From: Acidobacteriota bacterium | Lineage (GTDB): Bacteria; Acidobacteriota; Thermoanaerobaculia; Gp7-AA8 | Assembly: GCA_016184115.1 (NCBI GenBank) | Contig: JACPDH010000057.1 | Coordinates: 1-64,000 of the forward strand | Length of the DNA stretch: 64,000 bases | Reading direction: 5' to 3' | Part shown: one piece after another, positions 1-64,000 of the stretch | Layout of the letters: every line of letters begins with the position of its first letter | How positions within the stretch are numbered: the first letter of the stretch is position 1 | The notes under the pieces: model-generated | What the model saw: only the letters and a program-made list of their open reading frames with translations | Told to the model about the DNA's origin: nothing | The model's database searches: none | Program-made: the position numbers and the translations under genes

Positions 1-140
1 CCCTCCGGGTTGCGGCGGAATGGAGCCGCTTTCTTTGTCGCGCCTCCTCGCCGATGTACCACATCGACTCGTCGGCGCTTCGCGAATTCGGCTCCATTCC
101 GCCGCAACGAAAGGCAAGGGATTAACGAAACACTACACTA
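1..140. repeat. Partial BIME-like palindromic repeat element (right half)
   Basis: These 140 bases align without gaps to 35373-35512, the right half of the complete element described there, with only a few substitutions. The left half lies outside the window. It holds a stem-loop whose arms contain the 15-mer GTTGCGGCGGAATGG and its complement, a central CGATG...CATCG core, and the terminal inverted-repeat end that reads CACTACACTA. Nothing else is recognisable between it and the first gene except a palindrome at 302-320. Confidence 0.8.
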
Positions 141-301
141 GGATACGTTGCCTCCGCCACCGGTGAAAGCAACGAATCGTAGTGGCGCACGTGTCGACCT
201 CCGCATCTGGCAGCCGGCTATCCCGTGGCGCACAGCATCGTTTGTGGAGCGTTCCGCAATTCGCTTGACTTGGTCACGCGGTGAACTGAATTTACCTATG
301 A

Positions 302-320
302 GTTAATTAACCAAATGGTT
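302..320. promoter_or_regulatory. Palindromes over the start of the ArsR-type gene (putative operator)
   Basis: Two overlapping perfect palindromes are visible. GTTAATTAAC is at 302-311, and AACCA-AA-TGGTT at 309-320 contains the ATG at 315. ArsR/SmtB repressors typically bind AT-rich inverted repeats next to their own promoter, so an autoregulatory site is a reasonable inference. A TTGACT hexamer at 265-270 could be a -35 element, but I see no convincing -10. There is no clear ribosome binding site before the ATG. Confidence 0.4.
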
Positions 321-680
321 TCCAGAAACAACCACGACCAGCTCAGCGCAACATTCGCCGCACTCGCCGATCCGACCCGCCGCTCGATCCTGCTGCGCCT
401 CGCGTCGGGAGAGATCTCCGTCACCGCAATCGCCGAACCGTTCGAGATGAGCCTTCCTGCCGTAACCAAGCACCTGAAAGTGCTCGAACGGGCGGGTCTG
501 ATCAGCCGAGGCCGCGAAGCGCAGTGGCGTCCGTGCCGACTCGAGGGACGAGCGTTGCGCGACGCCGCGGGTTGGATCGAGCAGGTCCGCCGACTCTGGG
601 ATGAGCGGCTCGGTCGACTCGACGACGCCCAGCGCGAAGTGCGGTCGAAGGAGAAGAAGTATGTGCGCAGAACGAAGTGA
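315..680 (+). CDS. ArsR-family winged-helix transcriptional regulator
   Basis: A 121-residue protein with the compact ArsR winged-helix fold. The N-terminal half carries the hallmark ALADPTRRSILLRL helix, followed by the recognition-helix region with LPAVTKHLKVLERAGLI. No CXC-type metal-binding motif is present, so it is unlikely to be a metal sensor. It belongs to the subgroup that sits beside SRPBCC (AHSA1-like) proteins. The next gene is such a protein and starts inside the last codons of this one (ATG at 661, stop at 678-680), which indicates translational coupling. A DoxX gene follows. A palindrome covers the start codon, consistent with autorepression. The ligand is unknown. Confidence 0.9.
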   Translation: MVSRNNHDQLSATFAALADPTRRSILLRLASGEISVTAIAEPFEMSLPAVTKHLKVLERAGLISRGREAQWRPCRLEGRALRDAAGWIEQVRRLWDERLGRLDDAQREVRSKEKKYVRRTK

Positions 681-1113
681 GCCCCACGACCGCGAGATCG
701 TTACCACGCGGCACTTCGCGGTCACGCGCGAGCGTTTGTTCGAGGCGTGGATCAGCCCCGCAAGGCTTGCGCGCTGGTGGGGACCGAGTGACTTCACCAA
801 CACGTTCGAGACGTTTGACCCGCGCCCTGGAGGCGAGTGGCGCTTCGTGATGCACGGCCCGGACGGCACCGACTACGAGAACCGGAGCATCTTCGTCGAG
901 ATCGTGCATCCCGAACGGATCGTGTTCGACCATGTGTCGGACCACCGCTTCCGTGTCGTCGCGACCTTCGACGTCGAAGGGAACGGCACGCGCCTTACAT
1001 TTCGCATGACCTTTGAGACCGCCGACGAGGCCGCCAAGGTCGCTTCAACCGTGACCGAGACGAACGAACAGAACTTCGACAGGCTCGAGCAGGAGCTCGG
1101 CCTTACCGACTGA
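661..1113 (+). CDS. SRPBCC (AHSA1-like) domain protein
   Basis: A 150-residue protein of the START/Bet v 1-like hydrophobic-ligand-binding superfamily, Aha1-C-terminal-like branch. The family signature is visible near the N-terminus: a strand ending in TTRHFAVTRERLFEAW, then RLARWWGP, then FDPRPGGEWRFVMHGPDG. I placed the start at 661 because GGAG lies a few bases upstream. An in-frame ATG at 601 would overlap most of the regulator gene. The gene overlaps the ArsR gene by 20 bases and is surely co-transcribed. ArsR-SRPBCC pairs are common, and the SRPBCC partner usually has no known enzymatic activity. Confidence 0.88.
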   Translation: MCAERSEPHDREIVTTRHFAVTRERLFEAWISPARLARWWGPSDFTNTFETFDPRPGGEWRFVMHGPDGTDYENRSIFVEIVHPERIVFDHVSDHRFRVVATFDVEGNGTRLTFRMTFETADEAAKVASTVTETNEQNFDRLEQELGLTD

Positions 1114-1210
1114 AAGGCGCGCCGTCCGCACGGCGCAAACAACGTGACCCGATCGCACCGTCCGCGAACCCAGTGGCGGCTGCGCTCGGCCGATCGCACC
1201 GGAGGTACCG

Positions 1211-1654
1211 ATGAGCATCCGCAAAATCTTCGCCGCGCGCGAGTACGCGACGATGTCCGATCTTGCGCTTCTGCTTCTCCGCTTCGTCGGAGGAGCGGCA
1301 TTCATGATGCACGGCTGGAGCAAGATCCAGCATCCCTTCAGCTGGATGGGCCCCGACTCGTTCGTCTCACCGTTCTTCCAGGCGCTCGCCGCACTTTCAG
1401 AGTTCGGTGGTGGGCTCGCATGGATCCTGGGGCTACTCACTCCTCTAGCTTCCCTCGGGGTGCTCTCCACGATGTCGGTCGCGACCTGGTTCCACGCAAT
1501 CAAGCGAGGCGACCCGTTCGTGTCGACGGGCGGAGAAGCGTCATTCGAGCTCGCGGCGATCTACTTTTGCGTCGCGTTCCTGCTGATCGCCCTTGGACCA
1601 GGGACGCTCTCGCTCGATCGGATCGTGTTCGGAACGAAGCGAGCGGGTGGTTGA
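1211..1654 (+). CDS. DoxX family membrane protein
   Basis: A 147-residue protein with four hydrophobic segments and the DoxX-family pattern: an N-terminal helix with LLLLRFVGGAAFMMHGWSKI, then GGGLAWILGLLTPLASLG, then a C-terminal FCVAFLLIALGPGTLSLDRI. A strong Shine-Dalgarno sequence, GGAGG, lies seven bases before the ATG. It follows the ArsR and SRPBCC genes after about 100 bases and probably belongs to the same transcription unit. DoxX-like proteins are inner-membrane proteins of uncertain function, some linked to thiol or redox stress. No more specific role can be read here. Confidence 0.88.
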   Translation: MSIRKIFAAREYATMSDLALLLLRFVGGAAFMMHGWSKIQHPFSWMGPDSFVSPFFQALAALSEFGGGLAWILGLLTPLASLGVLSTMSVATWFHAIKRGDPFVSTGGEASFELAAIYFCVAFLLIALGPGTLSLDRIVFGTKRAGG

Positions 1655-1745
1655 TGGATCGCGTCGTTCCTTCCGGTGTTGCCCGTCGAGCTGGCGAGCG
1701 AATACCATTGATTCGTCACCTTCGAAACAGCGGACTCGATCGACA

Positions 1746-4700
1746 ATGCGTGTCAAATGCCACGGTTGTCATACGGCGTGGGAGTTCCCCGACGACACCT
1801 CCGTCGCGCGATGCCCCTCGTGCAGAATTCTCGCACTGACACCATCCGGCCGTTCGCTCGTCGACACGGCCGAGACCGCTGAGCCAACCGATCATCAAAT
1901 CCTCGGCCTAACGAGCGACGTGCGAGGCGCGGTCCTGGGTGCCACGTGGGCGGCGTTCCTCGCGAGAATACCGTTCGACCGTTTTCCCGCGGCCTTCCGC
2001 CAGGGCCGGCTCGCATTCGACCGGCTCAACGCAGCGAGCGAGTCGATCCTCGTGCTCCCACGATGGCCGATCGCGCGACGCTGCCTCGCGTGTGACACGT
2101 CGGAGCGATTCGGATTCCGTGCCTGCGTAATCTGCCGGGGAGTGCTGCAGCCTCCACCGGTGGAGACGCGCGCGCCAATCCCCACTGATGCATCGAGCGC
2201 GGGCGCACTCGAGCGCGCGGAGGCGCTCTGGCGCGCCGGCGAGCTCGACGAGCTCTCCCTCATCGTCGATCGCGACCTCACGCAGCGCGACTGCAATGAG
2301 GAGTCGCGCGCCCGCCTCGACCTTCTCGCTGGTCACGCACGAGCGTCGGCAGGCGACCATGGCGACGCGATCGAGCACTGGGCACGCGCCGCGACGGTCT
2401 CTGCCGCATCGACCGAAGCTCGCTTCTGCCTCGCCGCACTCGCTTACCGTCGGAATCTCCCCGAAGAGGTGCTCCACCACGCCGACGCCAGCTGGCCGAA
2501 CGTGTCGGAAACGATGACGCTGATCGCCGGATCCGCACTCGCGGCGATCGGCCGCGCCGACGATGCGATCGAGCGACTCTCGTCGCTCTTCGGCTCGAGC
2601 GACGAACGCCTCGCGGCGCGTGCTCGATGGGCGGCAGCCGCGACGGAGTACGCCGGGGGCAACCCGTCAGGCGTCTTCGTCCACCTCCGCGCCGCGATCG
2701 CCACGCTCACCGGCCGGCGCGACGACGCAACGCTCGTCGAATCACTCGCACCGATCGATATTGCGAAGCTCCACAGCCACATGATCTGGTTGACGGGTGT
2801 GACGTGGTCGGCGCTCGGCAACGACGAGCTTGCGGAGAGCTGGCTTGCGCTCGGCCAGCAGCTCGCGCCCTCCGATCCGTCATTCCCGCGCGAGCGGGGA
2901 ACGATTGCGCTCCGAATGAAGGCTCTCGACGCCGCTCGCGGGCTCTTCGACGAGGCGGAGAAGCGAGGCGATGCGAAAGGAGCGGCGCGCGGCCGGGCGG
3001 TCGCCGATTGGATCGCCGGCGGACATCGCGACGCGTCACCGCTTCTCGCCGCCACGGAGGAGTCGCACGATCCGATCCTCTACTACCACGCGGGACGGCA
3101 GCTCGAGCGCGCGGGCGACACGACCGGAGCGGCACGGGCATACGCACACGCGACGGTGCTCGACCCGTTGATGGGACGAGCGTTCGCGTCTCTCGGCGTG
3201 CTCAACGCTCGCGCGGGAGACGGGGAACGCGGGATCCGTGCCCTTCGCCGCGCGCGTGTCGCGGGCGAACGCGGCATGATGGTGCTCAAGGCACTCGCGA
3301 CGCTGCTTCTCGAGCGCGGCAGCGTCGCCGAAGCAATGCCGCTTCTCGAGGAGATTCGCCTCCGCGCTCCCGACGACCCGGTCGTCGCTCGCAACTACGC
3401 CGGCGCCGCGCGCCTGCTCGCCCTCCAGCACGCCAATGACGAGAAGAACGAGGAAGCGCTCGAGTGGTTGAACGAGGGGGCCGCCGCCGATCCGGACGGC
3501 GCCGCGGCCTGGGATCGCGTCGGAGCGGAGATCGGATTCCGCGCCGCATTGCGCCTAACCGACTTGCGGCCCACCGGGTGGGAAGCTGCCGCCGAAGCGT
3601 TGCTCGAAGACGCGGCACGCCGCGACCCGGCAGATCTGCGGATCCGCCTACGCCTTGGCATCGTTCGGCTCGCGGGTGCGCTTTCGATGCGAAGCGACGA
3701 TGCGATGCGCGCGGCGATCGCGATGCTCCAGTCGGTCGCGTCGTCTCCTTCCGCCGCCCAGGCGCTCCGATTCAGCGCCGAGCTGCACCGGGCGATTGCG
3801 CTCCACGCGAGCGGCTCGACGCAGCAGGCTGACGAGATCGCTTCGCGCCTCGCGAAGAATCCGGCGCTCGATCCGGCGAGCAGGCTCCGCGCGCGATGGG
3901 TCCAGTCGCTCTCGCTCGCGATGTCGGGCCGGCTGCTGCAGGCTCGCGTGCTGCTCGAAGAATCGGCACGCGAGTGCGAAGAGATCGCCGACGCGGGCGA
4001 GTTTCTGAGGTTGGTGAGGCTGCAGATACTCAAGCTCGAGGCGGCCGAACGCGGAGCGCACAAACTCGAGCGCGAAGTGCAGGCGCTCGAACCCGACGCA
4101 CGCGGCGCGCCGGCGCAACTCTATTGGGGCGTCGTCCTCGCGGGACTCGGCCGCCACGACGAGGCCGACCGCGTTCTCGAGGCGGCGTCGCACGCGCCTG
4201 CACTTCGTCGCGATGCGCGCGCCAGCCGCTCGATGATGCAGCTCTCGCGCGTCGCGCACCTCCTCGCGAACGGCCGCGAGGCCGACGCCCTCAAGCTCAT
4301 GGGGAAGGTGCGACCATCACTCCCGCAGGATCCCGAGATCGACGAGTGGCTCAATACACTCGAGGTCGAAACGGTACCCGCCGCCGCGCTCCGGCAGGGA
4401 GATGCCGCGTCGGCGCTCGCACTCTGGTCGGCGCGAGCGCAGCGGTGGCGGCAGAAGGACGCCGAGTACTGGGAGCTCGTCCGCTCGATCGCGATCGCCG
4501 CGCACGCAGCCGCGATTCGCGCCGAGGAGCAATGCGAGCACGATGTTGCCGAAGACTATTGGAACGTCGCCGTCACACGGTGGCTCGAGCTCCTCGACGC
4601 CGATGAATTCTGGCAGGCCTACTCGCGTCGCGCGCGAGAGCTCTTCCCGTCGATCGATCCCGCGATCGTCGACCAGACGCGAGACGATCTCCTCGACACC

Positions 4701-5513
4701 CACGTGGCGGGGGTGATCCGCGCCGTCATCGCACGCCACACGCGGCGCGGAGACGTCCGTTCCGCGATGCGCCGCCACTCACTGCTCGAGCAGATCGAGT
4801 CGTGGCGGCTCTCGAGGAACCCCGCGGACGACAGCGCTCGCAAACGACTCGCCTCGTGCCATGCGCAACGTCTCATCCTCGCGTCGACGCTGAAGCTCTG
4901 GGACGATGCGATCGACTCCGGAACGAAGGCGTGCATCGCCGATCCTTCGGAGCCTGCCCACTTCACGAGCATGGCCACCACCTATGGCGCAATGATGCGC
5001 CCGCTGCTCGAGGAGCTCCGCGGGAAGGAGCGCGACGCCGACACGAGCACCCCGCTTTTCGAGCTCACCGGCAGGATCGTCGATCTGCTCTCGCTCGGAC
5101 TCGCTTGGAATCCGCACGAGCGTGAGCTCGCCGCGCTCTACTCCCAGCTGTCGATTCGCCTCGGCTATGCTGGCGTACCGGAGAGCGATCCCCGAATCCG
5201 CCGCGCCGAAGCGCTGCGTCAGAAACTCCCGCCCGATGCCCTCGCGCGACACGCGGCGATGCTCGCGGGCGACGTCGACGCGTCAGCGGAGACGTTCGCG
5301 GGAGACATCGACCTCGACGACGCGTTGCCGGCGGACGAGGGTCAGAGCATCGAGTTTTCGGAAACGGACGAGGTCGCCGCGAAGCGCCTCGTACGAAAGT
5401 GGAGGGACGACGGGTTGAGCCCCGACGCGATCTACTGGTCGCTCCTCAGCGTCTATCCCTCGCTCGCGAGGAGAGAACGGACGGCGATCTTCAGAATGGT
5501 CGAGGCGCCGTAA
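1746..5513 (+). CDS. Zinc-ribbon, degenerate J-like, TPR-repeat protein
   Basis: A 1255-residue cytosolic protein. Residues 5-26 form a four-cysteine ribbon (C5, C8, C23, C26). The next ~60 residues resemble a J domain (ILGL..., then DRF, then LAFDRLNAASESIL), but PFD stands where HPD should be. A second CXXC...CXXC pair follows at about residues 113-130. The rest, over 1000 residues, is alpha-helical with many TPR-like units rich in Ala, Leu, Arg and Glu. I chose ATG 1746 because the zinc ribbon begins there; the frame stays open upstream to 1593 but looks non-coding. It is the first gene of a same-strand run, and the next gene starts 13 bases after its stop. It could be a scaffold or substrate-recognition factor for the Clp ATPase downstream, by context only. 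Confidence 0.85.
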   Translation: MRVKCHGCHTAWEFPDDTSVARCPSCRILALTPSGRSLVDTAETAEPTDHQILGLTSDVRGAVLGATWAAFLARIPFDRFPAAFRQGRLAFDRLNAASESILVLPRWPIARRCLACDTSERFGFRACVICRGVLQPPPVETRAPIPTDASSAGALERAEALWRAGELDELSLIVDRDLTQRDCNEESRARLDLLAGHARASAGDHGDAIEHWARAATVSAASTEARFCLAALAYRRNLPEEVLHHADASWPNVSETMTLIAGSALAAIGRADDAIERLSSLFGSSDERLAARARWAAAATEYAGGNPSGVFVHLRAAIATLTGRRDDATLVESLAPIDIAKLHSHMIWLTGVTWSALGNDELAESWLALGQQLAPSDPSFPRERGTIALRMKALDAARGLFDEAEKRGDAKGAARGRAVADWIAGGHRDASPLLAATEESHDPILYYHAGRQLERAGDTTGAARAYAHATVLDPLMGRAFASLGVLNARAGDGERGIRALRRARVAGERGMMVLKALATLLLERGSVAEAMPLLEEIRLRAPDDPVVARNYAGAARLLALQHANDEKNEEALEWLNEGAAADPDGAAAWDRVGAEIGFRAALRLTDLRPTGWEAAAEALLEDAARRDPADLRIRLRLGIVRLAGALSMRSDDAMRAAIAMLQSVASSPSAAQALRFSAELHRAIALHASGSTQQADEIASRLAKNPALDPASRLRARWVQSLSLAMSGRLLQARVLLEESARECEEIADAGEFLRLVRLQILKLEAAERGAHKLEREVQALEPDARGAPAQLYWGVVLAGLGRHDEADRVLEAASHAPALRRDARASRSMMQLSRVAHLLANGREADALKLMGKVRPSLPQDPEIDEWLNTLEVETVPAAALRQGDAASALALWSARAQRWRQKDAEYWELVRSIAIAAHAAAIRAEEQCEHDVAEDYWNVAVTRWLELLDADEFWQAYSRRARELFPSIDPAIVDQTRDDLLDTHVAGVIRAVIARHTRRGDVRSAMRRHSLLEQIESWRLSRNPADDSARKRLASCHAQRLILASTLKLWDDAIDSGTKACIADPSEPAHFTSMATTYGAMMRPLLEELRGKERDADTSTPLFELTGRIVDLLSLGLAWNPHERELAALYSQLSIRLGYAGVPESDPRIRRAEALRQKLPPDALARHAAMLAGDVDASAETFAGDIDLDDALPADEGQSIEFSETDEVAAKRLVRKWRDDGLSPDAIYWSLLSVYPSLARRERTAIFRMVEAP

Positions 5514-5526
5514 GGAACGAACGACG

Positions 5527-5991
5527 ATGAGCGAGCGGCGACAGGTCGAACAGAAGAGCGAACCATTGGCGGGCGACCCGTTTGCCGGCGACAACCCGTA
5601 CACGGTTCTCGGCGTCGATCGCGAATCCGACATCGCCGGGATCCGCGCCGCCTATCGAGCAAAACTGCGGCAGACGGAGAACGAGCGCGAGCGGCAGTTG
5701 CTCCACGATGCATTCGAGACGCTGACGCGTCCACGAAGCAGACTCCTCCGTGACCTCTTCGCGCCCCGCGAGTCGCGCCGGCACGAACAGATCATGCTGC
5801 GCTACGGTGCAGTCCGATTCGAGCTCGAACCGCACGATGTCTCGTCTCTCCTCATGCATGCGAGCGACCTCGAGTGGGGCGGCGCGGCGAGTCAGCTCGA
5901 AGTGCCGCGCGTTCCAAAGGTCGTGTTCGAGAGCATGCTGCCGTCGCCACCGCGTGGCGACGAGCTCGTCGTGCCCGATCGCAAAAAGTGA
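5527..5991 (+). CDS. Degenerate J-domain protein lacking HPD
   Basis: A 154-residue protein. Residues 23-75 match the J-domain outline: NPYTVLGV, then IRAAYRAKLR (helix II), then a helix III-like LLHDAFETLTRPRSRLLRDLF. The HPD tripeptide needed to stimulate Hsp70 ATPase is missing, and the segment after helix II reads QTENERERQ instead. The C-terminal half has no recognised domain. The gene sits 13 bases after the zinc-ribbon/TPR gene, which has its own J-like segment without HPD, and 34 bases before the YbjN-like gene, so an operon is likely. By analogy with other J-like domains it may be a docking or adaptor module rather than an Hsp70 co-chaperone. Confidence 0.75.
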   Translation: MSERRQVEQKSEPLAGDPFAGDNPYTVLGVDRESDIAGIRAAYRAKLRQTENERERQLLHDAFETLTRPRSRLLRDLFAPRESRRHEQIMLRYGAVRFELEPHDVSSLLMHASDLEWGGAASQLEVPRVPKVVFESMLPSPPRGDELVVPDRKK

Positions 5992-6025
5992 CGCTCTCCA
6001 ACCGGCCGCCGCGCACTTTGGTAGC

Positions 6026-7033
6026 ATGAATCGCACATCACGATCGATGAGCCGGTTCCAGGCGGAGGACCGCTCCGCATCGCGTAAGACCGACGACGAG
6101 AAGACCATGGTGCTGTCGCCTCACAACCGTTTTCCGATCGCGTTCGAGCTCTCATCGAGCTCGGACGGGTCGCTGCCTCCCGACAGGCCGCGCGAGAGCG
6201 CCTCGAGCGAGCCGTCGGACGCGGTAACGCGCGTGGCGCTTCGCTGCGGATGGAACGTGACACGCGATGAGACGCGATTGGTGGTCGATGCAGGCGCCGA
6301 ACACCGCGTCCTCATCGAAGGCTCGGTCGCTGGGGCACGCGAGCGGCTCCTTCGGTTACGACGCCCGATTCCCGACGCCACAATCTCTCCGACAGAGGAA
6401 GCGGAGATGTTGAGGAGAAACGCGCGCACCGCGCATGCCGGCTTTGCGCTCGGCGGAGATGGCCGCGCGATGCTCACGGCGACGCTCACCGAACCGACCG
6501 TTGACGAAGGCGAGCTCGAAGCGGTCCTGCGCTCGATCATCGCCGGCGGCGACGCAGTTGGAGTGAAGGCGGTCATCGACTTCGATCCGACGACCTACCG
6601 TACGGCGGCGAGCGCCGGATCGTGGGAGGCGCAGCTCCTCCGCGAGTCGCTCGGCCGCGCAGCGATCGCGTTCCAGTTCGCCGGCGCACGCTGCGTCGCG
6701 AGCCTCGCGCTCGAACAGGGACGACACAAGTCCGTTCACATTCTTTTCGACCGCGCCGATGCATGGGGCGACCAACTCGTGCAGGCAATCTCGATCTGCG
6801 CCCCCGCGCCGCCGGAGTGGCATCGCAAGGCACTCGAGGCCAATGCGAGTTTGCCGCTTGGCGCGTTGGCACTCGCGACGTTCGGCCCGCTGGAGAGCCT
6901 CGTCGCGGTGCGCACGATGCTCGCGCGAAGCCTCGAGCCCGACACCCTGCTCGAGATCGTCGTGGGACTCGCTCGAATCGCCGACAAGGCGGAAGAGCAT
7001 CTACTCGACTCGAAGAACGAGCACCACTCGTGA
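6026..7033 (+). CDS. Tandem YbjN-like (type III chaperone-fold) protein
   Basis: A 335-residue protein. It appears to contain two copies of a YbjN/CesT-like domain. Copy 1 (about residues 55-175) ends with FALGGDGRAMLTATL and a helical EGELEAVLRSII. Copy 2 (about 215-330) ends with ALATFGPLESLVAVRTML followed by LEIVVGLARIADKAEE. The repeated pattern is a beta strand with Gly or Pro, a conserved strand of alternating hydrophobics, then a terminal amphipathic helix. This fold binds peptides or partially folded proteins in known members. The start is ATG 6026 or 6047, neither with a strong ribosome site. It lies between the J-like gene and the Clp ATPase. The family call is from pattern only and is moderate. 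Confidence 0.55.
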   Translation: MNRTSRSMSRFQAEDRSASRKTDDEKTMVLSPHNRFPIAFELSSSSDGSLPPDRPRESASSEPSDAVTRVALRCGWNVTRDETRLVVDAGAEHRVLIEGSVAGARERLLRLRRPIPDATISPTEEAEMLRRNARTAHAGFALGGDGRAMLTATLTEPTVDEGELEAVLRSIIAGGDAVGVKAVIDFDPTTYRTAASAGSWEAQLLRESLGRAAIAFQFAGARCVASLALEQGRHKSVHILFDRADAWGDQLVQAISICAPAPPEWHRKALEANASLPLGALALATFGPLESLVAVRTMLARSLEPDTLLEIVVGLARIADKAEEHLLDSKNEHHS

Positions 7034-7199
7034 TCAGATGCCAATCAATGTCCAGCGCAGAAACGCGTTCGAATACCGCGCTCGCCTGTCCCGGAACCGG
7101 TAACGCTTCGCTTGTGAGGGAATCAGCGTGTCACTGCGGGAGTAGTAATGAGTATCCAGACAGGATGTATCGCGCCGGAACCCGCACGATGAGGACGTG

Positions 7200-9512
7200 A
7201 TGTCGGAGATCGAAGCCATCACCGCGTTGATCGCGCCCGAGGCCCGGAGTCTCGTCGAAGCCGCGCGGCACGAGGCGCAGGCACGCGCCTGCTTCTACGT
7301 CGGCGTGGAGCATCTCTTCGTCGCCCTCGTGAAGCGGGAGCGATCGAAGCTCGCGCGCGCTCTCGAGACCACCGGAGTCGATCCGAAATCGCTTCGAGAC
7401 GCCGTGCGTCGTTTCGCCGGAGTCGGAAGCCCTGAAATCCCGTTTGCGCCACCCGCGGCGACGACGGTCCGGCTACGTGCGATCGTGCGCGACGCCGCGT
7501 ATCGTGCCCGTTCGCGAGGGGGCGAGCTCGCGGGCGAAGGCGACCTGATCGAAGCGATCCTGGGAGACGACGACGCCTCGCCCTCGATCGTGCTTCGCGG
7601 CGCGGGAGTCGACATCCCCGCGCTCGAGCTCGCGCTCGCGTCGAGCGCCGAAGCAGTCACCGTTCCGGGACGGATGCGACTCGGCTCGAAGGAGCTCGAG
7701 CCCGGCTCGATCCTCGCACGTTTCGGACGCGATTTGACCGCGCTCGCCGCGAAAGGCGAGCTCGCCACCGCGGTCGGGCGCGACTCGGAGATTCGCGAGC
7801 TGCTCCGCGCGCTCTGCAGGCAGACGAAGAACGCGCCGCTTCTCATCGGCGAGCCGGGTGTCGGAAAGACGGCAATCGTCGAAGAGCTCGCGAACCGAAT
7901 CGCGCACGGCGATGTCCCCGACGCGATCGCCGGAAAGCATGTCGTCGAGATCTCGCTCGCCTCGATCGTCGCGGGAACGAAGTATCGCGGCGAATTCGAG
8001 GAACGGATGGAGAAGCTCATTCGCGAGGCGCGCGACAACCCCGACATCCTTCTCTTCGTCGACGAGATTCACTCGCTCGTCGGGGCCGGCGCGGCAGAAG
8101 GCTCTCCGATGGACGCAGGCGACGTGCTCAAGCCGTCGCTCGCGCGCGGCGAGATCCGCGTCATCGGCGCAACGACGCCGCGCGATTACGCGCAGTCGAT
8201 CGAAAAAGACGGCGCGCTCGCACGACGCTTTCAAACCATCCGCGTCGACGAGCCTTCTCCCGCCGCGTCGCGTGCGATCGTCCTCGGCCGCTGCGCATCG
8301 CTCGAAGCGCACCACGGCGTGACGATCATGCCGGATGCGATCGACGCCGCCGTCACACTCTCCGTGCGCTACATCCCCGACCGGAAACTCCCCGACAAAG
8401 CGATCGACCTCGTCGACGAGGCGTGCGTCAGACTCCGCGTCCGCTCCTTCGCCGGGAAGTTCACGACGCTCGTCACTGCCGATCTCGTCGCCGAAGCGCT
8501 CTCCGCGAAAACCGGCATCCCGCTCCAGCGACTGACCGAGAGCGAACAGAAGCGACTGCTTCGTATGGAAGACGCGCTTCAGGCGCGCGTCGTGGGACAG
8601 GACGAGGCGTGCCGCTCGGTCGCCGAGCGAATCCGACTCGCCCGTGCCGGTCTGCGCGATCCGCGCAAACCGGTCGGCGTCCTCTTCTTCCTCGGCCCCT
8701 CGGGAGTCGGAAAGACCGAGCTTGCGCGCGCGGTCGCGGAGTTCCTCGACGGCTCTGACGACGCGATGATCCGCGTCGACATGTCGGAGTATCAGGAGAA
8801 GCACACGATTTCGCGCCTGATCGGCTCGCCGCCTGGATACGTCGGAAGCGATGAAGAGGGGCAGCTCACGCAGAAGCTGCGCCACCGCCCGGCGAGCGTC
8901 GTGCTCCTCGACGAGATCGAGAAGGCGCATCCCGACATCTGGGATCTCTTCCTGCAGGTCTTCGACGACGGGCGGCTCACCGACGCACAGGGACGGGTCG
9001 CCGACTGCAGGCACGCGATCTTCATCATGACCTCGAACGCCTGCTCCGACCTCTGGAACCACGACCGAGGCATCGTCGGCTTCGGCACGCCGCGCGAAGA
9101 TGAGGCCGCGGTTCTCGAGATGCCGGCGCCGTCGGAAGTCAACGACCGTCTCGCGAAGACATTTCGTCCCGAGTTTCTCAACCGCGTCGACGAGCTCGTC
9201 CTTTTCCGACCGTTAGGCGCAGAGGAGCTTGCCGCGATCGCCCGCATCCAGATCGAACGCCTGCTGGGCCGCGTCCGAGACCAGGGAATCGTCATCCATG
9301 TGACCGAGGCGGCGATCGCCGAGGTCGCGCGCCGCGGATGGGATCCCGCCCATGGAGCGCGCCCGATCGAGCGCTCCGTCGAAGACAACGTCGCACGACC
9401 CCTCTCCGCCGCAATCCTCAACGGACGCACGGGGCCGGGCGGTCGGATCCTGATCGACGCGAAGGACGGAGAGATCGCAGTCGACGCGAGCGGAGGTGAC
9501 GTCCGTGGTTGA
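7200..9512 (+). CDS. ClpA/ClpC-type Hsp100 AAA+ unfoldase
   Basis: A 770-residue ATPase. Residues 1-140 are a Clp N-domain. AAA-1 has Walker A GEPGVGKTA, Walker B LLFVDEIHS and the pore loop AGTKYRGEFEERM. AAA-2 has GPSGVGKTE, VVLLDEIEKAHPDIW and the pore loop GYVG. The linker between them is short, with no ClpB-type coiled-coil M domain. After AAA-2 Walker B, an IVGFG tripeptide region aligns with the ClpP-docking VGF loop of ClpC, so protease partnering is possible; no clpP lies in this window. ATG 7200 is preferred over the GTG at 7197, with GAGG five bases upstream. The 3-prime end overlaps the FHA gene. Context (J-like, YbjN-like and FHA neighbours) suggests a specialised unfoldase. Confidence 0.92.
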   Translation: MSEIEAITALIAPEARSLVEAARHEAQARACFYVGVEHLFVALVKRERSKLARALETTGVDPKSLRDAVRRFAGVGSPEIPFAPPAATTVRLRAIVRDAAYRARSRGGELAGEGDLIEAILGDDDASPSIVLRGAGVDIPALELALASSAEAVTVPGRMRLGSKELEPGSILARFGRDLTALAAKGELATAVGRDSEIRELLRALCRQTKNAPLLIGEPGVGKTAIVEELANRIAHGDVPDAIAGKHVVEISLASIVAGTKYRGEFEERMEKLIREARDNPDILLFVDEIHSLVGAGAAEGSPMDAGDVLKPSLARGEIRVIGATTPRDYAQSIEKDGALARRFQTIRVDEPSPAASRAIVLGRCASLEAHHGVTIMPDAIDAAVTLSVRYIPDRKLPDKAIDLVDEACVRLRVRSFAGKFTTLVTADLVAEALSAKTGIPLQRLTESEQKRLLRMEDALQARVVGQDEACRSVAERIRLARAGLRDPRKPVGVLFFLGPSGVGKTELARAVAEFLDGSDDAMIRVDMSEYQEKHTISRLIGSPPGYVGSDEEGQLTQKLRHRPASVVLLDEIEKAHPDIWDLFLQVFDDGRLTDAQGRVADCRHAIFIMTSNACSDLWNHDRGIVGFGTPREDEAAVLEMPAPSEVNDRLAKTFRPEFLNRVDELVLFRPLGAEELAAIARIQIERLLGRVRDQGIVIHVTEAAIAEVARRGWDPAHGARPIERSVEDNVARPLSAAILNGRTGPGGRILIDAKDGEIAVDASGGDVRG

Positions 9513-9816
9513 GCAATCGCTCGTCGCGCGCCTTGTTTTCGTCAGCGGACCCGAGGACGGAAAGGAAATTCAAGCACCGATCCCGGCGATCTTCGGCCGC
9601 CTCGCCGAGAACGAAGTACCTCTCCAGTACGACTACCTCTCGTCACGCCGCCACGCCTGCCTTTCCCACGACGGAGAGACGTTCATCCTCGAAGACCTGG
9701 GAAGCCGCAACGGTACCTTCCTTCTCACGGGAGAGCCGGTCCACTCCCCGCTCCCGATCGAATCGGGCGCAGTGTTCAAGGTCGGTGGCGTCTGGCTCAA
9801 ACTCCTCGGAGACTGA
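9505..9816 (+). CDS. Small FHA-domain protein
   Basis: A 103-residue protein that is essentially one forkhead-associated domain. The phosphothreonine-binding signature is intact: FGR (strand 3), SSRRHA (strand 4-5 loop) and LGSRNGTFL. The start could be GTG 9496 or GTG 9505. I favour 9505 because GGAGG at 9492-9496 is then eight bases upstream, inside the end of the clp gene. The overlap with the Clp ATPase gene (stop at 9510-9512) shows translational coupling. FHA domains read Thr phosphorylation, so this protein could link the unfoldase to a Ser/Thr kinase. One kinase is encoded at 57233-59920, but any link to it is speculation. Confidence 0.88.
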   Translation: MVEQSLVARLVFVSGPEDGKEIQAPIPAIFGRLAENEVPLQYDYLSSRRHACLSHDGETFILEDLGSRNGTFLLTGEPVHSPLPIESGAVFKVGGVWLKLLGD

Positions 9817-9914
9817 GCAAGGGAAAACGCCCGGCTCGATCGGTTCCATCGACCTCGCATCCTCGTGTGACGGTCGTCGCTTACCGATGACTGCGGGGAA
9901 CGTAGATTTCCCCG

Positions 9915-10553
9915 ATGCAGCGACCCGATGATGCATCGATGTGCAACGCCGTCATAGAAGGGAACGCCGACGGAGCCCGAGCCTTGGCTGAGGCGCTCAT
10001 CGCCTCAGAGGCTGAGCTCCTCCCCGCGGTCGAGCGTGGCTTCGTCGCCGGGATCCGTCGCGTCGGAGAGCTATGGGACGAAGGTGAATACTTCCTTCCC
10101 GAGCTCGTGCAGGGAGCGGAGGCGATGAAGGCAGCGATGGACGTCATCCGTCCCGCGCTCGCCGCAGCGCATCAGACCCAGTCGACGCGAGGCCGCATCG
10201 TCCTCGGTACAGTCGAAGGCGACCTCCACGACATCGGCAAGAGCCTCGTCGGCGTGCTCCTTTCGGCAAACGGCTTCGAGGTGCACGACTTGGGAGCGAG
10301 CGTCAGCATCGATCGGTTTCTCGCGAAGGCCGAGGAGATCGACGCCGACATCGTCGCGGCCTCGGCGCTGCTGACGACGACGATGGAGGAGCAGGCGCGT
10401 CTCGTCGACGCCGTAAGGCGCACCGCGGGGCGGACGCGGCGTGTGTTGCTCGGCGGCGCACCGACGTCGCGCGTATGGGCGGAGAAGCTCGGCGCGGCAC
10501 ACGCGGAGAACGCGCTTCACGCGGTCGAAGTCGCCGCGGAGCTGATGCGATGA
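9915..10553 (+). CDS. Corrinoid (methylcobalamin) carrier protein
   Basis: A 212-residue two-domain corrinoid protein of the MtbC/MttC type, homologous to the cobalamin module of methionine synthase. Residues 1-85 are the helical cap domain. Residues 90-210 are a Rossmann-like B12 domain with the DXHXXG motif in EGDLHDIGKSLVGVLL; the His is the lower axial cobalt ligand. A second element, HDLGASVSIDRFL, and a Gly-rich VLLGGAPTS match the family. It starts an operon with homocysteine methyltransferase, a MetH-type reactivation domain and an MttB-family methyltransferase. It should carry the methyl group between the two methyltransferases. The stop overlaps the next start in an ATGA arrangement. 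Confidence 0.92.
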   Translation: MQRPDDASMCNAVIEGNADGARALAEALIASEAELLPAVERGFVAGIRRVGELWDEGEYFLPELVQGAEAMKAAMDVIRPALAAAHQTQSTRGRIVLGTVEGDLHDIGKSLVGVLLSANGFEVHDLGASVSIDRFLAKAEEIDADIVAASALLTTTMEEQARLVDAVRRTAGRTRRVLLGGAPTSRVWAEKLGAAHAENALHAVEVAAELMR

Positions 10554-11443
10554 GCTTTCGCGCCCGGCTCCTTGCGCTCGAGGCACTGCTCCTCGACGGA
10601 GGGATGGGGAGCGCGCTGATCGCGCGCGGATTGAAACTCGGAGCTCCGCCAGAGAGCTGGAACCTGGAGCGTGCGGAGGATGTGACGGCCGTGCATCGGC
10701 TCTACGTCGACGCCGGTAGCGAGGCGATCCACACGAACAGCTTTGGCGCGAACCCGTTGCGCCTGGGCGCTTACGGCCTCGCGGATCGCTGCGAGGAGAT
10801 CAACCGTGCCGCGGTGTCGGTCGCGCGCGCGGCGCGGCCACGCTTCGTGATCGGCGACGTCGGCCCGACGGGCGAGTATCTTCCTCCGTTAGGCCGAGGC
10901 GACATCGAGTCGTGGCGCGCGGCGTTCGAGCGGCAAGGGCGCGCGCTCGCCGAAGCGGGAGTCGATGCGTTTCATCTCGAGACGATGAGCGACATACGTG
11001 AGGCGCAAATTGCACTCGAGTCGCTTCTCCGCGTCGCGCCCGCGATCCCGGTGATGGCGTCGATGGCGTTCGAGCGAAAAAAGCGCGGTTTCTTCACCGT
11101 GATGGGCGACCCGCTCGTCGCATCGCTCGTCGCACTCGCCGAGGCCGGAGCCACCGCCGTCGGTGCGAACTGCAACCTCACGAGCGATGACATGGTCGCG
11201 CTCATGACCGAGGCTGTCGCCGCCGTCTCCATGCCGCTCGTAGCGCAGCCTAACGCCGGTACGCCGGAGCTGGCTGGCGATGGCTCCTTCCGCTACGCAC
11301 AGCGACCCGCCGACTTCGCCTCCGACATGGCGGCGATCGCGCGTCTCGGCGTGCGTGCCGTTGGCGGATGTTGCGGCAGCGACGACCGGTTCATCGCGGC
11401 GCTGCGCATGGCGCTTCCGCGTAATGAGATGGAGCGCGAATGA
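10550..11443 (+). CDS. Homocysteine S-methyltransferase domain protein
   Basis: A 297-residue (beta/alpha)8-barrel of the MetH-N/BhmT family. It transfers a methyl group to homocysteine to make methionine. The zinc-thiolate ligands are in place: GANCN and, near the C-terminus, GGCCGS. The N-terminal LLLDGGMGSALIARG and THTNSF-like IHTNSFGANP blocks match family motifs. The start is ATG 10550, which overlaps the corrinoid gene stop (ATGA); the longer open frame upstream is only the other frame of the corrinoid gene. Its own stop overlaps the next gene in the same way. With no folate domain in the operon, the methyl donor to the corrinoid is probably the MttB-family protein. Confidence 0.92.
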   Translation: MSFRARLLALEALLLDGGMGSALIARGLKLGAPPESWNLERAEDVTAVHRLYVDAGSEAIHTNSFGANPLRLGAYGLADRCEEINRAAVSVARAARPRFVIGDVGPTGEYLPPLGRGDIESWRAAFERQGRALAEAGVDAFHLETMSDIREAQIALESLLRVAPAIPVMASMAFERKKRGFFTVMGDPLVASLVALAEAGATAVGANCNLTSDDMVALMTEAVAAVSMPLVAQPNAGTPELAGDGSFRYAQRPADFASDMAAIARLGVRAVGGCCGSDDRFIAALRMALPRNEMERE

Positions 11444-12111
11444 GCGTCGCCGGTCGCATCGTCCCGCTCCCTCTGACGATCGATCGCGACGACGTGCTGC
11501 ACTTTCTCGGCTACCCCGGAGGACAGAAACCGTACGGACGGGTCGCGGCGCTTCTCGGTGACATGCTGCGGTACGCGCGACGCGTCGTTCGCGCGCATGG
11601 AGTGTTCGAGCTCCTGCCCCCATCGAGCGCGAGCGACCTCGGCCTCGCGCCGGTCGAGGCAACCCGCCTTGTCGCGGGTCTCGTGACGATCGGCGACCGT
11701 CTCGAGGCGCGAGCGAGCGAGTTGCTCCGCGCCGGTGCGGTGACTGAAGCGCTTCTGCTCGACGCCGCGGGCAGCGCGGCGGCGGAAGAGGCAGCAGACC
11801 GGCTCGGAGCGCTGCTCGCGGGCGACGCGGGCTCGAGCGAGGGCGGCGTTGACGGGCCGGGCCGCGCGAACCGCGTGTCGTGCCGCATCAGCCCAGGGTA
11901 CGGCAAGTGGCCGATCACATCGCAGCGTGCGCTCTTCGAATTACTGCCGCATGAGGAGCTCGGAGTCACGCTTCTGCCGACGATGCTGATGGCACCTCGC
12001 AAGTCGATCTCGTTCGCGATGTGGCTCGGAGCCGATGCGCGGCCACTCGCAGGGCTCTCGGGATGCGCGCACTGCGAGCTCGAGAGTTGCAGATATCGGA
12101 GAACAGCGTAG
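11440..12111 (+). CDS. MetH-type activation domain protein (corrinoid reactivation)
   Basis: A 223-residue stand-alone relative of the C-terminal activation domain of B12-dependent methionine synthase. That domain binds AdoMet and remethylates oxidised cob(II)alamin with an electron donor. The AdoMet motif RXXXGY is seen as RISPGYGKWP at about residue 150, followed by TLLPTMLMAPRKSISF as in the family. The extreme C-terminus has a CXXC plus a further Cys (GCAHCELESCRYR), absent from classical MetH, which could hold a metal or act in redox. The gene overlaps the homocysteine methyltransferase by four bases. It would replace the RamA-type activator used by other MttB systems. Confidence 0.85.
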   Translation: MSVAGRIVPLPLTIDRDDVLHFLGYPGGQKPYGRVAALLGDMLRYARRVVRAHGVFELLPPSSASDLGLAPVEATRLVAGLVTIGDRLEARASELLRAGAVTEALLLDAAGSAAAEEAADRLGALLAGDAGSSEGGVDGPGRANRVSCRISPGYGKWPITSQRALFELLPHEELGVTLLPTMLMAPRKSISFAMWLGADARPLAGLSGCAHCELESCRYRRTA

Positions 12112-12203
12112 AGACGGCGGCCGCAGGCCGTCGCGGAGTTTCGATTCGGCGCCTCCGGCGTCGCGCGAAGGCGGGACGCCTCCGCCACCAAAGGGACGAC
12201 AAC
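12112..12203. repeat. Intercistronic GC-rich stem-loops
   Basis: The 92 bases between the activation-domain gene and the mttB-like gene contain two short inverted repeats: GACGGC at 12113-12118 with GCCGTC at 12127-12132, and a GGCGTC/GACGCC pair ending at 12180. They could stabilise the message or attenuate the last gene. There is no T-run, so I do not call a terminator. Confidence 0.35.
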
Positions 12204-13664
12204 ATGAACACGACTTTCCGACCACGAATCGAGTTTTTCGCCGGCGACGACGTTGCGCGGATCGTCGGCGAAGCATGCCGCGTCCTCGAGACGACCGGAA
12301 TCCTCGTCGAGAACGATGTTGCGACACGCCTGCTGCTCGAAGGCGGGGCGACGCAGGCCGGCGCGCGGATCACGATTCCCGAGACGCTGGTCCGTGCCGC
12401 GATCGCGACCGCACCGGCACGCGTGGTCCTGTACGATCGCGACGGCAATCTCGCGCTCGATCTCGGCGACTCGCGCGTCCACTTCGATCCCGGCTCGGCC
12501 GCGATCAACGTGCTCGATCCTCTCACGCAGCGGCGGCGCGCGGCTTCGACCGCTGACGTCGCGAAGCTTGCACGGCTCGTCGACGCGCTCCCGAACTTCG
12601 CTGCGCAGTCGACCGCGCTCGTCGCGTCGGACGTTCCAGCCGACGCCGGCGACCGATACCGGCTCTATCTCGCACTCCGCCACGGCAGGAAACCGATCGT
12701 CACCGGCACCTTCCGCAAAGATGGCTTCGCGCCGATGAGCGCGATGCTCAGCGCGGTTCGCGGCGGATGCACGGCGCTCCGCGAGAAACCGTTCGCGATC
12801 TTCGACTGCTGCGTGAGTCCTCCGCTGAAATGGAGCGATCTGACCGCCCAGGCGCTCGTCGACTGTGCGCGCGCCGGGATCCCGGCCGAGGTGATCCCGA
12901 TGCCGCTCACCGGCGCGACGTCGCCGGTAACGCTGCGAGAGACGATCGTGCAACACTGCGCCGAGAACCTCTCGGGGCTCGTGATTCACCAGCTCGCCGC
13001 TCCAGGCGCTCCATTCGTCTTCGGCGGCGCTCCCGCCTCCTTCGACATGCGGCGCGGCTCGGCACCGATGGGGGCGATCGAGACGATGATGTTAGGCGCC
13101 GGCTACGCCCAGGTCTCGCGTCACCTCGGTTTGCCCGTCCACGGCTACTTCTGCGTATCCGACGCGAAGAGCGCCGACTACCAGGCGGGTCTCGAGAGCG
13201 GCATCGGCGCCATGCTGGGCGCGCTCGCCGGCGTCAACATGATCTCAGGACCCGGCATGCTCGACTTCCTGCTGACCCAATCACTCGAGAAGATCGTACT
13301 CGACCACGAGGCCTGCGGGATGGCGCTGCGCGCCATCCGCGGCGTGGAGACCGGCGGCGGCGACTCCGTGTCGTTGATCGCCGACGTCGTTAGGCTTGGC
13401 AAATTTCTCTCGCACGACCACACGCGTCAGAACTGGAAGCGCGAGCTCTCGCAAGCTGGCAAGACGATCGATCGTGAAAGCTACGGCGACTGGGAAGCCG
13501 CAGGCGCGAAGGGCGCGGCAGAGCGTGCGCGGGAGGAAGTCGAGCGAATTCTCGCGAAATCATCCGTCCCTCCGCTCGCCGCCGGCGTCGACGAGGAGCT
13601 CACCGCGATCATGAGCGCCGAGGCTGCGAGATTCGGGATGCGCGAGTTGCCGAAGGAGGCGTGA
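12204..13664 (+). CDS. MttB-family (non-pyrrolysine) methyltransferase
   Basis: A 486-residue protein of the trimethylamine:corrinoid methyltransferase (MttB) superfamily. Recognisable blocks are HFDPGSAAINVLD, the RPLKP-like SPPLKWSD, PLTGATSPVTL and FGGAPASFDMRRGSAPMGAIETMM. There is no in-frame stop, so it is a non-pyrrolysine member. Characterised members of that kind (for example MtgB) demethylate glycine betaine or other quaternary amines. ATG 12204 is preferred, since upstream frame sequence is low-complexity and overlaps the previous gene. It is the last gene of the corrinoid operon and likely loads the methyl group onto the corrinoid protein. The true substrate cannot be read from sequence. 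Confidence 0.9.
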   Translation: MNTTFRPRIEFFAGDDVARIVGEACRVLETTGILVENDVATRLLLEGGATQAGARITIPETLVRAAIATAPARVVLYDRDGNLALDLGDSRVHFDPGSAAINVLDPLTQRRRAASTADVAKLARLVDALPNFAAQSTALVASDVPADAGDRYRLYLALRHGRKPIVTGTFRKDGFAPMSAMLSAVRGGCTALREKPFAIFDCCVSPPLKWSDLTAQALVDCARAGIPAEVIPMPLTGATSPVTLRETIVQHCAENLSGLVIHQLAAPGAPFVFGGAPASFDMRRGSAPMGAIETMMLGAGYAQVSRHLGLPVHGYFCVSDAKSADYQAGLESGIGAMLGALAGVNMISGPGMLDFLLTQSLEKIVLDHEACGMALRAIRGVETGGGDSVSLIADVVRLGKFLSHDHTRQNWKRELSQAGKTIDRESYGDWEAAGAKGAAERAREEVERILAKSSVPPLAAGVDEELTAIMSAEAARFGMRELPKEA

Positions 13665-13774
13665 GGGGCGTCGGAGCCGAGCCTCGTCACGCCGTTGAGG
13701 CGGCGCCGGAATGATGCCTGGCCCGTCTCCCCCGGCTGAAGCCGCAATGGCGTTAACTTCGTGAGAAAGAGGCC

Positions 13775-13868
13775 GAAGTTAGAACGTAGAACGATGAATT
13801 GCGAACCCAGAAACGTAAGCGTGGGGCCTTTTCTGGGTTCACAATTCTTCGTTCTACGTTCTAACTTC
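13775..13868. repeat. Heptad palindrome, family A copy 1
   Basis: The left arm, 13775-13816, is six consecutive 7-mers that each begin with GAA. The right arm, 13831-13868, is five 7-mers beginning with TTC plus a final TTC. The arms are reverse complements with only two or three mismatches over about 38 bases and would form a long hairpin. It fills most of the 317-base gap between the convergent ends of the mttB-like and gdh genes, and no ORF there is credible. Copies 2 and 3 are at 22426 and 29247. Confidence 0.85.
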
Positions 13869-13981
13869 AAAGGTCGTTCCCGTAAGTCGACGCCACTGTG
13901 GCTAAAGCCGGGGCCTACCGATGCCTCGCCGCTCCGCGGCGAAGGGTGGCCTGCGAGGAGAGACGGGCTTTCGCCTTTCGC

Positions 13982-16900
13982 CTAACTATCCGCCAACGCT
14001 CGAAGGTGCCTCACCGCTACCGTGACCATCGCGAGATCGATCGTGCCAACGCCACGGAGGTCGTTGATCAGCTGATCGATGCGCGCCATGTTGACGGGTC
14101 GCGCCGCGAGCCACGCGGTAACCGCATCGGGCCTGCTCGCGTCACTCTTCTCTAGAATCCTCGACGTGATCCGGCCATGGCATGCGTACGCATCCTCGAG
14201 CAGCGCGTCGGCCGCAGCCTTCTGCCATGGGCTGTCGCCGCCGACACCCGACGCCGCCGCGTAAAGGCGGTCGAGGTGCAGACGCTGGCCGAGCGCAAAG
14301 TAGACACGCCCCACGTCTTCCGACGAGAAGCCACCGTCGAGCGACATGCGGACGATGTCGAATGCCGCCGCGAGCTTCTGAAGACTCGCGAGCCGGAGCG
14401 CGAGGTCAGTGGGAAGGCCCCACATTTCGATCTCGTGCGCCTTCTCGCGAACCTGTGACCAGGACAACTCGCCGAGGACGCCCGAGAGGCCGATGTGAAG
14501 CGCAGCGATACGCGGGCGGAACTGTTCGATCCGCGTCGCCGTGTCGAGCGCCGCGTACATGCGTAGCAGCCAGAGCGTCGAGCGCTCGACGAGTCCCGCG
14601 ATCTCGAGCATCATCGAGGTCTGGATCGCGGCCGGCACCCTGTTATCGAGTCCCTCGATCGCCCGCCAGAGCGCCTCGAGATCGAACGCGTCGCGAGCGA
14701 TCGTGTAGGCACGCGCGACCTCTCCCGGCCCGCGCCCCGTTTCCTCCATCATCCTGAAGAGAAACGTCGGCCCGACCCGGTTGATCATCGAGTTCGTCAC
14801 ACAGGTGGCGATGATCTCCCTGCGCAGCCGGTGCTTCTCGATTCCGGTGTGGAACTCGTTCTGCAGCGGCTTCGGGAAGTAGCTGACGAGCTCGCGTGCG
14901 AGCACCGGATCGTCGGGCGCGTCGGAGGCGAGCAACTCGTCGTAGAGATGGATCTTGCTGTAGGCGAGGAGCACCGCGATCTCCGAGCGCATCAGGCCAA
15001 GGTCTTCGGCACGCCGCTCGACGAGTGTCTCGTCATCGGGAAGCCCTTCGATCGCCCGGTCGAGGCGTCCGGCGCGCTCGAGGCTCCTGATGTACCTGCT
15101 CTGGACGTCGAGCGCACTCACGCCTAACGCCTCGGCGGCGGAGATCGCCTGTGTCTGCTCGTAGTTGTCGCGCAGAACGAGATGGCCGACCTCGTCGGTC
15201 ATCTCGGCGAGGAGCGCGAGCCTCCGCTCGGTCGACAGCTCGCCCGACGCGACGAGGCTGTCGACGAGGATCTTGATGTTGACCTCGTGATCCGACGTGT
15301 CGACGCCGGCGGAGTTGTCGATCGCGTCGGTATTGATCCGTCCTGCGCCGACGTGCCTGCCGACGAGCGCGAACTCGATACGACCGCGCTGCGTGCATCC
15401 GAGGTTCGCTCCCTCGCCGACGACCTTGCAGCGAAGCTCGGTGGCGTCGACGCGAAGCGCATCGTTGGCGCGGTCGCGGGCGTCGGCGTGCGTCTCGTCG
15501 CTCGCCTTCACGTACGTTCCGATGCCGCCGAGCCAGAGGAGGTCGACGCCGGCTTTCAACATCGTCCGGATCATATCGTTAGGCGCGATCTGATTCGACT
15601 CCAATCCGAAACAGGCCTTTACCTCGTCCGATACCGATATCGACTTGGCCTTACGCTCGAAGATCGCGCCCCCCTTCGACAGCACGGAGGCGTCGTAATC
15701 GGCCCATGTCGACCGCGGCAGATTGAACAGCCTCTCGCGCTCCGCAAAGCTCGTCGCCGGATCGGGATTCGGATCGAGGAAAACGTGCATGTGGTTGAAC
15801 GCGCCGAGGAGCTTCGTGTGGCGCGAGAGAAGCATGCCATTCCCGAACACATCGCCCGCCATGTCGCCGACACCGATACAGGTGAAATCGGTCGTCTGGA
15901 TGTCGATCCCCTTGCCGTGCTCACGGAAGTGGCGCTTGACCGCTTCCCACGCTCCCTTCGCGGTGATCCCCATCTTCTTGTGGTCGTAGCCGACTGACCC
16001 GCCTGAAGCGAACGCGTCTCCAAGCCAGAAGCCGTACTCCTTCGACACGCCGTTCGCAATGTCGGAGAACGTCGCGGTTCCCTTGTCTGCGGCAACGACG
16101 AGGTATGGATCGTCGGCGTCGAGGCGCACGACATCGCGCGGCGGCACGACACTCGTTCCCGCGTAGTTATCGGTGATGTCGAGCATGCCACGGAGCAGCG
16201 TCTTGTAGCACTCGACACCTTCGCGCTGAAACTCCTCGCGCCCCGCGGGAGGGTGTTTCAACACGAATCCCCCTTTCGAGCCGACCGGCACGATGACGAC
16301 GTTCTTCACCATCTGCGCTTTCACGAGCCCGAGAATCTCGGTCCGGAAATCCTCGCGACGGTCCGACCAGCGAATCCCGCCGCGCGCGACCTTCCCACCG
16401 CGAAGATGAACGCCTTCCATCCGGGTCGAGTAGACCGAGATCTCGAACATCGGACGGGGGCTCGGAAGCTCCGCGACGTTCTTCGAGTCGAACTTGAACG
16501 AGAGGTAATCCTTGCGCTCGCCGTTAGGTCCCTTCTGGAAGCAGTTGGTGCGCAGCGTGGAATCGATGAGATTGAGGTAGCGCCGGAGGATTCGATCCTC
16601 GTCGGCGTTCGTGATCTCTTCGAGCCCCTCGGCGATCTCCTTCCGGATCTTTGTCGCCTCCCCGCGTTGCAGCGCATCGAGCGACGGATCGAACGTGACG
16701 CTGAAGAGGCGGACGAGGTTGGCCACGATCGCCGGATGATTCGAGACCGTCTGCTCCATGTACTGCTGCGAGAATGCGATTCCGGTCTGCCGCAGGTACT
16801 TCGTGTAGGCCCGGAGCACGACGACCTCGTGCCAGGCGAGCCCCGCCTGTACGACGAGTCGGTTGAAGCCGTCGTCCTCCATCTCTCGCTTCCATACACG

Positions 16901-18829
16901 GCGCATCGCCTCGCGAAAGTTCTCGCGAATCGCGTCGATGTCGATCGCGAACCCATTCGTCTCGAGCTGAAGATCGCGGATGTGGACGCTGGTCTTCGCA
17001 CCCGGCACCGCCACGTCGAACGGAAGTACGAGGCTGACCCTCAGCCCCATGTTCTCGAAATGCGGGATCATTTCGGAGAGAGTCAGCACCTCCCCGCCGT
17101 GGATCAGCTTGCAGCGGAGCTCGTTCCCCTGCCTGAGCTGACGCTCGTAGAGCTCGACCTGAAGCTCGCCGTTCGCGAGCAACGCCTCGATCCCATTGAT
17201 GTCGGCAACGGCTTCCTCGGCCGAGAAGTACTCCTGGTAGCCGGCCGGAAAGGCATCCGAGAAGCGCTTCCAGACCTCGATGCCCTTCTCTTCGCCGTGA
17301 CGCTCGATCAGCTCGAGTCGCAGGTTGTCGCTCCAGGTGCGCGCCGCGTTCGCTACCCGCGCCTCGACCCGCCTAACGTCGTACTGAGGTACATTTCCCT
17401 GCTCGGTGCGAACGATGAAGTGCCCGCGAGCCAATGGCGAGTCGGTGATCTGCGTGTAGGCGGCGGTCACCGGACCCCCGAACTCCTCCTCGAGGATGAC
17501 CCTGATCTTTTCGCGCACCTCCGTGTTGTAGCGGTCGCGCGGCACGTAGACGAGGCATGAAACGAACCGCTCGAATACGTCTTTGCGGACGAAGAGTGCG
17601 ATCCGTTGCCGCTCCTGAAGCTGCAGCACGCCCATCGAGATCTCGAAGAGCTGGTCCTCGGTGATCTGGAACATCTCGTCGCGAGGGAGCGTCTCGAGAA
17701 TCTGTGCGAGCGCCTTACCGTCGTGGCTCGTCGCACCGAGACCGGCGCGGTCGAGCGTACGTGAGGCCTTGCGACGGAGCAGCGGGATGTCGTGGACACT
17801 CTTGCTGTAGGCGCCCGATGTGAAGAGCCCGAGAAAACGATCCTCGCCCAGCAGGTTTCCCTTGTCGTCGAAGTATTTGATGCCGATCCGGTCCATGTGG
17901 ACGGGGCGGTGGACGGTTGCACGACTGTTCGCCTTCGCGACGATCAGGAGCTCGTCGTTTCGAGCGAACGCGCTGAATTCAGGGCTGAACGCGTACTGCC
18001 CTCGATCCTTCGACTCCTGCCTCACGTTGCGGAGCACGCCGAGGCCGGAGCCGTCGACGATACGAAGGAAGTCCGCTCCCTGCTCGGTGTGGAACGAGTA
18101 GCGACGGTAGCCGAGGAGCACGAAGTTGTTGTCGGCGAGCCAGCGGAGGAACGCGACCGCTTCGACCAACTCATCCTTCGGCGTCGGCGCATTGCCTTTC
18201 TCGATGCCCTCGATGACGTCGACGAGCCGCTTTTGCATCGGCCGCCAGTCGGTAACGGCGGCGCGAACGTCGGCGAGCACCGACTCGATATCGCGGAGAA
18301 GCGTTTCGAGATCGGCCGAGGATGTCTCCTGGTCGATCTCGACGTGCATGTACGATTCCTGGACGGCTGTGGCTCCCGCAGGAGGGACTGCGCCTTCGCG
18401 CGCAAGCCCGACGCGGCGGCCCGAGGCATCGCGGTAGATCGTCACAACCGGATGCGTGACGACGTGGATGTTCCGATCGACACGGCCGAATTCGGCCGTA
18501 ACCGAATCGACGAGGAAGGGCATGTCGTCGTTCACGATCTCGACGACCGTGTGGTTAAGCGCCCACCCTTCGCGCTCGACCGATGGGTTGAAGATGCGCA
18601 CCGCCGCCGTACCAGGCTTCCGCAGCGCGGCGAGCTCCCAGAGCGTCATCGCACCGCCCAGCAGCGTCGCCGGCTCGGTGTAGACCATGTCGTCGGGAGC
18701 GACGAGCCGGTAGTACTGCCTGATCCACTCCTCCGCGTCGGCCGCCTCGGCTGCGGGAACCCGCGCCTTCGCCTCCGCGGCGAGTGAATCGACGAGTTTC
18801 TGCTTTCTCTGTTCTTCGCTTGACGGCAT
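13982..18829 (-). CDS. gdhB: Large NAD-dependent glutamate dehydrogenase (about 180 kDa class)
   Basis: A 1615-residue protein of the large bacterial NAD-GDH class, which deaminates glutamate to 2-oxoglutarate and ammonium. The long N-terminal half carries the ACT-like regulatory segments. The catalytic core is central: GGKVARGGIRWSDRREDFRTE, then KNVVIVPVGSKGGFV, then the dinucleotide region with CIGVGDMAGDVFGNGML. Length is as expected for the class (about 1550-1620). The start ATG at 18829 has a plausible upstream region on the minus strand, which then runs into a heptad repeat array from 18845. The stop TAG sits in a GTTAGGC motif. It ends convergently with the corrinoid operon. It probably has a catabolic role in amino-acid use, in line with the tryptophanase, OPT and symporter genes in the window. 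Confidence 0.95.
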   Translation of the reverse strand: MPSSEEQRKQKLVDSLAAEAKARVPAAEAADAEEWIRQYYRLVAPDDMVYTEPATLLGGAMTLWELAALRKPGTAAVRIFNPSVEREGWALNHTVVEIVNDDMPFLVDSVTAEFGRVDRNIHVVTHPVVTIYRDASGRRVGLAREGAVPPAGATAVQESYMHVEIDQETSSADLETLLRDIESVLADVRAAVTDWRPMQKRLVDVIEGIEKGNAPTPKDELVEAVAFLRWLADNNFVLLGYRRYSFHTEQGADFLRIVDGSGLGVLRNVRQESKDRGQYAFSPEFSAFARNDELLIVAKANSRATVHRPVHMDRIGIKYFDDKGNLLGEDRFLGLFTSGAYSKSVHDIPLLRRKASRTLDRAGLGATSHDGKALAQILETLPRDEMFQITEDQLFEISMGVLQLQERQRIALFVRKDVFERFVSCLVYVPRDRYNTEVREKIRVILEEEFGGPVTAAYTQITDSPLARGHFIVRTEQGNVPQYDVRRVEARVANAARTWSDNLRLELIERHGEEKGIEVWKRFSDAFPAGYQEYFSAEEAVADINGIEALLANGELQVELYERQLRQGNELRCKLIHGGEVLTLSEMIPHFENMGLRVSLVLPFDVAVPGAKTSVHIRDLQLETNGFAIDIDAIRENFREAMRRVWKREMEDDGFNRLVVQAGLAWHEVVVLRAYTKYLRQTGIAFSQQYMEQTVSNHPAIVANLVRLFSVTFDPSLDALQRGEATKIRKEIAEGLEEITNADEDRILRRYLNLIDSTLRTNCFQKGPNGERKDYLSFKFDSKNVAELPSPRPMFEISVYSTRMEGVHLRGGKVARGGIRWSDRREDFRTEILGLVKAQMVKNVVIVPVGSKGGFVLKHPPAGREEFQREGVECYKTLLRGMLDITDNYAGTSVVPPRDVVRLDADDPYLVVAADKGTATFSDIANGVSKEYGFWLGDAFASGGSVGYDHKKMGITAKGAWEAVKRHFREHGKGIDIQTTDFTCIGVGDMAGDVFGNGMLLSRHTKLLGAFNHMHVFLDPNPDPATSFAERERLFNLPRSTWADYDASVLSKGGAIFERKAKSISVSDEVKACFGLESNQIAPNDMIRTMLKAGVDLLWLGGIGTYVKASDETHADARDRANDALRVDATELRCKVVGEGANLGCTQRGRIEFALVGRHVGAGRINTDAIDNSAGVDTSDHEVNIKILVDSLVASGELSTERRLALLAEMTDEVGHLVLRDNYEQTQAISAAEALGVSALDVQSRYIRSLERAGRLDRAIEGLPDDETLVERRAEDLGLMRSEIAVLLAYSKIHLYDELLASDAPDDPVLARELVSYFPKPLQNEFHTGIEKHRLRREIIATCVTNSMINRVGPTFLFRMMEETGRGPGEVARAYTIARDAFDLEALWRAIEGLDNRVPAAIQTSMMLEIAGLVERSTLWLLRMYAALDTATRIEQFRPRIAALHIGLSGVLGELSWSQVREKAHEIEMWGLPTDLALRLASLQKLAAAFDIVRMSLDGGFSSEDVGRVYFALGQRLHLDRLYAAASGVGGDSPWQKAAADALLEDAYACHGRITSRILEKSDASRPDAVTAWLAARPVNMARIDQLINDLRGVGTIDLAMVTVAVRHLRALADS

Positions 18830-18844
18830 GGTCTCTCCGTTTTT

Positions 18845-18991
18845 TAGTCCTGAGTCCTGAGTCCTCAGTCCTCAGTCCTTAGTCCTTAGCCCTGAGTCCT
18901 GAGTCCTGAGTCCCGAGTCCTTAGTCCTTAGTCCTGAGTATTGAGTCCTGAGTATCGAGTCCTGAGTATTGGGTCGTGAGCACTGCGTCCC
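18845..18991. repeat. Heptamer tandem array (CCTGAGT type), about 21 units
   Basis: An uninterrupted tandem array of about 21 units of seven bases, consensus GAGTCCT with G/C/T variation at the first base; some units end ATT or ATC. It lies 15 bases upstream of the gdhB start codon. It faces a second array of the complementary unit at 19087-19180, with 95 bases of ordinary sequence between. The two arrays could pair as a giant hairpin. No gene is credible in 18830-19172. Confidence 0.9.
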
Positions 18992-19086
18992 TGGTACGAC
19001 AAGATCATCGTTGAACCGTGAGTTTAGTTGGAGTGCGCGAAAAGGAGAAAGCGCCATGTCTCACGATTCGACAGCCGACACCCCGC

Positions 19087-19180
19087 ACTCAAGACTCAGG
19101 ACTCTTTACTCAGCACTCTTTACTCAGGACTCAGGACTACGGACTAAGCACTCAGGACTAAGCACTCAGTCCTCAGGACT
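19087..19180. repeat. Heptamer tandem array (ACTCAGG type), about 13 units
   Basis: About 13 units of seven bases, consensus ACTCAGG, the reverse complement of the unit in 18845-18991. The array runs into the 3-prime end of the phosphatase gene: its stop TGA (19173-19175 on the minus strand) and the last Lys-Ser codons lie within the heptad phase. The arrangement suggests the array was generated at, or grew from, the gene end. Confidence 0.9.
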
Positions 19181-20801
19181 TTCTTGTGATCGCGAGAATC
19201 GTGACGTCGTCGTGCTGCTCCGCTCCGGACAGGAACGACGACACAGCCATGTCGACGGCGTTGACGACTTCATCGGCATCATGGAAGTGGCGGCCGCGCA
19301 GCGCCTTGGCAATTCCTTCGGTGCCGAGCAGGTCGCCGGTCGCGTTTTCCGCTTCGGCAACACCGTCGGTGAAGAGCACGATCGAATCGCCTTCGCCGAG
19401 CACGAGCGTCTGATCGCGGTACGACGAATTCGAGAAGACCCCCATCACGATGTCCGTGTCGCCCGCCTCGACCGCCCCGGAGGCGTTGAAGACGAGCGGC
19501 GGAAGGTGCCCCGCGTTAGCGAAACAGACTTCACCAGGTTTCGACGGATCGATCACACCGGCAAAGAGTGTGACGAATTTCGCGGGGCCGAGCCTTGGCG
19601 CGAGCATCGCGTTGAGCCGGCTGACGAGCTCCGACGGCGAGGGATCCTGCGAGGCGAAAATGTTGAACGCCATCGCGAGGCTCGACATCAGGAGCGCGGC
19701 GGTGATGCCTTTGCCACTCACGTCGGCAATCACGAAGTAGACGCGTCCATCGGGGCGGATCACGAAGTCGTAGTAGTCGCCACTCACCATCCGCGCGGGA
19801 CGGTTGAGTCCCGCGAGTAGATAGCCAGGCACTTCGGGTGGCCGCGCCGGAAGGATTCGACCCTGCACGACGTAGGCGGTGCGAAGCTCCTCGTCGATTC
19901 TCTGCTTGAGCAGCGATTCCTCACGAAGGCGCGTGGTGTCGAGCTTCGTCGCGGCGAAGCGGGCGATCTGCCCGACGAGGCAGACGTCGTCGTCGTCGAG
20001 CTCCTTGGTACCCATCAGAAAATCGACGTAGAGCACGCCGAGGACCTTGTCTTCGACGAGGAGCGGTGCGCAGAGCGCGGAACTGATGCGCTGGCCGACG
20101 ATCGACTTCGCCTGGGAGAGCTTGTCGTTCTGTCCCGCGTCGAGCAGCGACACGATCTTCTTTTCCTCGACGACCTCGCTGAGCAGCGTCCGGCTGAGTA
20201 CGAGGTCCGCGATGTCGTCATCGTCAGCGCGGCGTACTTTGATCGTGTCGAACCCCGAATGGCCGCGACCGAAGAGCGCGAGCGCGGCGCGCGAAGGCGC
20301 GAACGTCTCGACGACGCGATCGAGAATGAAGTCGAAGAGCTCACCGAGCGGCCGGTCCTCGAGCAACTCGATCGCGAGCTTGTTGAGCGCCTGGGTGCGC
20401 TCGAACGCGCGCTTGGAATGCTTCCCCTTCTCGATCGCGTCGGCGAGATGCACCGCGCTCGTCGTCGTCTGCGACGTCGATTCGACCGCGAGCAGCCGGT
20501 CCGTCCGCGTCACGCCGAAGAGGATCTCCGTCTCTCCGATCCTGATCGAGTCGCCGGGGCGGAGGTTCATCGGCACCTTCACCGGAATGCCGTTCAACCA
20601 GGTGCCATTGGCGCTCCCGCAATCGAGAAGCACCCAACGCTCACCTTCGTCGCGAAGCTCGATGTGCTTGCGCGAGAGGAAGCGGTCGTGGATCTGCAAA
20701 CTGCAGTCAGGAGACCGCCCCATCGTGAGCGAACCGCCGGAGAGTGTCCGTCGGATCGGCTCCTCCCCTTTTGGGTAAACGACGATATCGAGTCCGGTCA
20801 T
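19173..20801 (-). CDS. FHA-GAF-PP2C (SpoIIE/RsbU-type) protein phosphatase
   Basis: A 542-residue signalling protein. Residues 20-95 are an FHA domain (MGRSPDC, LSRKHIEL, GSANGTWLNG). Residues 140-290 are a GAF-like sensor ending in CAPLLVEDKVLGVLYVD. The C-terminal 230 residues form a PP2C/SpoIIE Ser/Thr phosphatase with VSGDYYDF, ADVSGKGITAALLM, the metal-site FANAGHLPP, LFTDGVAEA and QHDDVT. Such proteins dephosphorylate anti-sigma antagonists or other phosphoproteins in response to a signal, and here the FHA domain may recruit a phosphorylated partner. The stop codon is inside a heptad array. The start ATG 20801 is well supported because the FHA domain begins directly after it. Confidence 0.93.
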   Translation of the reverse strand: MTGLDIVVYPKGEEPIRRTLSGGSLTMGRSPDCSLQIHDRFLSRKHIELRDEGERWVLLDCGSANGTWLNGIPVKVPMNLRPGDSIRIGETEILFGVTRTDRLLAVESTSQTTTSAVHLADAIEKGKHSKRAFERTQALNKLAIELLEDRPLGELFDFILDRVVETFAPSRAALALFGRGHSGFDTIKVRRADDDDIADLVLSRTLLSEVVEEKKIVSLLDAGQNDKLSQAKSIVGQRISSALCAPLLVEDKVLGVLYVDFLMGTKELDDDDVCLVGQIARFAATKLDTTRLREESLLKQRIDEELRTAYVVQGRILPARPPEVPGYLLAGLNRPARMVSGDYYDFVIRPDGRVYFVIADVSGKGITAALLMSSLAMAFNIFASQDPSPSELVSRLNAMLAPRLGPAKFVTLFAGVIDPSKPGEVCFANAGHLPPLVFNASGAVEAGDTDIVMGVFSNSSYRDQTLVLGEGDSIVLFTDGVAEAENATGDLLGTEGIAKALRGRHFHDADEVVNAVDMAVSSFLSGAEQHDDVTILAITRKS

Positions 20802-21016
20802 GGCGCTAACCGGCCAAATTGTATCAAGCCGAAGACGCGCGGCGGACCGGCCACACTTTCCTGTTGAACCGAGAATCAGAAAACCGGGCTCGGGCCCTCT
20901 GCTTCCCCTTCCGCGCCGCTCGCCCTACGCCCGTCACTCCTCGTCGTGACACGCCGCACATCGGCTTATGCGGGTGGAGCGGTTGAATCGCGCGTGGACT
21001 CACGGGAGGATTCAGG

Positions 21017-22408
21017 ATGAGAACCATCATCGAGCCGTTCCGCATCAAATCGGTCGAACCGATTCAGTTCACGACACGCGAGCAGCGGGAAAGGGCGCTC
21101 GATGCGGCCGGACGGAACGTGTTTCTCCTGCATGCGGACGATGTCCTCATCGACCTCCTGACCGACTCCGGAACGGGCGCGATGTCGGCAGCGCAATGGG
21201 GCGCGATCATGCAGGGGGACGAGTCCTATGCCGGAAGCCGCTCCTACTACCGGTTCGAGAGCGTCGTGCGCGACCTGACCGGCTACAAGCACATCATCCC
21301 GACTCACCAGGGGCGCGCCGCGGAGCGGATTCTCTTCCATAACATCCTCAAGCCGGGCGACATCGTCCTCAACAACACGCATTTCGATACGACGCGCGCG
21401 AACATCGAAGTCGAGGGCGCCGAAGCGCGCGACATCGTCGTCGCGGAGGGACGTATCCCGAGCGCCGTGCTGCCGTTCAAAGGGAACGTCGACCTCGAGA
21501 AACTCGAGGAGGCGCTGAAGTGCGACGGTGAGCGCGTCCGCCTCGTGATGGTGACGATCACGAACAACTCGGGCGGCGGTCAGCCGGTATCGATCGAGAA
21601 CATCCGCGGCGTCCGCGCGATCTGCGATAAGTACCGAAAGCCGTTCTTTCTCGATGCCTGCCGCTTCGCGGAGAACGCGTACCTCGTGAAGCTGCGCGAG
21701 CCGGGACAGCAACATCGCACGCCGAAAGAGATTGCTCAGGAGATCTTCAGCCTTGCCGACGGCTGCACGATGTCGGCGAAGAAGGACGGGCTCGCGAACA
21801 TCGGCGGCTTCCTGGCGATGAATGACGATCGCTGGGCGGAGTCATGCCGCAATCTGCTGATCCTCACCGAGGGGTTCCCGACCTACGGCGGCCTCGCGGG
21901 ATACGACCTCGCTGCGATCGCACAGGGGCTCGAGGAAGTCGTCGAAGAGCCTTACCTCCGGTATCGCATCCAGTCGATCAAGTACCTCGCCGACAAGCTC
22001 GACTCCGCCGGAATCCCGTGCGTGAAGCCGTCGGGAGGGCACGCGGTCTACATTGACGCACGCGCGATGCTCCCTCACATCCCGCCGCTGGAGTACCCGG
22101 GAATCGCACTCGTGAATGCGCTTTACCTCGAGGGAGGTATACGCGCCGTGGAGATTGGCACAGTGATGTTCGGCATCCATCCGGATGGAACCGAGACGCC
22201 GGCGCCGATGGATCTCGTGCGTCTCGCGATTCCGCGTCGCCTTTACACGCAGTCACACATCGACTACGTGGCTGAAGCGGCGATCGACGTGGTCAAGAAC
22301 CGGGAGTCGCTCCGCGGGTTGAAACTCACCTACGCTCCACGATTTCTCCGCCACTTCACGGCACGCTTCGCGCCGGTGGAGACGTGCGAGCTCGCCGAAA
22401 TGGCCTGA
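21017..22408 (+). CDS. tnaA: Tryptophanase
   Basis: A 463-residue PLP-dependent beta-eliminating lyase that cleaves tryptophan to indole, pyruvate and ammonia. Family marks are SYAGSRSYY, PTHQGR, DACRFAENAY and the PLP-lysine block TMSAKKDG (Lys256). It is close to tyrosine phenol-lyase, but the segment that holds the TPL-specific Arg (MERG) reads RAVEIG here, as in tryptophanase. I therefore call tryptophanase. GGAGG lies upstream of ATG 21017 with normal spacing. No TnaC-like leader peptide with Trp-Pro is evident in the 215 bases upstream, so regulation is unlikely to follow the E. coli scheme. It ends at a family A heptad palindrome. Confidence 0.9.
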   Translation: MRTIIEPFRIKSVEPIQFTTREQRERALDAAGRNVFLLHADDVLIDLLTDSGTGAMSAAQWGAIMQGDESYAGSRSYYRFESVVRDLTGYKHIIPTHQGRAAERILFHNILKPGDIVLNNTHFDTTRANIEVEGAEARDIVVAEGRIPSAVLPFKGNVDLEKLEEALKCDGERVRLVMVTITNNSGGGQPVSIENIRGVRAICDKYRKPFFLDACRFAENAYLVKLREPGQQHRTPKEIAQEIFSLADGCTMSAKKDGLANIGGFLAMNDDRWAESCRNLLILTEGFPTYGGLAGYDLAAIAQGLEEVVEEPYLRYRIQSIKYLADKLDSAGIPCVKPSGGHAVYIDARAMLPHIPPLEYPGIALVNALYLEGGIRAVEIGTVMFGIHPDGTETPAPMDLVRLAIPRRLYTQSHIDYVAEAAIDVVKNRESLRGLKLTYAPRFLRHFTARFAPVETCELAEMA

Positions 22409-22425
22409 GCTCGATAGACAGAGGC

Positions 22426-22513
22426 TGAGTTAGAACGATGAAGTTCGAATCCAGAAACGGGCCCCGGACGGGGGGTTCAGGGCTCGAAACTCACCGTTCT
22501 AGGTTCTAACTTC
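22426..22513. repeat. Heptad palindrome, family A copy 2
   Basis: The left arm is a 7-mer ending GAGTTA plus four GAA-heptads (22433-22460). The right arm ends in TTC-heptads (22497-22513). It is the same architecture as copy 1 at 13775 but more diverged in the loop, which is GC-rich (GGCCCCGGACGGGG). It lies 18 bases after the tnaA stop and could act as a 3-prime stabiliser or terminator. Confidence 0.8.
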
Positions 22514-22682
22514 GAGTCTTTCGTCCCTAAGTTCATGCCATTGGAGCTAACCGGGGCGCGCTGAGCTTCACGGAATCTCCAGGTGCCGCGTAAACGCCGG
22601 CACGCCGCCATCGTCCAATGCTGCGAACGCCACGAAGCAGACGCCGGCAGGCTCGGGGCGAAACCAGACCAAGGAGATGACG

Positions 22683-23156
22683 ATGAACTCGCTCAGCAAG
22701 TACACGGTATTCGCCCTCGTGCTTCTCTTCACTGCCGGGCTCGCGCTCGCGCAGCCTCAGCCTCCCGCAAACGGACCCGGCAACGGCCAGGGGAATCCAC
22801 CGGCAGGTCCCGGACACCCGATCCTCCGCTGCCTCCAGATCGTCAACCTAACCGAAGACCAGCAGTCGCAGATCAAGGGAATCCTCGAAGCGGCCGCGCC
22901 GACACTGAAAGCGCTTCATGAGACGCTGGCTACCGACCGCCAGGCACTCCGGGAGGCGATCGACGCGACGCCGCAGGACGGATGCGCGATCGGCAGCGCG
23001 CTCATTCAGGTGCAGGCCGACGAGAAGGCGATCCGCGCCGAGCTCGACAAGACGAAGGCGAGCATCGAGGCGCTCCTCACCACCGAACAGAAGCTCAAGC
23101 TCGCAGGCTGCCTCGAAGCACCGAAGGACGGGCCCGGACCCGGCCAGGGCAACTGA
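22683..23156 (+). CDS. Small secreted Spy/CpxP-like protein
   Basis: A 157-residue exported protein. A signal peptide covers residues 1-25 (hydrophobic core VFALVLLFTAGLALA). A Pro/Gly/Asn-rich linker follows (to about 45), then a helical domain with LTEDQQSQIKGIL, an LTxxQ-like motif, and a long basic-acidic helical stretch. It ends in a Gly-Pro-rich tail. I start at 22683 because AAGGAG ends at 22676; the in-frame ATG at 22677 directly abuts that site. The two internal Cys (near LRCLQ and LAGCLE) may pair. By resemblance to Spy/CpxP it may be a periplasmic chaperone or stress sensor, but that is inference from motif shape. A strong hairpin terminator follows. Confidence 0.8.
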   Translation: MNSLSKYTVFALVLLFTAGLALAQPQPPANGPGNGQGNPPAGPGHPILRCLQIVNLTEDQQSQIKGILEAAAPTLKALHETLATDRQALREAIDATPQDGCAIGSALIQVQADEKAIRAELDKTKASIEALLTTEQKLKLAGCLEAPKDGPGPGQGN

Positions 23157-23180
23157 TCGGAGCTCCATCGCGACCAGGAG

Positions 23181-23204
23181 ACGGCGGCCGAAAGGCCGCC
23201 GTTT
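23181..23204 (+). terminator. Rho-independent terminator after the Spy-like gene
   Basis: A perfect 9-bp GC stem (ACGGCGGCC at 23181-23189, GGCCGCCGT at 23194-23202) with a GAAA tetraloop and a short T-run, 24 bases past the stop codon. The T tract is weak, so termination may be partial. Confidence 0.65.
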
Positions 23205-23373
23205 CGACGTTGGCGACGCTTCCGCCTTCCGATCGGCGGAGAAAACCGAAGCTCCGGCCCCATCGATTCCGATCGATCCGCGTGATACCCGGGCATTCAC
23301 CTTGTATCTGAAGTCACTTCGCGCGGCGACCGGGCGCATCGGCGGCGAAGTGACATCGACTCACAATGTAGTC

Positions 23374-24114
23374 ATGACTCGGATGTCGCGAGCCCCGAGA
23401 ATGCGGGCGATCGCGCGTATTCAGCTCGCAAAACCTCTCGTCGGGAAGATTGGCAGCCGGGATGCAGTGATCCGGGACGTGAGCCTCACCGGTCTCCGCG
23501 TGGAGCACGACTTCGCGCTCAAGATCGGCGTAGAGACGCGCGTCACGTTCGAGTGGCATGAGAGCCCGATTGAGCTCTCTGCAAGCGTAATCCGCTGCAA
23601 GCTCGAAACGTTCGCGAGCGGACTGACGGTCTATCAGTCGGGGCTCAGGTTCACGGAAGCGACGAGTCCCGGCGCGAAACGCCTGCGCGCCCGGATTACC
23701 GACGAGCTCGTTCACGCACTCGAGGAGCAAAAGGCGAACGCGCGCGGCGATATCCCCCGTTTTCTGCAACGCATGGTCATCTTCGCGCGCGGCGGACACG
23801 TCACGAGGAATGCGTCCGACGTCGCGTGGGAGTACGAGAGCGAGATTGCGCTCCCCTACTACCGGATCGCGCGCGAACGCGGCTACGTTCGCTACAGCCT
23901 CTCGCCGGCCGGGTGGTCGCGCAAGCGAACGCACGTCTCCGATCAGCCGGATGAGGGCTTTACGCTCTGGTCTCACGAAGACAACGAAGATGTCGCGCTG
24001 CTCTGCACCGCGTACGAGACCGGGAATCGCGCGACGCGATGGACGATCCGCACTTGCGCCGAGTTGAGCCTGATCGTCGACGACTCGATCCCGCCGCAGC
24101 GTTTCATGCCGTAG
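23374..24114 (+). CDS. PilZ-like domain protein
   Basis: A 246-residue cytosolic protein. Residues 8-110 look like a PilZ (cyclic-di-GMP receptor) barrel: Arg-rich start MRAIARIQLAKPL, then IRDVSLTGLRVEH, which fits the D/NxSxxG box, then strands VTFEWHESPIELSASVIRCK and YQSGLRF. The RxxxR part is only partly conserved, so c-di-GMP binding is uncertain. The C-terminal 130 residues are unfamiliar. I chose ATG 23374; the frame is open far upstream but runs through the previous gene and its terminator. ATG 23386 and 23401 are alternatives. Its 3-prime end overlaps the convergent SPASM gene by 11 bases. Confidence 0.72.
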   Translation: MTRMSRAPRMRAIARIQLAKPLVGKIGSRDAVIRDVSLTGLRVEHDFALKIGVETRVTFEWHESPIELSASVIRCKLETFASGLTVYQSGLRFTEATSPGAKRLRARITDELVHALEEQKANARGDIPRFLQRMVIFARGGHVTRNASDVAWEYESEIALPYYRIARERGYVRYSLSPAGWSRKRTHVSDQPDEGFTLWSHEDNEDVALLCTAYETGNRATRWTIRTCAELSLIVDDSIPPQRFMP

Positions 24115-25084
24115 CTGCGTGGAGCGTCGAGGCGGGTGCAACGGGGAGTGCACAAGCCGGATCGGCCGCGGAGTAGTCGCCTTCCGCGTGCCACGCACGG
24201 GCGCGCGAGCCGCCGCACAGCTCCCGCCATGCGCAGTCGCGGCAGCGGCCGACGAGCCGCGTGCGGTCGCGAAGCCGCGTGTAAAGCCCCGGTACGCTCC
24301 AGATTCCATCCAGCCGTTGCCTTCGTACGTTACCGGCGACGAGCGGCATGGCACGCGACGGCGTCACGTCTCCCGTCGGTGCGATACGCATCGTCGTACG
24401 GCTGTCGTTGAGCTCGATCGGAGCCCGTGGTATCAGCGGCCCTCCGGCCGGCACCGCCCGCCTTGCCTCGATGTCGATGCGTCTCACGAGCGGAAGCTCG
24501 TTGACGATGACCGCAAGAGTTCCCGAGCGCGCGACTTCGACTACGTCCGACGCCATGCGCGCGAGCATCGCTGAGGTCACGGGACAGCGCGTCGAGCCGC
24601 AGACGACGTCGACCTGGAGCCGCGTGACGCCACGCATCGCGACGCGACGCGCGATCGCGGAGATGTCGGCCAGCCCGGGCCACCCGGCGAGTACTGCACG
24701 TACGCCAAGTCCCTCATCGCGGAGCGCGTCGATCGCCTCGAGTGCGTCACCTGCTCCATCGCTCACGAGTGCATAGGGCACGGCGACGTCGTCGACCCCT
24801 GCATCGGCGAGCTCCGGCGCAATCCGCGAGTCCGGGATGCAACCGCGCTCGAACGAGACCGTGACCGAGGGAATCCTCTTCGCGGCGCTTGCTGCGAGGC
24901 CGGTCAAATCGTCCGTGCGCATCGCACCGGCGACCTCGAGCGTCACACGGCGCACACCGAGCTCCCTCGCTTCGTCGAGAACGCAAACGATCTCTTCCAT
25001 CGAGAGAGTTCTCCCGCCATATCGCTCGAGGCCCGCGAGCTCGAATACGAGAAGCTCGGGCCTCCCTTCGATCGACGCCCGCAT
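24104..25084 (-). CDS. SPASM-type protein lacking the radical-SAM cysteine motif
   Basis: A 326-residue protein. Its C-terminus carries a SPASM-like iron-sulfur segment, GRCRDCAWRELCGGSRARA followed by a further Cys, as in radical-SAM peptide or heme maturases of the NirJ/PqqE/AlbA kind. The body looks like an alternating beta/alpha barrel (LVFEL, LGVRRVTLEVAG, VTVSFERG, VDDVAVPYA, GVRAVLAGWP, RLQVDVV), but the CX3CX2C radical-SAM motif is absent. There is only an isolated Cys before the conserved start region. I place the start at ATG 25084; an ATG at 25192 is possible and would add WSCTLAG but still no full motif. It could be a catalytically dead paralogue or partner. The function is unknown. 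Confidence 0.7.
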   Translation of the reverse strand: MRASIEGRPELLVFELAGLERYGGRTLSMEEIVCVLDEARELGVRRVTLEVAGAMRTDDLTGLAASAAKRIPSVTVSFERGCIPDSRIAPELADAGVDDVAVPYALVSDGAGDALEAIDALRDEGLGVRAVLAGWPGLADISAIARRVAMRGVTRLQVDVVCGSTRCPVTSAMLARMASDVVEVARSGTLAVIVNELPLVRRIDIEARRAVPAGGPLIPRAPIELNDSRTTMRIAPTGDVTPSRAMPLVAGNVRRQRLDGIWSVPGLYTRLRDRTRLVGRCRDCAWRELCGGSRARAWHAEGDYSAADPACALPVAPASTLHAATA

Positions 25085-25228
25085 ATGAGCCCCCACGAGT
25101 TTGTTTATGCTCGCTCCTGCCAGAGTGCAACTCCAGCAATCACCCGATGGGTGTGATCGCCGACCACGGAATCGGGCGCGCTGGCCCATCACCGGCGCAA
25201 CTCGGAGCAGTCACCTCCCGCCGGCCTG

Positions 25229-25280
25229 GTGTTCTGTCCGTGAATTGGGTGCAGTTTCGCCGAATTCACGGACAGAACAC
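25229..25280. repeat. Perfect 18-bp hairpin, also found in part at 44597
   Basis: GTGTTCTGTCCGTGAATT (25229-25246) and its exact complement (25263-25280) enclose a 16-base loop. The first 31 bases recur identically at 44597-44627. It sits in the divergent gap between the SPASM gene and the alpha/beta hydrolase, 18 bases before the latter's start. Confidence 0.85.
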
Positions 25281-25297
25281 GAGTCTCGCGTATCCTG

Positions 25298-26152
25298 ATG
25301 GAGATGTCAGAACAGCCTCATTCGAATACCGATTATCACTCCTCACGCGGAGGCGAATTCGACCTGCCATCGAACGACGTCGTGATCGGAAATCGCCCGC
25401 TGCGCGAGTACACGTTCCCTAACGCACTCCGCAACCCGCGCCGCGCGATCGTCTGCGTCCCCGGCTTCTCGGCCTCGGGGCGCTCCTTCGCCCGGCTCGC
25501 TCCGCTCTCCTCGGCGTGGGACATTCGGATGGTCAACGGCCCGCTCGAGCGCGCCTATCCAGGGGATGCTGTCGACACGCTCGCCGGAGTCATCGCGGAC
25601 TACGCCATGCAATTCGACAGACCGGTGATTCTAGGGACTTCATTCGGCGGTCTCGTCGCAATCAGTGCTGCGCTCCGCATGCGCGGCGCGATCTCGGGGC
25701 TCATTCTCACCGCCGCCTTCGCGAACGGAACGCGGTTAGGGACGCTCCCATTCATGCGCCAGCTGATTCCGGCCATGCAGCTCACGGCGTCTTCGCTCGC
25801 TCCAATCACCGCACGAGTCGTCGGCGGGCCCGGAATCGACTCGGCTGGACGCTCGGCGATCGTCGAGGACGTGCTTGCAATGCCGGCCGACGAGAGGGCG
25901 CGCCGCCTCCGCACGATCTTCTCCACGAATCTGCTGCCGCATCTCGAACAGATCGACGCGCCCGCACTCGTGATCCACGGGCGACGCGACCTTCTCGTTC
26001 CGAAGGCTCGTGCGCTGGAGATGGCACGCGCGCTGCCTCACTGCGACTATCACGAGATTCGCGGTGCAGGCCATCTGCCATACATCACGCATGCGGCAGA
26101 GTTCGTGGCGTTGACGACGGCATTCCTGGAGCGCCTCGGACGCCGGCCATAA
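25298..26152 (+). CDS. Alpha/beta hydrolase
   Basis: A 284-residue serine hydrolase with the canonical fold. The oxyanion region is VCVPGFSASGRSF. The nucleophile elbow GTSFGG (Ser at about 109) follows FDRPVILG. The acid Asp is in VIHGRRDLLVP and the catalytic His is in GAGHLPYITH. No lid domain is obvious, and the cap segment is short. ATG 25298 and ATG 25304 are both possible starts. Substrate class cannot be set, though the acyl-ester or epoxide-hydrolase-like groups are nearest in outline. It stands alone between a hairpin repeat and a short heptad run after its stop. Confidence 0.88.
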   Translation: MEMSEQPHSNTDYHSSRGGEFDLPSNDVVIGNRPLREYTFPNALRNPRRAIVCVPGFSASGRSFARLAPLSSAWDIRMVNGPLERAYPGDAVDTLAGVIADYAMQFDRPVILGTSFGGLVAISAALRMRGAISGLILTAAFANGTRLGTLPFMRQLIPAMQLTASSLAPITARVVGGPGIDSAGRSAIVEDVLAMPADERARRLRTIFSTNLLPHLEQIDAPALVIHGRRDLLVPKARALEMARALPHCDYHEIRGAGHLPYITHAAEFVALTTAFLERLGRRP

Positions 26153-26158
26153 CTTCAG

Positions 26159-26186
26159 GTCATGGGCCATGCGTCATACGTGAAAA
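26159..26186. repeat. Short heptamer run (GGTCATG type)
   Basis: Four degenerate 7-mers with consensus GGYCATG begin seven bases after the hydrolase stop codon. It has the same unit length as the other arrays in this window but yet another unit sequence. Confidence 0.5.
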
Positions 26187-26201
26187 ATCGGATGACTCGC
26201 C

Positions 26202-26957
26202 TCACCCGAACGCTTCCTGCGCGAGCTTCGCGCCACTCTCCATTGCGATCGCACGCGGGTAGACGATGTTGTTCTCCAGATGGATGTGGTGCCGGAGGTG
26301 GCGATCAAACGCCCGCAGGTCGGACCAGAGCGCGAGCACGGAGCGAGGCACATTCGCCGGCAGCCGGTAGTCGGCTGTGAGCTCGCGAATCGTTCGAAGC
26401 CGCTCGGCGATCAGATCATGCTCGAGAAACTCGATCATGATCCGCTCGGTAAGGCTTCGTTCGTAACGAAGCGGCTCGTCACACCCCGTCACCAGCGCCT
26501 GTTCCATTTCCCTGATTCTTCGGAACAAGTCTCGCTCCTCGCGATGCGCATGCACCTGGAGCGTCTCGCCGGCACGCCGGAAGAGGCGCGCCACCCGTGG
26601 GATCACGGGGAATTGCGCCCCATGGCTGCGGCAGGCGCGGTCGAGCCTCGCCGCGAGATGGACGATCGCGCGGTGCTCGAACGCATCGTGCTCCCCGACG
26701 ATGAAGTCGATCAACGCGGAGAGCGGCTCCTTGTTCCACTGGCGAAGCGGGATGCCGCCTCGGTCTGTGCCATCCTCATCGATCTCGCCGAGCTGCTCGA
26801 GCCACTCGTCTGCGTCGATGCCAACAGAGTCACAGGCCTCGAGCAGCGACCGGTTGCCCTTGCAGCAGTAGTCGATTCCCAGCTCCTCCAGCGCAGGAAT
26901 GATCGCTGGAACATCGGTCGCAAGCTCGGATACGCGCCGGCTGGAATTCAGCTTCAC
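26202..26957 (-). CDS. ric: RIC/ScdA-type di-iron iron-sulfur cluster repair protein
   Basis: A 251-residue protein that repairs iron-sulfur clusters damaged by nitric oxide or oxidation. The N-terminal ScdA-type domain has VSELATDVPAIIPALEELGIDYCCKG with the paired Cys. The C-terminal hemerythrin-like bundle has the His/Glu ligands in IVGEHDAFEHRAI, HAHREERDLFRRI, FLEHDLIAERL and HHIHLENNIVYPRA. The start is GTG 26957, six bases after GAGGAGG; the overlapping ATG leads to an immediate stop. It lies next to, and on the same strand as, a Crp/Fnr-type regulator gene, as often seen for nitrosative-stress loci. Confidence 0.92.
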   Translation of the reverse strand: MKLNSSRRVSELATDVPAIIPALEELGIDYCCKGNRSLLEACDSVGIDADEWLEQLGEIDEDGTDRGGIPLRQWNKEPLSALIDFIVGEHDAFEHRAIVHLAARLDRACRSHGAQFPVIPRVARLFRRAGETLQVHAHREERDLFRRIREMEQALVTGCDEPLRYERSLTERIMIEFLEHDLIAERLRTIRELTADYRLPANVPRSVLALWSDLRAFDRHLRHHIHLENNIVYPRAIAMESGAKLAQEAFG

Positions 26958-27102
26958 ATCATCCTCCTCGCGGCTTCCTCACGCGTGCAACATCGCTCCT
27001 CGCATGAGCCGGGAACAGGAGATCAGGCACCGCTCCATGTGAACCCTCGCACCGCGGCCGGTGACGGGTGGGCAAACGCAGGCCAGGGTGGGCCGCGTCA
27101 AC

Positions 27103-27130
27103 GTGCTAAGTGCTGAGTGCTCAGGACTAC
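27103..27130. repeat. Heptamer run overlapping the Crp/Fnr stop codon
   Basis: Four 7-mers: three of GTGCTNA type, then GGACTAC. The TAG stop of the minus-strand Crp/Fnr gene (27127-27129) is inside the last unit. The unit is related to the ACTCAGG arrays at 18845 and 19087. Confidence 0.7.
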
Positions 27131-27849
27131 AGCAACACCATCGCCTCGAGCGCGGCGCGATTGTGAATCACCATCGTGGAGCCGCGGATCGAGAGAATGC
27201 CGCGCTCCCGCATCTCACCAAGGATGCGGGTGACGGTCTCGCGCGACGTCCCGATCAGCTGCGAGACCTCGTGGTGCGTCATCATCATCTTCAGCCGTGT
27301 ACCGGTGGCCCCTTCGCGGCCCGACTCGTCGCACCAGGCGAGGATCAGGTGAGCGAGCTTCTCCGATGCCGAATGCGACAGGCCGAGCGATCGGATGTGA
27401 TCGTTGGCGTTGTGGCACTCGTGACTGAGCTGCTCGGTGACGCGATAGCAGGCGTCAGCATGCTCCCGGATGAACTTGATGAACTCCTCGCGCTTCACGT
27501 GGCGAATCTGGCACGGTTCGATCGTCTCCACCGTCGCCTGATAGGGCGCGTCGAGGATCGCGCTACCGACGCCGAGGAGCTCGCCGGCGTGGGCGACGCG
27601 CGTGATCAGACTCTTACCGTCGCGCGATGCAATGCTCAGCTTCGCCTTACCGCGGCAGATCATGAAGACGCCGCGCGCTGCCTGTCCTTCGACGTACAGC
27701 ACCGATCCACCTGGATAGACCGACGCGACCGATGCCTGATCGAACGCCTTCAGCGCCGCGGCTCCGAGGCTGCAGAAAAAAGTGTCGTCCCGAAAACTGC
27801 AGCTCGAGCAGTTCTCGACAATCTCGAATCCGTATGGCGACGAGCGCAT
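27127..27849 (-). CDS. Crp/Fnr-family transcriptional regulator
   Basis: A 240-residue regulator. Residues 25-140 are a cyclic-nucleotide-binding-type barrel (GGSVLYVEGQAARGVFMICRGKAKL, GELLGVGSAIL). A long dimer helix follows, then a winged helix with MTHHEVSQLIGTSRETVTRILGEM. The N-terminus has three Cys in CSSC and FFC (about residues 13-24), in the region where Fnr proteins carry a cluster, so Fe-S or thiol redox sensing is possible. The four-Cys Fnr pattern is not complete. The start is ATG 27849 with GAGGAGG seven bases upstream; the frame is open 20 codons further. A matching CRP-type palindrome lies at 28086, upstream of the divergent uspA-like gene. Confidence 0.92.
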   Translation of the reverse strand: MRSSPYGFEIVENCSSCSFRDDTFFCSLGAAALKAFDQASVASVYPGGSVLYVEGQAARGVFMICRGKAKLSIASRDGKSLITRVAHAGELLGVGSAILDAPYQATVETIEPCQIRHVKREEFIKFIREHADACYRVTEQLSHECHNANDHIRSLGLSHSASEKLAHLILAWCDESGREGATGTRLKMMMTHHEVSQLIGTSRETVTRILGEMRERGILSIRGSTMVIHNRAALEAMVLL

Positions 27850-28085
27850 CGGGGCCTCCTCTGCGTCCTCCTGCCTACATCCGACCCGTGAGTCTCGCCC
27901 ACTGGACAACGATCTCGTAAAGAAGCCAGACGATGGCGAGCGCCGCCGCCAACTCCGTCACGATCGCGACCAGTACGTCGAGGGTTCTTGCAGTGACCCG
28001 TCGCAATCCAATCCTGCCTTGCCTGGGGCCGGTATCATTGTGCGCTGCACGAGAAACCGCGACTGGTGTGGGGGTTACGCCTCTC

Positions 28086-28101
28086 CGTGACGGAAGTCAC
28101 A
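28086..28101 (+). promoter_or_regulatory. Crp/Fnr-type operator candidate
   Basis: CGTGA-N6-TCACA is present, one mismatch from the TGTGA-N6-TCACA consensus. The inner GTGAC-N4-GTCAC is a perfect palindrome. It lies 120 bases upstream of the UspA start and in the same divergent gap as the regulator gene. The remainder of 27850-28220 shows no credible gene; there is a strong ribosome binding site before 28221. Confidence 0.55.
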
Positions 28102-28220
28102 GTGGCGCACTGCCACCAAATTTGTGATACCCGGACCAAAATCGGGTGATTCGCAAACCGGGTGCCTTCGCTCGTTCGGACGCATATTGAAACAGGGTCC
28201 TTTCCCGGAAAGGAGGAGCC

Positions 28221-29135
28221 ATGAACAGCTTCTCTCCACACCGTATCCTCGTCCCTGTCGACTTCACCGACACGTCGACCGTTGCGCTCGCTACCGCCCG
28301 CCGCCTTGCGGAGGGTTATGACGCGGAGATGCTCGCGCTCTTCGCTGACACCTTCGTTCCGCCAATTGCGTACGCCGACGTTCCAGTCGGCTGGTACGAC
28401 GAGAATCTCGACGAACTGAAAGGCGCCGCCACGACGCGCCTCGTAAGCTACCTTCGCGAGCACGTTGGCGAGGTTGCGAAGTGGGAAGCGCGTGTCGTGA
28501 CCGACACGCCGGTCCATGCCATCCTCGCGACCGCGAACGAGTGGAACGCTGACCTCGTCGTGATGGGCACGCACGGTTGGTCGGGCTGGCGGCGTGTCCT
28601 GCTCGGCTCGGTCGCCGAGTCAGTGCTCCACGAGCTCGACGTACCGATCGTCACGATCCGTCACCGCGATGGAGAGCCGGCGACAGGGATCAACGGCATC
28701 AAACGGCTGCTCTGTCCGGTCAACTACAGCGAAGTCGCTCGCGAAGCGATCGCCGTCGCTGGCTCGATCGCCGAGGCATTCGACGGCGAGATCTACGTCG
28801 TCCACGTCATCGAGGCAGAGCGTACTGAACCGCACGAGGGAGACCTCGACGCCCTGCGCGAATGGATTCCGCACGAGATGCGCCATCGCTGCCTCTACAA
28901 GGAGCTGGTGATTCATGGGCATGCGGCAGAGATGGTGATCGACCTCGCGGCCAAGCTCGAAAGCGACATGATCGTCGTTGGCGCCCAGCATCGTCGCTTC
29001 GTCGATACGACCGTGATCGGTACGACGACGGAACGGATCCTGCGCCACGCCGGCTGCCCGGTCATCACGGTCGTCCGCAAAGTCGGGTCGTCGACGATTG
29101 CCACGACGGAAGCGGGGAAGGCGGCCACGGCCTAA
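28221..29135 (+). CDS. Tandem-domain universal stress protein (UspA family)
   Basis: A 304-residue cytosolic protein with two Usp domains (about 1-150 and 160-290). Domain 1 starts RILVPVDFTDTS and has an intact ATP-binding GX2GX9GS motif in GTHGWSGWRRVLLGS. Domain 2 starts RLLCPVNYSE, and its motif is degraded (GAQHRRFVDTTVIGTTTE), so it probably does not bind nucleotide in the usual way. AAAGGAGG lies six bases before the ATG. It is divergent from the Crp/Fnr-type regulator, with a CRP-type palindrome between them. A role in low-oxygen or stationary-phase stress under that regulator is likely but inferred. Confidence 0.92.
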   Translation: MNSFSPHRILVPVDFTDTSTVALATARRLAEGYDAEMLALFADTFVPPIAYADVPVGWYDENLDELKGAATTRLVSYLREHVGEVAKWEARVVTDTPVHAILATANEWNADLVVMGTHGWSGWRRVLLGSVAESVLHELDVPIVTIRHRDGEPATGINGIKRLLCPVNYSEVAREAIAVAGSIAEAFDGEIYVVHVIEAERTEPHEGDLDALREWIPHEMRHRCLYKELVIHGHAAEMVIDLAAKLESDMIVVGAQHRRFVDTTVIGTTTERILRHAGCPVITVVRKVGSSTIATTEAGKAATA

Positions 29136-29246
29136 CAAAGCCGTACCACCTGCCGTGCCATGCACCGGCGACGCGGAAGCGTGAGCCTCCCGGGTCCGAT
29201 GTCACGTTCAATGGCATTGGATTAACCCAATTGGCCTGAACTTAGC

Positions 29247-29344
29247 GAAGTTAGAACGTAGAACGGTGAATGGCGAACCCTGAAACCCCCGCCCGAGGCC
29301 CTTTCTGGGTTCAAACTTCATCGTTCATCGTTCTAACTTCAGCT
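29247..29344. repeat. Heptad palindrome, family A copy 3
   Basis: Six GAA-heptads (29247-29288) face TTC-heptads (29303-29344). The pairing extends outward: GGCCTGAACTTA before the left arm matches the complement of TACGTTCAAGCC after the right arm. It is the best-preserved copy with copy 1. It lies between the uspA gene and the convergent FKBP gene. Confidence 0.85.
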
Positions 29345-29447
29345 TCTTCCGCTTACGTTCAAGCCATCGGGGCACGGCAAGCCGTGCCCCGTTTGCAACT
29401 TGAACGCGTCGTCGCGCAACCGGTCGATTGCCGGGCGCCGATTCCAA

Positions 29448-30242
29448 CTACTCGATGGCGATCAGCTCGACGTCGAAGACCAGCATGCCACGCGGCTCCT
29501 GCTTTCCTTCGTACGCCATGCCCTCGGGGATCCAGAACCGCCGGCGCTCCCCTTCGACCATGAGCTGCAGCCCTTCGGTCCATCCGCGAATGACCTGATT
29601 CAACTGGAACTTCGCCGGGCGCGGCTGGTTGAACGACGTATCGAACATGAAGCCGTCCGTCTTCCAACCGATGTAGTTGACCGTTACGACACTCTGCGTA
29701 TCGGGGTGGATCTTTCCGGTACCGGCATGAAGTACTTTTGAGCGAAGGCCTCCGCGTCCCTTCTCCGCGTCGGCAGGCGGAGCTGCGACGTCGGAAGGAG
29801 CCTTGAGGCTCTGGAAGTCAATCAGTTCGATATCGAACACGAGCATGCCGGCGGGCGCACCTGCCCTTCCTTTGTAAGCAAGCTCTTCGGGGATCCATAG
29901 GCGCCGCTTTTCGCCCGTGACCATCATCGGAACGCCTTCGCCCCAACCGGTGATGAGCTTGTTGAGCGGAAACGTGATCGAGCGGCCCCGAGCGACGGAG
30001 CTGTCGAACATCTTCCCGTCAGTGGTCCAACCGGTGTAGTGAACGGTAACGACGTCGGTCGAAGCGGGGTGCTCCGTTCCGGTTCCCTTCTCGAGAACCT
30101 TCCAGGCGAGACCCGACTCGGACTTCGCAGCGTCGGCTGGCACGGCGGCGACATCTTCGGGAGCAGGAATATCCGCGGCGCCGGCAGCGAGCGACGCGGC
30201 GGTGACGACGAGCATTGAGAAGAGTGCGCGGAGCGATTTCAT
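29448..30242 (-). CDS. Exported tandem FKBP-type peptidyl-prolyl isomerase
   Basis: A 264-residue protein with a signal peptide (residues 1-23, core LFSMLVVTAASLAAGA) and two FKBP domains. Domain 1 has VTVHYTGWTTDGKMFDSS, FPLNKLITGWGEGVPMM and RRLWIPEELAY. Domain 2 has VTVNYIGWKTDGFMFDTS, QLNQVIRGWTEGLQLM and RRFWIPEGMAY. The domains are joined by a short Pro/Ala linker, and both begin with a similar AP..VAA.PADA segment, so the unit was duplicated whole. The start is ATG 30242; the longer frame would put charged residues before the signal peptide. It likely works on folding in the periplasm. A second, single-domain FKBP is at 60213. Confidence 0.92.
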   Translation of the reverse strand: MKSLRALFSMLVVTAASLAAGAADIPAPEDVAAVPADAAKSESGLAWKVLEKGTGTEHPASTDVVTVHYTGWTTDGKMFDSSVARGRSITFPLNKLITGWGEGVPMMVTGEKRRLWIPEELAYKGRAGAPAGMLVFDIELIDFQSLKAPSDVAAPPADAEKGRGGLRSKVLHAGTGKIHPDTQSVVTVNYIGWKTDGFMFDTSFNQPRPAKFQLNQVIRGWTEGLQLMVEGERRRFWIPEGMAYEGKQEPRGMLVFDVELIAIE

Positions 30243-30289
30243 GGCGCGTAGGGTGCTACGGAAAACGCGCGTTTGCAAGTGTCAGGATT

Positions 30290-30326
30290 GAAAACCGGCC
30301 CGGCGCCATGGGGTCGCGCCGGGCCG
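30290..30326 (-). terminator. Rho-independent terminator of the cDPGS-like gene
   Basis: A perfect 11-bp GC stem (30296-30306 with 30316-30326) and a 9-base loop. On the minus strand it is followed by GTTTT. It lies 22 bases past the minus-strand stop at 30349. Confidence 0.7.
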
Positions 30327-30348
30327 TGAGTATCCGTTTACGTGCGAC

Positions 30349-31665
30349 TTAGCCGCGAACCGCGGCCAGGACCATCTCTCGGAGCGAAGGATCGTCGACG
30401 TCGAGGTCGTAACGCGCGCGAACCATCGGCTTTTCGATCTTGAGGATCCGCGTCAGATCGATCGGCGTTCCAATCACGACGACGTCGCACGGTGTGCGTT
30501 GGATCGTTGCCTCGAGGTCTGCGATCTGTTTCGGGTCGTACCCCATCGCGGGAAGGATTCCCTTCGCGTTCGGGTACTTCGCGTAGGTCGCTGCGATGGA
30601 ATCGACGGCGTATGGACTCGGGTCGACGATTTCGGTCGCGCCAGCCGCACGCGCGGCGACGACGCCGGCGCCAAACGTCATTCCGCCGTGCGTGAGCGTC
30701 GGGCCGTCCTCGATGACCAACGCCTTCTTCCCCTTGACGGCATCGGGGTCGCTCAGCGCGACGGGCGACTTGGCCCGGATTACTTTCGCGCGCGGATTCA
30801 GCCGCTTCGCGGCGTCTTCAATCGCCCCAATGTTCTTTTCGTCCGCGGTGTCGCATTTGTTGATCACGATCACGTCGGCACGCAGGAAGTTCGTTTCACT
30901 TGGGTAGTACGACGTCTCGTGACCTGCACGGTGCGGGTCGGCAATGCAGATGTAGAGCGACGGCTTGTAGAACGGCATGTCGTTGTTGCCGCCATCCCAG
31001 AGCACGATGTCGGCTTCCTTCTCGGCCGCGGCGAGAATCTGTCCGTAGTCGACGCCGGCGTAGACGACGAAGCCGTTGTCGATATGCGGCTCGTACTCCT
31101 CTCGTTCCTCGATCGTGCACTTCTCGGTCGTAAGGTCCTCGTAGTTCGCGAATCGCTGGCACGCCTGCTTCGCCAGATCACCGTAAGGCATCGGATGGCG
31201 GACCGCGACGACCTTCTTGCCGGTCTCTTTGACGACGCGCGAGATCCAGCGCGTCGTTTGACTCTTGCCCGAACCGGTTCGCACCGCCGTGATCGCGACG
31301 ACCGGCTTCGTCGAGGCGAGCATCGTGCGATCGGCCGCGAGAAGCCAGAAATCGGCGCCAGCCGCGTTGCAGAGCGCCGCCATGTGCATCACGTGCGCGT
31401 AGGAGACGTCCGAGTACGAAAAAACGCAGGCGTCGACCTTCTTTTCGCGGATCAGCGACTCGAGCTCCTTCTCATCGACGATCGGGATGCCATGTGGATA
31501 ACGGTCACCGGCGAGCACCGCCGGATAGGTGCGCCCGTCGATCCCAGGGATCTGGGTCGCGGTGAATGCGACGACATCGACTGTCGCGTCGTCGCGGAAG
31601 ACGGTGTTGAAGTTATGAAAATCCCGGCCTGCAGCGCCGAGGATTGCAATGCGCTTCGGTACCAT
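30349..31665 (-). CDS. Cyclic 2,3-diphosphoglycerate synthetase-like P-loop protein
   Basis: A 438-residue protein of the cDPGS family, first known from hyperthermophilic archaea, where it makes cyclic 2,3-diphosphoglycerate. The N-terminal Rossmann-like part has RIAILGAAGRDFHNFN and FSYSDVSYAHVM. The P-loop is TAVRTGSGKSQTTR, followed by VLWDGGNNDMPFY (Walker B-like), a NKCD G-protein-like base motif, and VVIGTPIDLTRIL near the end. I start at ATG 31665, eight bases after AAGGAGG, and not at the upstream frame opening. Bacterial homologues are often annotated only as GTPases, so the product is not certain. The gene has its own terminator. Confidence 0.82.
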   Translation of the reverse strand: MVPKRIAILGAAGRDFHNFNTVFRDDATVDVVAFTATQIPGIDGRTYPAVLAGDRYPHGIPIVDEKELESLIREKKVDACVFSYSDVSYAHVMHMAALCNAAGADFWLLAADRTMLASTKPVVAITAVRTGSGKSQTTRWISRVVKETGKKVVAVRHPMPYGDLAKQACQRFANYEDLTTEKCTIEEREEYEPHIDNGFVVYAGVDYGQILAAAEKEADIVLWDGGNNDMPFYKPSLYICIADPHRAGHETSYYPSETNFLRADVIVINKCDTADEKNIGAIEDAAKRLNPRAKVIRAKSPVALSDPDAVKGKKALVIEDGPTLTHGGMTFGAGVVAARAAGATEIVDPSPYAVDSIAATYAKYPNAKGILPAMGYDPKQIADLEATIQRTPCDVVVIGTPIDLTRILKIEKPMVRARYDLDVDDPSLREMVLAAVRG

Positions 31666-31877
31666 GAAGAGAGCCTCCTTTTGGCCGTGAGCATGGGTAT
31701 CATGCACGCAAACGTGGGGTGGGTGACACCGTTCACCGCGCGCTGTGACCTCGGCTGTCGCCTCACCGGCGGAATTCACCCTCTTCCCACCCGGTTGGTC
31801 GAACCTGCGCCCCGATCAGGCAGAATCGAGGAGAATGTGACGCGAAACGTGCCATCGTTCCGCGTGTAGCCGCATCC

Positions 31878-32291
31878 ATGACCGACTCCCAGAAGACACG
31901 AAAAGGCCTCGAGGGGCTCCGAATCGCACTCGTCGACGACGAACGGCTGACCCTCAAACTTCTCTCCGCGCTGCTCGCTCGCGAAGGGGCGGCCGTCGTG
32001 ACGTTCAACAACGCCGACGATCTGCTGGAGAAGCACGACCTGGCCTCATTCGACGTTCTCCTGAGCGACATGCACATGCCGATCTGCGACGGCCACTCGC
32101 TGATTCGCGAAGTGCGTCGGCGCCCCGTGGAACAGGGGGGCAAGATCCCCGCGATCGCCCTGACCGCCTACGCACAACACGACGTTCTCGCACGCGCGAT
32201 CGTCGAAGGCTTCAATGACTACATGACGAAGCCGGTCGATCCGAAGGAGCTCGTCACGCTGATTCACAAGCTGCTCGGAACCGGGTCGTAG
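31878..32291 (+). CDS. Single-domain response regulator (CheY-like)
   Basis: A 137-residue receiver domain without an output domain. The acidic pair is in IALVDDER, the phospho-acceptor Asp in FDVLLSDMHMP, the Thr in AIALTAY and the Lys in YMTKPVD. All key residues are present, so it should be phosphorylated. The cognate kinase is not adjacent. PAS protein 39267-41645 has no kinase domain and is not a candidate donor. It is divergent from the cDPGS-like gene. Confidence 0.92.
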   Translation: MTDSQKTRKGLEGLRIALVDDERLTLKLLSALLAREGAAVVTFNNADDLLEKHDLASFDVLLSDMHMPICDGHSLIREVRRRPVEQGGKIPAIALTAYAQHDVLARAIVEGFNDYMTKPVDPKELVTLIHKLLGTGS

Positions 32292-32409
32292 GAAAGGCGG
32301 CGGAACGCACAGTCCACGTGCCGCAAACCCCTCTGCAACTGGCCAGCAAAGAACGCCGTCCGCATTCGCTCGCCATTTCCTGCCACTCTCGCCTTCTGCC
32401 TGCACCCGA

Positions 32410-32451
32410 ACTCCGCATTCAACGTTCCGCGTTCCGCATTCCGCGTTCCGC
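32410..32451. repeat. Heptamer array (GTTCCGC type)
   Basis: Six 7-mers, four of them RTTCCGC. A reversed unit GCGGAAC occurs at 32300-32306, just past the receiver gene stop, so the site again has inverted arms. The region 32292-32507 holds no credible gene. Confidence 0.75.
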
Positions 32452-32507
32452 ACACCGGCTGTCCACCTTTCTCGTTTCCCTGCGTATTCAGAGGACAAGG
32501 AGCCATC

Positions 32508-33452
32508 ATGACCTCGAAAACGCACAATTCCCTCCGCATTCTGATGCTCGCCGCGGTCATCGCGGCCTTCGCGGCTGTCACCGCGGCGCAGCCGACGGGC
32601 ACGGCGCCAAACTCCACTACGTCGAGCAAGGCGGCGACTGAGTCGGTTACTACACGATCCGAAACGGAGACCTCCGACAGCTTCGACAGCCGCTCGACGC
32701 GCGACCACTTCAGTGCGCTTCTCGATCGCCATCCGCACGAAGTCGGCGTGATGCTCAAACTCGATCCGACGCTCTTCAGGAACGAGGCGTGGATCGCCGC
32801 CTATCCTGCCCTGCGCGATTTCATCGCCGCGCACCCGGAAGTGCCGCAGAACCCGTCGTACTACCTCGAGCGCGTCTACGTACCGGGCGACGACGCGCCC
32901 GAGCCTGCCGCGCTCCGGATGACGCGCAACATGATCGAAGGCGTGCAGGTCTTCGTCGTCATGCTCACGTTCCTCGGAGCTGCGATCTGGCTCATCAAAA
33001 CGCTCCTCGAGCATCGCCGCTGGAGCCGCGTCTCGAGAGTTCAGACTGAGATCTACAACAAGCTGCTCGACCGCTTCACGTCGCACGAAGATTTGATGCG
33101 CTACGTCCAGAGCGAAGCAGGAAAGAACTTCATTCAGTCGGCGATCTCGCCGATCTCGACCGGCACCGCAGCACAGCTCTCGGCCCCGATCGGACGCATT
33201 CTCTGGTCCGCCCAGGCCGGAATCGTCCTTGTGATGATCGGCGTCGGCCTCCAGTTCGTCAGCGGACGGTTGCATCCCGACGCAGCGGGCGCCGTATCGA
33301 CCTTCGGCATCCTCGCCCTCTGTGCCGGCCTTGGGTTCACGCTTTCCGCCTTCGTCGCCTGGGTCGTGTCGCGGCGACTCGGGATCCTGCCGTCAACCCC
33401 CGAACCGAATGAAACAGAGATGACCTCCACGCGTACACTTGGCGAGAGATGA
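32508..33452 (+). CDS. Exported membrane protein of unknown function, first gene of an ECF sigma operon
   Basis: A 314-residue protein. A signal peptide or first helix covers residues 8-27, a Ser/Thr-rich segment reaches about 70, and a conserved-looking extracytoplasmic stretch follows with HPHEVGVMLKLDP and DFIAAHPEVPQNPSYYLERVYVP. There are then three transmembrane helices (about 145-165, 245-262, 272-292). I do not recognise the family. The ATG at 32508 follows AAGGAG. The stop overlaps the start of the sigma-factor gene (ATGA at 33449), so it is translationally coupled. It may sense envelope state and feed the sigma/anti-sigma pair. Confidence 0.82.
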   Translation: MTSKTHNSLRILMLAAVIAAFAAVTAAQPTGTAPNSTTSSKAATESVTTRSETETSDSFDSRSTRDHFSALLDRHPHEVGVMLKLDPTLFRNEAWIAAYPALRDFIAAHPEVPQNPSYYLERVYVPGDDAPEPAALRMTRNMIEGVQVFVVMLTFLGAAIWLIKTLLEHRRWSRVSRVQTEIYNKLLDRFTSHEDLMRYVQSEAGKNFIQSAISPISTGTAAQLSAPIGRILWSAQAGIVLVMIGVGLQFVSGRLHPDAAGAVSTFGILALCAGLGFTLSAFVAWVVSRRLGILPSTPEPNETEMTSTRTLGER

Positions 33453-34030
33453 CGACGACGATCGTGACCCGCGAGATTGCGTTGCTAAGGGACGCAAAGG
33501 ACGAGACCGTCGAGGTCTCGTCCTCTCTCATGGATGAGGATGCGTTTCGCGCCTTCTATGACCGAACCTCCCGCGGGCTCTGGCTCTTTCTGGTGAGGGT
33601 CACCGGCGAACGGCAGATCGCGGACGATCTCCTCCAGGAGGCCTACTACCGCTTCTATCGCGCCGGCTCGACCTACGAGAGCGAGGGCCACCGCCGCAAC
33701 GCGCTCTTCCGGATCGCGACGAATATCGCGCGCGACGCGTGGCGACGCCGCGGCGGAATCGTGAACACGCCGATTGACGAAGCCACGGCATCGATCGTCG
33801 ACCACGGTATGGACGAACGAACCGACCTCGCGCGGGCGCTCGAGCGGCTGAAGCCGAAGCAGCGCGAGATGCTCTGGCTCGCGTACGCAAACGGGTCGTC
33901 GCACGAGGAGATCGCCGAAGTCGTCGGTGTGGCGCCAGGAAGCGTGAAGGGGCTGCTGCGACGTGCCCGCACGAAGCTCGCGGAGCTGCTCGGCAATGCA
34001 CCCCAGCGGACCGGAAAGGAAACGCGATGA
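33449..34030 (+). CDS. ECF-type RNA polymerase sigma factor
   Basis: A 193-residue sigma-70 family protein with only regions 2 and 4. Region 2 is around LFLVRVTGERQIADDLLQEAYYRFYR and NALFRIATNIARDAWRRR. Region 4 is LERLKPKQREMLWLAYANGSSHEEIAEVVGVAPGSVKGLLRRAR. The N-terminal 25 residues before region 2 are extra. The gene overlaps the genes on both sides by ATGA junctions, and the next encodes a zinc-finger anti-sigma factor. The operon probably autoregulates, but I could not identify its promoter motif. Confidence 0.92.
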   Translation: MTTTIVTREIALLRDAKDETVEVSSSLMDEDAFRAFYDRTSRGLWLFLVRVTGERQIADDLLQEAYYRFYRAGSTYESEGHRRNALFRIATNIARDAWRRRGGIVNTPIDEATASIVDHGMDERTDLARALERLKPKQREMLWLAYANGSSHEEIAEVVGVAPGSVKGLLRRARTKLAELLGNAPQRTGKETR

Positions 34031-34524
34031 ACGCGCCTGATTGTCAGCGTCAGGACGAACTGCTCGACGCACTCGCGAGCGGCCAGTGGCCCGACGCGAG
34101 CGATCGCGAGCTTCGCGCGCACGTCGCAGAATGCACGGAATGCGCAGCGCTCGCCGTCGTGGCTACATCGATCGCAAGCGACCGTCGCGACATCGAACAT
34201 CTCGCCTCGCCGCCCCCGTCGGGTGCGGTCTGGTGGCGGATGCAGATGCGGATGGACCGTGAGGCGCGCGAAGCCGCTGCGAAGACCGTGCGACGCACCC
34301 ATTCCGCGATCGTCCTGGTGACGCTTGGCGCTCTCGGCGCCCTGCTCGTGATCACACGCCTCGCCGGCACCGCGTGGAGCTGGCTCGCCGACACGATGCC
34401 TCGGCCCGCAGAGCTCGCAACGCTGCAACACCTCGCACCGTCGATGACAACCGTCGTTGTCGCCGCGGCGAGTGTCCTCGTCCTCGCGCCGATCGTCGTC
34501 TGGCTCGCCGTCGCAGAGGAGTAG
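34027..34524 (+). CDS. Zinc-finger anti-sigma factor, membrane-bound
   Basis: A 165-residue protein. The N-terminal 45 residues carry the ZAS/zf-HC2 signature, with LRAHVAECTECAAL giving HX3CX2C. Two transmembrane helices follow (about 96-118 and 136-160), the second almost at the C-terminus, so the protein has little extracytoplasmic sensor. Signal input may come from the membrane protein encoded first in the operon. It overlaps the sigma gene by four bases. Confidence 0.88.
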   Translation: MNAPDCQRQDELLDALASGQWPDASDRELRAHVAECTECAALAVVATSIASDRRDIEHLASPPPSGAVWWRMQMRMDREAREAAAKTVRRTHSAIVLVTLGALGALLVITRLAGTAWSWLADTMPRPAELATLQHLAPSMTTVVVAAASVLVLAPIVVWLAVAEE

Positions 34525-34578
34525 ACAGGGCTCGGCTCGACGATGGTGTCACCGCGCGATGAGCCTGCGAACTGGCTC

Positions 34579-35259
34579 TCAGCGAAGCGCCGACGCCGCT
34601 GCCGCGCCGGCGTCGTCGAGCTCGTGACCTAACCGTTCACACCACGATCCAATCGCATCGGGGCTTTCCGCCACGTCGCGAGGCACGGCGAACGGCGGCC
34701 CGACTTCCAACCTGACCCGAGCGAAGGGAGCCGGCAGCTCCATCCTGTCCCAGCGCGACTTCGACTGGAGGCACGGTCGCGCGGCAAACGATACCGGGAA
34801 GATCTCGTATCCAAGTTTCGACGCAAGGACGATCGGTCCCCGCTTCGCCTTGTGCCACGGACCGAGCGGACCGTCCGCGGCGAGCCCGGTCGCGTTGCGC
34901 TCTCGGAGCGCAGTCTCCATCCTTGCGAGCGACTCGTCGCGTCCTCCGTCGGGTATTCGCACGCAATCGTGGCCGAACCAGGCGCAAATCGTAGCGATCG
35001 TGGCGCCGCGCTCCGATTCGCTCGCGAAGATGCACGCATGCCGATCGCGCAGCAGGACGAAGAGCGGCGCGTACTTACCGTGCCAGAAGACGATCATGCC
35101 CCTCCGCCCTTCGGCGAGCGCGGCGTCGAAACGCTCGAGCCCGCGGGCGTCGACACGCCAGCTCGCACGGAGGGCACCCATCACAGCTGCAACCGAACGG
35201 CCAATCACGCTCGCGCGACGCGAGATCGGAGCGTCGGAGCTCCTAGTGTAGTGTTTCAT
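34579..35259 (-). CDS. DUF374-type lysophospholipid acyltransferase family protein
   Basis: A 226-residue protein. Motif blocks of the DUF374 acyltransferase group are visible: IVFWHGKYAPLFVLL in place of HX4D, then SERGATIATICAWFG, then ADGPLGPWHKAKRGPIVLASKLG, and EVGPPFAVP. It likely transfers an acyl chain to a lipid or glycolipid at the inner membrane. The ATG at 35259 is inside the terminal inverted repeat of the palindromic element 35244-35512, so the first five residues (MKHYT) are repeat-encoded. A downstream GTG at 35208 is an alternative. It is the third gene of a minus-strand run with a glycosyltransferase and a glycosidase-like gene. Confidence 0.85.
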   Translation of the reverse strand: MKHYTRSSDAPISRRASVIGRSVAAVMGALRASWRVDARGLERFDAALAEGRRGMIVFWHGKYAPLFVLLRDRHACIFASESERGATIATICAWFGHDCVRIPDGGRDESLARMETALRERNATGLAADGPLGPWHKAKRGPIVLASKLGYEIFPVSFAARPCLQSKSRWDRMELPAPFARVRLEVGPPFAVPRDVAESPDAIGSWCERLGHELDDAGAAAASALR

Positions 35260-35512
35260 TAATCCGTTGCCTTTCGCAGAGCACAAACGGGGCGAGGTCA
35301 AGGAGCGAGGAGGAGTCGATGTGGTTCATCGTCGACGACGAGCGACGCAGAAGTCGCCCCGTTTCTGCTCTGCCCTCCGGGTTGCGGCGGAATGGAGCCG
35401 CTTTCTTTGTCGCTCCTCCTCGCCGATGTACCACATCGACTCGTCGTCGCTTCGCGAAATCGACCCCATTCCGCCGCAACGAAAGGCAAGGGATTAACGA
35501 AACACTACACTA
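35244..35512. mobile_element. BIME/MITE-like palindromic element with 33-bp terminal inverted repeats
   Basis: A 269-base non-coding element. The ends (35244-35276 and 35480-35512) are inverted repeats matching at 31 of 33 positions. Inside are two stem-loops: arms 35277-35295/35354-35372 and 35381-35395/35466-35480. The loops of the two hairpins are diverged inverted copies of each other around a CGATG...CATCG core. The right half recurs at 1-140. The element sits between the acyltransferase and glycosyltransferase genes and supplies the acyltransferase start codon. No transposase is encoded, so mobility must be in trans, for example by a RAYT-type enzyme; that is inference. Confidence 0.8.
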
Positions 35513-35540
35513 GCATCGGCATTGCGAAGGCTCTCGGTCA

Positions 35541-36797
35541 TCAGAGCACCGCCCCCGACACCGCCTGTGCGATGTTCCCCAGGATTCGCAGCTCCTCGGC
35601 GAAGGTCCGCCTCGCGCGCGACCAGGCACTGTCGTCGATCGACTTCGCCGACGCGCCGCGAGACGCGAGCTCCTCGTACAGATTGATCAGGCGTTCCGTC
35701 ATCGCCTCTTTCGAAAGCAGGAGAGCCGTCGCGCGAGCCCCTTCGCTCAGCGCAACGCGACGCTCATCACACCGGGTCACGAGAGTGAGCGCCTGCGCGA
35801 ACGAATCAATCGACTCCTCGTCGACACGAAAGCCATTCTCTCCGTCACGAAGCACTTCGCGCACACCCGACGCATCGAGCGCAACGACCGGCAGCGCGGC
35901 CGCCATCGCCTCCGCAAGGACGAGACCCTGCGTCTCGGTTCGCGATGCGAACGCGAAGACGTCCATCGCCGCATACGCATCCGCGAGCCCGTTCCAATCC
36001 ACGACGCCCGCAAGTACGAGGCGTTGCGCGAGCCCCGCTTCGTCGACCTCCTCACGGATCGCGCCCTCGACCGCTCCGCTTCCCACGACGAGAAACCAGG
36101 CGCGCGGCTCCTCTCTCATGAATCTCACGACCGCCCGCGTGAGAAACTCCAGGTTCTTCTCCCGGGCGAGGCGGCCGACGTGGCCAACCACGATCGCGTC
36201 GCGCGGGATCGCGTTCCGCACGCGAAACGCGGCGCCGTCACCAACCGCGAGGGTACCGACGTCGACGCCCGTCGGGATCACCGTGACGGGCGCGGTCACT
36301 CCTCGGAGCGGCAGCAAGCCGGCGACGGTCTCGCTCGGCGCGATGACGGCGTCGCACAAATTGCAGTAGCCAGTCACGAGATCGATCGCGAAACGCTTGA
36401 GCGCCGGCGAGTCACCCGGTACGTAGTGTGTGTATTCCTCGTACATCGTGTGATGTGTGAAGACGACCGGAGCGTCGCGCGACGCTCCAACGCGCAGCGC
36501 CGCATCGCCTAACAGAAATGGATGATGTGCATGCACGACGTCGATCTTCACGTCGTGGATCCGGCGTGCGAGCAGTCCCGGCACCGGCACGGGAATCGAA
36601 AAGTCGGTGCCGTTGTAGCGCTGGAGCGCCGGGAATCGGATGACGTCGTCCTCGTCGTCCGCGCATCCCTCGAACACCGGGGCGAGGACGATTACCCTGT
36701 GTCCACGGCGTCGCAGCTCGGCCGTAAATGACGCCACACTGCGCGCCACGCCGCCAACGTGCGGCACGTATGTGTTCGTTGCCATCAGCACGTTCAT
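35541..36797 (-). CDS. GT4-family glycosyltransferase
   Basis: A 418-residue GT-B enzyme. The N-terminal acceptor domain begins MATNTYVPHVGGVARSV, with the loop typical of family 4, and has VVHAHHPFLLGDAALRV. The C-terminal nucleotide-sugar domain has VGHVGRLAREKN, the EX7E motif in TETQGLVLAEAMAAALPVVA, and DGENGFRV. It resembles diacylglycerol glucosyltransferases of the MgtA/CpoA type. ATG 36797 overlaps the stop of the upstream glycosidase-like gene (ATGA), so the upstream frame opening to 37019 is not used. Glycolipid or polysaccharide synthesis is likely. Confidence 0.92.
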   Translation of the reverse strand: MNVLMATNTYVPHVGGVARSVASFTAELRRRGHRVIVLAPVFEGCADDEDDVIRFPALQRYNGTDFSIPVPVPGLLARRIHDVKIDVVHAHHPFLLGDAALRVGASRDAPVVFTHHTMYEEYTHYVPGDSPALKRFAIDLVTGYCNLCDAVIAPSETVAGLLPLRGVTAPVTVIPTGVDVGTLAVGDGAAFRVRNAIPRDAIVVGHVGRLAREKNLEFLTRAVVRFMREEPRAWFLVVGSGAVEGAIREEVDEAGLAQRLVLAGVVDWNGLADAYAAMDVFAFASRTETQGLVLAEAMAAALPVVALDASGVREVLRDGENGFRVDEESIDSFAQALTLVTRCDERRVALSEGARATALLLSKEAMTERLINLYEELASRGASAKSIDDSAWSRARRTFAEELRILGNIAQAVSGAVL

Positions 36798-39043
36798 GTC
36801 ACGGCACCCGATCGCGCGAAGGAAACCGAGTCCTGGCCGCTCGCGGCGTTCACTGCCTCGTATCCCGGCAGCCGGATCTCCACCATGGGCGCGGCATCGC
36901 GCCAGACGCCGCTCCAATGGACCAGCGGCCGGCCTTCGCACGGGTCGATCTCGATCGTCACCGGACCAAACGAGGTCGGCGCAGGGCCGAATCGTATCGG
37001 CTTGCGCTGCTCCAGCCATTCAGGAAGGACGCCGGCACCGACGACGAGCGCCCCTCCTTCTTCGCGCAAGAACGAATTGCGCATCATGAGGAACCAGTCG
37101 GCGGACGCCCAGACGTGGTGGCCGTCTCCCATGCAGCCTCCGCCCGTTCGTGGATGCACCGCCTCCGGCCACTGCCCCGTCGGAGAGGCGAGCCGTGCGA
37201 TCTCGCGCACCTGCTCGAGCCCGCCCGTATCCCCAGCGCGCAGTCGAACCTGCGCGAGGTGAAGCGTTAGATAGCAGTTCACTCCAGAGTGAATGATGTC
37301 CTGGAAGAAGCCATGGCCGACGAGACACTCGGACGCGATGTACGCCGCGGTGTCGAGAAGGTGCGGGTCGCGCGCGTCGAAAATCTGGAGTGGATAGCCT
37401 GAGGCGAGCGAGCCGATCGCGCCCGTGTCGAGGCGCCGGTAAGGAGACGCCGGCATCGCCGGTCGTCGCAGTCTCGCCTCGACCTGTTCCAGACTCGCGC
37501 GCACGGCTGCAAGCAGGTCCGCCCCCCACGCGTCACAACGCCCCGCGGCGCGGAGCTCGCCCGCCATCCGCAGTAGCACGGCAGCCGACTGCAGTCCGGC
37601 GACACCCCAGAAGTCGTCCCAGTAATAGTAGTCGTTAGGCCCGAGATGCTCCGCGCTGAATCCGGGAGGAAGGAGCCCCGCGTGAATCGACCCATCGCTC
37701 TTGACCCGCTTCCGCTCGATCCACTCGGCTCCCACGCGAATCGAGTCGAGCCACGCGCGTTTCGGCGGCCGCCCCGTGAGCTCGCAGTAACGGCGCATCG
37801 TCCAAAGCGCCTCACCGTTCGAATCCCACTCCCCTTCCTGCGACAGGAAGAAGCCGGTGCGCGTCTGCCTCGACGGGAAGTGGTCGATGACCCGCTCCGC
37901 ACGGTCCGTTAGGCCTGCGCAAAGGAGCGCGTGAAGGATGAACGCCGCGTCGCGAAACCAGAATCGCTTGTAGGTGTAGGGTCCCGGGTAGCACTCGCGC
38001 GGCGAGTGCAGCACGATCGAGCGGATCGACGCGTCGTAGAGGAACTGCCACCGCGGATCGGGAAACTCTGCCTTCACAGCCGGCGCGATCGCCGCCCTCC
38101 ACCGTCGATGCGACGACCCGTGGCCCTGCGCCCCCGAAGCAAGCGGCACGCGCGCCCGCGCCTCCATCGCCACTCCTCCGGCAAGCGGATAGAGCGCGGC
38201 GGCACTTGCCATTCCCACGTTGCATCGCACGCTGCGTCGATCCGACGCGTGGAAGAGCGACGCCTTCACATCCCCCTCGCGGTAGATCGAAAGCGCGAGC
38301 TTCTCCGGCCGCGGATCGAACGTGACGCTGCGGCGCTCGGGAAGAAGAAAACCCGCGCCATCCTCCATCGCGTCGATCGCATGCACGAAACTCACACCTT
38401 CGGGGTTGTAAGGCCGGAGCGAGATCACGAGCCAGGAGCGCATCGTCGATCGCGCGCGCACTGCGAGCTCGCACACCGGGACTCCCTCTTCATCGACAGC
38501 CTCGGCGAGCGTCTCGAGCTCCATTCCGCGAGCTGACGCCCGCGTGATCACCGCGGGCGACGGATCGATGCGCAGCCACTGAAGCGCATCGAGCGAGCGC
38601 GATGGCACGAGCCATGGGCCATCCTCGCTGGCAATCCAGGCGTCGAGCGTCCATCCGTCCCAGAACGGCATCACGAGCCCGCGCGGATCGACGATCGGAA
38701 TCTCTTCGCTGTCAGGTACCCCGATCGCCGTCCAGTTGCGGTGCGTCAGATTCACGTGCGTGATCGAGAACGCACGGGGAATGAACGACTCGTCGCCCGG
38801 GTCGTACTGGCGCTCGACCCAATACGGCCAGATCCAGTCGAGGTTGTGCTGAATCGCACCCGTATTGATCAGCCCGCGCGCGTGGAAGACCAGACCCGCG
38901 CGGAGCAACTCGAGCGGTTCCTTCACTTCAAGCGGCTGCGCGAAGCTCTCGAGCCGCGACAGAAGCTTGATCGGATCGACCAGCCCCTTCGACCGCGCCA
39001 CACGACTCACGACGAGTCTCCAGGGAAACCATCGAAGCAACAT
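36794..39043 (-). CDS. Large (alpha/alpha)6-barrel glycoside hydrolase-like protein
   Basis: A 749-residue protein with no signal peptide. The N-terminal 330 residues are beta-rich and contain an AGL-like WVERQYDPGDESF and THVNLTHRNWT. The C-terminal 420 residues look like a six-hairpin toroid: PGPYTYKRFWFRDAAFILHALL, EWDSNGEALWTMRRY, NDYYYWDDFWGVAGLQSAA and PEAVHPRTGGGCMGDGHHVWASADWFLMMRNSF. The WFRDAAF and GEW/EALW acidic residues resemble the catalytic sites of GH15, GH63 or amylo-glucosidase families. I cannot assign a GH number. It is first in an operon with a GT4 glycosyltransferase and an acyltransferase. Confidence 0.75.
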   Translation of the reverse strand: MLLRWFPWRLVVSRVARSKGLVDPIKLLSRLESFAQPLEVKEPLELLRAGLVFHARGLINTGAIQHNLDWIWPYWVERQYDPGDESFIPRAFSITHVNLTHRNWTAIGVPDSEEIPIVDPRGLVMPFWDGWTLDAWIASEDGPWLVPSRSLDALQWLRIDPSPAVITRASARGMELETLAEAVDEEGVPVCELAVRARSTMRSWLVISLRPYNPEGVSFVHAIDAMEDGAGFLLPERRSVTFDPRPEKLALSIYREGDVKASLFHASDRRSVRCNVGMASAAALYPLAGGVAMEARARVPLASGAQGHGSSHRRWRAAIAPAVKAEFPDPRWQFLYDASIRSIVLHSPRECYPGPYTYKRFWFRDAAFILHALLCAGLTDRAERVIDHFPSRQTRTGFFLSQEGEWDSNGEALWTMRRYCELTGRPPKRAWLDSIRVGAEWIERKRVKSDGSIHAGLLPPGFSAEHLGPNDYYYWDDFWGVAGLQSAAVLLRMAGELRAAGRCDAWGADLLAAVRASLEQVEARLRRPAMPASPYRRLDTGAIGSLASGYPLQIFDARDPHLLDTAAYIASECLVGHGFFQDIIHSGVNCYLTLHLAQVRLRAGDTGGLEQVREIARLASPTGQWPEAVHPRTGGGCMGDGHHVWASADWFLMMRNSFLREEGGALVVGAGVLPEWLEQRKPIRFGPAPTSFGPVTIEIDPCEGRPLVHWSGVWRDAAPMVEIRLPGYEAVNAASGQDSVSFARSGAVT

Positions 39044-39266
39044 GCGGCCTCCCGCCGGCTCTCCTGCTGCCGGGCCTCTTTCGAATCTAGGTCCGCGGCG
39101 GCGGCGGTGGCAGGAGGGGGGTCACATTCGAGCGGTGACGGGAAACCCGCAAGGACGGAAATCGACAGTGCGAAATCGGCGTGAGGCGACAATTGCAACC
39201 GAAGAATTGCGGCAACAGAGAACGTAATGCGAGTGTTCGGAAACTGCGGCGAAGACCTTCGAAGCC

Positions 39267-41645
39267 TCACTTCTTGCGGCAGAGTTTGCAGGCCTGGAGA
39301 CCCGACGCCTCCGCGTCGGCGCGCGTCGCAAACCATACGCGCGCATCTTCGGCGATGTTCGAGACTGCGGTGCACGCGAGGCGGTGGTACTTCGTCGACT
39401 TCTTCGACTTGCTGGCGATGAATTCACCCCGCGGCTGCTCAGCCGGAACTACACCCTCGGCATCCTGCTCGGAAGGCGCCGCTTCGGGCGCGTCGAGCGC
39501 CTCAACTTCGATTTCGTCGACGGGCGCGTCCGCAACCTGAGCCGCGCCTGCTTTCGCGGCTACCGCGATCGTCTCGTCGCCGATCGGCGGCACATCGATG
39601 AGCGTCGTCGCGATCGTGTCGCCGTGCGGCTCCGGCTCGACCCCGTCGGCAACCGCAATTGATTCATCACCGGCCGATCCGGGACCGGATGGAGAAGAGG
39701 CGGCACCGCGCTCCATGATCCGCTGAGTGTCATCGAGCGAGTTGTCCCGGTCGTCTTCGAGTCCTGCGAGCGCGAGCGCCGCCTGCTCCGATTCTCTGAT
39801 GATCTTCTCGAGGAGCAGATCCTCGTCGCCCGGAGGAGACGCGGGAGTCTCCGGCAGATGCTCCTCGTTGTGAATCTCGGCGATCCCCGCTTCGACCTGT
39901 TCGCCCCAGTCGTCCTCGGCGGCCGCCGACGCCCGCGAGCTTTCACCGTCGCGCCCCGAGCGCGCGAGCCCTCGCTCGACGATCGGCGGAATCTCCAGTC
40001 GCACCGGCACGAGCTGCAGCGACGGAGGATCGCCTTCGATGAAGGTGAACTGTCCATCGTGCCACTCGAAGACGCTCACAATCTCCTGCTCCGCCTTAAC
40101 CCGCATCGCGCGCGTGAGCGCTGCCTGGTCGATTGCACCGGTCATGACGAGAATGCGACCAAGCGCGATTCCCGTCTCTTCGTGTAGTTCGACCCCATGG
40201 CGGTGCTGCTCGCGGCTGATGATCCCTTCGCGAAGGAGGATCTCTCCGAGGAAAAGTGCCGGGTCGTTCGACGTACACGAAAAGATCTGGCCTTCTTCGA
40301 GAAAGATCTTCTTCTCGACCGAGACCGACGAGAGAACGAGCGTTCCAGTTCTGCGCTCTTTCGCGAGCGACATGAAGAGCTCGGCGGGAGAGGTCTCTGT
40401 CAGCGGCGTCCATTCCGCCCCGGTGGGAACGTCTGTAGGAACGAGCTCGCGCTCCCGTAGCTCGCGCTCCGCCGATTCGTAGCGCTGTGCGAAATCGTCT
40501 CGCTCGACCGTCAGTTTCCGCAGCTCATCTTCGACCTCCCTCCGGCGGTCCATTTCTTTCCGGAAGGCTTCAGTCAGGATCTTGAGCTCGGCCATTTGCT
40601 CTTCGCCCGTCTTCCGGAACGACTCGAGCGCCTCGCGCAACGCTTCCGATTGCCTCTCCTTCTTCTGCACTTCGTCCTGAGCTTCGCGCAGTGACGCGTT
40701 GAGCTCCTCGAGGCGCCCTTCGCTTGCGCGCTTCAGCCTCTCGTACGATTGCCGATACTCGTCGACGCCACGCGTCTGCCCGCTTTCGCGGCAAATCTCC
40801 ACGAAGCGTACGACCTCCTCGCCGCGCACGTCGGGAAGGATCGAGACCTTGAGCCAGAGATTCACGGCATCCTTGCCGATTCGCCAGTCATCGGCATCGA
40901 AGCGTTTGTTGGAGATGGCGATACGGAGATCGTTGCGCGGCTTTTCCTCCCAGACATCAGAGTCGCGATAGAGAACGGTGCGGGACCGCCCGAGCATCTC
41001 TTTCGCGGACAGCCCGAAGACGCGCTCCGCCCCGGTGTTCCAGCTCTGGATGATTCCCAGCGGGTCGTAGGTGATTACGGCGATCTCGCGCATCTCGCCG
41101 AGGAGCGCCTCGATCGCGCTCGCCTCTTCGATGCGCTCGATCTCGGCCGCATGCTTCGGCTCTTCAACGATGCAGAACCAGAGCTCTTCCGCCGATTCGT
41201 CCGAGCGCTGAAAGCGGGAGAAGCTCACGGAGTAGAGCCCGTACTGGCGTCCTCGGCGCATCAGCCGCTTGTCGAGCGTGTAGGATGCGATCTCCTTCGA
41301 GAGCAGCTTGCGCGCATGCGGAGCTTCGAGTTTGCGATCGTCCGAATGCGTGAGCTCGCGCATCGATGTCCGGAGGATCTCGTCGCGGCTGTAGCCGAGG
41401 AGCTTCAACAGGCGAGCGTTGACTTGAAGCCACTGTCCCTGCGGCGTGATCAGAGCCATGCCGACCGGAGCGCCGTCAAACGCCTTCTTGAACATCTTGT
41501 CGCGGCGCGCCGCTGCCCCGACCACCGACGCCTCTTTGCGGCCCTCCGGATCCTCGGAGCGCTGCCGCCTGAGGATCAGCCACGCGAGCAGCGCTCCGAT
41601 CACGGCGGTGACAACGGGAGTAAGGGCGGAGATAGCCTCGTCCAT
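39267..41645 (-). CDS. PAS-PAS-coiled-coil-DUF4388 signalling protein with C-terminal zinc-type motif
   Basis: A 792-residue protein. An N-terminal membrane anchor (about 8-26) is followed by two PAS domains (about 50-165 and 180-295), a coiled coil (300-400) and a DUF4388 domain with TGTLVLSSVSVEKKIFLEEGQIFSC (about 425-530). An acidic low-complexity stretch and a 50-residue C-terminal module come last. That module reads KYHRLACTAVSN...ACKLC, which fits the Ada-type zinc site (YHX3C...CX2C). No kinase, cyclase or methyl-accepting domain is present, so output must be protein contact. DUF4388 proteins act in gliding or regulatory circuits in delta-proteobacteria. It is monocistronic, 223 bases from the glycosidase gene. 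Confidence 0.85.
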   Translation of the reverse strand: MDEAISALTPVVTAVIGALLAWLILRRQRSEDPEGRKEASVVGAAARRDKMFKKAFDGAPVGMALITPQGQWLQVNARLLKLLGYSRDEILRTSMRELTHSDDRKLEAPHARKLLSKEIASYTLDKRLMRRGRQYGLYSVSFSRFQRSDESAEELWFCIVEEPKHAAEIERIEEASAIEALLGEMREIAVITYDPLGIIQSWNTGAERVFGLSAKEMLGRSRTVLYRDSDVWEEKPRNDLRIAISNKRFDADDWRIGKDAVNLWLKVSILPDVRGEEVVRFVEICRESGQTRGVDEYRQSYERLKRASEGRLEELNASLREAQDEVQKKERQSEALREALESFRKTGEEQMAELKILTEAFRKEMDRRREVEDELRKLTVERDDFAQRYESAERELRERELVPTDVPTGAEWTPLTETSPAELFMSLAKERRTGTLVLSSVSVEKKIFLEEGQIFSCTSNDPALFLGEILLREGIISREQHRHGVELHEETGIALGRILVMTGAIDQAALTRAMRVKAEQEIVSVFEWHDGQFTFIEGDPPSLQLVPVRLEIPPIVERGLARSGRDGESSRASAAAEDDWGEQVEAGIAEIHNEEHLPETPASPPGDEDLLLEKIIRESEQAALALAGLEDDRDNSLDDTQRIMERGAASSPSGPGSAGDESIAVADGVEPEPHGDTIATTLIDVPPIGDETIAVAAKAGAAQVADAPVDEIEVEALDAPEAAPSEQDAEGVVPAEQPRGEFIASKSKKSTKYHRLACTAVSNIAEDARVWFATRADAEASGLQACKLCRKK

Positions 41646-42005
41646 CGGTGACGCTTCGATTCTAGTGCCGTGTAACAGCGAAAGCGAGTACGCGCGGTTT
41701 TGCCGTCACGCGGAATCGGGCAGAGTGGAGGATTCGAACGTGTTTGCACGCCGTTCCGGGACAGAGCGACGCGGCGATTGGGCGACGCGGTATCCGACGC
41801 CTTTCTCCCGTCGCGCGGAGCCATCGAGGCGGGCACAATTGCCCACTTTTGCGCTAGATGAACGGAGGCGGGCTCCATCGGACCGTGCGATTCCGTCCTA
41901 TACTGGTCTATGATGCCTACATAGCAAGCTGCATGGATTCGCCGTGGCCAATGGCGCCCACAGTGGACATGCTCAAATCTACGTGTACGAAAAGGAGCGG
42001 ATCGA
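41646..42005. other. 360-base intergenic region
   Basis: It lies between the divergent PAS-DUF4388 gene and the small basic-protein gene. The first 240 bases show nothing I can name. Near the basic-protein gene there are two -10-like hexamers, TATACT at 41899 and TATGAT at 41909, and a small CTATG/CATAG inverted repeat, then AAGGAG before the ATG at 42006. No credible small ORF or RNA was seen. Confidence 0.4.
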
Positions 42006-42458
42006 ATGAATGAAGAAAAACCGTTGAGCCCGGCGCAGGCACAATACGTGCTTAACCGGCTCGTGGAAGATGGCCTCATATCGGCGCGCGACGTCGCGAG
42101 GTATCTGGCGTCGATGCAGGGCGAGATTCGCGCGCTCGAGAATCGCCTTGTTCACCTGCGCTCACTCTCGACTGACACAGAGGCGCCGGTCCGTCGTCGC
42201 CGCGGTCGTCGTGGCCGTCGCGCAGCTGCCGGGCGCCCTCGCGCAGCAGGTGCCGCGGTGAAACCCGCAGCGCCGGCGAAGGCGGCGGCCGCGCTCTCGC
42301 CTAAACAGCGAACATCACGCCAGCTTCAGGGCGTGTACATGTCACTGATCCGCCAGTTCCCGAAATCGAAGCGTGCGGCGATCAAGGCACTCGCCAAGGA
42401 AAAAGACCGCCAGGCCGCAGTCGACATGATGCAGGCCGCTCTCGCTAAGAAGAAATAG
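42006..42458 (+). CDS. Small basic Ala/Lys/Arg-rich protein of unknown function
   Basis: A 150-residue protein. Residues 1-55 form a helical domain (ARYLASMQGEIRALENRL may be a coiled coil). Residues 60-95 are a disordered basic linker with an RRRRGRRGRR cluster followed by Ala/Pro/Lys. The last 50 residues are again helical and basic. The linker is histone H1-like and suggests nucleic-acid binding, though the family is unknown to me. AAGGAG lies before ATG 42006. It is monocistronic. Confidence 0.72.
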   Translation: MNEEKPLSPAQAQYVLNRLVEDGLISARDVARYLASMQGEIRALENRLVHLRSLSTDTEAPVRRRRGRRGRRAAAGRPRAAGAAVKPAAPAKAAAALSPKQRTSRQLQGVYMSLIRQFPKSKRAAIKALAKEKDRQAAVDMMQAALAKKK

Positions 42459-42647
42459 CCGAGAAATCTCTGCGGCGGCGTGCCCCGGCGCCGCCTGTTC
42501 CGAGGGATTCCCGCGCTCCGGATCTACGCCACAATCCCGTTTCGTCCACGCCATGGTCTCTCCCGGCGAGAACGCTCACATAACGGGAGATAACATTTCG
42601 TAATCTGATTCGGGAGCTCGCCACCGGGCGTCAGTAGAGCTGCGACG

Positions 42648-43154
42648 TCACTTCCGAAGCTTCGTCGCGCCTTCTTCGATCATCTTGACTCTGTCAGGAG
42701 CGTCGGGGAGCTCACCCTTCCTCTGGCACTTCTGGCAGACTCCGAGGATCTGCAGGTTGTGGAAGGTCGGCTGGAAGTTGTAGCGCTTGCAGATCTCGCC
42801 CTGCCGCGTCTCGAGTCCCGCGTCATGAAACTCGATCACGGCGCCGCACGTGGTGCAAACGAGATGATCGTGGTGCGCGCCTTTGCCGACCCACTCGTAG
42901 TGATAGTGATCCTCTCCGAGATGGACTCGCCGCACCACACCCGAGCGCACGAGCAGCTCGAGCGTGCGGTAGATCGTCGCGCGCGACGTCTTGATCCCCT
43001 TCTGCTTGAGCGTCTCGAGCAGCTCGTCGGCATCGAAGTGATAGCGGGTTCCAAAGATCTCGCGCACGAGCGCGCCCCGCTCCTTCGTGACTTTCAGACC
43101 GTTTCGCTGCAGGAAGACGTTGAATCTCTCGACTGCCTTATCGACACCGGACAT
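42648..43154 (-). CDS. Fur-family metal- or peroxide-responsive regulator
   Basis: A 168-residue Fur-superfamily protein. The N-terminal winged helix has LKVTKERGALVREIF and SRATIYRTLELLVRSGVV. The dimer/metal domain has HYHYEWVGKGAHHDHLVCTTCGAVIEF, and a second CXXC (GVCQKCQRKGEL) gives a four-Cys structural zinc site. It could be Fur, PerR or Zur; the HHDHLVC block alone does not decide. The start ATG 43154 is used because the winged helix follows at normal distance; the frame opens 14 codons earlier. It is divergent from the EamA exporter gene, with about 145 bases between. Confidence 0.9.
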   Translation of the reverse strand: MSGVDKAVERFNVFLQRNGLKVTKERGALVREIFGTRYHFDADELLETLKQKGIKTSRATIYRTLELLVRSGVVRRVHLGEDHYHYEWVGKGAHHDHLVCTTCGAVIEFHDAGLETRQGEICKRYNFQPTFHNLQILGVCQKCQRKGELPDAPDRVKMIEEGATKLRK

Positions 43155-43300
43155 AGCGCAGAGTTTAGCAAACGACACGGAGTCAGCGCGTAGCATCCGT
43201 CACAGCGTGCAACCAGTTCGGGAAGCCCGCCGCGGTTTGCCATCGCGCCTCCAGGTAAACGATTCGAAATGTGGCCTTCCCTCGACGCCGATGACGGGTC

Positions 43301-44179
43301 ATGATGCGCGCGGTGCGCGCTCACGCGATTGCGGTTCTGCTGCTCTTCCTCAACGCATTCATCTGGGGAGGGACGTTTGTCGTCGTACGCGACGGGATCG
43401 CCTCCGTCTCGCCAGAGCTCTTCATGCTGCTCCGTTTTACGCTGGCCAGCCTGCTCATGGCGCCGTTCGCGCTCGCATCGCGCCGGCTCGACCGCCGCGC
43501 GATCCGCTCCGGCGCGATCCTTGGGCTCTTTCTCTTTCTCGGATTCTGGCTACAGACGCGCGGCCTCCTCTCGACGTCGCCGCTTCGCTCGGCGTTCTTG
43601 ACCGCCCTCAGCGTCGTCTTCGTTCCTCTGCTCGATATGCTCTTCCGAGGGGCGAAGATCGGGCTCGAGGCCGGCTTCGCGTGCCTTCTCGCGCTCGGAG
43701 GGACGCTGGTACTCGTCGGTGGATTCGAAGCGAAGTTCACGCTCGGCGACCTTCTCACAGTCCTCTGCTCGCTCGCGTTCGCGGTCTACCTCGTGCTCGC
43801 TTCGGAACGGAGCCGCGCATCGGCCCCCACGGCGCTCACTTTCGTACAACTCGTAGTCGTCGCACTGCTCTCGGCGCCCCTCGCCGCCTCCGTCGCGACG
43901 GGCCCGATCGACCGCGCCGCGGTCGTCGCGATTCTCATCACGGCGCTGCTTGCCACATCCGCTGCGTTCTTCATTCTCATGTGGGCTCAGGCGCACGCCT
44001 CGGCACTCGAAGTGGCGATCATTCTCTCGCTCGAGCCGGTCGCTGCAGCGCTCGTTTCGTATGTGACGGGCGACGAGCCGATCACCGCACACGCCATCAT
44101 CGGTGGAACGATGATCGTCGGAGCGACCATCCTCTCTCAGATCGAACCGACGACGCGGGACAGCGGGGATGCGGTTTAG
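43301..44179 (+). CDS. EamA/DMT-family transporter
   Basis: A 292-residue inner-membrane protein with ten predicted helices in two five-helix EamA repeats. The first repeat has LNAFIWGGTFVVVRDG and RFTLASLLMAPFAL. The second has AVYLVLASERSRA and LSLEPVAAALVSYVTGDEPITAHAIIGGTMIVGATIL, the classical last-repeat signature. Substrate is unknown; such proteins export amino acids or small metabolites. The stop codon TAG lies near a GCCTAAC motif shared with the convergent next gene. Confidence 0.92.
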   Translation: MMRAVRAHAIAVLLLFLNAFIWGGTFVVVRDGIASVSPELFMLLRFTLASLLMAPFALASRRLDRRAIRSGAILGLFLFLGFWLQTRGLLSTSPLRSAFLTALSVVFVPLLDMLFRGAKIGLEAGFACLLALGGTLVLVGGFEAKFTLGDLLTVLCSLAFAVYLVLASERSRASAPTALTFVQLVVVALLSAPLAASVATGPIDRAAVVAILITALLATSAAFFILMWAQAHASALEVAIILSLEPVAAALVSYVTGDEPITAHAIIGGTMIVGATILSQIEPTTRDSGDAV

Positions 44180-44200
44180 GCGGATTGGACTGATCCGAGC

Positions 44201-44578
44201 CTAACGTTTCGGCGGTGTCCACTCGCACTTCTGCGCGCCGAAGATGCGTCGTCGGTAGCGGGCGACCAGATCGTAGACCGCGTCGCGAAGCGACCGCGGT
44301 ACGACGCGTGCCGCGCGCATCAAGGGCCATGGCTGGCGGAGCTGCGCAAAGATCGCAAGCAGCGCCGTTGACTTCGTGAGCGCGCTCTCTCCGTCGACGA
44401 AGACGATCGTATCCATTGCGTCGATGGGACAGCCATGCGCCTCCAGGATCGCACGCCCCTCATCCGACTGGAGTGGAATGAGCTCGATCGCGCCGCGTGG
44501 ATCGCGTTTCGAGACGAATCGCGCCCAGCCACTGCACATCCGGCATTCACCGTCGAAGAGCACGATGCGCCGGCTCAT
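44201..44578 (-). CDS. DCC family (DUF393) thiol-disulfide-like protein (possible independent start)
   Basis: Residues from ATG 44578 form a 125-residue DCC protein with the signature FDGECRMC (DGXCXXC), which gives the family its name, and [16 protein letters not shown]. This is a typical complete length for the family, so it is probably the original gene. On the minus strand there is no good ribosome binding site before 44578. In this genome it is in frame with the deoxyhypusine-synthase-like protein. It is listed separately so the reader can see both possibilities. Confidence 0.5.
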
Positions 44579-45892
44579 GCTCGCGCCATGCCGCCAGTGT
44601 TCTGTCCGTGAATTGGGTGCAGTTTCGTTGCGGTTCCGACGGGCCGGGCGCGCGGAGCGCCGACGCAGGCGATGCGGGACATCGTCGAGGAAGCGCGACA
44701 ACGCGAACGGCCCGTCGCAACCGCAACCCTTCGGGCTGGTGGCGGTTGCGCTCTTCGCCTTGTCGAACTCGCGCTGCAATAGCGCCATCAGTTCGCCCCG
44801 CTTCTTGTAGAGCCGTTTTGGCTCGCGCTTTGCGTGCCGCTCGAGCGCATAGGCGGTCAAGAGCGGCAGAGTCAGCGTCGAATCGCCATAGCAGACGACA
44901 CAGTCGGGAAGCGTGTCGGGGTTGACCTTTCCCCACGAAACCGCCTCTGCAGGCGTCGCGCCGGAGAGACCGCCCGTGTCGGGGCGCGCGTCGGTGAACT
45001 GGAGGAAGTAGTCATGGCCTTCCTCGTCAATCATCAATACTTCCTGGATCTGAGGCTCGGTCTGAAGCATGAAGTTCTTCGGGCTTCCACCGCCGAAGAT
45101 CAGAACGGAAGACGTTCCCGCACGCTTCGCGCCGAGCACGATCGCAGCCGTCTCGTTGACGTCGCGTGACACGTCGAAATTCAGTGTCCCGCCCGCCAGC
45201 TGCAGGCCGGCGACATTCATCCCAATCGACGAGTCGCCCGGCGAGCTCGTATAGATCGGCACGTCGTATTGATAAGCGGCGGAGAGGAGCGATACGGTGC
45301 CAATGCCGAGTTTTCGCTCGGTTTCGTGAACATAGCGCCCGACGCGCCAGTGAAACTCCGCGGTCGACATCAGGCCCTGGAACTCCGGCTGCGACAAGAT
45401 CGTGCGAAAGAAGCGATCGGTGTCGAGGAGCACCGTGTAATCGAAGAGAATGTCGTAGATCCTCACGACCCCCTCTTCGCGGAGAATCCGATCGTCGAGC
45501 GATGGCGAACCGTGGTGCAGCCGCAGCCCAATACCGAAGTGAGCGTCGTGATAGAGGTTCGCGCCAGTCGATACGATCCAATCGACGAAACCAGCCTGGA
45601 TCAGCGGGATCAATGCCGCCTTACCAAGCCCCGTGGGGGTCAACGCCCCGGTCAGCGACAGTCCGACTGTACAGTCGTCGGCGAGCATCCTCTCGGTGAA
45701 CAAGTGACAACCCTCGCGAAGCCGCCCTGCGTTATACGACGTAAATGCGTTGTCGATCAGGTCGGCGACTTTCGCGCCTTTGCGGATCGGATCGGGATAA
45801 ATCCGCTTTCCGCTGAGGAACTTCGACTCGCCCCTCTTCGGTTTCGCTGCGCTTTTCGTCTTCTTCGCCGGGTTCGGCGTGCGGGTGCCCAT
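44201..45892 (-). CDS. Deoxyhypusine synthase-like protein read through into a DCC domain
   Basis: A continuous 563-residue frame. Residues 40-385 are a deoxyhypusine-synthase/homospermidine-synthase-like enzyme (NAD- and spermidine-type substrate). Key blocks are [28 protein letters not shown] and AVSWGK with the catalytic-type Lys322. Residues 389-432 are encoded by a repetitive hairpin element (44597-44727) and are low in family likeness. Residues 439-563 are a separate DCC protein. ATG 45892 has GGAGG eight bases upstream. Bacterial homologues usually end near residue 385, so the repeat seems to have removed the original stop. The fusion may be translated whole, or the DCC part may be restarted at 44578. 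Confidence 0.85.
44597..44727. repeat. Composite hairpin element inside the DHS-DCC reading frame
   Basis: The segment 44597-44627 is identical to 25229-25259. Next to it, sharing one base, is a hairpin with 19-base arms (44627-44645 and 44709-44727, one mismatch). Its loop holds GATGCGGGACATCG (44671-44684), which resembles the CGATG...CATCG core of the element at 35244-35512. The element runs in frame through the gene. Confidence 0.75.
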
Positions 45893-46053
45893 GTTTGATC
45901 CTCCAGTCGTTACTCGCGCGGCGATTATACGAGACAGTGATGCGCTACCTGTCGTCCGCCGCAGCCGGCCCCGCCTCTCGGGGGCCGTTACCGAATGGCC
46001 CCACGCGTGAGCGAGGGGACGCGCGACCGAGGCAGCAACACGAACGTTCTCGC

Positions 46054-46782
46054 CTATCGTCGCCCGCCCGACTCGTCGTCCCAGCTCCCCAGCGCGCGCA
46101 GGATCTCGATCCGCTCGATCGCACGATTGCGACGCCGCGTGTCTCCTTTGCGCTCGTGTATTGCCTGCAGGTTCGCCAGAACTCGCACGAGCGTCTGTCG
46201 CACGCTCCATGCGCGCAGGTGCTCGGCACGAAGCGCAACCTGGCTCTCCGAGATCTCGTCGAGGAATGCGGCAATCTCGGAGATCGTCATCGTCCGCCCA
46301 CCATGGAACGGATCGACGTAGACCTCGCTCAAGTCGAAGCAGATCTTCGTGAGGTAGTGACCCGGAAGCCCCACTCCATGCGCGTCGAGCCCCGCAAGCC
46401 GGGCGACGCGCAGAAAGAGAATCGAGAGCGTGATCGGGATTCCGATCCTCCGCTCGAGCACCTCGTTAAGGTACGAGTTGCGCTCGTCATAGTAGTCGCC
46501 AACGTTGCCGATGAAGCCTTCCTGATCGAACAGGACGGCGTGCAGGTGTCCAAGCCTGAAGATGGACGGCTCATCGCGTTCGCTGCGTTCAAGAACGCGC
46601 TCCGCAAGCGCATCGATCCTCGCGAGCTCTCGTTCGACGTCGAGCTGAGGGTATTCTTCCAGCGCGATGAGCAACGCTCCCTCGGCGACGTCAGCCGGGC
46701 CCAGCTCGCGCGAGGCGAAGTCCTCGAAGCGTCTCCGCGCCTCCACCGGGTGGACGAATATCGCGTCCGTGACTCGTGTCAT
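46054..46782 (-). CDS. SirB1 family transglutaminase-like protein
   Basis: A 242-residue protein. It has the SirB1 core: [48 protein letters not shown], followed by VYVDPFHGG. The C-terminal TPR-like helices end in [25 protein letters not shown]. The family resembles transglutaminase/peptidase folds, but the usual catalytic Cys is often absent; here I do not see a clear Cys-His-Asp triad. I chose ATG 46782; ATG 46842 is possible but would overlap recO's upstream region. It is divergent from recO, 24 bases apart, so the promoters must overlap the opposing genes. Confidence 0.88.
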
Positions 46783-46806
46783 ACTGGCCGGGACCTCTCT
46801 TCCGCC

Positions 46807-47550
46807 GTGCGACCCGACCGCTCCGAAGCGATTATCCTGCAAAGTATCCCGTCGCGCGAGCGCGACAAGCTGATCGTCTTCCTCACACCCGAGAAAGGGA
46901 AACGCAAAGGGTGGGCGTACGGCGCCCGAGGACTTCGGAATCGCTTCGGAGCCGCGCTCGAGCCGCTCGCGAAGGTCGAGCTCGTCTTCCTCGAAAAGGA
47001 GAGCGAGGAAGCGGTGCGAATCGAGTCCGCATCAATGATCCGCTCGGCCTTTCCGGCACAACAGGAGCTCGCACGATCGCTTGCCGCAACCTACATCGCA
47101 GAATCGGTCGAGACGTTCGTCCAAGCCGACGATCCCTCCGAGCTCGTCTACCGCCTGCTCGACCGCATCGTCGAAGCGCTGCTGGCGGGGCGTCCCGTCG
47201 AGCCCATCGTTGCCTACGCCGAGGTCTGGATCCTCAAGCTGGGAGGCGTATTCGCGTCAATCCGCCATTGCGCGATCTGCCAGAAGCCGCTCGAGCGGCC
47301 GCTCCGCTGTGACATCCGCGGCGGCTTCGTCTGTTCCGGCTGCGCGGAACCGGGCGTGACGCTCATCGCGAATCGCGTCGCCGAACTTCTCGGCGCGCTC
47401 TTATCGACACCCGTCGATGCCTTCGCGGCAATGCCGATCGCAGCCGACGACCTCTTCGAATTGCGCGCGCTCGCGCGCGACCTGCGCCGCTACGTCCTCG
47501 GCCACGAGCTCAAGACGCACGACCTCCTTCAGAGCGTGATTCGCGGATGA
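46807..47550 (+). CDS. recO: DNA repair protein RecO
   Basis: A 247-residue recombination-mediator protein. It starts with the OB-fold (SEAIILQSIPSRERDKLIVFLTPEKGKRKGWAYGARGLRNRFGAALEP), followed by the helical domain and a zinc site, CAICQKPLERPLRCDIRGGFVCSGC. With RecF and RecR, RecO loads RecA on SSB-coated DNA. GTG 46807 is the best start, because an OB-fold begins immediately. The frame is open far upstream (to 45895), but that is the antisense of the SirB1 gene. The yhhQ-like gene follows after 94 bases on the same strand. Confidence 0.92.
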   Translation: MRPDRSEAIILQSIPSRERDKLIVFLTPEKGKRKGWAYGARGLRNRFGAALEPLAKVELVFLEKESEEAVRIESASMIRSAFPAQQELARSLAATYIAESVETFVQADDPSELVYRLLDRIVEALLAGRPVEPIVAYAEVWILKLGGVFASIRHCAICQKPLERPLRCDIRGGFVCSGCAEPGVTLIANRVAELLGALLSTPVDAFAAMPIAADDLFELRALARDLRRYVLGHELKTHDLLQSVIRG

Positions 47551-47644
47551 GGGCGAAACGCGGAATCCGAATCTCCGTTCGCCGCGAGAATCAATCGCAG
47601 AATCACGCACCGAAACCCGCCCCTCCCCTGCTATTCTGCGGCGC

Positions 47645-48328
47645 ATGCCGACAACCCGCACCTACCGCTACTACGAGCTCGTCATGGCCGCGTTCGTCAC
47701 CGTGCTGCTCTGTAGCAACATCATCGGTGCGGCGAAGATCGTGGAGCTTGGGGGCTTCAGTTTCGGCGCCGGAATCCTCTTCTTCCCGATCAGCTACATC
47801 TTCGGCGACATCCTCACCGAGGTGTACGGCTATGCGCGTGCGCGGAGGGTCGTCTGGGCCGGATTCGGCGCGCTCATCTTCGCTTCGGCGATGAGTTGGG
47901 TCATCGTGAAGCTCCCCCCGTCGCCCGGCTGGCCGGGACAGGACGTGTACGAAAAGGCGTTCGGCTCGACGTGGCGCATCGCATGCTCGTCGCTCATCGC
48001 GTTCTGGGCCGGCGAATTCACGAACTCGTTCGTGCTCGCGAAGATGAAGATCTGGAGCTCCGGAAAGCACCTCTGGACGCGAACGATCGGCTCGACGCTG
48101 GCAGGCGAGCTGGTCGACTCCCTGATCTTCTATCCGCTGGCGTTCTACGGTGTCTGGACGACGAAACAGATCGTGACCGTCCTCTTCACCAATTACCTGC
48201 TCAAGTCGGCATGGGAAGTGGTCAACACCCCGATCACCTATCGGATCGTCGCGTTCCTCAAGAAGGCCGAGAGCGAAGACTATTACGACCGCGACACGAA
48301 CTTCACTCCGTTCAGCCTTCAGGCATGA
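47645..48328 (+). CDS. yhhQ: Queuosine-precursor transporter (YhhQ/QPTR family)
   Basis: A 227-residue inner-membrane protein with about six helices. Family blocks are LLCSNIIGAAKIVELGGFSFGAGILFFPISYIFGDILTEVYGYARARR, FTNSFVLAKMKIWSSGKHLWTRTIGSTLAGELVDSLIFYPLAF and LLKSAWEVVNTPITYRIVAFLKKAE. It imports queuine-type 7-deazaguanine precursors (preQ0/preQ1) for tRNA modification in characterised members. No other queuosine gene is nearby. The gene ends convergently to pabC. Confidence 0.9.
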   Translation: MPTTRTYRYYELVMAAFVTVLLCSNIIGAAKIVELGGFSFGAGILFFPISYIFGDILTEVYGYARARRVVWAGFGALIFASAMSWVIVKLPPSPGWPGQDVYEKAFGSTWRIACSSLIAFWAGEFTNSFVLAKMKIWSSGKHLWTRTIGSTLAGELVDSLIFYPLAFYGVWTTKQIVTVLFTNYLLKSAWEVVNTPITYRIVAFLKKAESEDYYDRDTNFTPFSLQA

Positions 48329-48426
48329 CGCCCGAAGCGCCCGACTCGCGCGAAGCCGCAATCAGCTCGCGCCTCGGCCTAACGGAACGCGCGCGATGGC
48401 CGAAGCGTCGCACGACCGCGCCGCCG

Positions 48427-49212
48427 CTATCGGCAATGCTCGATCTCGAACGCCTTCGCGAGCGCGCGGCAGATGTCGCCCGGTTGGGCGGCGCGCACGC
48501 CGTCAACGAATCGGATGGGCGCGATCTTCGTGAGGCTGCCGGTCAGGAACGAGCCGGCGAGAAGATCCCCGCGAGTCAGCAGCCGCTCGCGCACGGTGAG
48601 GCCCGCCGCGAGCGCGCGAGCGACCACCCATCCGCGCATCACCCCCGGAAGCAGTCCGGCTGAGACGGGCGGAGTGATCAGCACATCGCCCCGCATCGCG
48701 AATACGTTGCTCGTCGTCCCCTCGAGAATGCGTCCCCTGGCGTCGGTGAAGAGTGCTTCATCGGCGTTCTTTTCGTGTGCCTCGCGGAGCCCTAAAACGC
48801 TCGGTACATACGACACCGTCTTGAGCCCCGGAGTCGGCCGCGGAACGTGCCTCCCGAGCACGATCACGCGCCCTCGCTTCCGGCGCTGAAGCGTTGCGGC
48901 AGGGACCGGGCCGGAAAGCGCGACGAGCTTCCACGATCGAGGGTCCTGTACGTCGTGCCCGAGCGCGAGCCACGAAACGCGCGCCGACGCCTCGTGCAGT
49001 TCCGCAACCTCGCCGGCAGCGTGGTATGCCGCTCGTTCGAAGGCCTCCTGCGACGGAGCGGGAAACCGAAGTGAGGCGGCGCCGGTCGCGAGTCTGCGCC
49101 AGTGCACCTCGAGCAGCACCGGCACGCCGCGCACGACGAGAATCGTTTCGAAGAAGCCGACTCCACGGGCGAGCGCTGGGGCGTCGAGCGGAATCGTGAT
49201 CGTCTTCGTCAT
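48427..49212 (-). CDS. pabC: 4-amino-4-deoxychorismate lyase (class IV aminotransferase fold)
   Basis: A 261-residue PLP enzyme of the class IV fold. It has RGVGFFETILVVRGVPVLLEVHWRRL, the Lys-loop region GLKTVSYVPSVLGLREAHEKNADEALF, and LEGTTSNVFAMRGDVLITPP. It releases pyruvate from aminodeoxychorismate to give p-aminobenzoate for folate. Branched-chain aminotransferase and D-amino-acid transaminase share the fold, but the neighbour pabB favours PabC. ATG 49212 follows AGGAGA. The pabB stop is eight bases upstream, so the two are co-transcribed. Confidence 0.88.
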   Translation of the reverse strand: MTKTITIPLDAPALARGVGFFETILVVRGVPVLLEVHWRRLATGAASLRFPAPSQEAFERAAYHAAGEVAELHEASARVSWLALGHDVQDPRSWKLVALSGPVPAATLQRRKRGRVIVLGRHVPRPTPGLKTVSYVPSVLGLREAHEKNADEALFTDARGRILEGTTSNVFAMRGDVLITPPVSAGLLPGVMRGWVVARALAAGLTVRERLLTRGDLLAGSFLTGSLTKIAPIRFVDGVRAAQPGDICRALAKAFEIEHCR

Positions 49213-49220
49213 TCGATCTC

Positions 49221-50543
49221 CTACAGGCCGAGCGCGCGGAAGAACGCGAGCGATTTCGCGCGCGACTCGTCGTCCTCGCCGCGGGCGTCGGAATCCCAGA
49301 CGATCCCTCCTCCCGCATGATAACGGGTCTCGTCGCGAGTGATCACCGCCGTTCGAATCGCGATGCTGAGCTCCGAGACGCCGTTGACTCCGACGAAGCC
49401 GATCGCGCCGGTGTAAACGCCTCGCGCACACGGCTCGAGAGCGCGAATCGCCGCGACCGCGGCCCGTTTCGGAGCGCCCGTGATCGAACCGCCGGGAAAC
49501 AGTGCGTCGAAGAGCTGCGCGAGCGTCGTGGCGCCTAACATATCCGCGCGCACGGTCGACTCGAGGTGATGCAGATGAGGAATCGTCCGCACCGTGAGGA
49601 AATGCGGCACCGTCACGCGACCCGGCGGAGCGACCTTCCCGAGGTCGTTGCGGACGAGATCGACGATCATCAGGTGCTCGGCAAGGTCTTTCGCGCTTCC
49701 GAGGAGCTCGCCGATTTCGGAAGGGTCATCGCCGCGACGGCGGACGGTTCCTTTGATCGGGCGAGACTCGGCGACGCCGCGCATGCGGTCGTGGCGCAGA
49801 AAGACCTCGGGCGAAGCGCTCGCGATCGACCATCCACCGCCCGCGATCAACGCCGCGCAGCGAGGGATGCCGTCGCGCGTGAGGGCAAGGTAGACGGCAC
49901 GGGCGTCGAGCGCCGCGCGCGCGGTTAGGCGCCTCGTGAGATTCACCTGGTAAACGTCGCCGTCGCGGATCATTCCGCGAATCGTCTCCACCCCGTTGCG
50001 ATACGACTCCCCGCCGAGTGAATCGTCGAGCACGAACGACTTCCCAGCACCAATTCGAGGCTCGACCTCGGTCGCGGAGTCGAGTAGCTCCGCGATCTCG
50101 CGAGCGCGCAGCTCGATCTCGCCGGAGGGAGCGAAGATCGATGCCTCCCCACCCCGCACAGCCAACCCTGCCTCGTGGCGCGCAAAGAACGCGAGCGGCT
50201 CGGCGACGTCGTCGCTGCGGGGAATCGCGGCCTCGTGCGCCGCCCCTGCCTCGTACGAAACGAAACCGACCCACCCACCCGCGAACGGGATGTCGCAGGT
50301 GGGACCGATCTCCGGCGTCGCGCTCTCGATCGATGCGAGCATCGTTCTCCAGTCGTCTGCCGACTGGCTGCTCCGGCACTCCCTGACCTCCTCGGGCCAG
50401 GGGAGCAGAATGCTCCAGGGGTCGCCGTCGTCACACCAACCCTCGAGCAGCGCACTCCCCGGCACGCCGACGAGCGCCGCGAGCCGTCCGCGTGAAGGCG
50501 TGACCGGGAGGCGGAGCGCTCGCATGACTGCGCGGTGCGACAT
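49221..50543 (-). CDS. pabB: Aminodeoxychorismate synthase component I
   Basis: A 440-residue chorismate-utilising enzyme. The chorismate-binding region has YQVNLTRRL, ASASPEVFL, SRPIKGTVRRRGD, EHLMIVDLVRNDLGKVA, FDALFPGGSITGAPKRAA and YTGAIGF. PIKGT with Lys is the mark of aminodeoxychorismate synthase; anthranilate synthase has PIAGT. Length is normal. The glutaminase partner (pabA) is not in this window. The gene is divergent from dedA and upstream of pabC. Confidence 0.93.
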   Translation of the reverse strand: MSHRAVMRALRLPVTPSRGRLAALVGVPGSALLEGWCDDGDPWSILLPWPEEVRECRSSQSADDWRTMLASIESATPEIGPTCDIPFAGGWVGFVSYEAGAAHEAAIPRSDDVAEPLAFFARHEAGLAVRGGEASIFAPSGEIELRAREIAELLDSATEVEPRIGAGKSFVLDDSLGGESYRNGVETIRGMIRDGDVYQVNLTRRLTARAALDARAVYLALTRDGIPRCAALIAGGGWSIASASPEVFLRHDRMRGVAESRPIKGTVRRRGDDPSEIGELLGSAKDLAEHLMIVDLVRNDLGKVAPPGRVTVPHFLTVRTIPHLHHLESTVRADMLGATTLAQLFDALFPGGSITGAPKRAAVAAIRALEPCARGVYTGAIGFVGVNGVSELSIAIRTAVITRDETRYHAGGGIVWDSDARGEDDESRAKSLAFFRALGL

Positions 50544-50682
50544 GGCGGTCGCAATCCTACACGGCCCGACACGGGATCAACGAGCGACGGAGCCTCACCA
50601 GGGGTCACCGGGAAGAATCGCCTTCGCCATTCGCTTGTGGGGCTGGTCGGTTACAGTTCACGCTGGCCGCCACGCCTGACGA

Positions 50683-51813
50683 ATGCACGAGCTCCGCGAG
50701 ATCATTTCGTTCTTGACCGATCCACAGCAGCTGATCCGCTGGGGAGGCTATGTCGGCCTTTTCGCGATCATCTTCACCGAGACGGGGCTGATGTTCGGCT
50801 TCTTCCTGCCAGGCGACTCGCTCCTCGTCACGGCGGGACTCTTCGCGTCGAAAGGTGATCTCGACATCGTGATGCTCAACGCCTTGTTGATCATCGCGGC
50901 AATCACCGGCGACGCGACCGGCTACCTGATCGGCCGGAAGATGGGCCCCGCGCTCTACCGCCGCGGAGATTCGCGCTTCTTTCGCCGCGCGCATCTCATC
51001 AAGACGAGGCTCTTTTACGAGAAGCACGGCGGCAAGACGATCGTGATCGCCCGATTCGTCCCGATCATCAGAACCTTCGCTCCCGTCGTAGCCGGCGTCG
51101 CCGGAATGGGATACCGCCGTTTTGCGATGTTCAACATCTTCGGCGGAATCGGCTGGGTCGTCTCGATGACGATGACCGGGTTTCTGTTGGGACGGATGAT
51201 CCCGAACATCGACAAACACATCGAGATCGTCATTCTCGCCGTGATCGGGATCTCGTTCATCCCGGCTGTTCTGCATAGCTGGAAAGAGCGGAAGGAGCGG
51301 CTGCACCTCCGTAGAGTGTTCCTTTCCGATGTGCGCCACCTGGCCGAACGACTGCGCGCTGTGAACTGGAACGCGCCGGTCGACGCCACGCTCGAAGGGC
51401 TGCGCCACCCGGCCGAGGATCGCGCGGAGACCGTGCTGCCTGACGCTGCGGCGTTCGAGTACCGCTCCGCCGCCGACGGCGAGCAGATCCCACGGATCGA
51501 GCTTACCGCCGCGGTATCGGCTGACCGGCACCAGTTGACCGACGCCGCCTACGACTTTGCAATGCTCGACTTCGAAGAAAAGTTCGCGATCGCCGTCTCC
51601 GCGATCGCCGACCAATTCCATGAGCCCGAAACGGTCGTGAGCACGCCCGAGCACGAGGTCACGTCCCACCTTCGCGCCACGCATGCCGCGGTCTGGCGTT
51701 ACGACGATGGGCGCCTGATTCTCGCGCGCATACACGACCCGCAACGCGACCGGTTCCGTATCGCAATGGTCGCCGAGCCACTCTCCGCAGCAGTCGGAGC
51801 CACAACGTCATGA
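50683..51813 (+). CDS. DedA family membrane protein with long C-terminal extension
   Basis: A 376-residue protein. Residues 1-215 are a DedA/VTT domain with FTETGLMFGFFLPGDSLLVTAG, ITGDATGYLIGRK, YEKHGGKTIVIARFVPIIRTFAPVVAGVAGM and VSMTMTGFLLGRMIP. DedA proteins work in lipid flipping or undecaprenyl-phosphate recycling. The last 160 residues are soluble and acidic and are not part of a normal DedA; they include RIELTAAVSADRHQ and VWRYDDGRLILARIHDP. ATG 50683 has no good ribosome site. The stop overlaps the terC-type start (ATGA). Confidence 0.88.
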   Translation: MHELREIISFLTDPQQLIRWGGYVGLFAIIFTETGLMFGFFLPGDSLLVTAGLFASKGDLDIVMLNALLIIAAITGDATGYLIGRKMGPALYRRGDSRFFRRAHLIKTRLFYEKHGGKTIVIARFVPIIRTFAPVVAGVAGMGYRRFAMFNIFGGIGWVVSMTMTGFLLGRMIPNIDKHIEIVILAVIGISFIPAVLHSWKERKERLHLRRVFLSDVRHLAERLRAVNWNAPVDATLEGLRHPAEDRAETVLPDAAAFEYRSAADGEQIPRIELTAAVSADRHQLTDAAYDFAMLDFEEKFAIAVSAIADQFHEPETVVSTPEHEVTSHLRATHAAVWRYDDGRLILARIHDPQRDRFRIAMVAEPLSAAVGATTS

Positions 51814-52874
51814 CCGAGCTCCTCCCCTGGATCGGCTTCACGCTCTTCATCCTCTGCCTTCTCGCACTCGATCTCGGGTTGTTCCACCGCAAAGCGCACG
51901 CCGTGTCGGTGAAGGAAGCGGGCATCTGGTGCGCTGTCTGGACGACGCTCGCGATTCTCTTCGGCAGCGGCATGTACTTCGTCAAAGGGCCGCACCCGTC
52001 GCTCGAGTTCTTTACCGGCTACCTGATCGAGCTCGCACTTTCGGTCGACAACATCTTCGTATTCGTCGTCGTGCTGTCGTACTTCAGAGTACCGAAGGAG
52101 CTACAGCATCGCGTGCTCTTCTGGGGGATCCTTGGCGCACTGATCCTCCGCGCGGCGATGATCATCGCGGGCACGATGCTGATTCAGCGCTTCCACTGGG
52201 TCATCTACATCTTCGGCGCGTTCCTCGTCTACACCGGCATCAAGATGGCGTTTCACAGCGACGAGAACATCGACCCCGAAGCGAACCCGTTCATCAAGTT
52301 GATCCAGCGCTTTCTGCCAGTCACGAACCGTTTCCACGAAGATCAGTTCTTCGTTCATTCGTCGACGATCGCCGAAGAGTTCCCGGACGACGAGAAGAGC
52401 GACCTCGCGAAGTTCGCCTGGGTGGCGACCCCTCTGTTCGTCGTGCTCGTCGTGATCGAGACGACTGATGTCGTCTTCGCGCTCGACTCGATTCCCGCGA
52501 TCTTCGGCGTGACGCTCGACCCGTTCATCGTATACACATCGAACATCTTCGCGATCCTGGGGCTCCGCTCGATGTACTTCTTCCTGGCTGGGATCATCGA
52601 CAAGTTCCATCTACTGAAGATCGGGCTCTCGTTCGTTCTCTTCTTCATCGGCGTGAAGATGCTCATCTCCGGCTTCGTTCACATTCCGATCGCGGTCTCC
52701 CTCGCGGTCGTTGGGTTGGTGATCACCGGCTCGGTCGTCGCCTCGCTCACGTTCCCGAAGACCTCGAAGGAGGAGATCCACCTCCCTGAGTCGCATCGTG
52801 TAATGGCGGACGGCGAGTCGGCGCTCGAGATCACGACACCCGACTCGGCGGCACACCCGAGACATGCGAAGTAG
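51810..52874 (+). CDS. TerC/Alx-type integral membrane protein (probable metal exporter)
   Basis: A 354-residue inner-membrane protein of the TerC family, which includes the manganese exporters Alx and MeeY/MeeF. Acidic transmembrane motifs are present: ELALSVDNIFVFVVVLSYF and VIETTDVVFALDSIPAIFG, then FAILGLRSMYFFLAG. Length and nine or so helices fit. It shares an ATGA junction with dedA, suggesting a joint role at the membrane. I found no yybP-ykoY-type riboswitch upstream. A terminator follows about 200 bases later. Confidence 0.92.
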   Translation: MTELLPWIGFTLFILCLLALDLGLFHRKAHAVSVKEAGIWCAVWTTLAILFGSGMYFVKGPHPSLEFFTGYLIELALSVDNIFVFVVVLSYFRVPKELQHRVLFWGILGALILRAAMIIAGTMLIQRFHWVIYIFGAFLVYTGIKMAFHSDENIDPEANPFIKLIQRFLPVTNRFHEDQFFVHSSTIAEEFPDDEKSDLAKFAWVATPLFVVLVVIETTDVVFALDSIPAIFGVTLDPFIVYTSNIFAILGLRSMYFFLAGIIDKFHLLKIGLSFVLFFIGVKMLISGFVHIPIAVSLAVVGLVITGSVVASLTFPKTSKEEIHLPESHRVMADGESALEITTPDSAAHPRHAK

Positions 52875-53070
52875 TAGCTCGTAGCGGCAGCGCTGACCGA
52901 AGAGACGGACGCGGGCTCGTTCACGGGCGTGAACCCGCGGGCATCCTCGCGAATCGGAGTCGAGTCCGCGTGACTCACTCATGAGGCTTCCGCAATCCCT
53001 CCCGGGACGCCCATCGACATAGCGCGGTCTCGGACGGTTTACGTCGGCGAAACCGTGAACGTGAACGCTC

Positions 53071-53092
53071 CCGGGCCCGCGCCCGGCTTTTT
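53071..53092 (+). terminator. Rho-independent terminator after terC-like gene
   Basis: CCGGGC/GCCCGG 6-bp stem with a 4-base loop (53071-53086) followed by CTTTTT. The rest of the 382-base gap 52875-53256 has a GC-rich inverted repeat near 52910-52940, a weak TACAAT -10-like hexamer at 53156 and no credible gene. Confidence 0.65.
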
Positions 53093-53256
53093 CGGCTGTG
53101 GCAGGACGGCGCACTTTCTTCTTCGTCACCGTTTCGCTCCTCACCCAACCTCCCCTACAATCCGATACTCGTAACGGGGCCCTTCCCCCTCAACAACACG
53201 AAACGGAGACGGAACGACCTTGCCCCGGGGTGGCGCGAGGCGTTTCAGGAGGCTGA

Positions 53257-55563
53257 ATGAGCGCGATCGACCCGAACTCGAAGCTGCACGGATTCGAGCC
53301 CTACATCCCGGCAGACCGGAACATCCCGGAGTTCTCGGTCCTGCCGATCATCGTCGGCACGGTCCTCGGCATGATCTTCGGCGCATCGTCGCTCTATCTC
53401 GTGCTGAAGGTCGGCCTCACCGTGAGCGCGTCGATCCCGGTCGGCGTCATCTCGATCACACTCTTCAAGATCCTCCACAAGCTCGGGAGCCGCGACGCGA
53501 CGATTCTCGAGAACAACATCGTCCAGACCGCGGGCTCCGCGGGTGAATCGATTGCCTTCGGCGTCGGCGTGACGATGCCGGCGATCCTGATCCTCGGCTT
53601 CGACCTCGAGATCATGCGCGTGACCCTCGTCGCGATCCTCGGAGGGCTGCTCGGCATTCTGATGATGATCCCGCTCCGCCGCGCGCTCATCGTGCAGCAG
53701 CACGGGCTCCTCAAGTACCCCGAGGGGACGGCGTGCGCCGAGGTGCTCAAGGCAGGGGCGGATCCTCTGTCGAAGGAAAACTCCTCCGACGAAGCGAAGC
53801 GTCTCGAGCTCGAAGGGAGAAAGAAGGGCACGATCGGCGCGAAGACGATCTTCGCGGGCTTCGGGCTCGGGCTCGTCTACCAGAGCGCGATGGCGGCATT
53901 CAAAGGCTGGCGCGACATTCCGGAGAAGGTCTTCGGCCCGCCCTTCAAGGCTGCCTCCGTGGGCGCGGAGATCTCACCGGCGCTGCTCGGAGTCGGTTAC
54001 ATCATCGGACCGCGCATCGCGTCGATCATGTGCGCCGGCGGAGTCCTCGCCTACCTCGTGCTCATTCCGATGATCGCCTTCTTCGGCGAAGGGCACAGCG
54101 CAATCATTCCTCCCGGCACGATCCCGATCAATCAGATGTCTGCGTCGGAGATTCGTGGTGCGTACGTGCTTTACATCGGTGCCGGCGCCGTCGCGGCCGG
54201 CGGAATCATCAGCGTCTTCCGCGCACTCCCGACGATCTGGCACGGACTGCGCGAAGGGCTCAAGGACTTCGGCGGCACGAAGGTTGAGCGCGGGCCGAAA
54301 AGCCGGACGGAGAACGATCTGTCGATGAAGGTCGTCCTGATCGGCTGCCTCGCGCTGATCGCCGTCATCGCGGTCGCAACTCCGCTATACGCCGGAACCG
54401 AGGGTTGGACCGCGCGCATCGGATCGGCGATCCTCATCGTCGTATTCGGCTTCCTCTTCGTCACCGTATCCTCTCGCCTCACCGGTGAGATCGGCTCGTC
54501 GTCGAACCCGATCTCGGGGATGACCGTAGCGACGCTGCTCGGAACCTGCATCGTATTCGTGCTCATTGGATGGGAGGGCGCAGGCTACTACGTCAGTGCG
54601 CTCTCCATCGGCGCGATCGTCTGCATCGCCTCGTCGAACGGCGGCACCGTGTCGCAAAGCCTCAAGACGGGGTTCCTCGTCGGCGCGACACCGAAAGCGC
54701 AGCAGATCGCGATCCTCGTCGGATCGCTCGCATCGGCGATCATCCTCGGACCGATCCTCCTCAAGCTCAACGAGGCCGCAACGGTGTACGTGCCCGTCAA
54801 GCCCGAGACCGGCATCCGCGCCGACGTGTCGAAACTGCACGACAAGGAGAAGCTCGAAGGCGCGCAGGCCGAGAGCGACACGAACGAGTATTACGTCTAT
54901 CACCATCAGGACGATGCGAAGGGACTCACGGGTAAGTACCTCTTGAACGAGAACGGCGAGGCCGTGTGGCTCGTCGATCCGGGAATCAACGGAGCCCACA
55001 ACACGCGTCCCGATGGAACGAAGGTCTCGAAGTTCGACGCCCCGAAGGCGACGCTGATGTCGTACATCATCAAGGGGATCCTCAACCGCCAGCTGCCCTG
55101 GGGTCTCGTTCTGTTAGGCGTCATGATCGCGATCGTGCTCGAGATGTCGGGAATACCGTCGCTCGCGTTTGCGGTCGGTGTCTACCTTCCACTCTCGTCG
55201 TCGACGCCGATCCTCGTCGGCGGGATCGTCCGCTGGGGTGTCGACCGCTGGCTCGCGAAAAAACCGGAGCACCAGAACCTCACGGAAGAGGAGTTGCAGG
55301 CTGAGGGCGACAAGAGCCCAGGCGTGTTGATGGCCTCCGGCTACATCGCGGGCGGCGCGATCGCAGGCATCATCATCGCCTTCATTCAGGGAGTGACTCC
55401 GAAGATCGATGCGCGCCTCACTGACTGGGCCAACGCACACAACCCGTTCTTCAGCGGGCCGAACGCCGACATGCTGTCGATGATCCCCTTTGCAATCATC
55501 ACGATCCTGCTCTACCTCACGGGCCGCGAAGTAATCCTCGGTCCGAAGAAGCAGGAGGAGTAG
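53257..55563 (+). CDS. OPT family oligopeptide or siderophore transporter
   Basis: A 768-residue membrane protein of the OPT family, proton-coupled importers of small peptides or metal chelates. Signature regions are ASLYLVLKVGLTVSASIPVGVIS-like and NNIVQTAGSAGESIAFGVGVTMPAILIL, then KYPEGTACAEVLKAG, and ISPALLGVGYIIGPR. About 16 helices are visible. A soluble insert of about 90 residues lies at roughly 510-600 and is unusual but seen in some bacterial members. AGGAGG is five bases before the ATG. A soluble substrate-binding protein is not needed for this family. Confidence 0.93.
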   Translation: MSAIDPNSKLHGFEPYIPADRNIPEFSVLPIIVGTVLGMIFGASSLYLVLKVGLTVSASIPVGVISITLFKILHKLGSRDATILENNIVQTAGSAGESIAFGVGVTMPAILILGFDLEIMRVTLVAILGGLLGILMMIPLRRALIVQQHGLLKYPEGTACAEVLKAGADPLSKENSSDEAKRLELEGRKKGTIGAKTIFAGFGLGLVYQSAMAAFKGWRDIPEKVFGPPFKAASVGAEISPALLGVGYIIGPRIASIMCAGGVLAYLVLIPMIAFFGEGHSAIIPPGTIPINQMSASEIRGAYVLYIGAGAVAAGGIISVFRALPTIWHGLREGLKDFGGTKVERGPKSRTENDLSMKVVLIGCLALIAVIAVATPLYAGTEGWTARIGSAILIVVFGFLFVTVSSRLTGEIGSSSNPISGMTVATLLGTCIVFVLIGWEGAGYYVSALSIGAIVCIASSNGGTVSQSLKTGFLVGATPKAQQIAILVGSLASAIILGPILLKLNEAATVYVPVKPETGIRADVSKLHDKEKLEGAQAESDTNEYYVYHHQDDAKGLTGKYLLNENGEAVWLVDPGINGAHNTRPDGTKVSKFDAPKATLMSYIIKGILNRQLPWGLVLLGVMIAIVLEMSGIPSLAFAVGVYLPLSSSTPILVGGIVRWGVDRWLAKKPEHQNLTEEELQAEGDKSPGVLMASGYIAGGAIAGIIIAFIQGVTPKIDARLTDWANAHNPFFSGPNADMLSMIPFAIITILLYLTGREVILGPKKQEE

Positions 55564-55593
55564 CGATTCATAGCGGCGGATTCTGATCCGCGC

Positions 55594-55687
55594 GAATGGG
55601 GTCACGCGAATGGGGTCACACCGAAAGTTGAAAGTTTACGGAGGCACGGCGCGCTGCCGTAAACTTTCAACTTTCGGTGTGACCCCA
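55594..55687. repeat. 31-bp-arm palindrome reaching the start codon of the symporter
   Basis: Two near-identical 14-mers (GAATGGGGTCACRC; 55594-55607, 55608-55621) are followed by two GAAAGTT heptads, a 15-base loop, and an exact 31-base complement of 55611-55641 at 55657-55687. The last base of the right arm is the A of the ATG at 55687. No ribosome binding site is visible between the arm and the ATG. Confidence 0.85.
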
Positions 55688-57048
55688 TGAATGACCGCAT
55701 GAACGAGCCAACCCAACGCCGCGCAATGCCGCTGCACACGAAGATCCTCATCGGCCTCGTCGCGGGAGCGGCGATCGGCGGCGGGGCGAACGCAATCCTC
55801 GGCGCCGACTCGCCGTCACTGAAAGGCTTCACCTCGTGGGTCGCGGAGCCAATCGGCACCCTCTTCCTTCGGTTGCTCCTGCTCCTCGTCGTTCCCCTCG
55901 TCTTCTCCTCGCTGGTCGTCGGCGTCGCCGGGCTCGGCGACATCCGGAAGATCGGCCGCGTCGGCGTGAAGTGCCTCGCCTACACCGTCGTCATTTCGGC
56001 GATCTCGGTCGTTATCGGCCTCACCATTTCCAACATCATCCGGCCGGGCGACCGCATCGACCCGCAGGTCAGTGCGAAGTTGCAGGAGAAGTACGGCAAA
56101 GAAGCAGCGTCGAAGGTGTCGACGTCACTCGAGACGACGAAGGACTCGGGCGACTCGGGCCTGATGAAAGCGGTAAAGACGCTCGTCCCGACGAACCCGC
56201 TTGCCTCGGCCTCGAAGGATTCGCCCGACATGCTCGGCGTGATGTTCTTCGCGCTCTTCTTCGGCGTCGCTCTAACGATGATCCCAGCCGAGAAGGCACA
56301 GCCGGTGATCGCACTGCTCGACGGAGTCTTCGACGCGATTGCGAAGTGCATCCAGCTCGTGATGCGGATCGCGCCGTACGCCGTCTTCTGCCTTCTCTTC
56401 AACATGACGGCGAAATTCGGATTCGGGCTCCTCTCGAGCCTCGGGTGGTACGTCGGCACCGTGCTGCTCGGGCTCGCGATCCATATGTTCGTCGTCTACT
56501 CGGGCGCGGTCGCGCTCTTGTCGCGCATCAACCCGATCGAGTTTTTCCGCCGGATCGAGACGGTGATCGTCACGGCCTTCTCGACTTCGTCATCGAATGC
56601 GACGCTCCCCACGGCGATGAAGGTCTCCGAAGAGAACCTCGGTGTCCCGCGCGAGATCAACAGCTTCGTTCTCACAGTGGGCGCCACCGCGAACCAAAAC
56701 GGCACCGCACTCTTCGAGGGAGTGACGGTGCTCTTCCTCGCCCAGCTCGCCGGCGTCGACCTTACGATCGCGCAGCAGCTCACCGTGCTCTACATGGCGA
56801 TTCTCGGCGGGGTCGGCACCGCGGGAGTGCCCTCGGGCTCGATCCCCTTCGTCGTCGTCGTCCTCGCCACGGTCGGCATCAACCCGGAGTTGATCGCGAT
56901 CATCCTCGGCGTCGACCGGTTGCTCGACATGTGCCGGACGACGCTCAACGTGACCGGCGACCTGACCGTCGCAACCTACGTTGCGCGATCCGAAGGGTAC
57001 GAGCTGTTGAAGGTTCCCGAGCAGCCCGAGCCCGCGGTGGATCTGTAA
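55687..57048 (+). CDS. Dicarboxylate/amino-acid:cation symporter (DAACS family)
   Basis: A 453-residue inner-membrane symporter for glutamate, aspartate or C4-dicarboxylates with Na+ or H+. Key motifs: the Ser-rich hairpin AFSTSSSNATLP, the NMDGT-like NQNGTAL, hairpin 2 GVPSGS and DRLLDMCRTTLNVTGD, whose Asp and Arg bind substrate. Arg in MCRT fits acidic substrates. An insert of about 50 residues after helix 3 (SAKLQEKYGKEAASKVSTSL) is longer than in GltPh. The start is 55687 or ATG 55699; both are just after the palindrome and lack a ribosome site. Confidence 0.92.
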   Translation: MNDRMNEPTQRRAMPLHTKILIGLVAGAAIGGGANAILGADSPSLKGFTSWVAEPIGTLFLRLLLLLVVPLVFSSLVVGVAGLGDIRKIGRVGVKCLAYTVVISAISVVIGLTISNIIRPGDRIDPQVSAKLQEKYGKEAASKVSTSLETTKDSGDSGLMKAVKTLVPTNPLASASKDSPDMLGVMFFALFFGVALTMIPAEKAQPVIALLDGVFDAIAKCIQLVMRIAPYAVFCLLFNMTAKFGFGLLSSLGWYVGTVLLGLAIHMFVVYSGAVALLSRINPIEFFRRIETVIVTAFSTSSSNATLPTAMKVSEENLGVPREINSFVLTVGATANQNGTALFEGVTVLFLAQLAGVDLTIAQQLTVLYMAILGGVGTAGVPSGSIPFVVVVLATVGINPELIAIILGVDRLLDMCRTTLNVTGDLTVATYVARSEGYELLKVPEQPEPAVDL

Positions 57049-57060
57049 AGGCGACGTTCG

Positions 57061-57209
57061 GCCAAGGGGCCAGGCGCCAAAGCAGACGAAGACAGGTGAA
57101 GGTTCGACTGTCACGACCTGCACAACCGATTCGGCATTCGCAGGGGCGACCGCCCGGCCGATCAGCTCGTTGCCTGCCTGGTCTTTGGCCTCTGGCCTCT
57201 GGCCTGCAA
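57061..57209. repeat. Heptad inverted arms (GGCCTCT type)
   Basis: The left arm, 57061-57081, is three 7-mers of SGCCARR type. The right arm, 57182-57209, is four 7-mers centred on CCTCTGG. The arms are largely complementary and enclose about 100 bases of ordinary sequence. They start 12 bases after the symporter stop and end 24 bases before the kinase start. Confidence 0.7.
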
Positions 57210-57232
57210 CGCATGCCGTATACTTCCCAAAA

Positions 57233-59920
57233 ATGCAGGTCAGTCCCGGTGTTCGGCTCGGTCCGTATGAGATCGTCGCTCCGCTAGGTGCGGGCGGTTG
57301 GGGCGAAGTATGGCGCGCGCGCGACACGCGCCTCGCGCGCGACGTCGCGATCAAGATCCTCCCCGCCGAGCTGGCTTCGAACGAACGGTTCCTCGCACGA
57401 TTCGACCGGGAGGCGCGCGCGATCTCGAGCCTCAACCATCCGAACATCTGCACGCTGTATGACGTGGGCGTCGAAGGAACGACGCGATACCTCGTCATGG
57501 AGATGATCGATGGCGAATCGCTAGCGCAGCGGCTCAAGAAGGGGCCGTTGCCGGCGAACCAGGTGTTAAGGCTCGGTGGGCAGATCGCGAGCGCCCTCGA
57601 CCGTGCGCACCGCCAGGGCATCATTCACCGCGATCTGAAACCTGCGAACATCATGCTGACGCGCTCGGGAGCGAAGCTCGTCGACTTTGGCCTCGCCTAT
57701 CTTTCATCCGGTTCGCCGCTGCTGACGAGCGATTCGCGCGAGATCACGAAGGAACAGCCACTGACGGCGGAAGGAACGATCGTCGGTACGTTTCAGTACA
57801 TGGCTCCCGAACAGCTCGAAGGCACCGAGCCTGATGCACGAACCGACATCTTCGCGCTCGGCGCGGTGCTGTTCGAGATGGCGACGGGGCAACGAGCCTT
57901 CGTTGGCGCATCGAAAGCAAGCCTCATCGCGGCGATCATGGCAACACCCGCGCGTCCGATCTCGGCCCTCGTCCCTGTCGCTCCTCCTGCGCTCGACCAC
58001 GTTGTCCGTCGTTGTCTCGAGAAGCATCCCGATGACCGCTGGCAGAGCGCACACGACGTCGCGAGCCAGCTCGAGTGGATCAGCGAGTCGGGCTCGAAAG
58101 AGAGCGTGGCTGCGGCGAGCACGCGCAGGCGCGGCGAGAGGTTCCGGTTTGCGAGCGCGATCGCGGCGATGGTCGCGATCACCCTGTTCGCGCTTGCGAT
58201 GGCGATGTCGAGACCTGCGCCGAAACCAGAGGTCACCTGTTCGCGCCTCCTTCCTCCCGCCGGGACCGAGTTCGACTTCAATGAAGGCCATGTCGGCTCG
58301 CTCGCCATCTCGCCCGACGGGCGTCGCATCGCGCTGACCTCCCGTGAAGAGAGCGGCCGGCGCGCTCTCTGGATCCAGTCGCTCGACGAGCCACAACCGC
58401 GACGCCTCTCCGGCACCGAGGGAGCACGCTTCCCCTTCTGGTCGCCCGACGGGCGCTTCATCGCCTTCTTCGCCGACGCGAAACTCAAGAAAATCGACGT
58501 CTCGGGCTCCGCGCCATTCGTTCTTTGCGATGCGCCTAACGGACGCAGTGGAGCCTGGAACCGTGACGGAGTCATCCTCTTCTCCGCCGAAGGGAACAAG
58601 CCCATTTCACGCGTGAACGACAGCGGTGGACCCGCGGTGGAGATCACGAACATCGACGTCGCGAAGGGCGAGACGACGCACCGCTGGGCCACCTTCCTCC
58701 CCGACGGCGAGCATTTCCTCTACCTCGCCGGCACGCACACGCTAGGCAGCTACAGCGACTTCAACGCAATCTACGCCGCATCGCTCGATCAACCCGAGAA
58801 CCGCAAGCTCATCGTCCGAGCCCGTTCCAACGCGAGCTACGCCTCAGGGCACATCCTCTACGTCCGCGACAACGTGCTCGTCGCCCAACCGTTCGATCCC
58901 AAGCGGCTCGAAACGACCGGCAAAGCCGTACCGCTGACCGAATCGGTTCGCTACTCGTTCGTCTTCTTCCGTGGCGTCTATTCGGCCTCCGATAACGGAG
59001 TCGTCGTCTATCAGCCAGGCATTGCGAACTCCAACGCTCAGCTCACCTGGTTTGACCGCTCCGGCAAGGAGCTCGGCACCCTGGGCCACGAGGGCCGCGT
59101 CCGCGGCCGCCCAGCGATCTCTCCCGACGGTACGATGGCCGCGGCGTCGATCGAGGACGATGCATCGGGCATGCGCGACATCTGGCTGTTCGACATCGCC
59201 CGCGGCACACAGACGCGCTTCACCTTCGGCCCGAAATCGGAGAACACGCCGGTCTTCTCCCCCAACGGATCCGAGATCGCCTACCACGAACAGAATCCGA
59301 CGAACCCGAACGACTCCTTCGTAATGGTTCGACGCACGAGCGGCACGGAGGAAGCGCGCGCGCTCGTGAGCGTGCAGGGCTCCGTTCTTCCGACCGCGTG
59401 GAGCACCGACGGCGCAACGATCATCGCGTCGAAGCAGCGTCCATCGGGAGACTGGGACCTGGTGAAGCTCGATGCGAAGAAAACGAATGCATCGCTCGAG
59501 CCGATCCTCGCGCGCGATGGCGAGAGCGACTCGATCGCGGTGCGTACCGCCGACGGTCGCTGGATCGCGTGGTTCTCCGACGAGTCGGGACGCAGCGAGA
59601 TGTGGGCGACGAGCTACCCGGGTCCCGGTGGTAAATGGCAGTTGACGAACACCGGGATCGTCATGATGGGATCGTCGTGGGGAAACAACGAGCTCCTCTA
59701 CAGCCAGGACGATGGCGGGATCTACTCGATCCCCACCGCAGTGAATGGCGAGACACTGAGCCCGGGCTCGCCGCAACTCCTCTTCAGGAACCACCGCATT
59801 CTCAGTTGGGTGCTCGCACCCGACAGGGAACGGATTCTCGCCGCCGTCGCCGCCGACACGAAAACGAACGAGCCGCTCGCGATCATTCAGAACTGGCCGC
59901 TCAAGGTTCCGGTCGAGTAA
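57233..59920 (+). CDS. Transmembrane Ser/Thr protein kinase with C-terminal beta-propeller
   Basis: An 895-residue protein. Residues 10-285 are a Hanks-type kinase: LGAGGWGEVWRARD, VAIKIL, IHRDLKPANIML, KLVDFGLAYL, GTFQYMAPEQLEG. All catalytic residues are present. A single helix at about 308-325 (IAAMVAITLFALAMA) is followed by about 570 residues of TolB/WD40-like propeller with repeated SPDG (HVGSLAISPDGRRIAL, RFPFWSPDGRFIAFF, GRPAISPDGTMAA, TPVFSPNGSEIAY). Such fusions are abundant in Acidobacteriota. The start is ATG 57233; the frame is open to 57170 but the kinase starts right after 57233. The FHA proteins at 9505 and 19173 could read its phosphorylation, but that is untested. Confidence 0.93.
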   Translation: MQVSPGVRLGPYEIVAPLGAGGWGEVWRARDTRLARDVAIKILPAELASNERFLARFDREARAISSLNHPNICTLYDVGVEGTTRYLVMEMIDGESLAQRLKKGPLPANQVLRLGGQIASALDRAHRQGIIHRDLKPANIMLTRSGAKLVDFGLAYLSSGSPLLTSDSREITKEQPLTAEGTIVGTFQYMAPEQLEGTEPDARTDIFALGAVLFEMATGQRAFVGASKASLIAAIMATPARPISALVPVAPPALDHVVRRCLEKHPDDRWQSAHDVASQLEWISESGSKESVAAASTRRRGERFRFASAIAAMVAITLFALAMAMSRPAPKPEVTCSRLLPPAGTEFDFNEGHVGSLAISPDGRRIALTSREESGRRALWIQSLDEPQPRRLSGTEGARFPFWSPDGRFIAFFADAKLKKIDVSGSAPFVLCDAPNGRSGAWNRDGVILFSAEGNKPISRVNDSGGPAVEITNIDVAKGETTHRWATFLPDGEHFLYLAGTHTLGSYSDFNAIYAASLDQPENRKLIVRARSNASYASGHILYVRDNVLVAQPFDPKRLETTGKAVPLTESVRYSFVFFRGVYSASDNGVVVYQPGIANSNAQLTWFDRSGKELGTLGHEGRVRGRPAISPDGTMAAASIEDDASGMRDIWLFDIARGTQTRFTFGPKSENTPVFSPNGSEIAYHEQNPTNPNDSFVMVRRTSGTEEARALVSVQGSVLPTAWSTDGATIIASKQRPSGDWDLVKLDAKKTNASLEPILARDGESDSIAVRTADGRWIAWFSDESGRSEMWATSYPGPGGKWQLTNTGIVMMGSSWGNNELLYSQDDGGIYSIPTAVNGETLSPGSPQLLFRNHRILSWVLAPDRERILAAVAADTKTNEPLAIIQNWPLKVPVE

Positions 59921-60212
59921 TCGCGAGTCGCGGGCACCGCGCGTGCATTCTCGGGCTCACCAATTCCGCTTCACATCACGAGCCGTCTCGCCGAAGCGTG
60001 TCTGTTAAGCCGTCTTCGCCGCGCCGAGCCGGGCTCGCCTGAGCGGCGAGCGACGAGAGGCTTCCATCGGCGGCGTCTCCCGGCGCGTGGCGGAGGCGGG
60101 ATATTCCGGCAAGCCGAATGCGGGAATCCCACACGACATCGACTGTTTCGCATTGCATCTCGCGCGCGCCGGCTCGATTGCGGCTCGCACCGAAATGGAA
60201 GGAGCGCATCGC

Positions 60213-60638
60213 ATGACCGCAAAGAATGGAGACACGGTCCAGGTTCACTACACGGGAAAGCTCGACGACGGACAGGTCTTCGATTCTTCCGAAGGAGGCG
60301 ACGCGCTCGAATTCACGATCGGCGCCGGCAATATGATCGAGGGCTTCGATGCGGCCGTGCGAGGCATGGGCGTCGGCGAATCGCGCCAGGTTCGGATCCC
60401 CGCGGAGCAGGCATACGGCCCGCGCATCGAGGAGATGGTGCTCAACGTTGGTCGCGATCAGATGCCAAAAGGGATGAGCCCCGAAGTCGGCCAGCTGCTC
60501 GAACTGACGACGGAGGAAGGGGAACGCGCGCAGCTCGTCGTCACGTCGGTCGACGAAGCGACGGTGACGCTCGACGCGAACCACCCGCTCGCCGGGCAGG
60601 CGTTGAACTTCGACATCCGCCTCGTGTCGATCGCTTAG
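60213..60638 (+). CDS. FKBP-type peptidyl-prolyl isomerase, SlyD-like
   Basis: A 141-residue cytosolic FKBP of the SlyD type. It has VQVHYTGKLDDGQVFDSSEGGDALEFTIGAGNMIEGFDAAVRGMGVGESRQVRIPAEQAYGPR, then an insert-in-flap chaperone segment (residues 70-125) and DANHPLAGQALNFDIRLVSI. The nickel-binding His-rich tail of E. coli SlyD is absent. ATG 60213 is used since AAGGAG lies eight bases upstream; an ATG at 60195 is an alternative. It stands alone between the kinase and the chromate cluster. Confidence 0.92.
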   Translation: MTAKNGDTVQVHYTGKLDDGQVFDSSEGGDALEFTIGAGNMIEGFDAAVRGMGVGESRQVRIPAEQAYGPRIEEMVLNVGRDQMPKGMSPEVGQLLELTTEEGERAQLVVTSVDEATVTLDANHPLAGQALNFDIRLVSIA

Positions 60639-60666
60639 CAGGCTGTGCGTTGTTGAAGAGATTCGT

Positions 60667-61827
60667 TTACGCCGCGCGAACTAAGACGGAGGCAGCGCCG
60701 ACGATGACGATCACGAGAGGCTCAGGAATTCGCTTCAGCCAAACGAGGCAGGCGAGCGTTGCGGCGAAGATCAGCATCGTCGGAATGTCGATGATTGCGC
60801 GGAGCGCGAGTACGTAGACGGCTCCCGCGATCGCGCCCGTCGCTGCTGCCGTCACGCCATCGACGAAAGCCTTCAGTTGCGGATTCTCCGCAAAGCGCGA
60901 AAAGAACGGCGCAGGTACAACCACGAATAGGTAGCAGGGCAGGAAAACTCCGAGCGACGCCAGCAGCGCGCCGCTGAATCCCTTCACGAGGTAGCCGATG
61001 AACGCCACGGTGATGACCACAGGACCAGGTGTGATCATTGCAACACTCACAGCGTCGAGGAACTGTTGATCGGTCAGCCAGCCGTGCTGCCGCACGACAC
61101 CACCGTACAGAAACGGGACGATGGCAAGCCCGCTGCCGAACACGAACGCGCCAGCCTTGGTGAAGAACCAGAACAGCGTTCCGCTCGTTGCCGGAATTGC
61201 GGTGGTCGATGACGCGAGAACAAGAGGCGGTACGATTGCCAACGCCATGGAGGAACGCGACCTCCAGAGCTTCACCGAAAGCGCGGCGACCCCACTGCCG
61301 AGAATGAGAGAGACGACTTCCGCCTCGAGCACCGCCGTCACAACCGCGTTCACCGAGAAGATCCCCCACAGCAACCAGTCGCGACCGAGCGTCAGCCGCA
61401 CGAGCTTGTGTGCACTCCGGAAGATGATGGCAACGATTGCGGCGCCTACGCCGTAAAACGCCGACTGCATCCAGGCGAGACCATCGAATCGGACGTATGC
61501 GATCGAGATCCCGATCACCATTAGAAACGACGGAACCACAAAGGCGATCGCGACCAGCGTGGCGCCTAACAGCCCTCCCCTAGCCCAACCGAGATAGATC
61601 GCAAGCTGTGCAGCGAGAGGCCCGGGGGCGAGCTGCGCGAGCGCAAGCCCTTTCACGTATTCGTCCTTCGTGACCCATCCGCGACGCTCGACGAGATCGC
61701 GCTGCATGTATCCGGCAAGGGCGATCGGCCCGCCGAATCCAAAGGTGCCGAGGCGAAGGAAGTACGTGACGAACGCAGCGAGCGAAGGCACTCGTGCCAC
61801 CGGAGGGTCGAGCTCAGCGACGGCCAA
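60667..61827 (-). CDS. chrA: Chromate transporter ChrA
   Basis: A 386-residue inner-membrane chromate efflux protein of the long (two-domain) class. Each half carries the CHR signature: FLRLGTFGFGGPIALAGYMQRDLVERRGWV, then LAPGPLAAQLAIYLGWARGGLLGATL in the first half, and FTKAGAFVFGSGLAIVPFLYGGVVRQHGWL, then ITPGPVVITVAFIGYLVKGFSGALLA in the second. Length is typical. It overlaps the phosphatase-like gene by 14 bases on the same strand, and both are divergent from chrB over a shared operator. Confidence 0.95.
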   Translation of the reverse strand: MAVAELDPPVARVPSLAAFVTYFLRLGTFGFGGPIALAGYMQRDLVERRGWVTKDEYVKGLALAQLAPGPLAAQLAIYLGWARGGLLGATLVAIAFVVPSFLMVIGISIAYVRFDGLAWMQSAFYGVGAAIVAIIFRSAHKLVRLTLGRDWLLWGIFSVNAVVTAVLEAEVVSLILGSGVAALSVKLWRSRSSMALAIVPPLVLASSTTAIPATSGTLFWFFTKAGAFVFGSGLAIVPFLYGGVVRQHGWLTDQQFLDAVSVAMITPGPVVITVAFIGYLVKGFSGALLASLGVFLPCYLFVVVPAPFFSRFAENPQLKAFVDGVTAAATGAIAGAVYVLALRAIIDIPTMLIFAATLACLVWLKRIPEPLVIVIVGAASVLVRAA

Positions 61828-62260
61828 GCAGCTCCTCCGCTAGTGGCCTGTAGGAGGTATTGGTACCGATTCCTCCAATTAGTGCCTCAACGCGGCATCG
61901 GATCGCGGTCGCGGATGCCGGCAAGTCCTCGCTCGGTTTCGGCACGTCGTCCCATCGTTCGACCTTGGTTCCCGCTAGATCGAGTCCGTCGAGATTGCAG
62001 TCGATGCTCACCACCTGGAACGCCTCTCGGAGCTCGCCAACGTCAACCCGACGCGGCTGGAACGAGCGGACGTCGATTCCATCGCGCAGCAGGAAGTCAG
62101 CGACAGCCTCCGGAACCGCAGGGTAGGGCTCTTCCGCGGACAGCGCGACCGCGACATACGGCAGCTCGAGCTCACCCGCGAGGCGGTTGAAGTACGACGC
62201 GGCGATGACGCTTTTCGCGCCGCCATAGGCACAGAGGAAGAGGATCGTCTCGTCAGTCAT
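61814..62260 (-). CDS. Low-molecular-weight phosphatase/arsenate-reductase-like protein with altered P-loop
   Basis: A 148-residue protein of LMW-PTPase outline: an N-terminal strand ILFLC followed by a loop CAYGGAKS, helix AASYFNRLAGE, and strands ELPYVAVALS and VVSIDC. Classical members have CX5RS; here the Arg is replaced by Lys (Cys10, Lys16). The acid loop Asp is not evident. ATG 62260 is 6 bases from a TATATT -10 candidate, so the message may be nearly leaderless. The gene overlaps chrA and is probably involved in chromate or oxyanion stress. Catalysis is uncertain. Confidence 0.7.
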   Translation of the reverse strand: MTDETILFLCAYGGAKSVIAASYFNRLAGELELPYVAVALSAEEPYPAVPEAVADFLLRDGIDVRSFQPRRVDVGELREAFQVVSIDCNLDGLDLAGTKVERWDDVPKPSEDLPASATAIRCRVEALIGGIGTNTSYRPLAEELLGRR

Positions 62261-62311
62261 TTGATTAATATAGCAGTTGCTATATAGTATCGCAACTGCT
62301 ACTATCCACTC
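62261..62311. promoter_or_regulatory. Divergent promoter and operator between chrB and the chrA operon
   Basis: A perfect 10-base inverted repeat, TAGCAGTTGC (62271-62280) and GCAACTGCTA (62292-62301), is centred in the 51-base gap. On the plus strand, TTGATT (62261-62266) and TATAGT (62283-62288) are 16 bases apart. On the minus strand, TTGCGA and TATATT are 17 bases apart. The operator covers both. Both genes would have very short or no leaders. It is a likely binding site for ChrB or another repressor. Confidence 0.75.
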
Positions 62312-63262
62312 ATGCCTCGCTGGTTGATTCTCGTCCATCGCATCCCGCCCCGTCCGCTCTACCTACGCGCGAAGATGCGGCAACGACTCGCCGATGCCGG
62401 AGCCGTGGCCGTGAAAAACGCCGTCTATCTGTTGCCACATGGGCCGGATGCGCTCGAAGACCTGCAATGGGTCGCGCAGGAGATCGAGACCGGCGGTGGC
62501 GATGCGCATCTGTTCGAAGGGGACTTCGTCGACGGCGTCGCGAACGATGCGGCCGTCGCTCAGTTTCGTGAGGCGCGCAACGCCGATTACGACGCGCTGC
62601 TCGCGGACGCGCACGCGGCGATGAAAGCGGCACGCAGCGCGGTTGCCGCTGCGGAGCTGGCGGCACAGCACGCAAAGCTGCTCCGGCGGCTCGAGGAGCT
62701 CCGGCGCATCGACTTCTTCGAGGCCGAGCGCCGCACCGCAGCCGAAGAAGCGCTCGGCGCGATCGAAACACGACTGCAGAAGGACCGCAAAGAGGAGACG
62801 CGAATGTTGAAGACCAATCCAGAGTTGCGCGGCAGAACGTGGGTGACCCGTCCCGGAGTGAAAATCGACCGGATGGCCTCGGCGTGGTTCATTCGCCGCT
62901 TCGTCGACGCGAAGGCCCGATTTCGCTTCGTCGATCCGGCGACAGCCGCAAGGGAAGGGGAGCTGCGATTCGACATGGTCGGCGGCGACTTTACGCACGA
63001 AGCCGACCGCTGCACATTCGAGACCCTGATCGGCCGCGTCGGCCTTCCGGACAAAGGCGTTCGCGCCATTGCGGAGATCGTTCATGACCTCGACCTGAAG
63101 GATGCAAAGTTCGGCCGCGCGGAAGCCGCCGGCGTACGCATCATGCTCGACGGTCTGATGGCGCGAACGGAGAACGACGACGAACGGCTCGAACGCGCGA
63201 TGGTGATTTTCGACGACCTTCACGAGGCTCTCGGCAGCCGCACGAAGCGGAGCCGCACGTGA
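62312..63262 (+). CDS. chrB: Chromate resistance protein ChrB
   Basis: A 316-residue protein of the ChrB family. The N-terminal 130 residues (WLILVHRIPPRPLYLRAKMRQRLADAGAVAVKNAVYLLP) match the DNA-binding, PaaX-like part of ChrB. The C-terminal 150 residues are the chromate-sensing domain: RGRTWVTRPGVKIDRMASAWFIRRFVDAKARFRFV and GGDFTHEADRCTFETLIGRVGL. In Ochrobactrum tritici ChrB regulates chrA in response to chromate. It is divergent from the chrA operon with a shared operator. ATG 62312 lacks a ribosome site and probably starts close to the transcript 5-prime end. Confidence 0.93.
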   Translation: MPRWLILVHRIPPRPLYLRAKMRQRLADAGAVAVKNAVYLLPHGPDALEDLQWVAQEIETGGGDAHLFEGDFVDGVANDAAVAQFREARNADYDALLADAHAAMKAARSAVAAAELAAQHAKLLRRLEELRRIDFFEAERRTAAEEALGAIETRLQKDRKEETRMLKTNPELRGRTWVTRPGVKIDRMASAWFIRRFVDAKARFRFVDPATAAREGELRFDMVGGDFTHEADRCTFETLIGRVGLPDKGVRAIAEIVHDLDLKDAKFGRAEAAGVRIMLDGLMARTENDDERLERAMVIFDDLHEALGSRTKRSRT

Positions 63263-63558
63263 CGACGCTCTGTTCGTCTTCGATTCGACCGGTGCGGCCC
63301 TGCAGAACGTCGCCGCCACTTCGCTCCCGTATTCACGCACGGCACGACCAGGTGCCGGCGTCGACCTCGCACTCACGTCGTGACGGGCCGAGCGCCGTAG
63401 CATGCGGCCGGCGCCATCGATCTCGAGGACACTATGCGAACCCTACGAGCAGAGTTCCAACCGCCATCGAACCGTCACGTACGACTGCCGATCGACGCTG
63501 CTAACCGAGCGCAGTCTCCTCCGTCTATGTCCGATGAACGACGAAGGAGGAAACGGTC
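63263..63558. other. 296-base gap between chrB and the last gene
   Basis: No structural element stands out. An 81-codon frame beginning with a GTG at 63259 overlaps the chrB stop, but its composition is Arg/Ser/Thr-rich and it has no family likeness, so I do not call it. AAGGAGG lies just before 63559. Confidence 0.4.
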
Positions 63559-64000
63559 ATGGTTACAACATCCCGCGTACGCGGATCCCTGTTCATCGCA
63601 GCCAGTCTGATCATCTCGCTCAGCGCATCTGGCGGGCATCAGCACGGCACCGACGTTTCGACGAGCCATCACGGTGCAGTTCGCTCATGCGACGACTGGA
63701 GCGTGAGGATCGACGGCAAGAACGCATTGGTGTCATCGGAGACCATCGAAGTCGCAGGCTCGACGCTCTCCGTCGACGCGGCGAAGAATGGCGGCGCCTC
63801 GATTCGCGGAGGAAGTGGCCGCGGCTTCTCCGTCACACTCTGCCGGGCAGCAGGCGAGTCGCTCGGCAGCAGCGCGCTGTCGCAAATCAGGCTCGAGCGC
63901 TCGGGCGACACCATCTCGGTCGATGGGCCGTCGGGCAACGCCTGGGCCGCACACCTGATCATCACCGCACCGGCTGGAGCTACGCTTCGCGCGTCGGCCA
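63559..64000 (+). CDS. Secreted protein, probably DUF4097-like, truncated by window end
   Basis: An open frame of 147 codons that runs off the window. The ATG follows AAGGAGG with normal spacing. A signal peptide covers about residues 8-24 (hydrophobic LFIAASLIISLSA). A mature part follows with IEVAGSTLSVDAAKNGGASIRGGSGRGFSVTLCRAA and HLIITAPAGATLRAS, which resemble the repeated-strand, Gly-rich fold of DUF4097 (putative auto-adhesin) proteins. The two Cys could form a disulfide. The family call is tentative. Confidence 0.65.
   Translation, partial: MVTTSRVRGSLFIAASLIISLSASGGHQHGTDVSTSHHGAVRSCDDWSVRIDGKNALVSSETIEVAGSTLSVDAAKNGGASIRGGSGRGFSVTLCRAAGESLGSSALSQIRLERSGDTISVDGPSGNAWAAHLIITAPAGATLRASA

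Follow-up and report, generated by a model that had tools for sequence, protein, structure and literature searches.

The locus at positions 1746 to 9816 of the window, the 64,000-nucleotide stretch of DNA analysed here, raises the question of whether five consecutive genes encode a single protein-handling machine. A sequence-only reading of the locus had proposed a chaperone-like module of five same-strand, tightly spaced genes, in which a zinc-ribbon/J-like/TPR protein, a J-like protein, a tandem YbjN-like protein, a Clp unfoldase and an FHA protein would make up an unfolding or degradation machine with its own adaptors and a phosphorylation input. As shown in Table 1, all five reading frames were found to be open, on the same strand, and at about the positions noted earlier. 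Tight spacing was confirmed for the first two gaps (13 and 34 bp) and for the last junction, where clp and the FHA gene overlap, but not for the gap of ~166 bp ahead of clp. The start of clp was placed at ATG 7200, with GTG 7197 also possible. The candidate starts of the FHA gene are GTG 9505 and position 9496; a GGAGG motif lies 8 nt before GTG 9505, within the end of clp, and translation probably begins at this GTG. The overlap of the two genes is then 8 nt (or 17 nt with a start at 9496), in keeping with the earlier claim of a phosphothreonine reader gene overlapping the unfoldase gene. In GC content, both overall and at third positions, the five genes were similar to neighbouring genes and thus gave no sign of recent transfer. 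Promoter and terminator scans gave results no better than chance. A Ser/Thr kinase gene is present elsewhere within the window.

Table 1. Genes of the locus, with supporting evidence and assignment to the proposed core
Feature	Position	Strand	Evidence	Assignment
TPR protein with N-terminal zinc-ribbon-like segment	1746-5513	+	Pfam TPR_14 1.3e-5, Zn_ribbon_4 0.017; G001 relative, 58-67% identity	local neighbour, not core
J-like protein without HPD	5527-5991	+	Pfam DnaJ 3.7e-4, below cut-off; G001 relative, 49% identity	local neighbour, not core
Protein with weak YbjN/CesT-like stretch	6026-7033	+	Pfam YbjN 0.018, below cut-off	local neighbour, not core
M-domain-less Hsp100/Clp unfoldase, ~770 aa	7200-9512	+	Pfam, motif alignment with paralogues, subfamily clade	core
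FHA protein, ~103 aa, intact pThr site	9505-9816	+	Pfam 1.3e-12, residues, GGAGG, conserved adjacency	core

Judged by its domains and motifs, the window Clp is certainly a member of the Hsp100/Clp unfoldase superfamily. Pfam matches above cut-off (Clp_N, AAA, AAA_2, AAA_lid_9 and ClpB_D2-small) revealed a Clp_N domain, two AAA+ modules and a D2-small domain, and alignment with paralogues showed that the Walker, pore (KYRG, GYVG) and arginine-finger motifs were intact. The same alignment placed IVGF at the position of the ClpP loop, where it matches [ILV]G[FL] after the D2 sensor-1 region, so that the earlier description of an Hsp100 unfoldase with a VGF-like ClpP loop was borne out. Given that a ClpP gene is encoded in the window's own genome, and also in all four other searched hosts of this form of the protein, docking of the window Clp onto ClpP may be predicted from the loop together with the gene. 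When compared with the ClpA model TIGR02639, the window Clp scored 659.9 bits (cut-off, 993.15) and grouped outside both the E. coli ClpA and the separate ClpA of its own genome; when compared with the ClpB model, it scored 761.5 bits (cut-off, 1232.1). Moreover, alignment with the genome's own ClpB and ClpC showed that the coiled-coil M-domain is absent, and both of these identities were rejected. An assignment to a known defence system was rejected as well, since the PADLOC matches were all of the AAA type and confined to the Clp, and not one of them covered the whole protein.

The distribution of this type of Clp was examined by several searches. At an E-value of 1e-186 the window's own genome was the sole match in its class (149 genomes), and at 1e-170 one further match was found in the phylum, in genome G273 (45% identity to the window Clp). 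A full-length Clp query on viral contigs returned generic Clps, and for this reason a signature of the subfamily was used instead. This two-row query, combining YxGVEH of the N-domain with HPxIWDLF of D2, recovered 30 loci from the genome collection; these included full-length relatives from Planctomycetota and Hydrogenedentota whose Clp gene has an FHA gene next to it. A seven-row subfamily profile was then applied; in the matching local profile, members scored 1074-1320 bits and the genome's own paralogues up to 791. With the seven-row profile, the subfamily was detected in at least 2 of 347 genomes of the window's phylum and at least 3 of 392 Planctomycetota genomes (the two largest searches scored the best two or three candidates per genome, and these counts are lower bounds), and in 34 of 68 Hydrogenedentota genomes. 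Phylogenetic analysis of 34 Clps united 17 Clp-FHA members with three HtpX-linked Clps in one clade (support 98/98), outside which ClpA, ClpB, ClpC and ClpV all fell. The branch of the window Clp itself was long, and its position next to the HtpX-linked group was poorly supported (80/32); a clade of the 17 Clp-FHA members was not rejected by an AU test (p 0.5). Phylogeny, scores and domain content together place the window Clp in a subfamily of M-domain-less Hsp100 unfoldases apart from ClpA, ClpB, ClpC and the ClpV of the type VI secretion system (T6SS).

The protein encoded by the overlapping gene is, from its Pfam match (48.3 bits against a cut-off of 20.7), certainly an FHA domain protein, and a profile that did not include the window sequence detected it at 3e-15 as well. 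It is little more than the domain itself and carries no anchor. All the residues of the phosphothreonine (pThr) site (G-R, S, H and N-G) are present, and the protein should accordingly recognise phosphorylated threonines, as the earlier reading had predicted. When all open reading frames near Clp genes were scanned with an FHA profile, an adjacent FHA gene was detected at 35 of the 35 subfamily loci whose contigs reached far enough (2 in the window's phylum, namely the window and G273, 3 in Planctomycetota and 30 in Hydrogenedentota); outside these 35 stood two loci ending at the Clp gene and three weaker matches. The same scan found no adjacent FHA gene at any of 25 other Clp loci, which comprised the genome's own ClpA, ClpB, ClpC and C13, T6SS ClpV, HtpX-linked Clps, Clp proteins of ~1100 aa and Chloroflexota Clps; the HtpX-linked sister group thus had no FHA neighbour. 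Some of these FHA genes had themselves served as seeds of the scanning profile, but Pfam supports the window FHA independently. In Hydrogenedentota the two genes mostly overlap by 4 nt, and the FHA gene directly precedes the Clp gene in Planctomycetota and G273; since gene order varies between the groups, the adjacency has outlasted rearrangement. No kinase gene was found next to the pair at the pairs examined. As judged by this linkage, the conserved core of the locus is the Clp and FHA genes, in at least three phyla.

The other three proteins proved to be less well defined than had been proposed. In the largest, the TPR_14 match lies above the Pfam cut-off and the zinc ribbon is weak; Pfam matched no J-like domain inside this protein or inside its relative from the sister genome G001. 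In the small J-like protein the HPD motif is absent, as described earlier, and the DnaJ match itself is sub-threshold (21.0 bits; cut-off, 27.8), although the G001 relative reaches 1.9e-5. The 6026-7033 protein resembles chaperone-fold proteins of the YbjN/CesT type only through sub-threshold matches in its first half (E 0.018-0.27; YbjN, 15.7 bits against a cut-off of 22) and differs from them in that its score falls below the cut-off, its second half matches nothing in Pfam, and it has no link to other Clp-FHA pairs. The proposed tandem arrangement is weak, and the two halves were no more alike than shuffled sequence. A single-sequence fold of this protein was uninformative, with a pLDDT of 37, and relatives were confirmed neither in 60 related genomes nor in a contig scan reaching close relatives only; two marginal matches, in G016 and G034, were judged from their neighbourhoods to be due to chance.

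G001, the only genome of the same genus returned (90% complete), was informative as to whether the five genes belong together. There, the TPR and J-like genes, which occur as a pair in the genus, are followed directly by B12-binding and homocysteine-methyltransferase-like genes, which in the window come after the FHA gene. This G001 locus lacks the YbjN-like, Clp and FHA genes, and the YbjN-like and Clp genes were not found elsewhere in G001. Either the window's lineage therefore acquired this block or that of G001 lost it, and the uniform base composition does not decide between the two. In addition, TPR, J-like and YbjN-like matches were lacking within 5 kb, or to the contig end, of nine other subfamily Clps. 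For these three genes, the outcome is the one that the earlier reading had named as refuting its proposal. A conserved five-gene module was rejected on these grounds. All five genes exist, and the comparison across phyla upheld Clp-FHA linkage; it did not uphold the TPR, J-like and YbjN-like genes as parts of one conserved machine, and the best explanation is that these three are local neighbours. What survives of the proposed machine is an unfoldase with a pThr-reading partner.

Two forms of the pair were distinguished. In the window, G273 and Planctomycetota, the pThr residues (G-R, S, H, N-G) and the GF loop were each found in 5 of 5, without a clear membrane segment. Among the Hydrogenedentota FHA proteins, the G is kept in 26 of 26 and the H in 23 of 26, while R, S and N each remain in 1 of 26. 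Most of the complete proteins have a hydrophobic C-terminal segment, and none of the Hydrogenedentota Clps has a GF loop. Because the HtpX-linked Clps keep an LGF loop, the ClpP-type loop probably dates back to the common ancestor and disappeared later, in Hydrogenedentota. Its loss correlates with that of the pThr site, a correlation that is only suggestive because it represents one change on the tree. As the pThr site is gone in Hydrogenedentota, which account for most pairs, pThr reading is not a function common to all.

These combined data point to a two-gene system in which overlapping genes encode an Hsp100 unfoldase that lacks the M-domain and its dedicated FHA adaptor, and through which pThr proteins would be fed to ClpP. 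We regard this reading, with a non-proteolytic pair at the membrane in Hydrogenedentota, as having somewhat less than an even chance of being correct. The cell's Ser/Thr kinases would phosphorylate proteins on threonine; the FHA protein would bind the unfoldase, probably at its N-domain, and deliver the pThr-marked proteins to it; and the unfoldase, in the window's form, would translocate them through its pore and into ClpP. The FHA protein of Hydrogenedentota would instead hold a non-proteolytic unfoldase at the membrane. Linkage, intact Clp motifs, an intact pThr pocket, the VGF loop, the ClpP gene and the Ser/Thr kinase gene of the window support the pair, and from them we infer FHA-Clp binding, delivery of pThr proteins and ClpP docking. 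Counting against this reading are the poorly supported position of the window Clp within its clade, the lack of a kinase gene beside the pairs examined, the lost pThr site of Hydrogenedentota, and an HtpX-linked sister group that has no FHA neighbour. A more specific version, in which the pair forms a bacterial pThr-degron pathway (kinases mark, FHA reads, the unfoldase feeds ClpP) and the Hydrogenedentota pair turned into a membrane-bound unfoldase independent of ClpP and pThr, is offered only tentatively and is the less probable of the two.

An alternative is that the FHA protein regulates or places the unfoldase rather than selecting its substrates, by reading pThr on the Clp or on a scaffold. 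In the aeruginosa T6SS, ClpV1 recruitment requires Fha1 (PMC3953482), a precedent that shows an FHA protein to be able to direct an Hsp100 motor and that also supports this alternative, in which FHA would position the motor and not feed it. For the Hydrogenedentota FHA proteins, with their hydrophobic segment and lost pThr residues, an anchor fits better than a reader. The window's form, with its intact pThr site, no anchor and barely more than an FHA domain, speaks against such a role, which we consider unlikely, if still a serious contender. The precedent also raises the idea that the pair is a ClpV-FHA remnant of a T6SS, where ClpV and FHA genes are linked; the window FHA does match the T6SS FHA model TIGR03354, weakly (0.0012). 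However, the window Clp scored 642.7 bits with the ClpV model TIGR03345 (cut-off, 884.95), whereas true ClpV proteins scored 1041-1044, and ClpV lies outside the subfamily clade. Moreover, a search for the sheath gene VipB/TssC (PF05943) gave no match in the window's own genome (97% complete), with a positive E. coli control, and VipB was not found in 8 of the 9 other host genomes. The earlier statement that no other T6SS gene is present is in agreement with these results, and a remnant is very improbable.

Equally improbable is a chance neighbourhood, in which an orphan Clp paralogue happens to sit beside an FHA gene: the rarity of the Clp in the window's phylum and its identity of only ~40% to its relatives would suit this explanation, but the overlap of the genes and the contrast in FHA adjacency between subfamily and control loci argue against it. 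It might also be supposed that, in this one lineage, a genuine local chaperone module is made up of all five genes, or of the YbjN-like gene together with Clp and FHA, with the YbjN-like protein an extra adaptor acquired with the pair and the TPR and J-like proteins acting with it. The shared strand, the short gaps, and the joint absence of the YbjN-like gene with Clp and FHA in G001 are in its favour. Nevertheless, the arrangement is seen in one genome only, no such genes lie near the nine other Clp loci, the TPR and J-like genes occur without the others in G001, the gap before clp is wide, and the YbjN name is weak; we therefore think such a module improbable. The two-gene unfoldase-adaptor system remains our preferred reading. 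If it is correct, there would be a direct link from bacterial Ser/Thr kinase signalling to the unfolding or degradation of proteins. Given its small size, the pair could be reconstituted in the test tube, and its two natural forms, with or without the pThr site and the ClpP loop, provide ready-made comparisons.

A literature search for FHA with Clp, ClpA, Hsp100 or unfoldase returned only T6SS or unrelated papers, most subscription papers being outside its reach. No description of a Clp-FHA pair outside T6SS was thus found in the literature searched, in line with the earlier remark that no system with this set was known, although such a negative result does not prove that no description exists. 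Its recurrence outside T6SS points to an undescribed way to choose proteins for unfolding or degradation. The pair resembles T6SS ClpV (TssH) with Fha/TagH in that an Hsp100 motor would be functionally tied to an FHA protein; it differs in its ClpP-type loop, in a Clp that falls short of the ClpV cut-off and does not group with ClpV, and in the lack of a sheath gene in its genome. With ClpA and ClpS it shares a two-module unfoldase that has Clp_N and a loop of the GF/GL type but lacks an M-domain, and a small adaptor gene adjoining the unfoldase gene, as in E. coli clpS-clpA; here, FHA replaces ClpS, and the Clp lies on a separate branch and below the ClpA cut-off. The features recognised by known Clp adaptors are N-termini, tags or phosphoarginine. 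In the ClpC and McsB system, phosphoarginine serves as the degron, and the ClpC N-domain itself reads it. The window pair would likewise couple protein phosphorylation to a Clp unfoldase, but with a separate FHA protein for pThr and with no M-domain.

The Clp group nearest to the window's own M-domain-less Hsp100 unfoldase family (the subfamily Clp) was found at seven loci (L139-L143, L145, and L146), and its members are 766-aa proteins with a YVGVEH signature and an LGF loop. Wherever the contig covers that side, the gene directly follows one encoding an M48 peptidase (HtpX-like); in L140 and L145 it is followed by gliding-type ABC transporter genes. None of the seven loci has an FHA gene next to the Clp gene. 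Two copies of the subfamily Clp itself were observed in the Hydrogenedentota genome G503 (L156 and L159, on contigs C288 and C403).

A second unusual Clp family comprises proteins of ~1000-1290 aa whose N-terminal region (~240-300 aa) is not of Clp type and whose C-terminus bears a long extension. Its members were found in the window's own genome, where the first AAA module has lost the Walker B acid residues, and at L118-L125 and L127; hosts include Hyphomicrobium, Acidobacteria/Pyrinomonadaceae, and Planctomycetaceae. None of these loci, own-genome copy included, carried an FHA neighbour.

In the window's genus, the TPR gene and the J-like gene make up a separate pair, as seen in sister genome G001 (L030 and L031). 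In other members of the family, J-like relatives were not found, and the TPR protein gave generic TPR matches only.

Further signalling and Clp genes of the window's genome
Feature	Location	Strand
Second FHA protein (FHA, GAF, and SpoIIE phosphatase domains)	window 19173-20801	-
Ser/Thr protein kinase with WD40-like PD40 repeats	window 57170-59920	+
Second unusual Clp family, own-genome copy	L027:303-3590 (contig C13)	

The tabulated kinase is a possible source of phosphothreonine in this genome.
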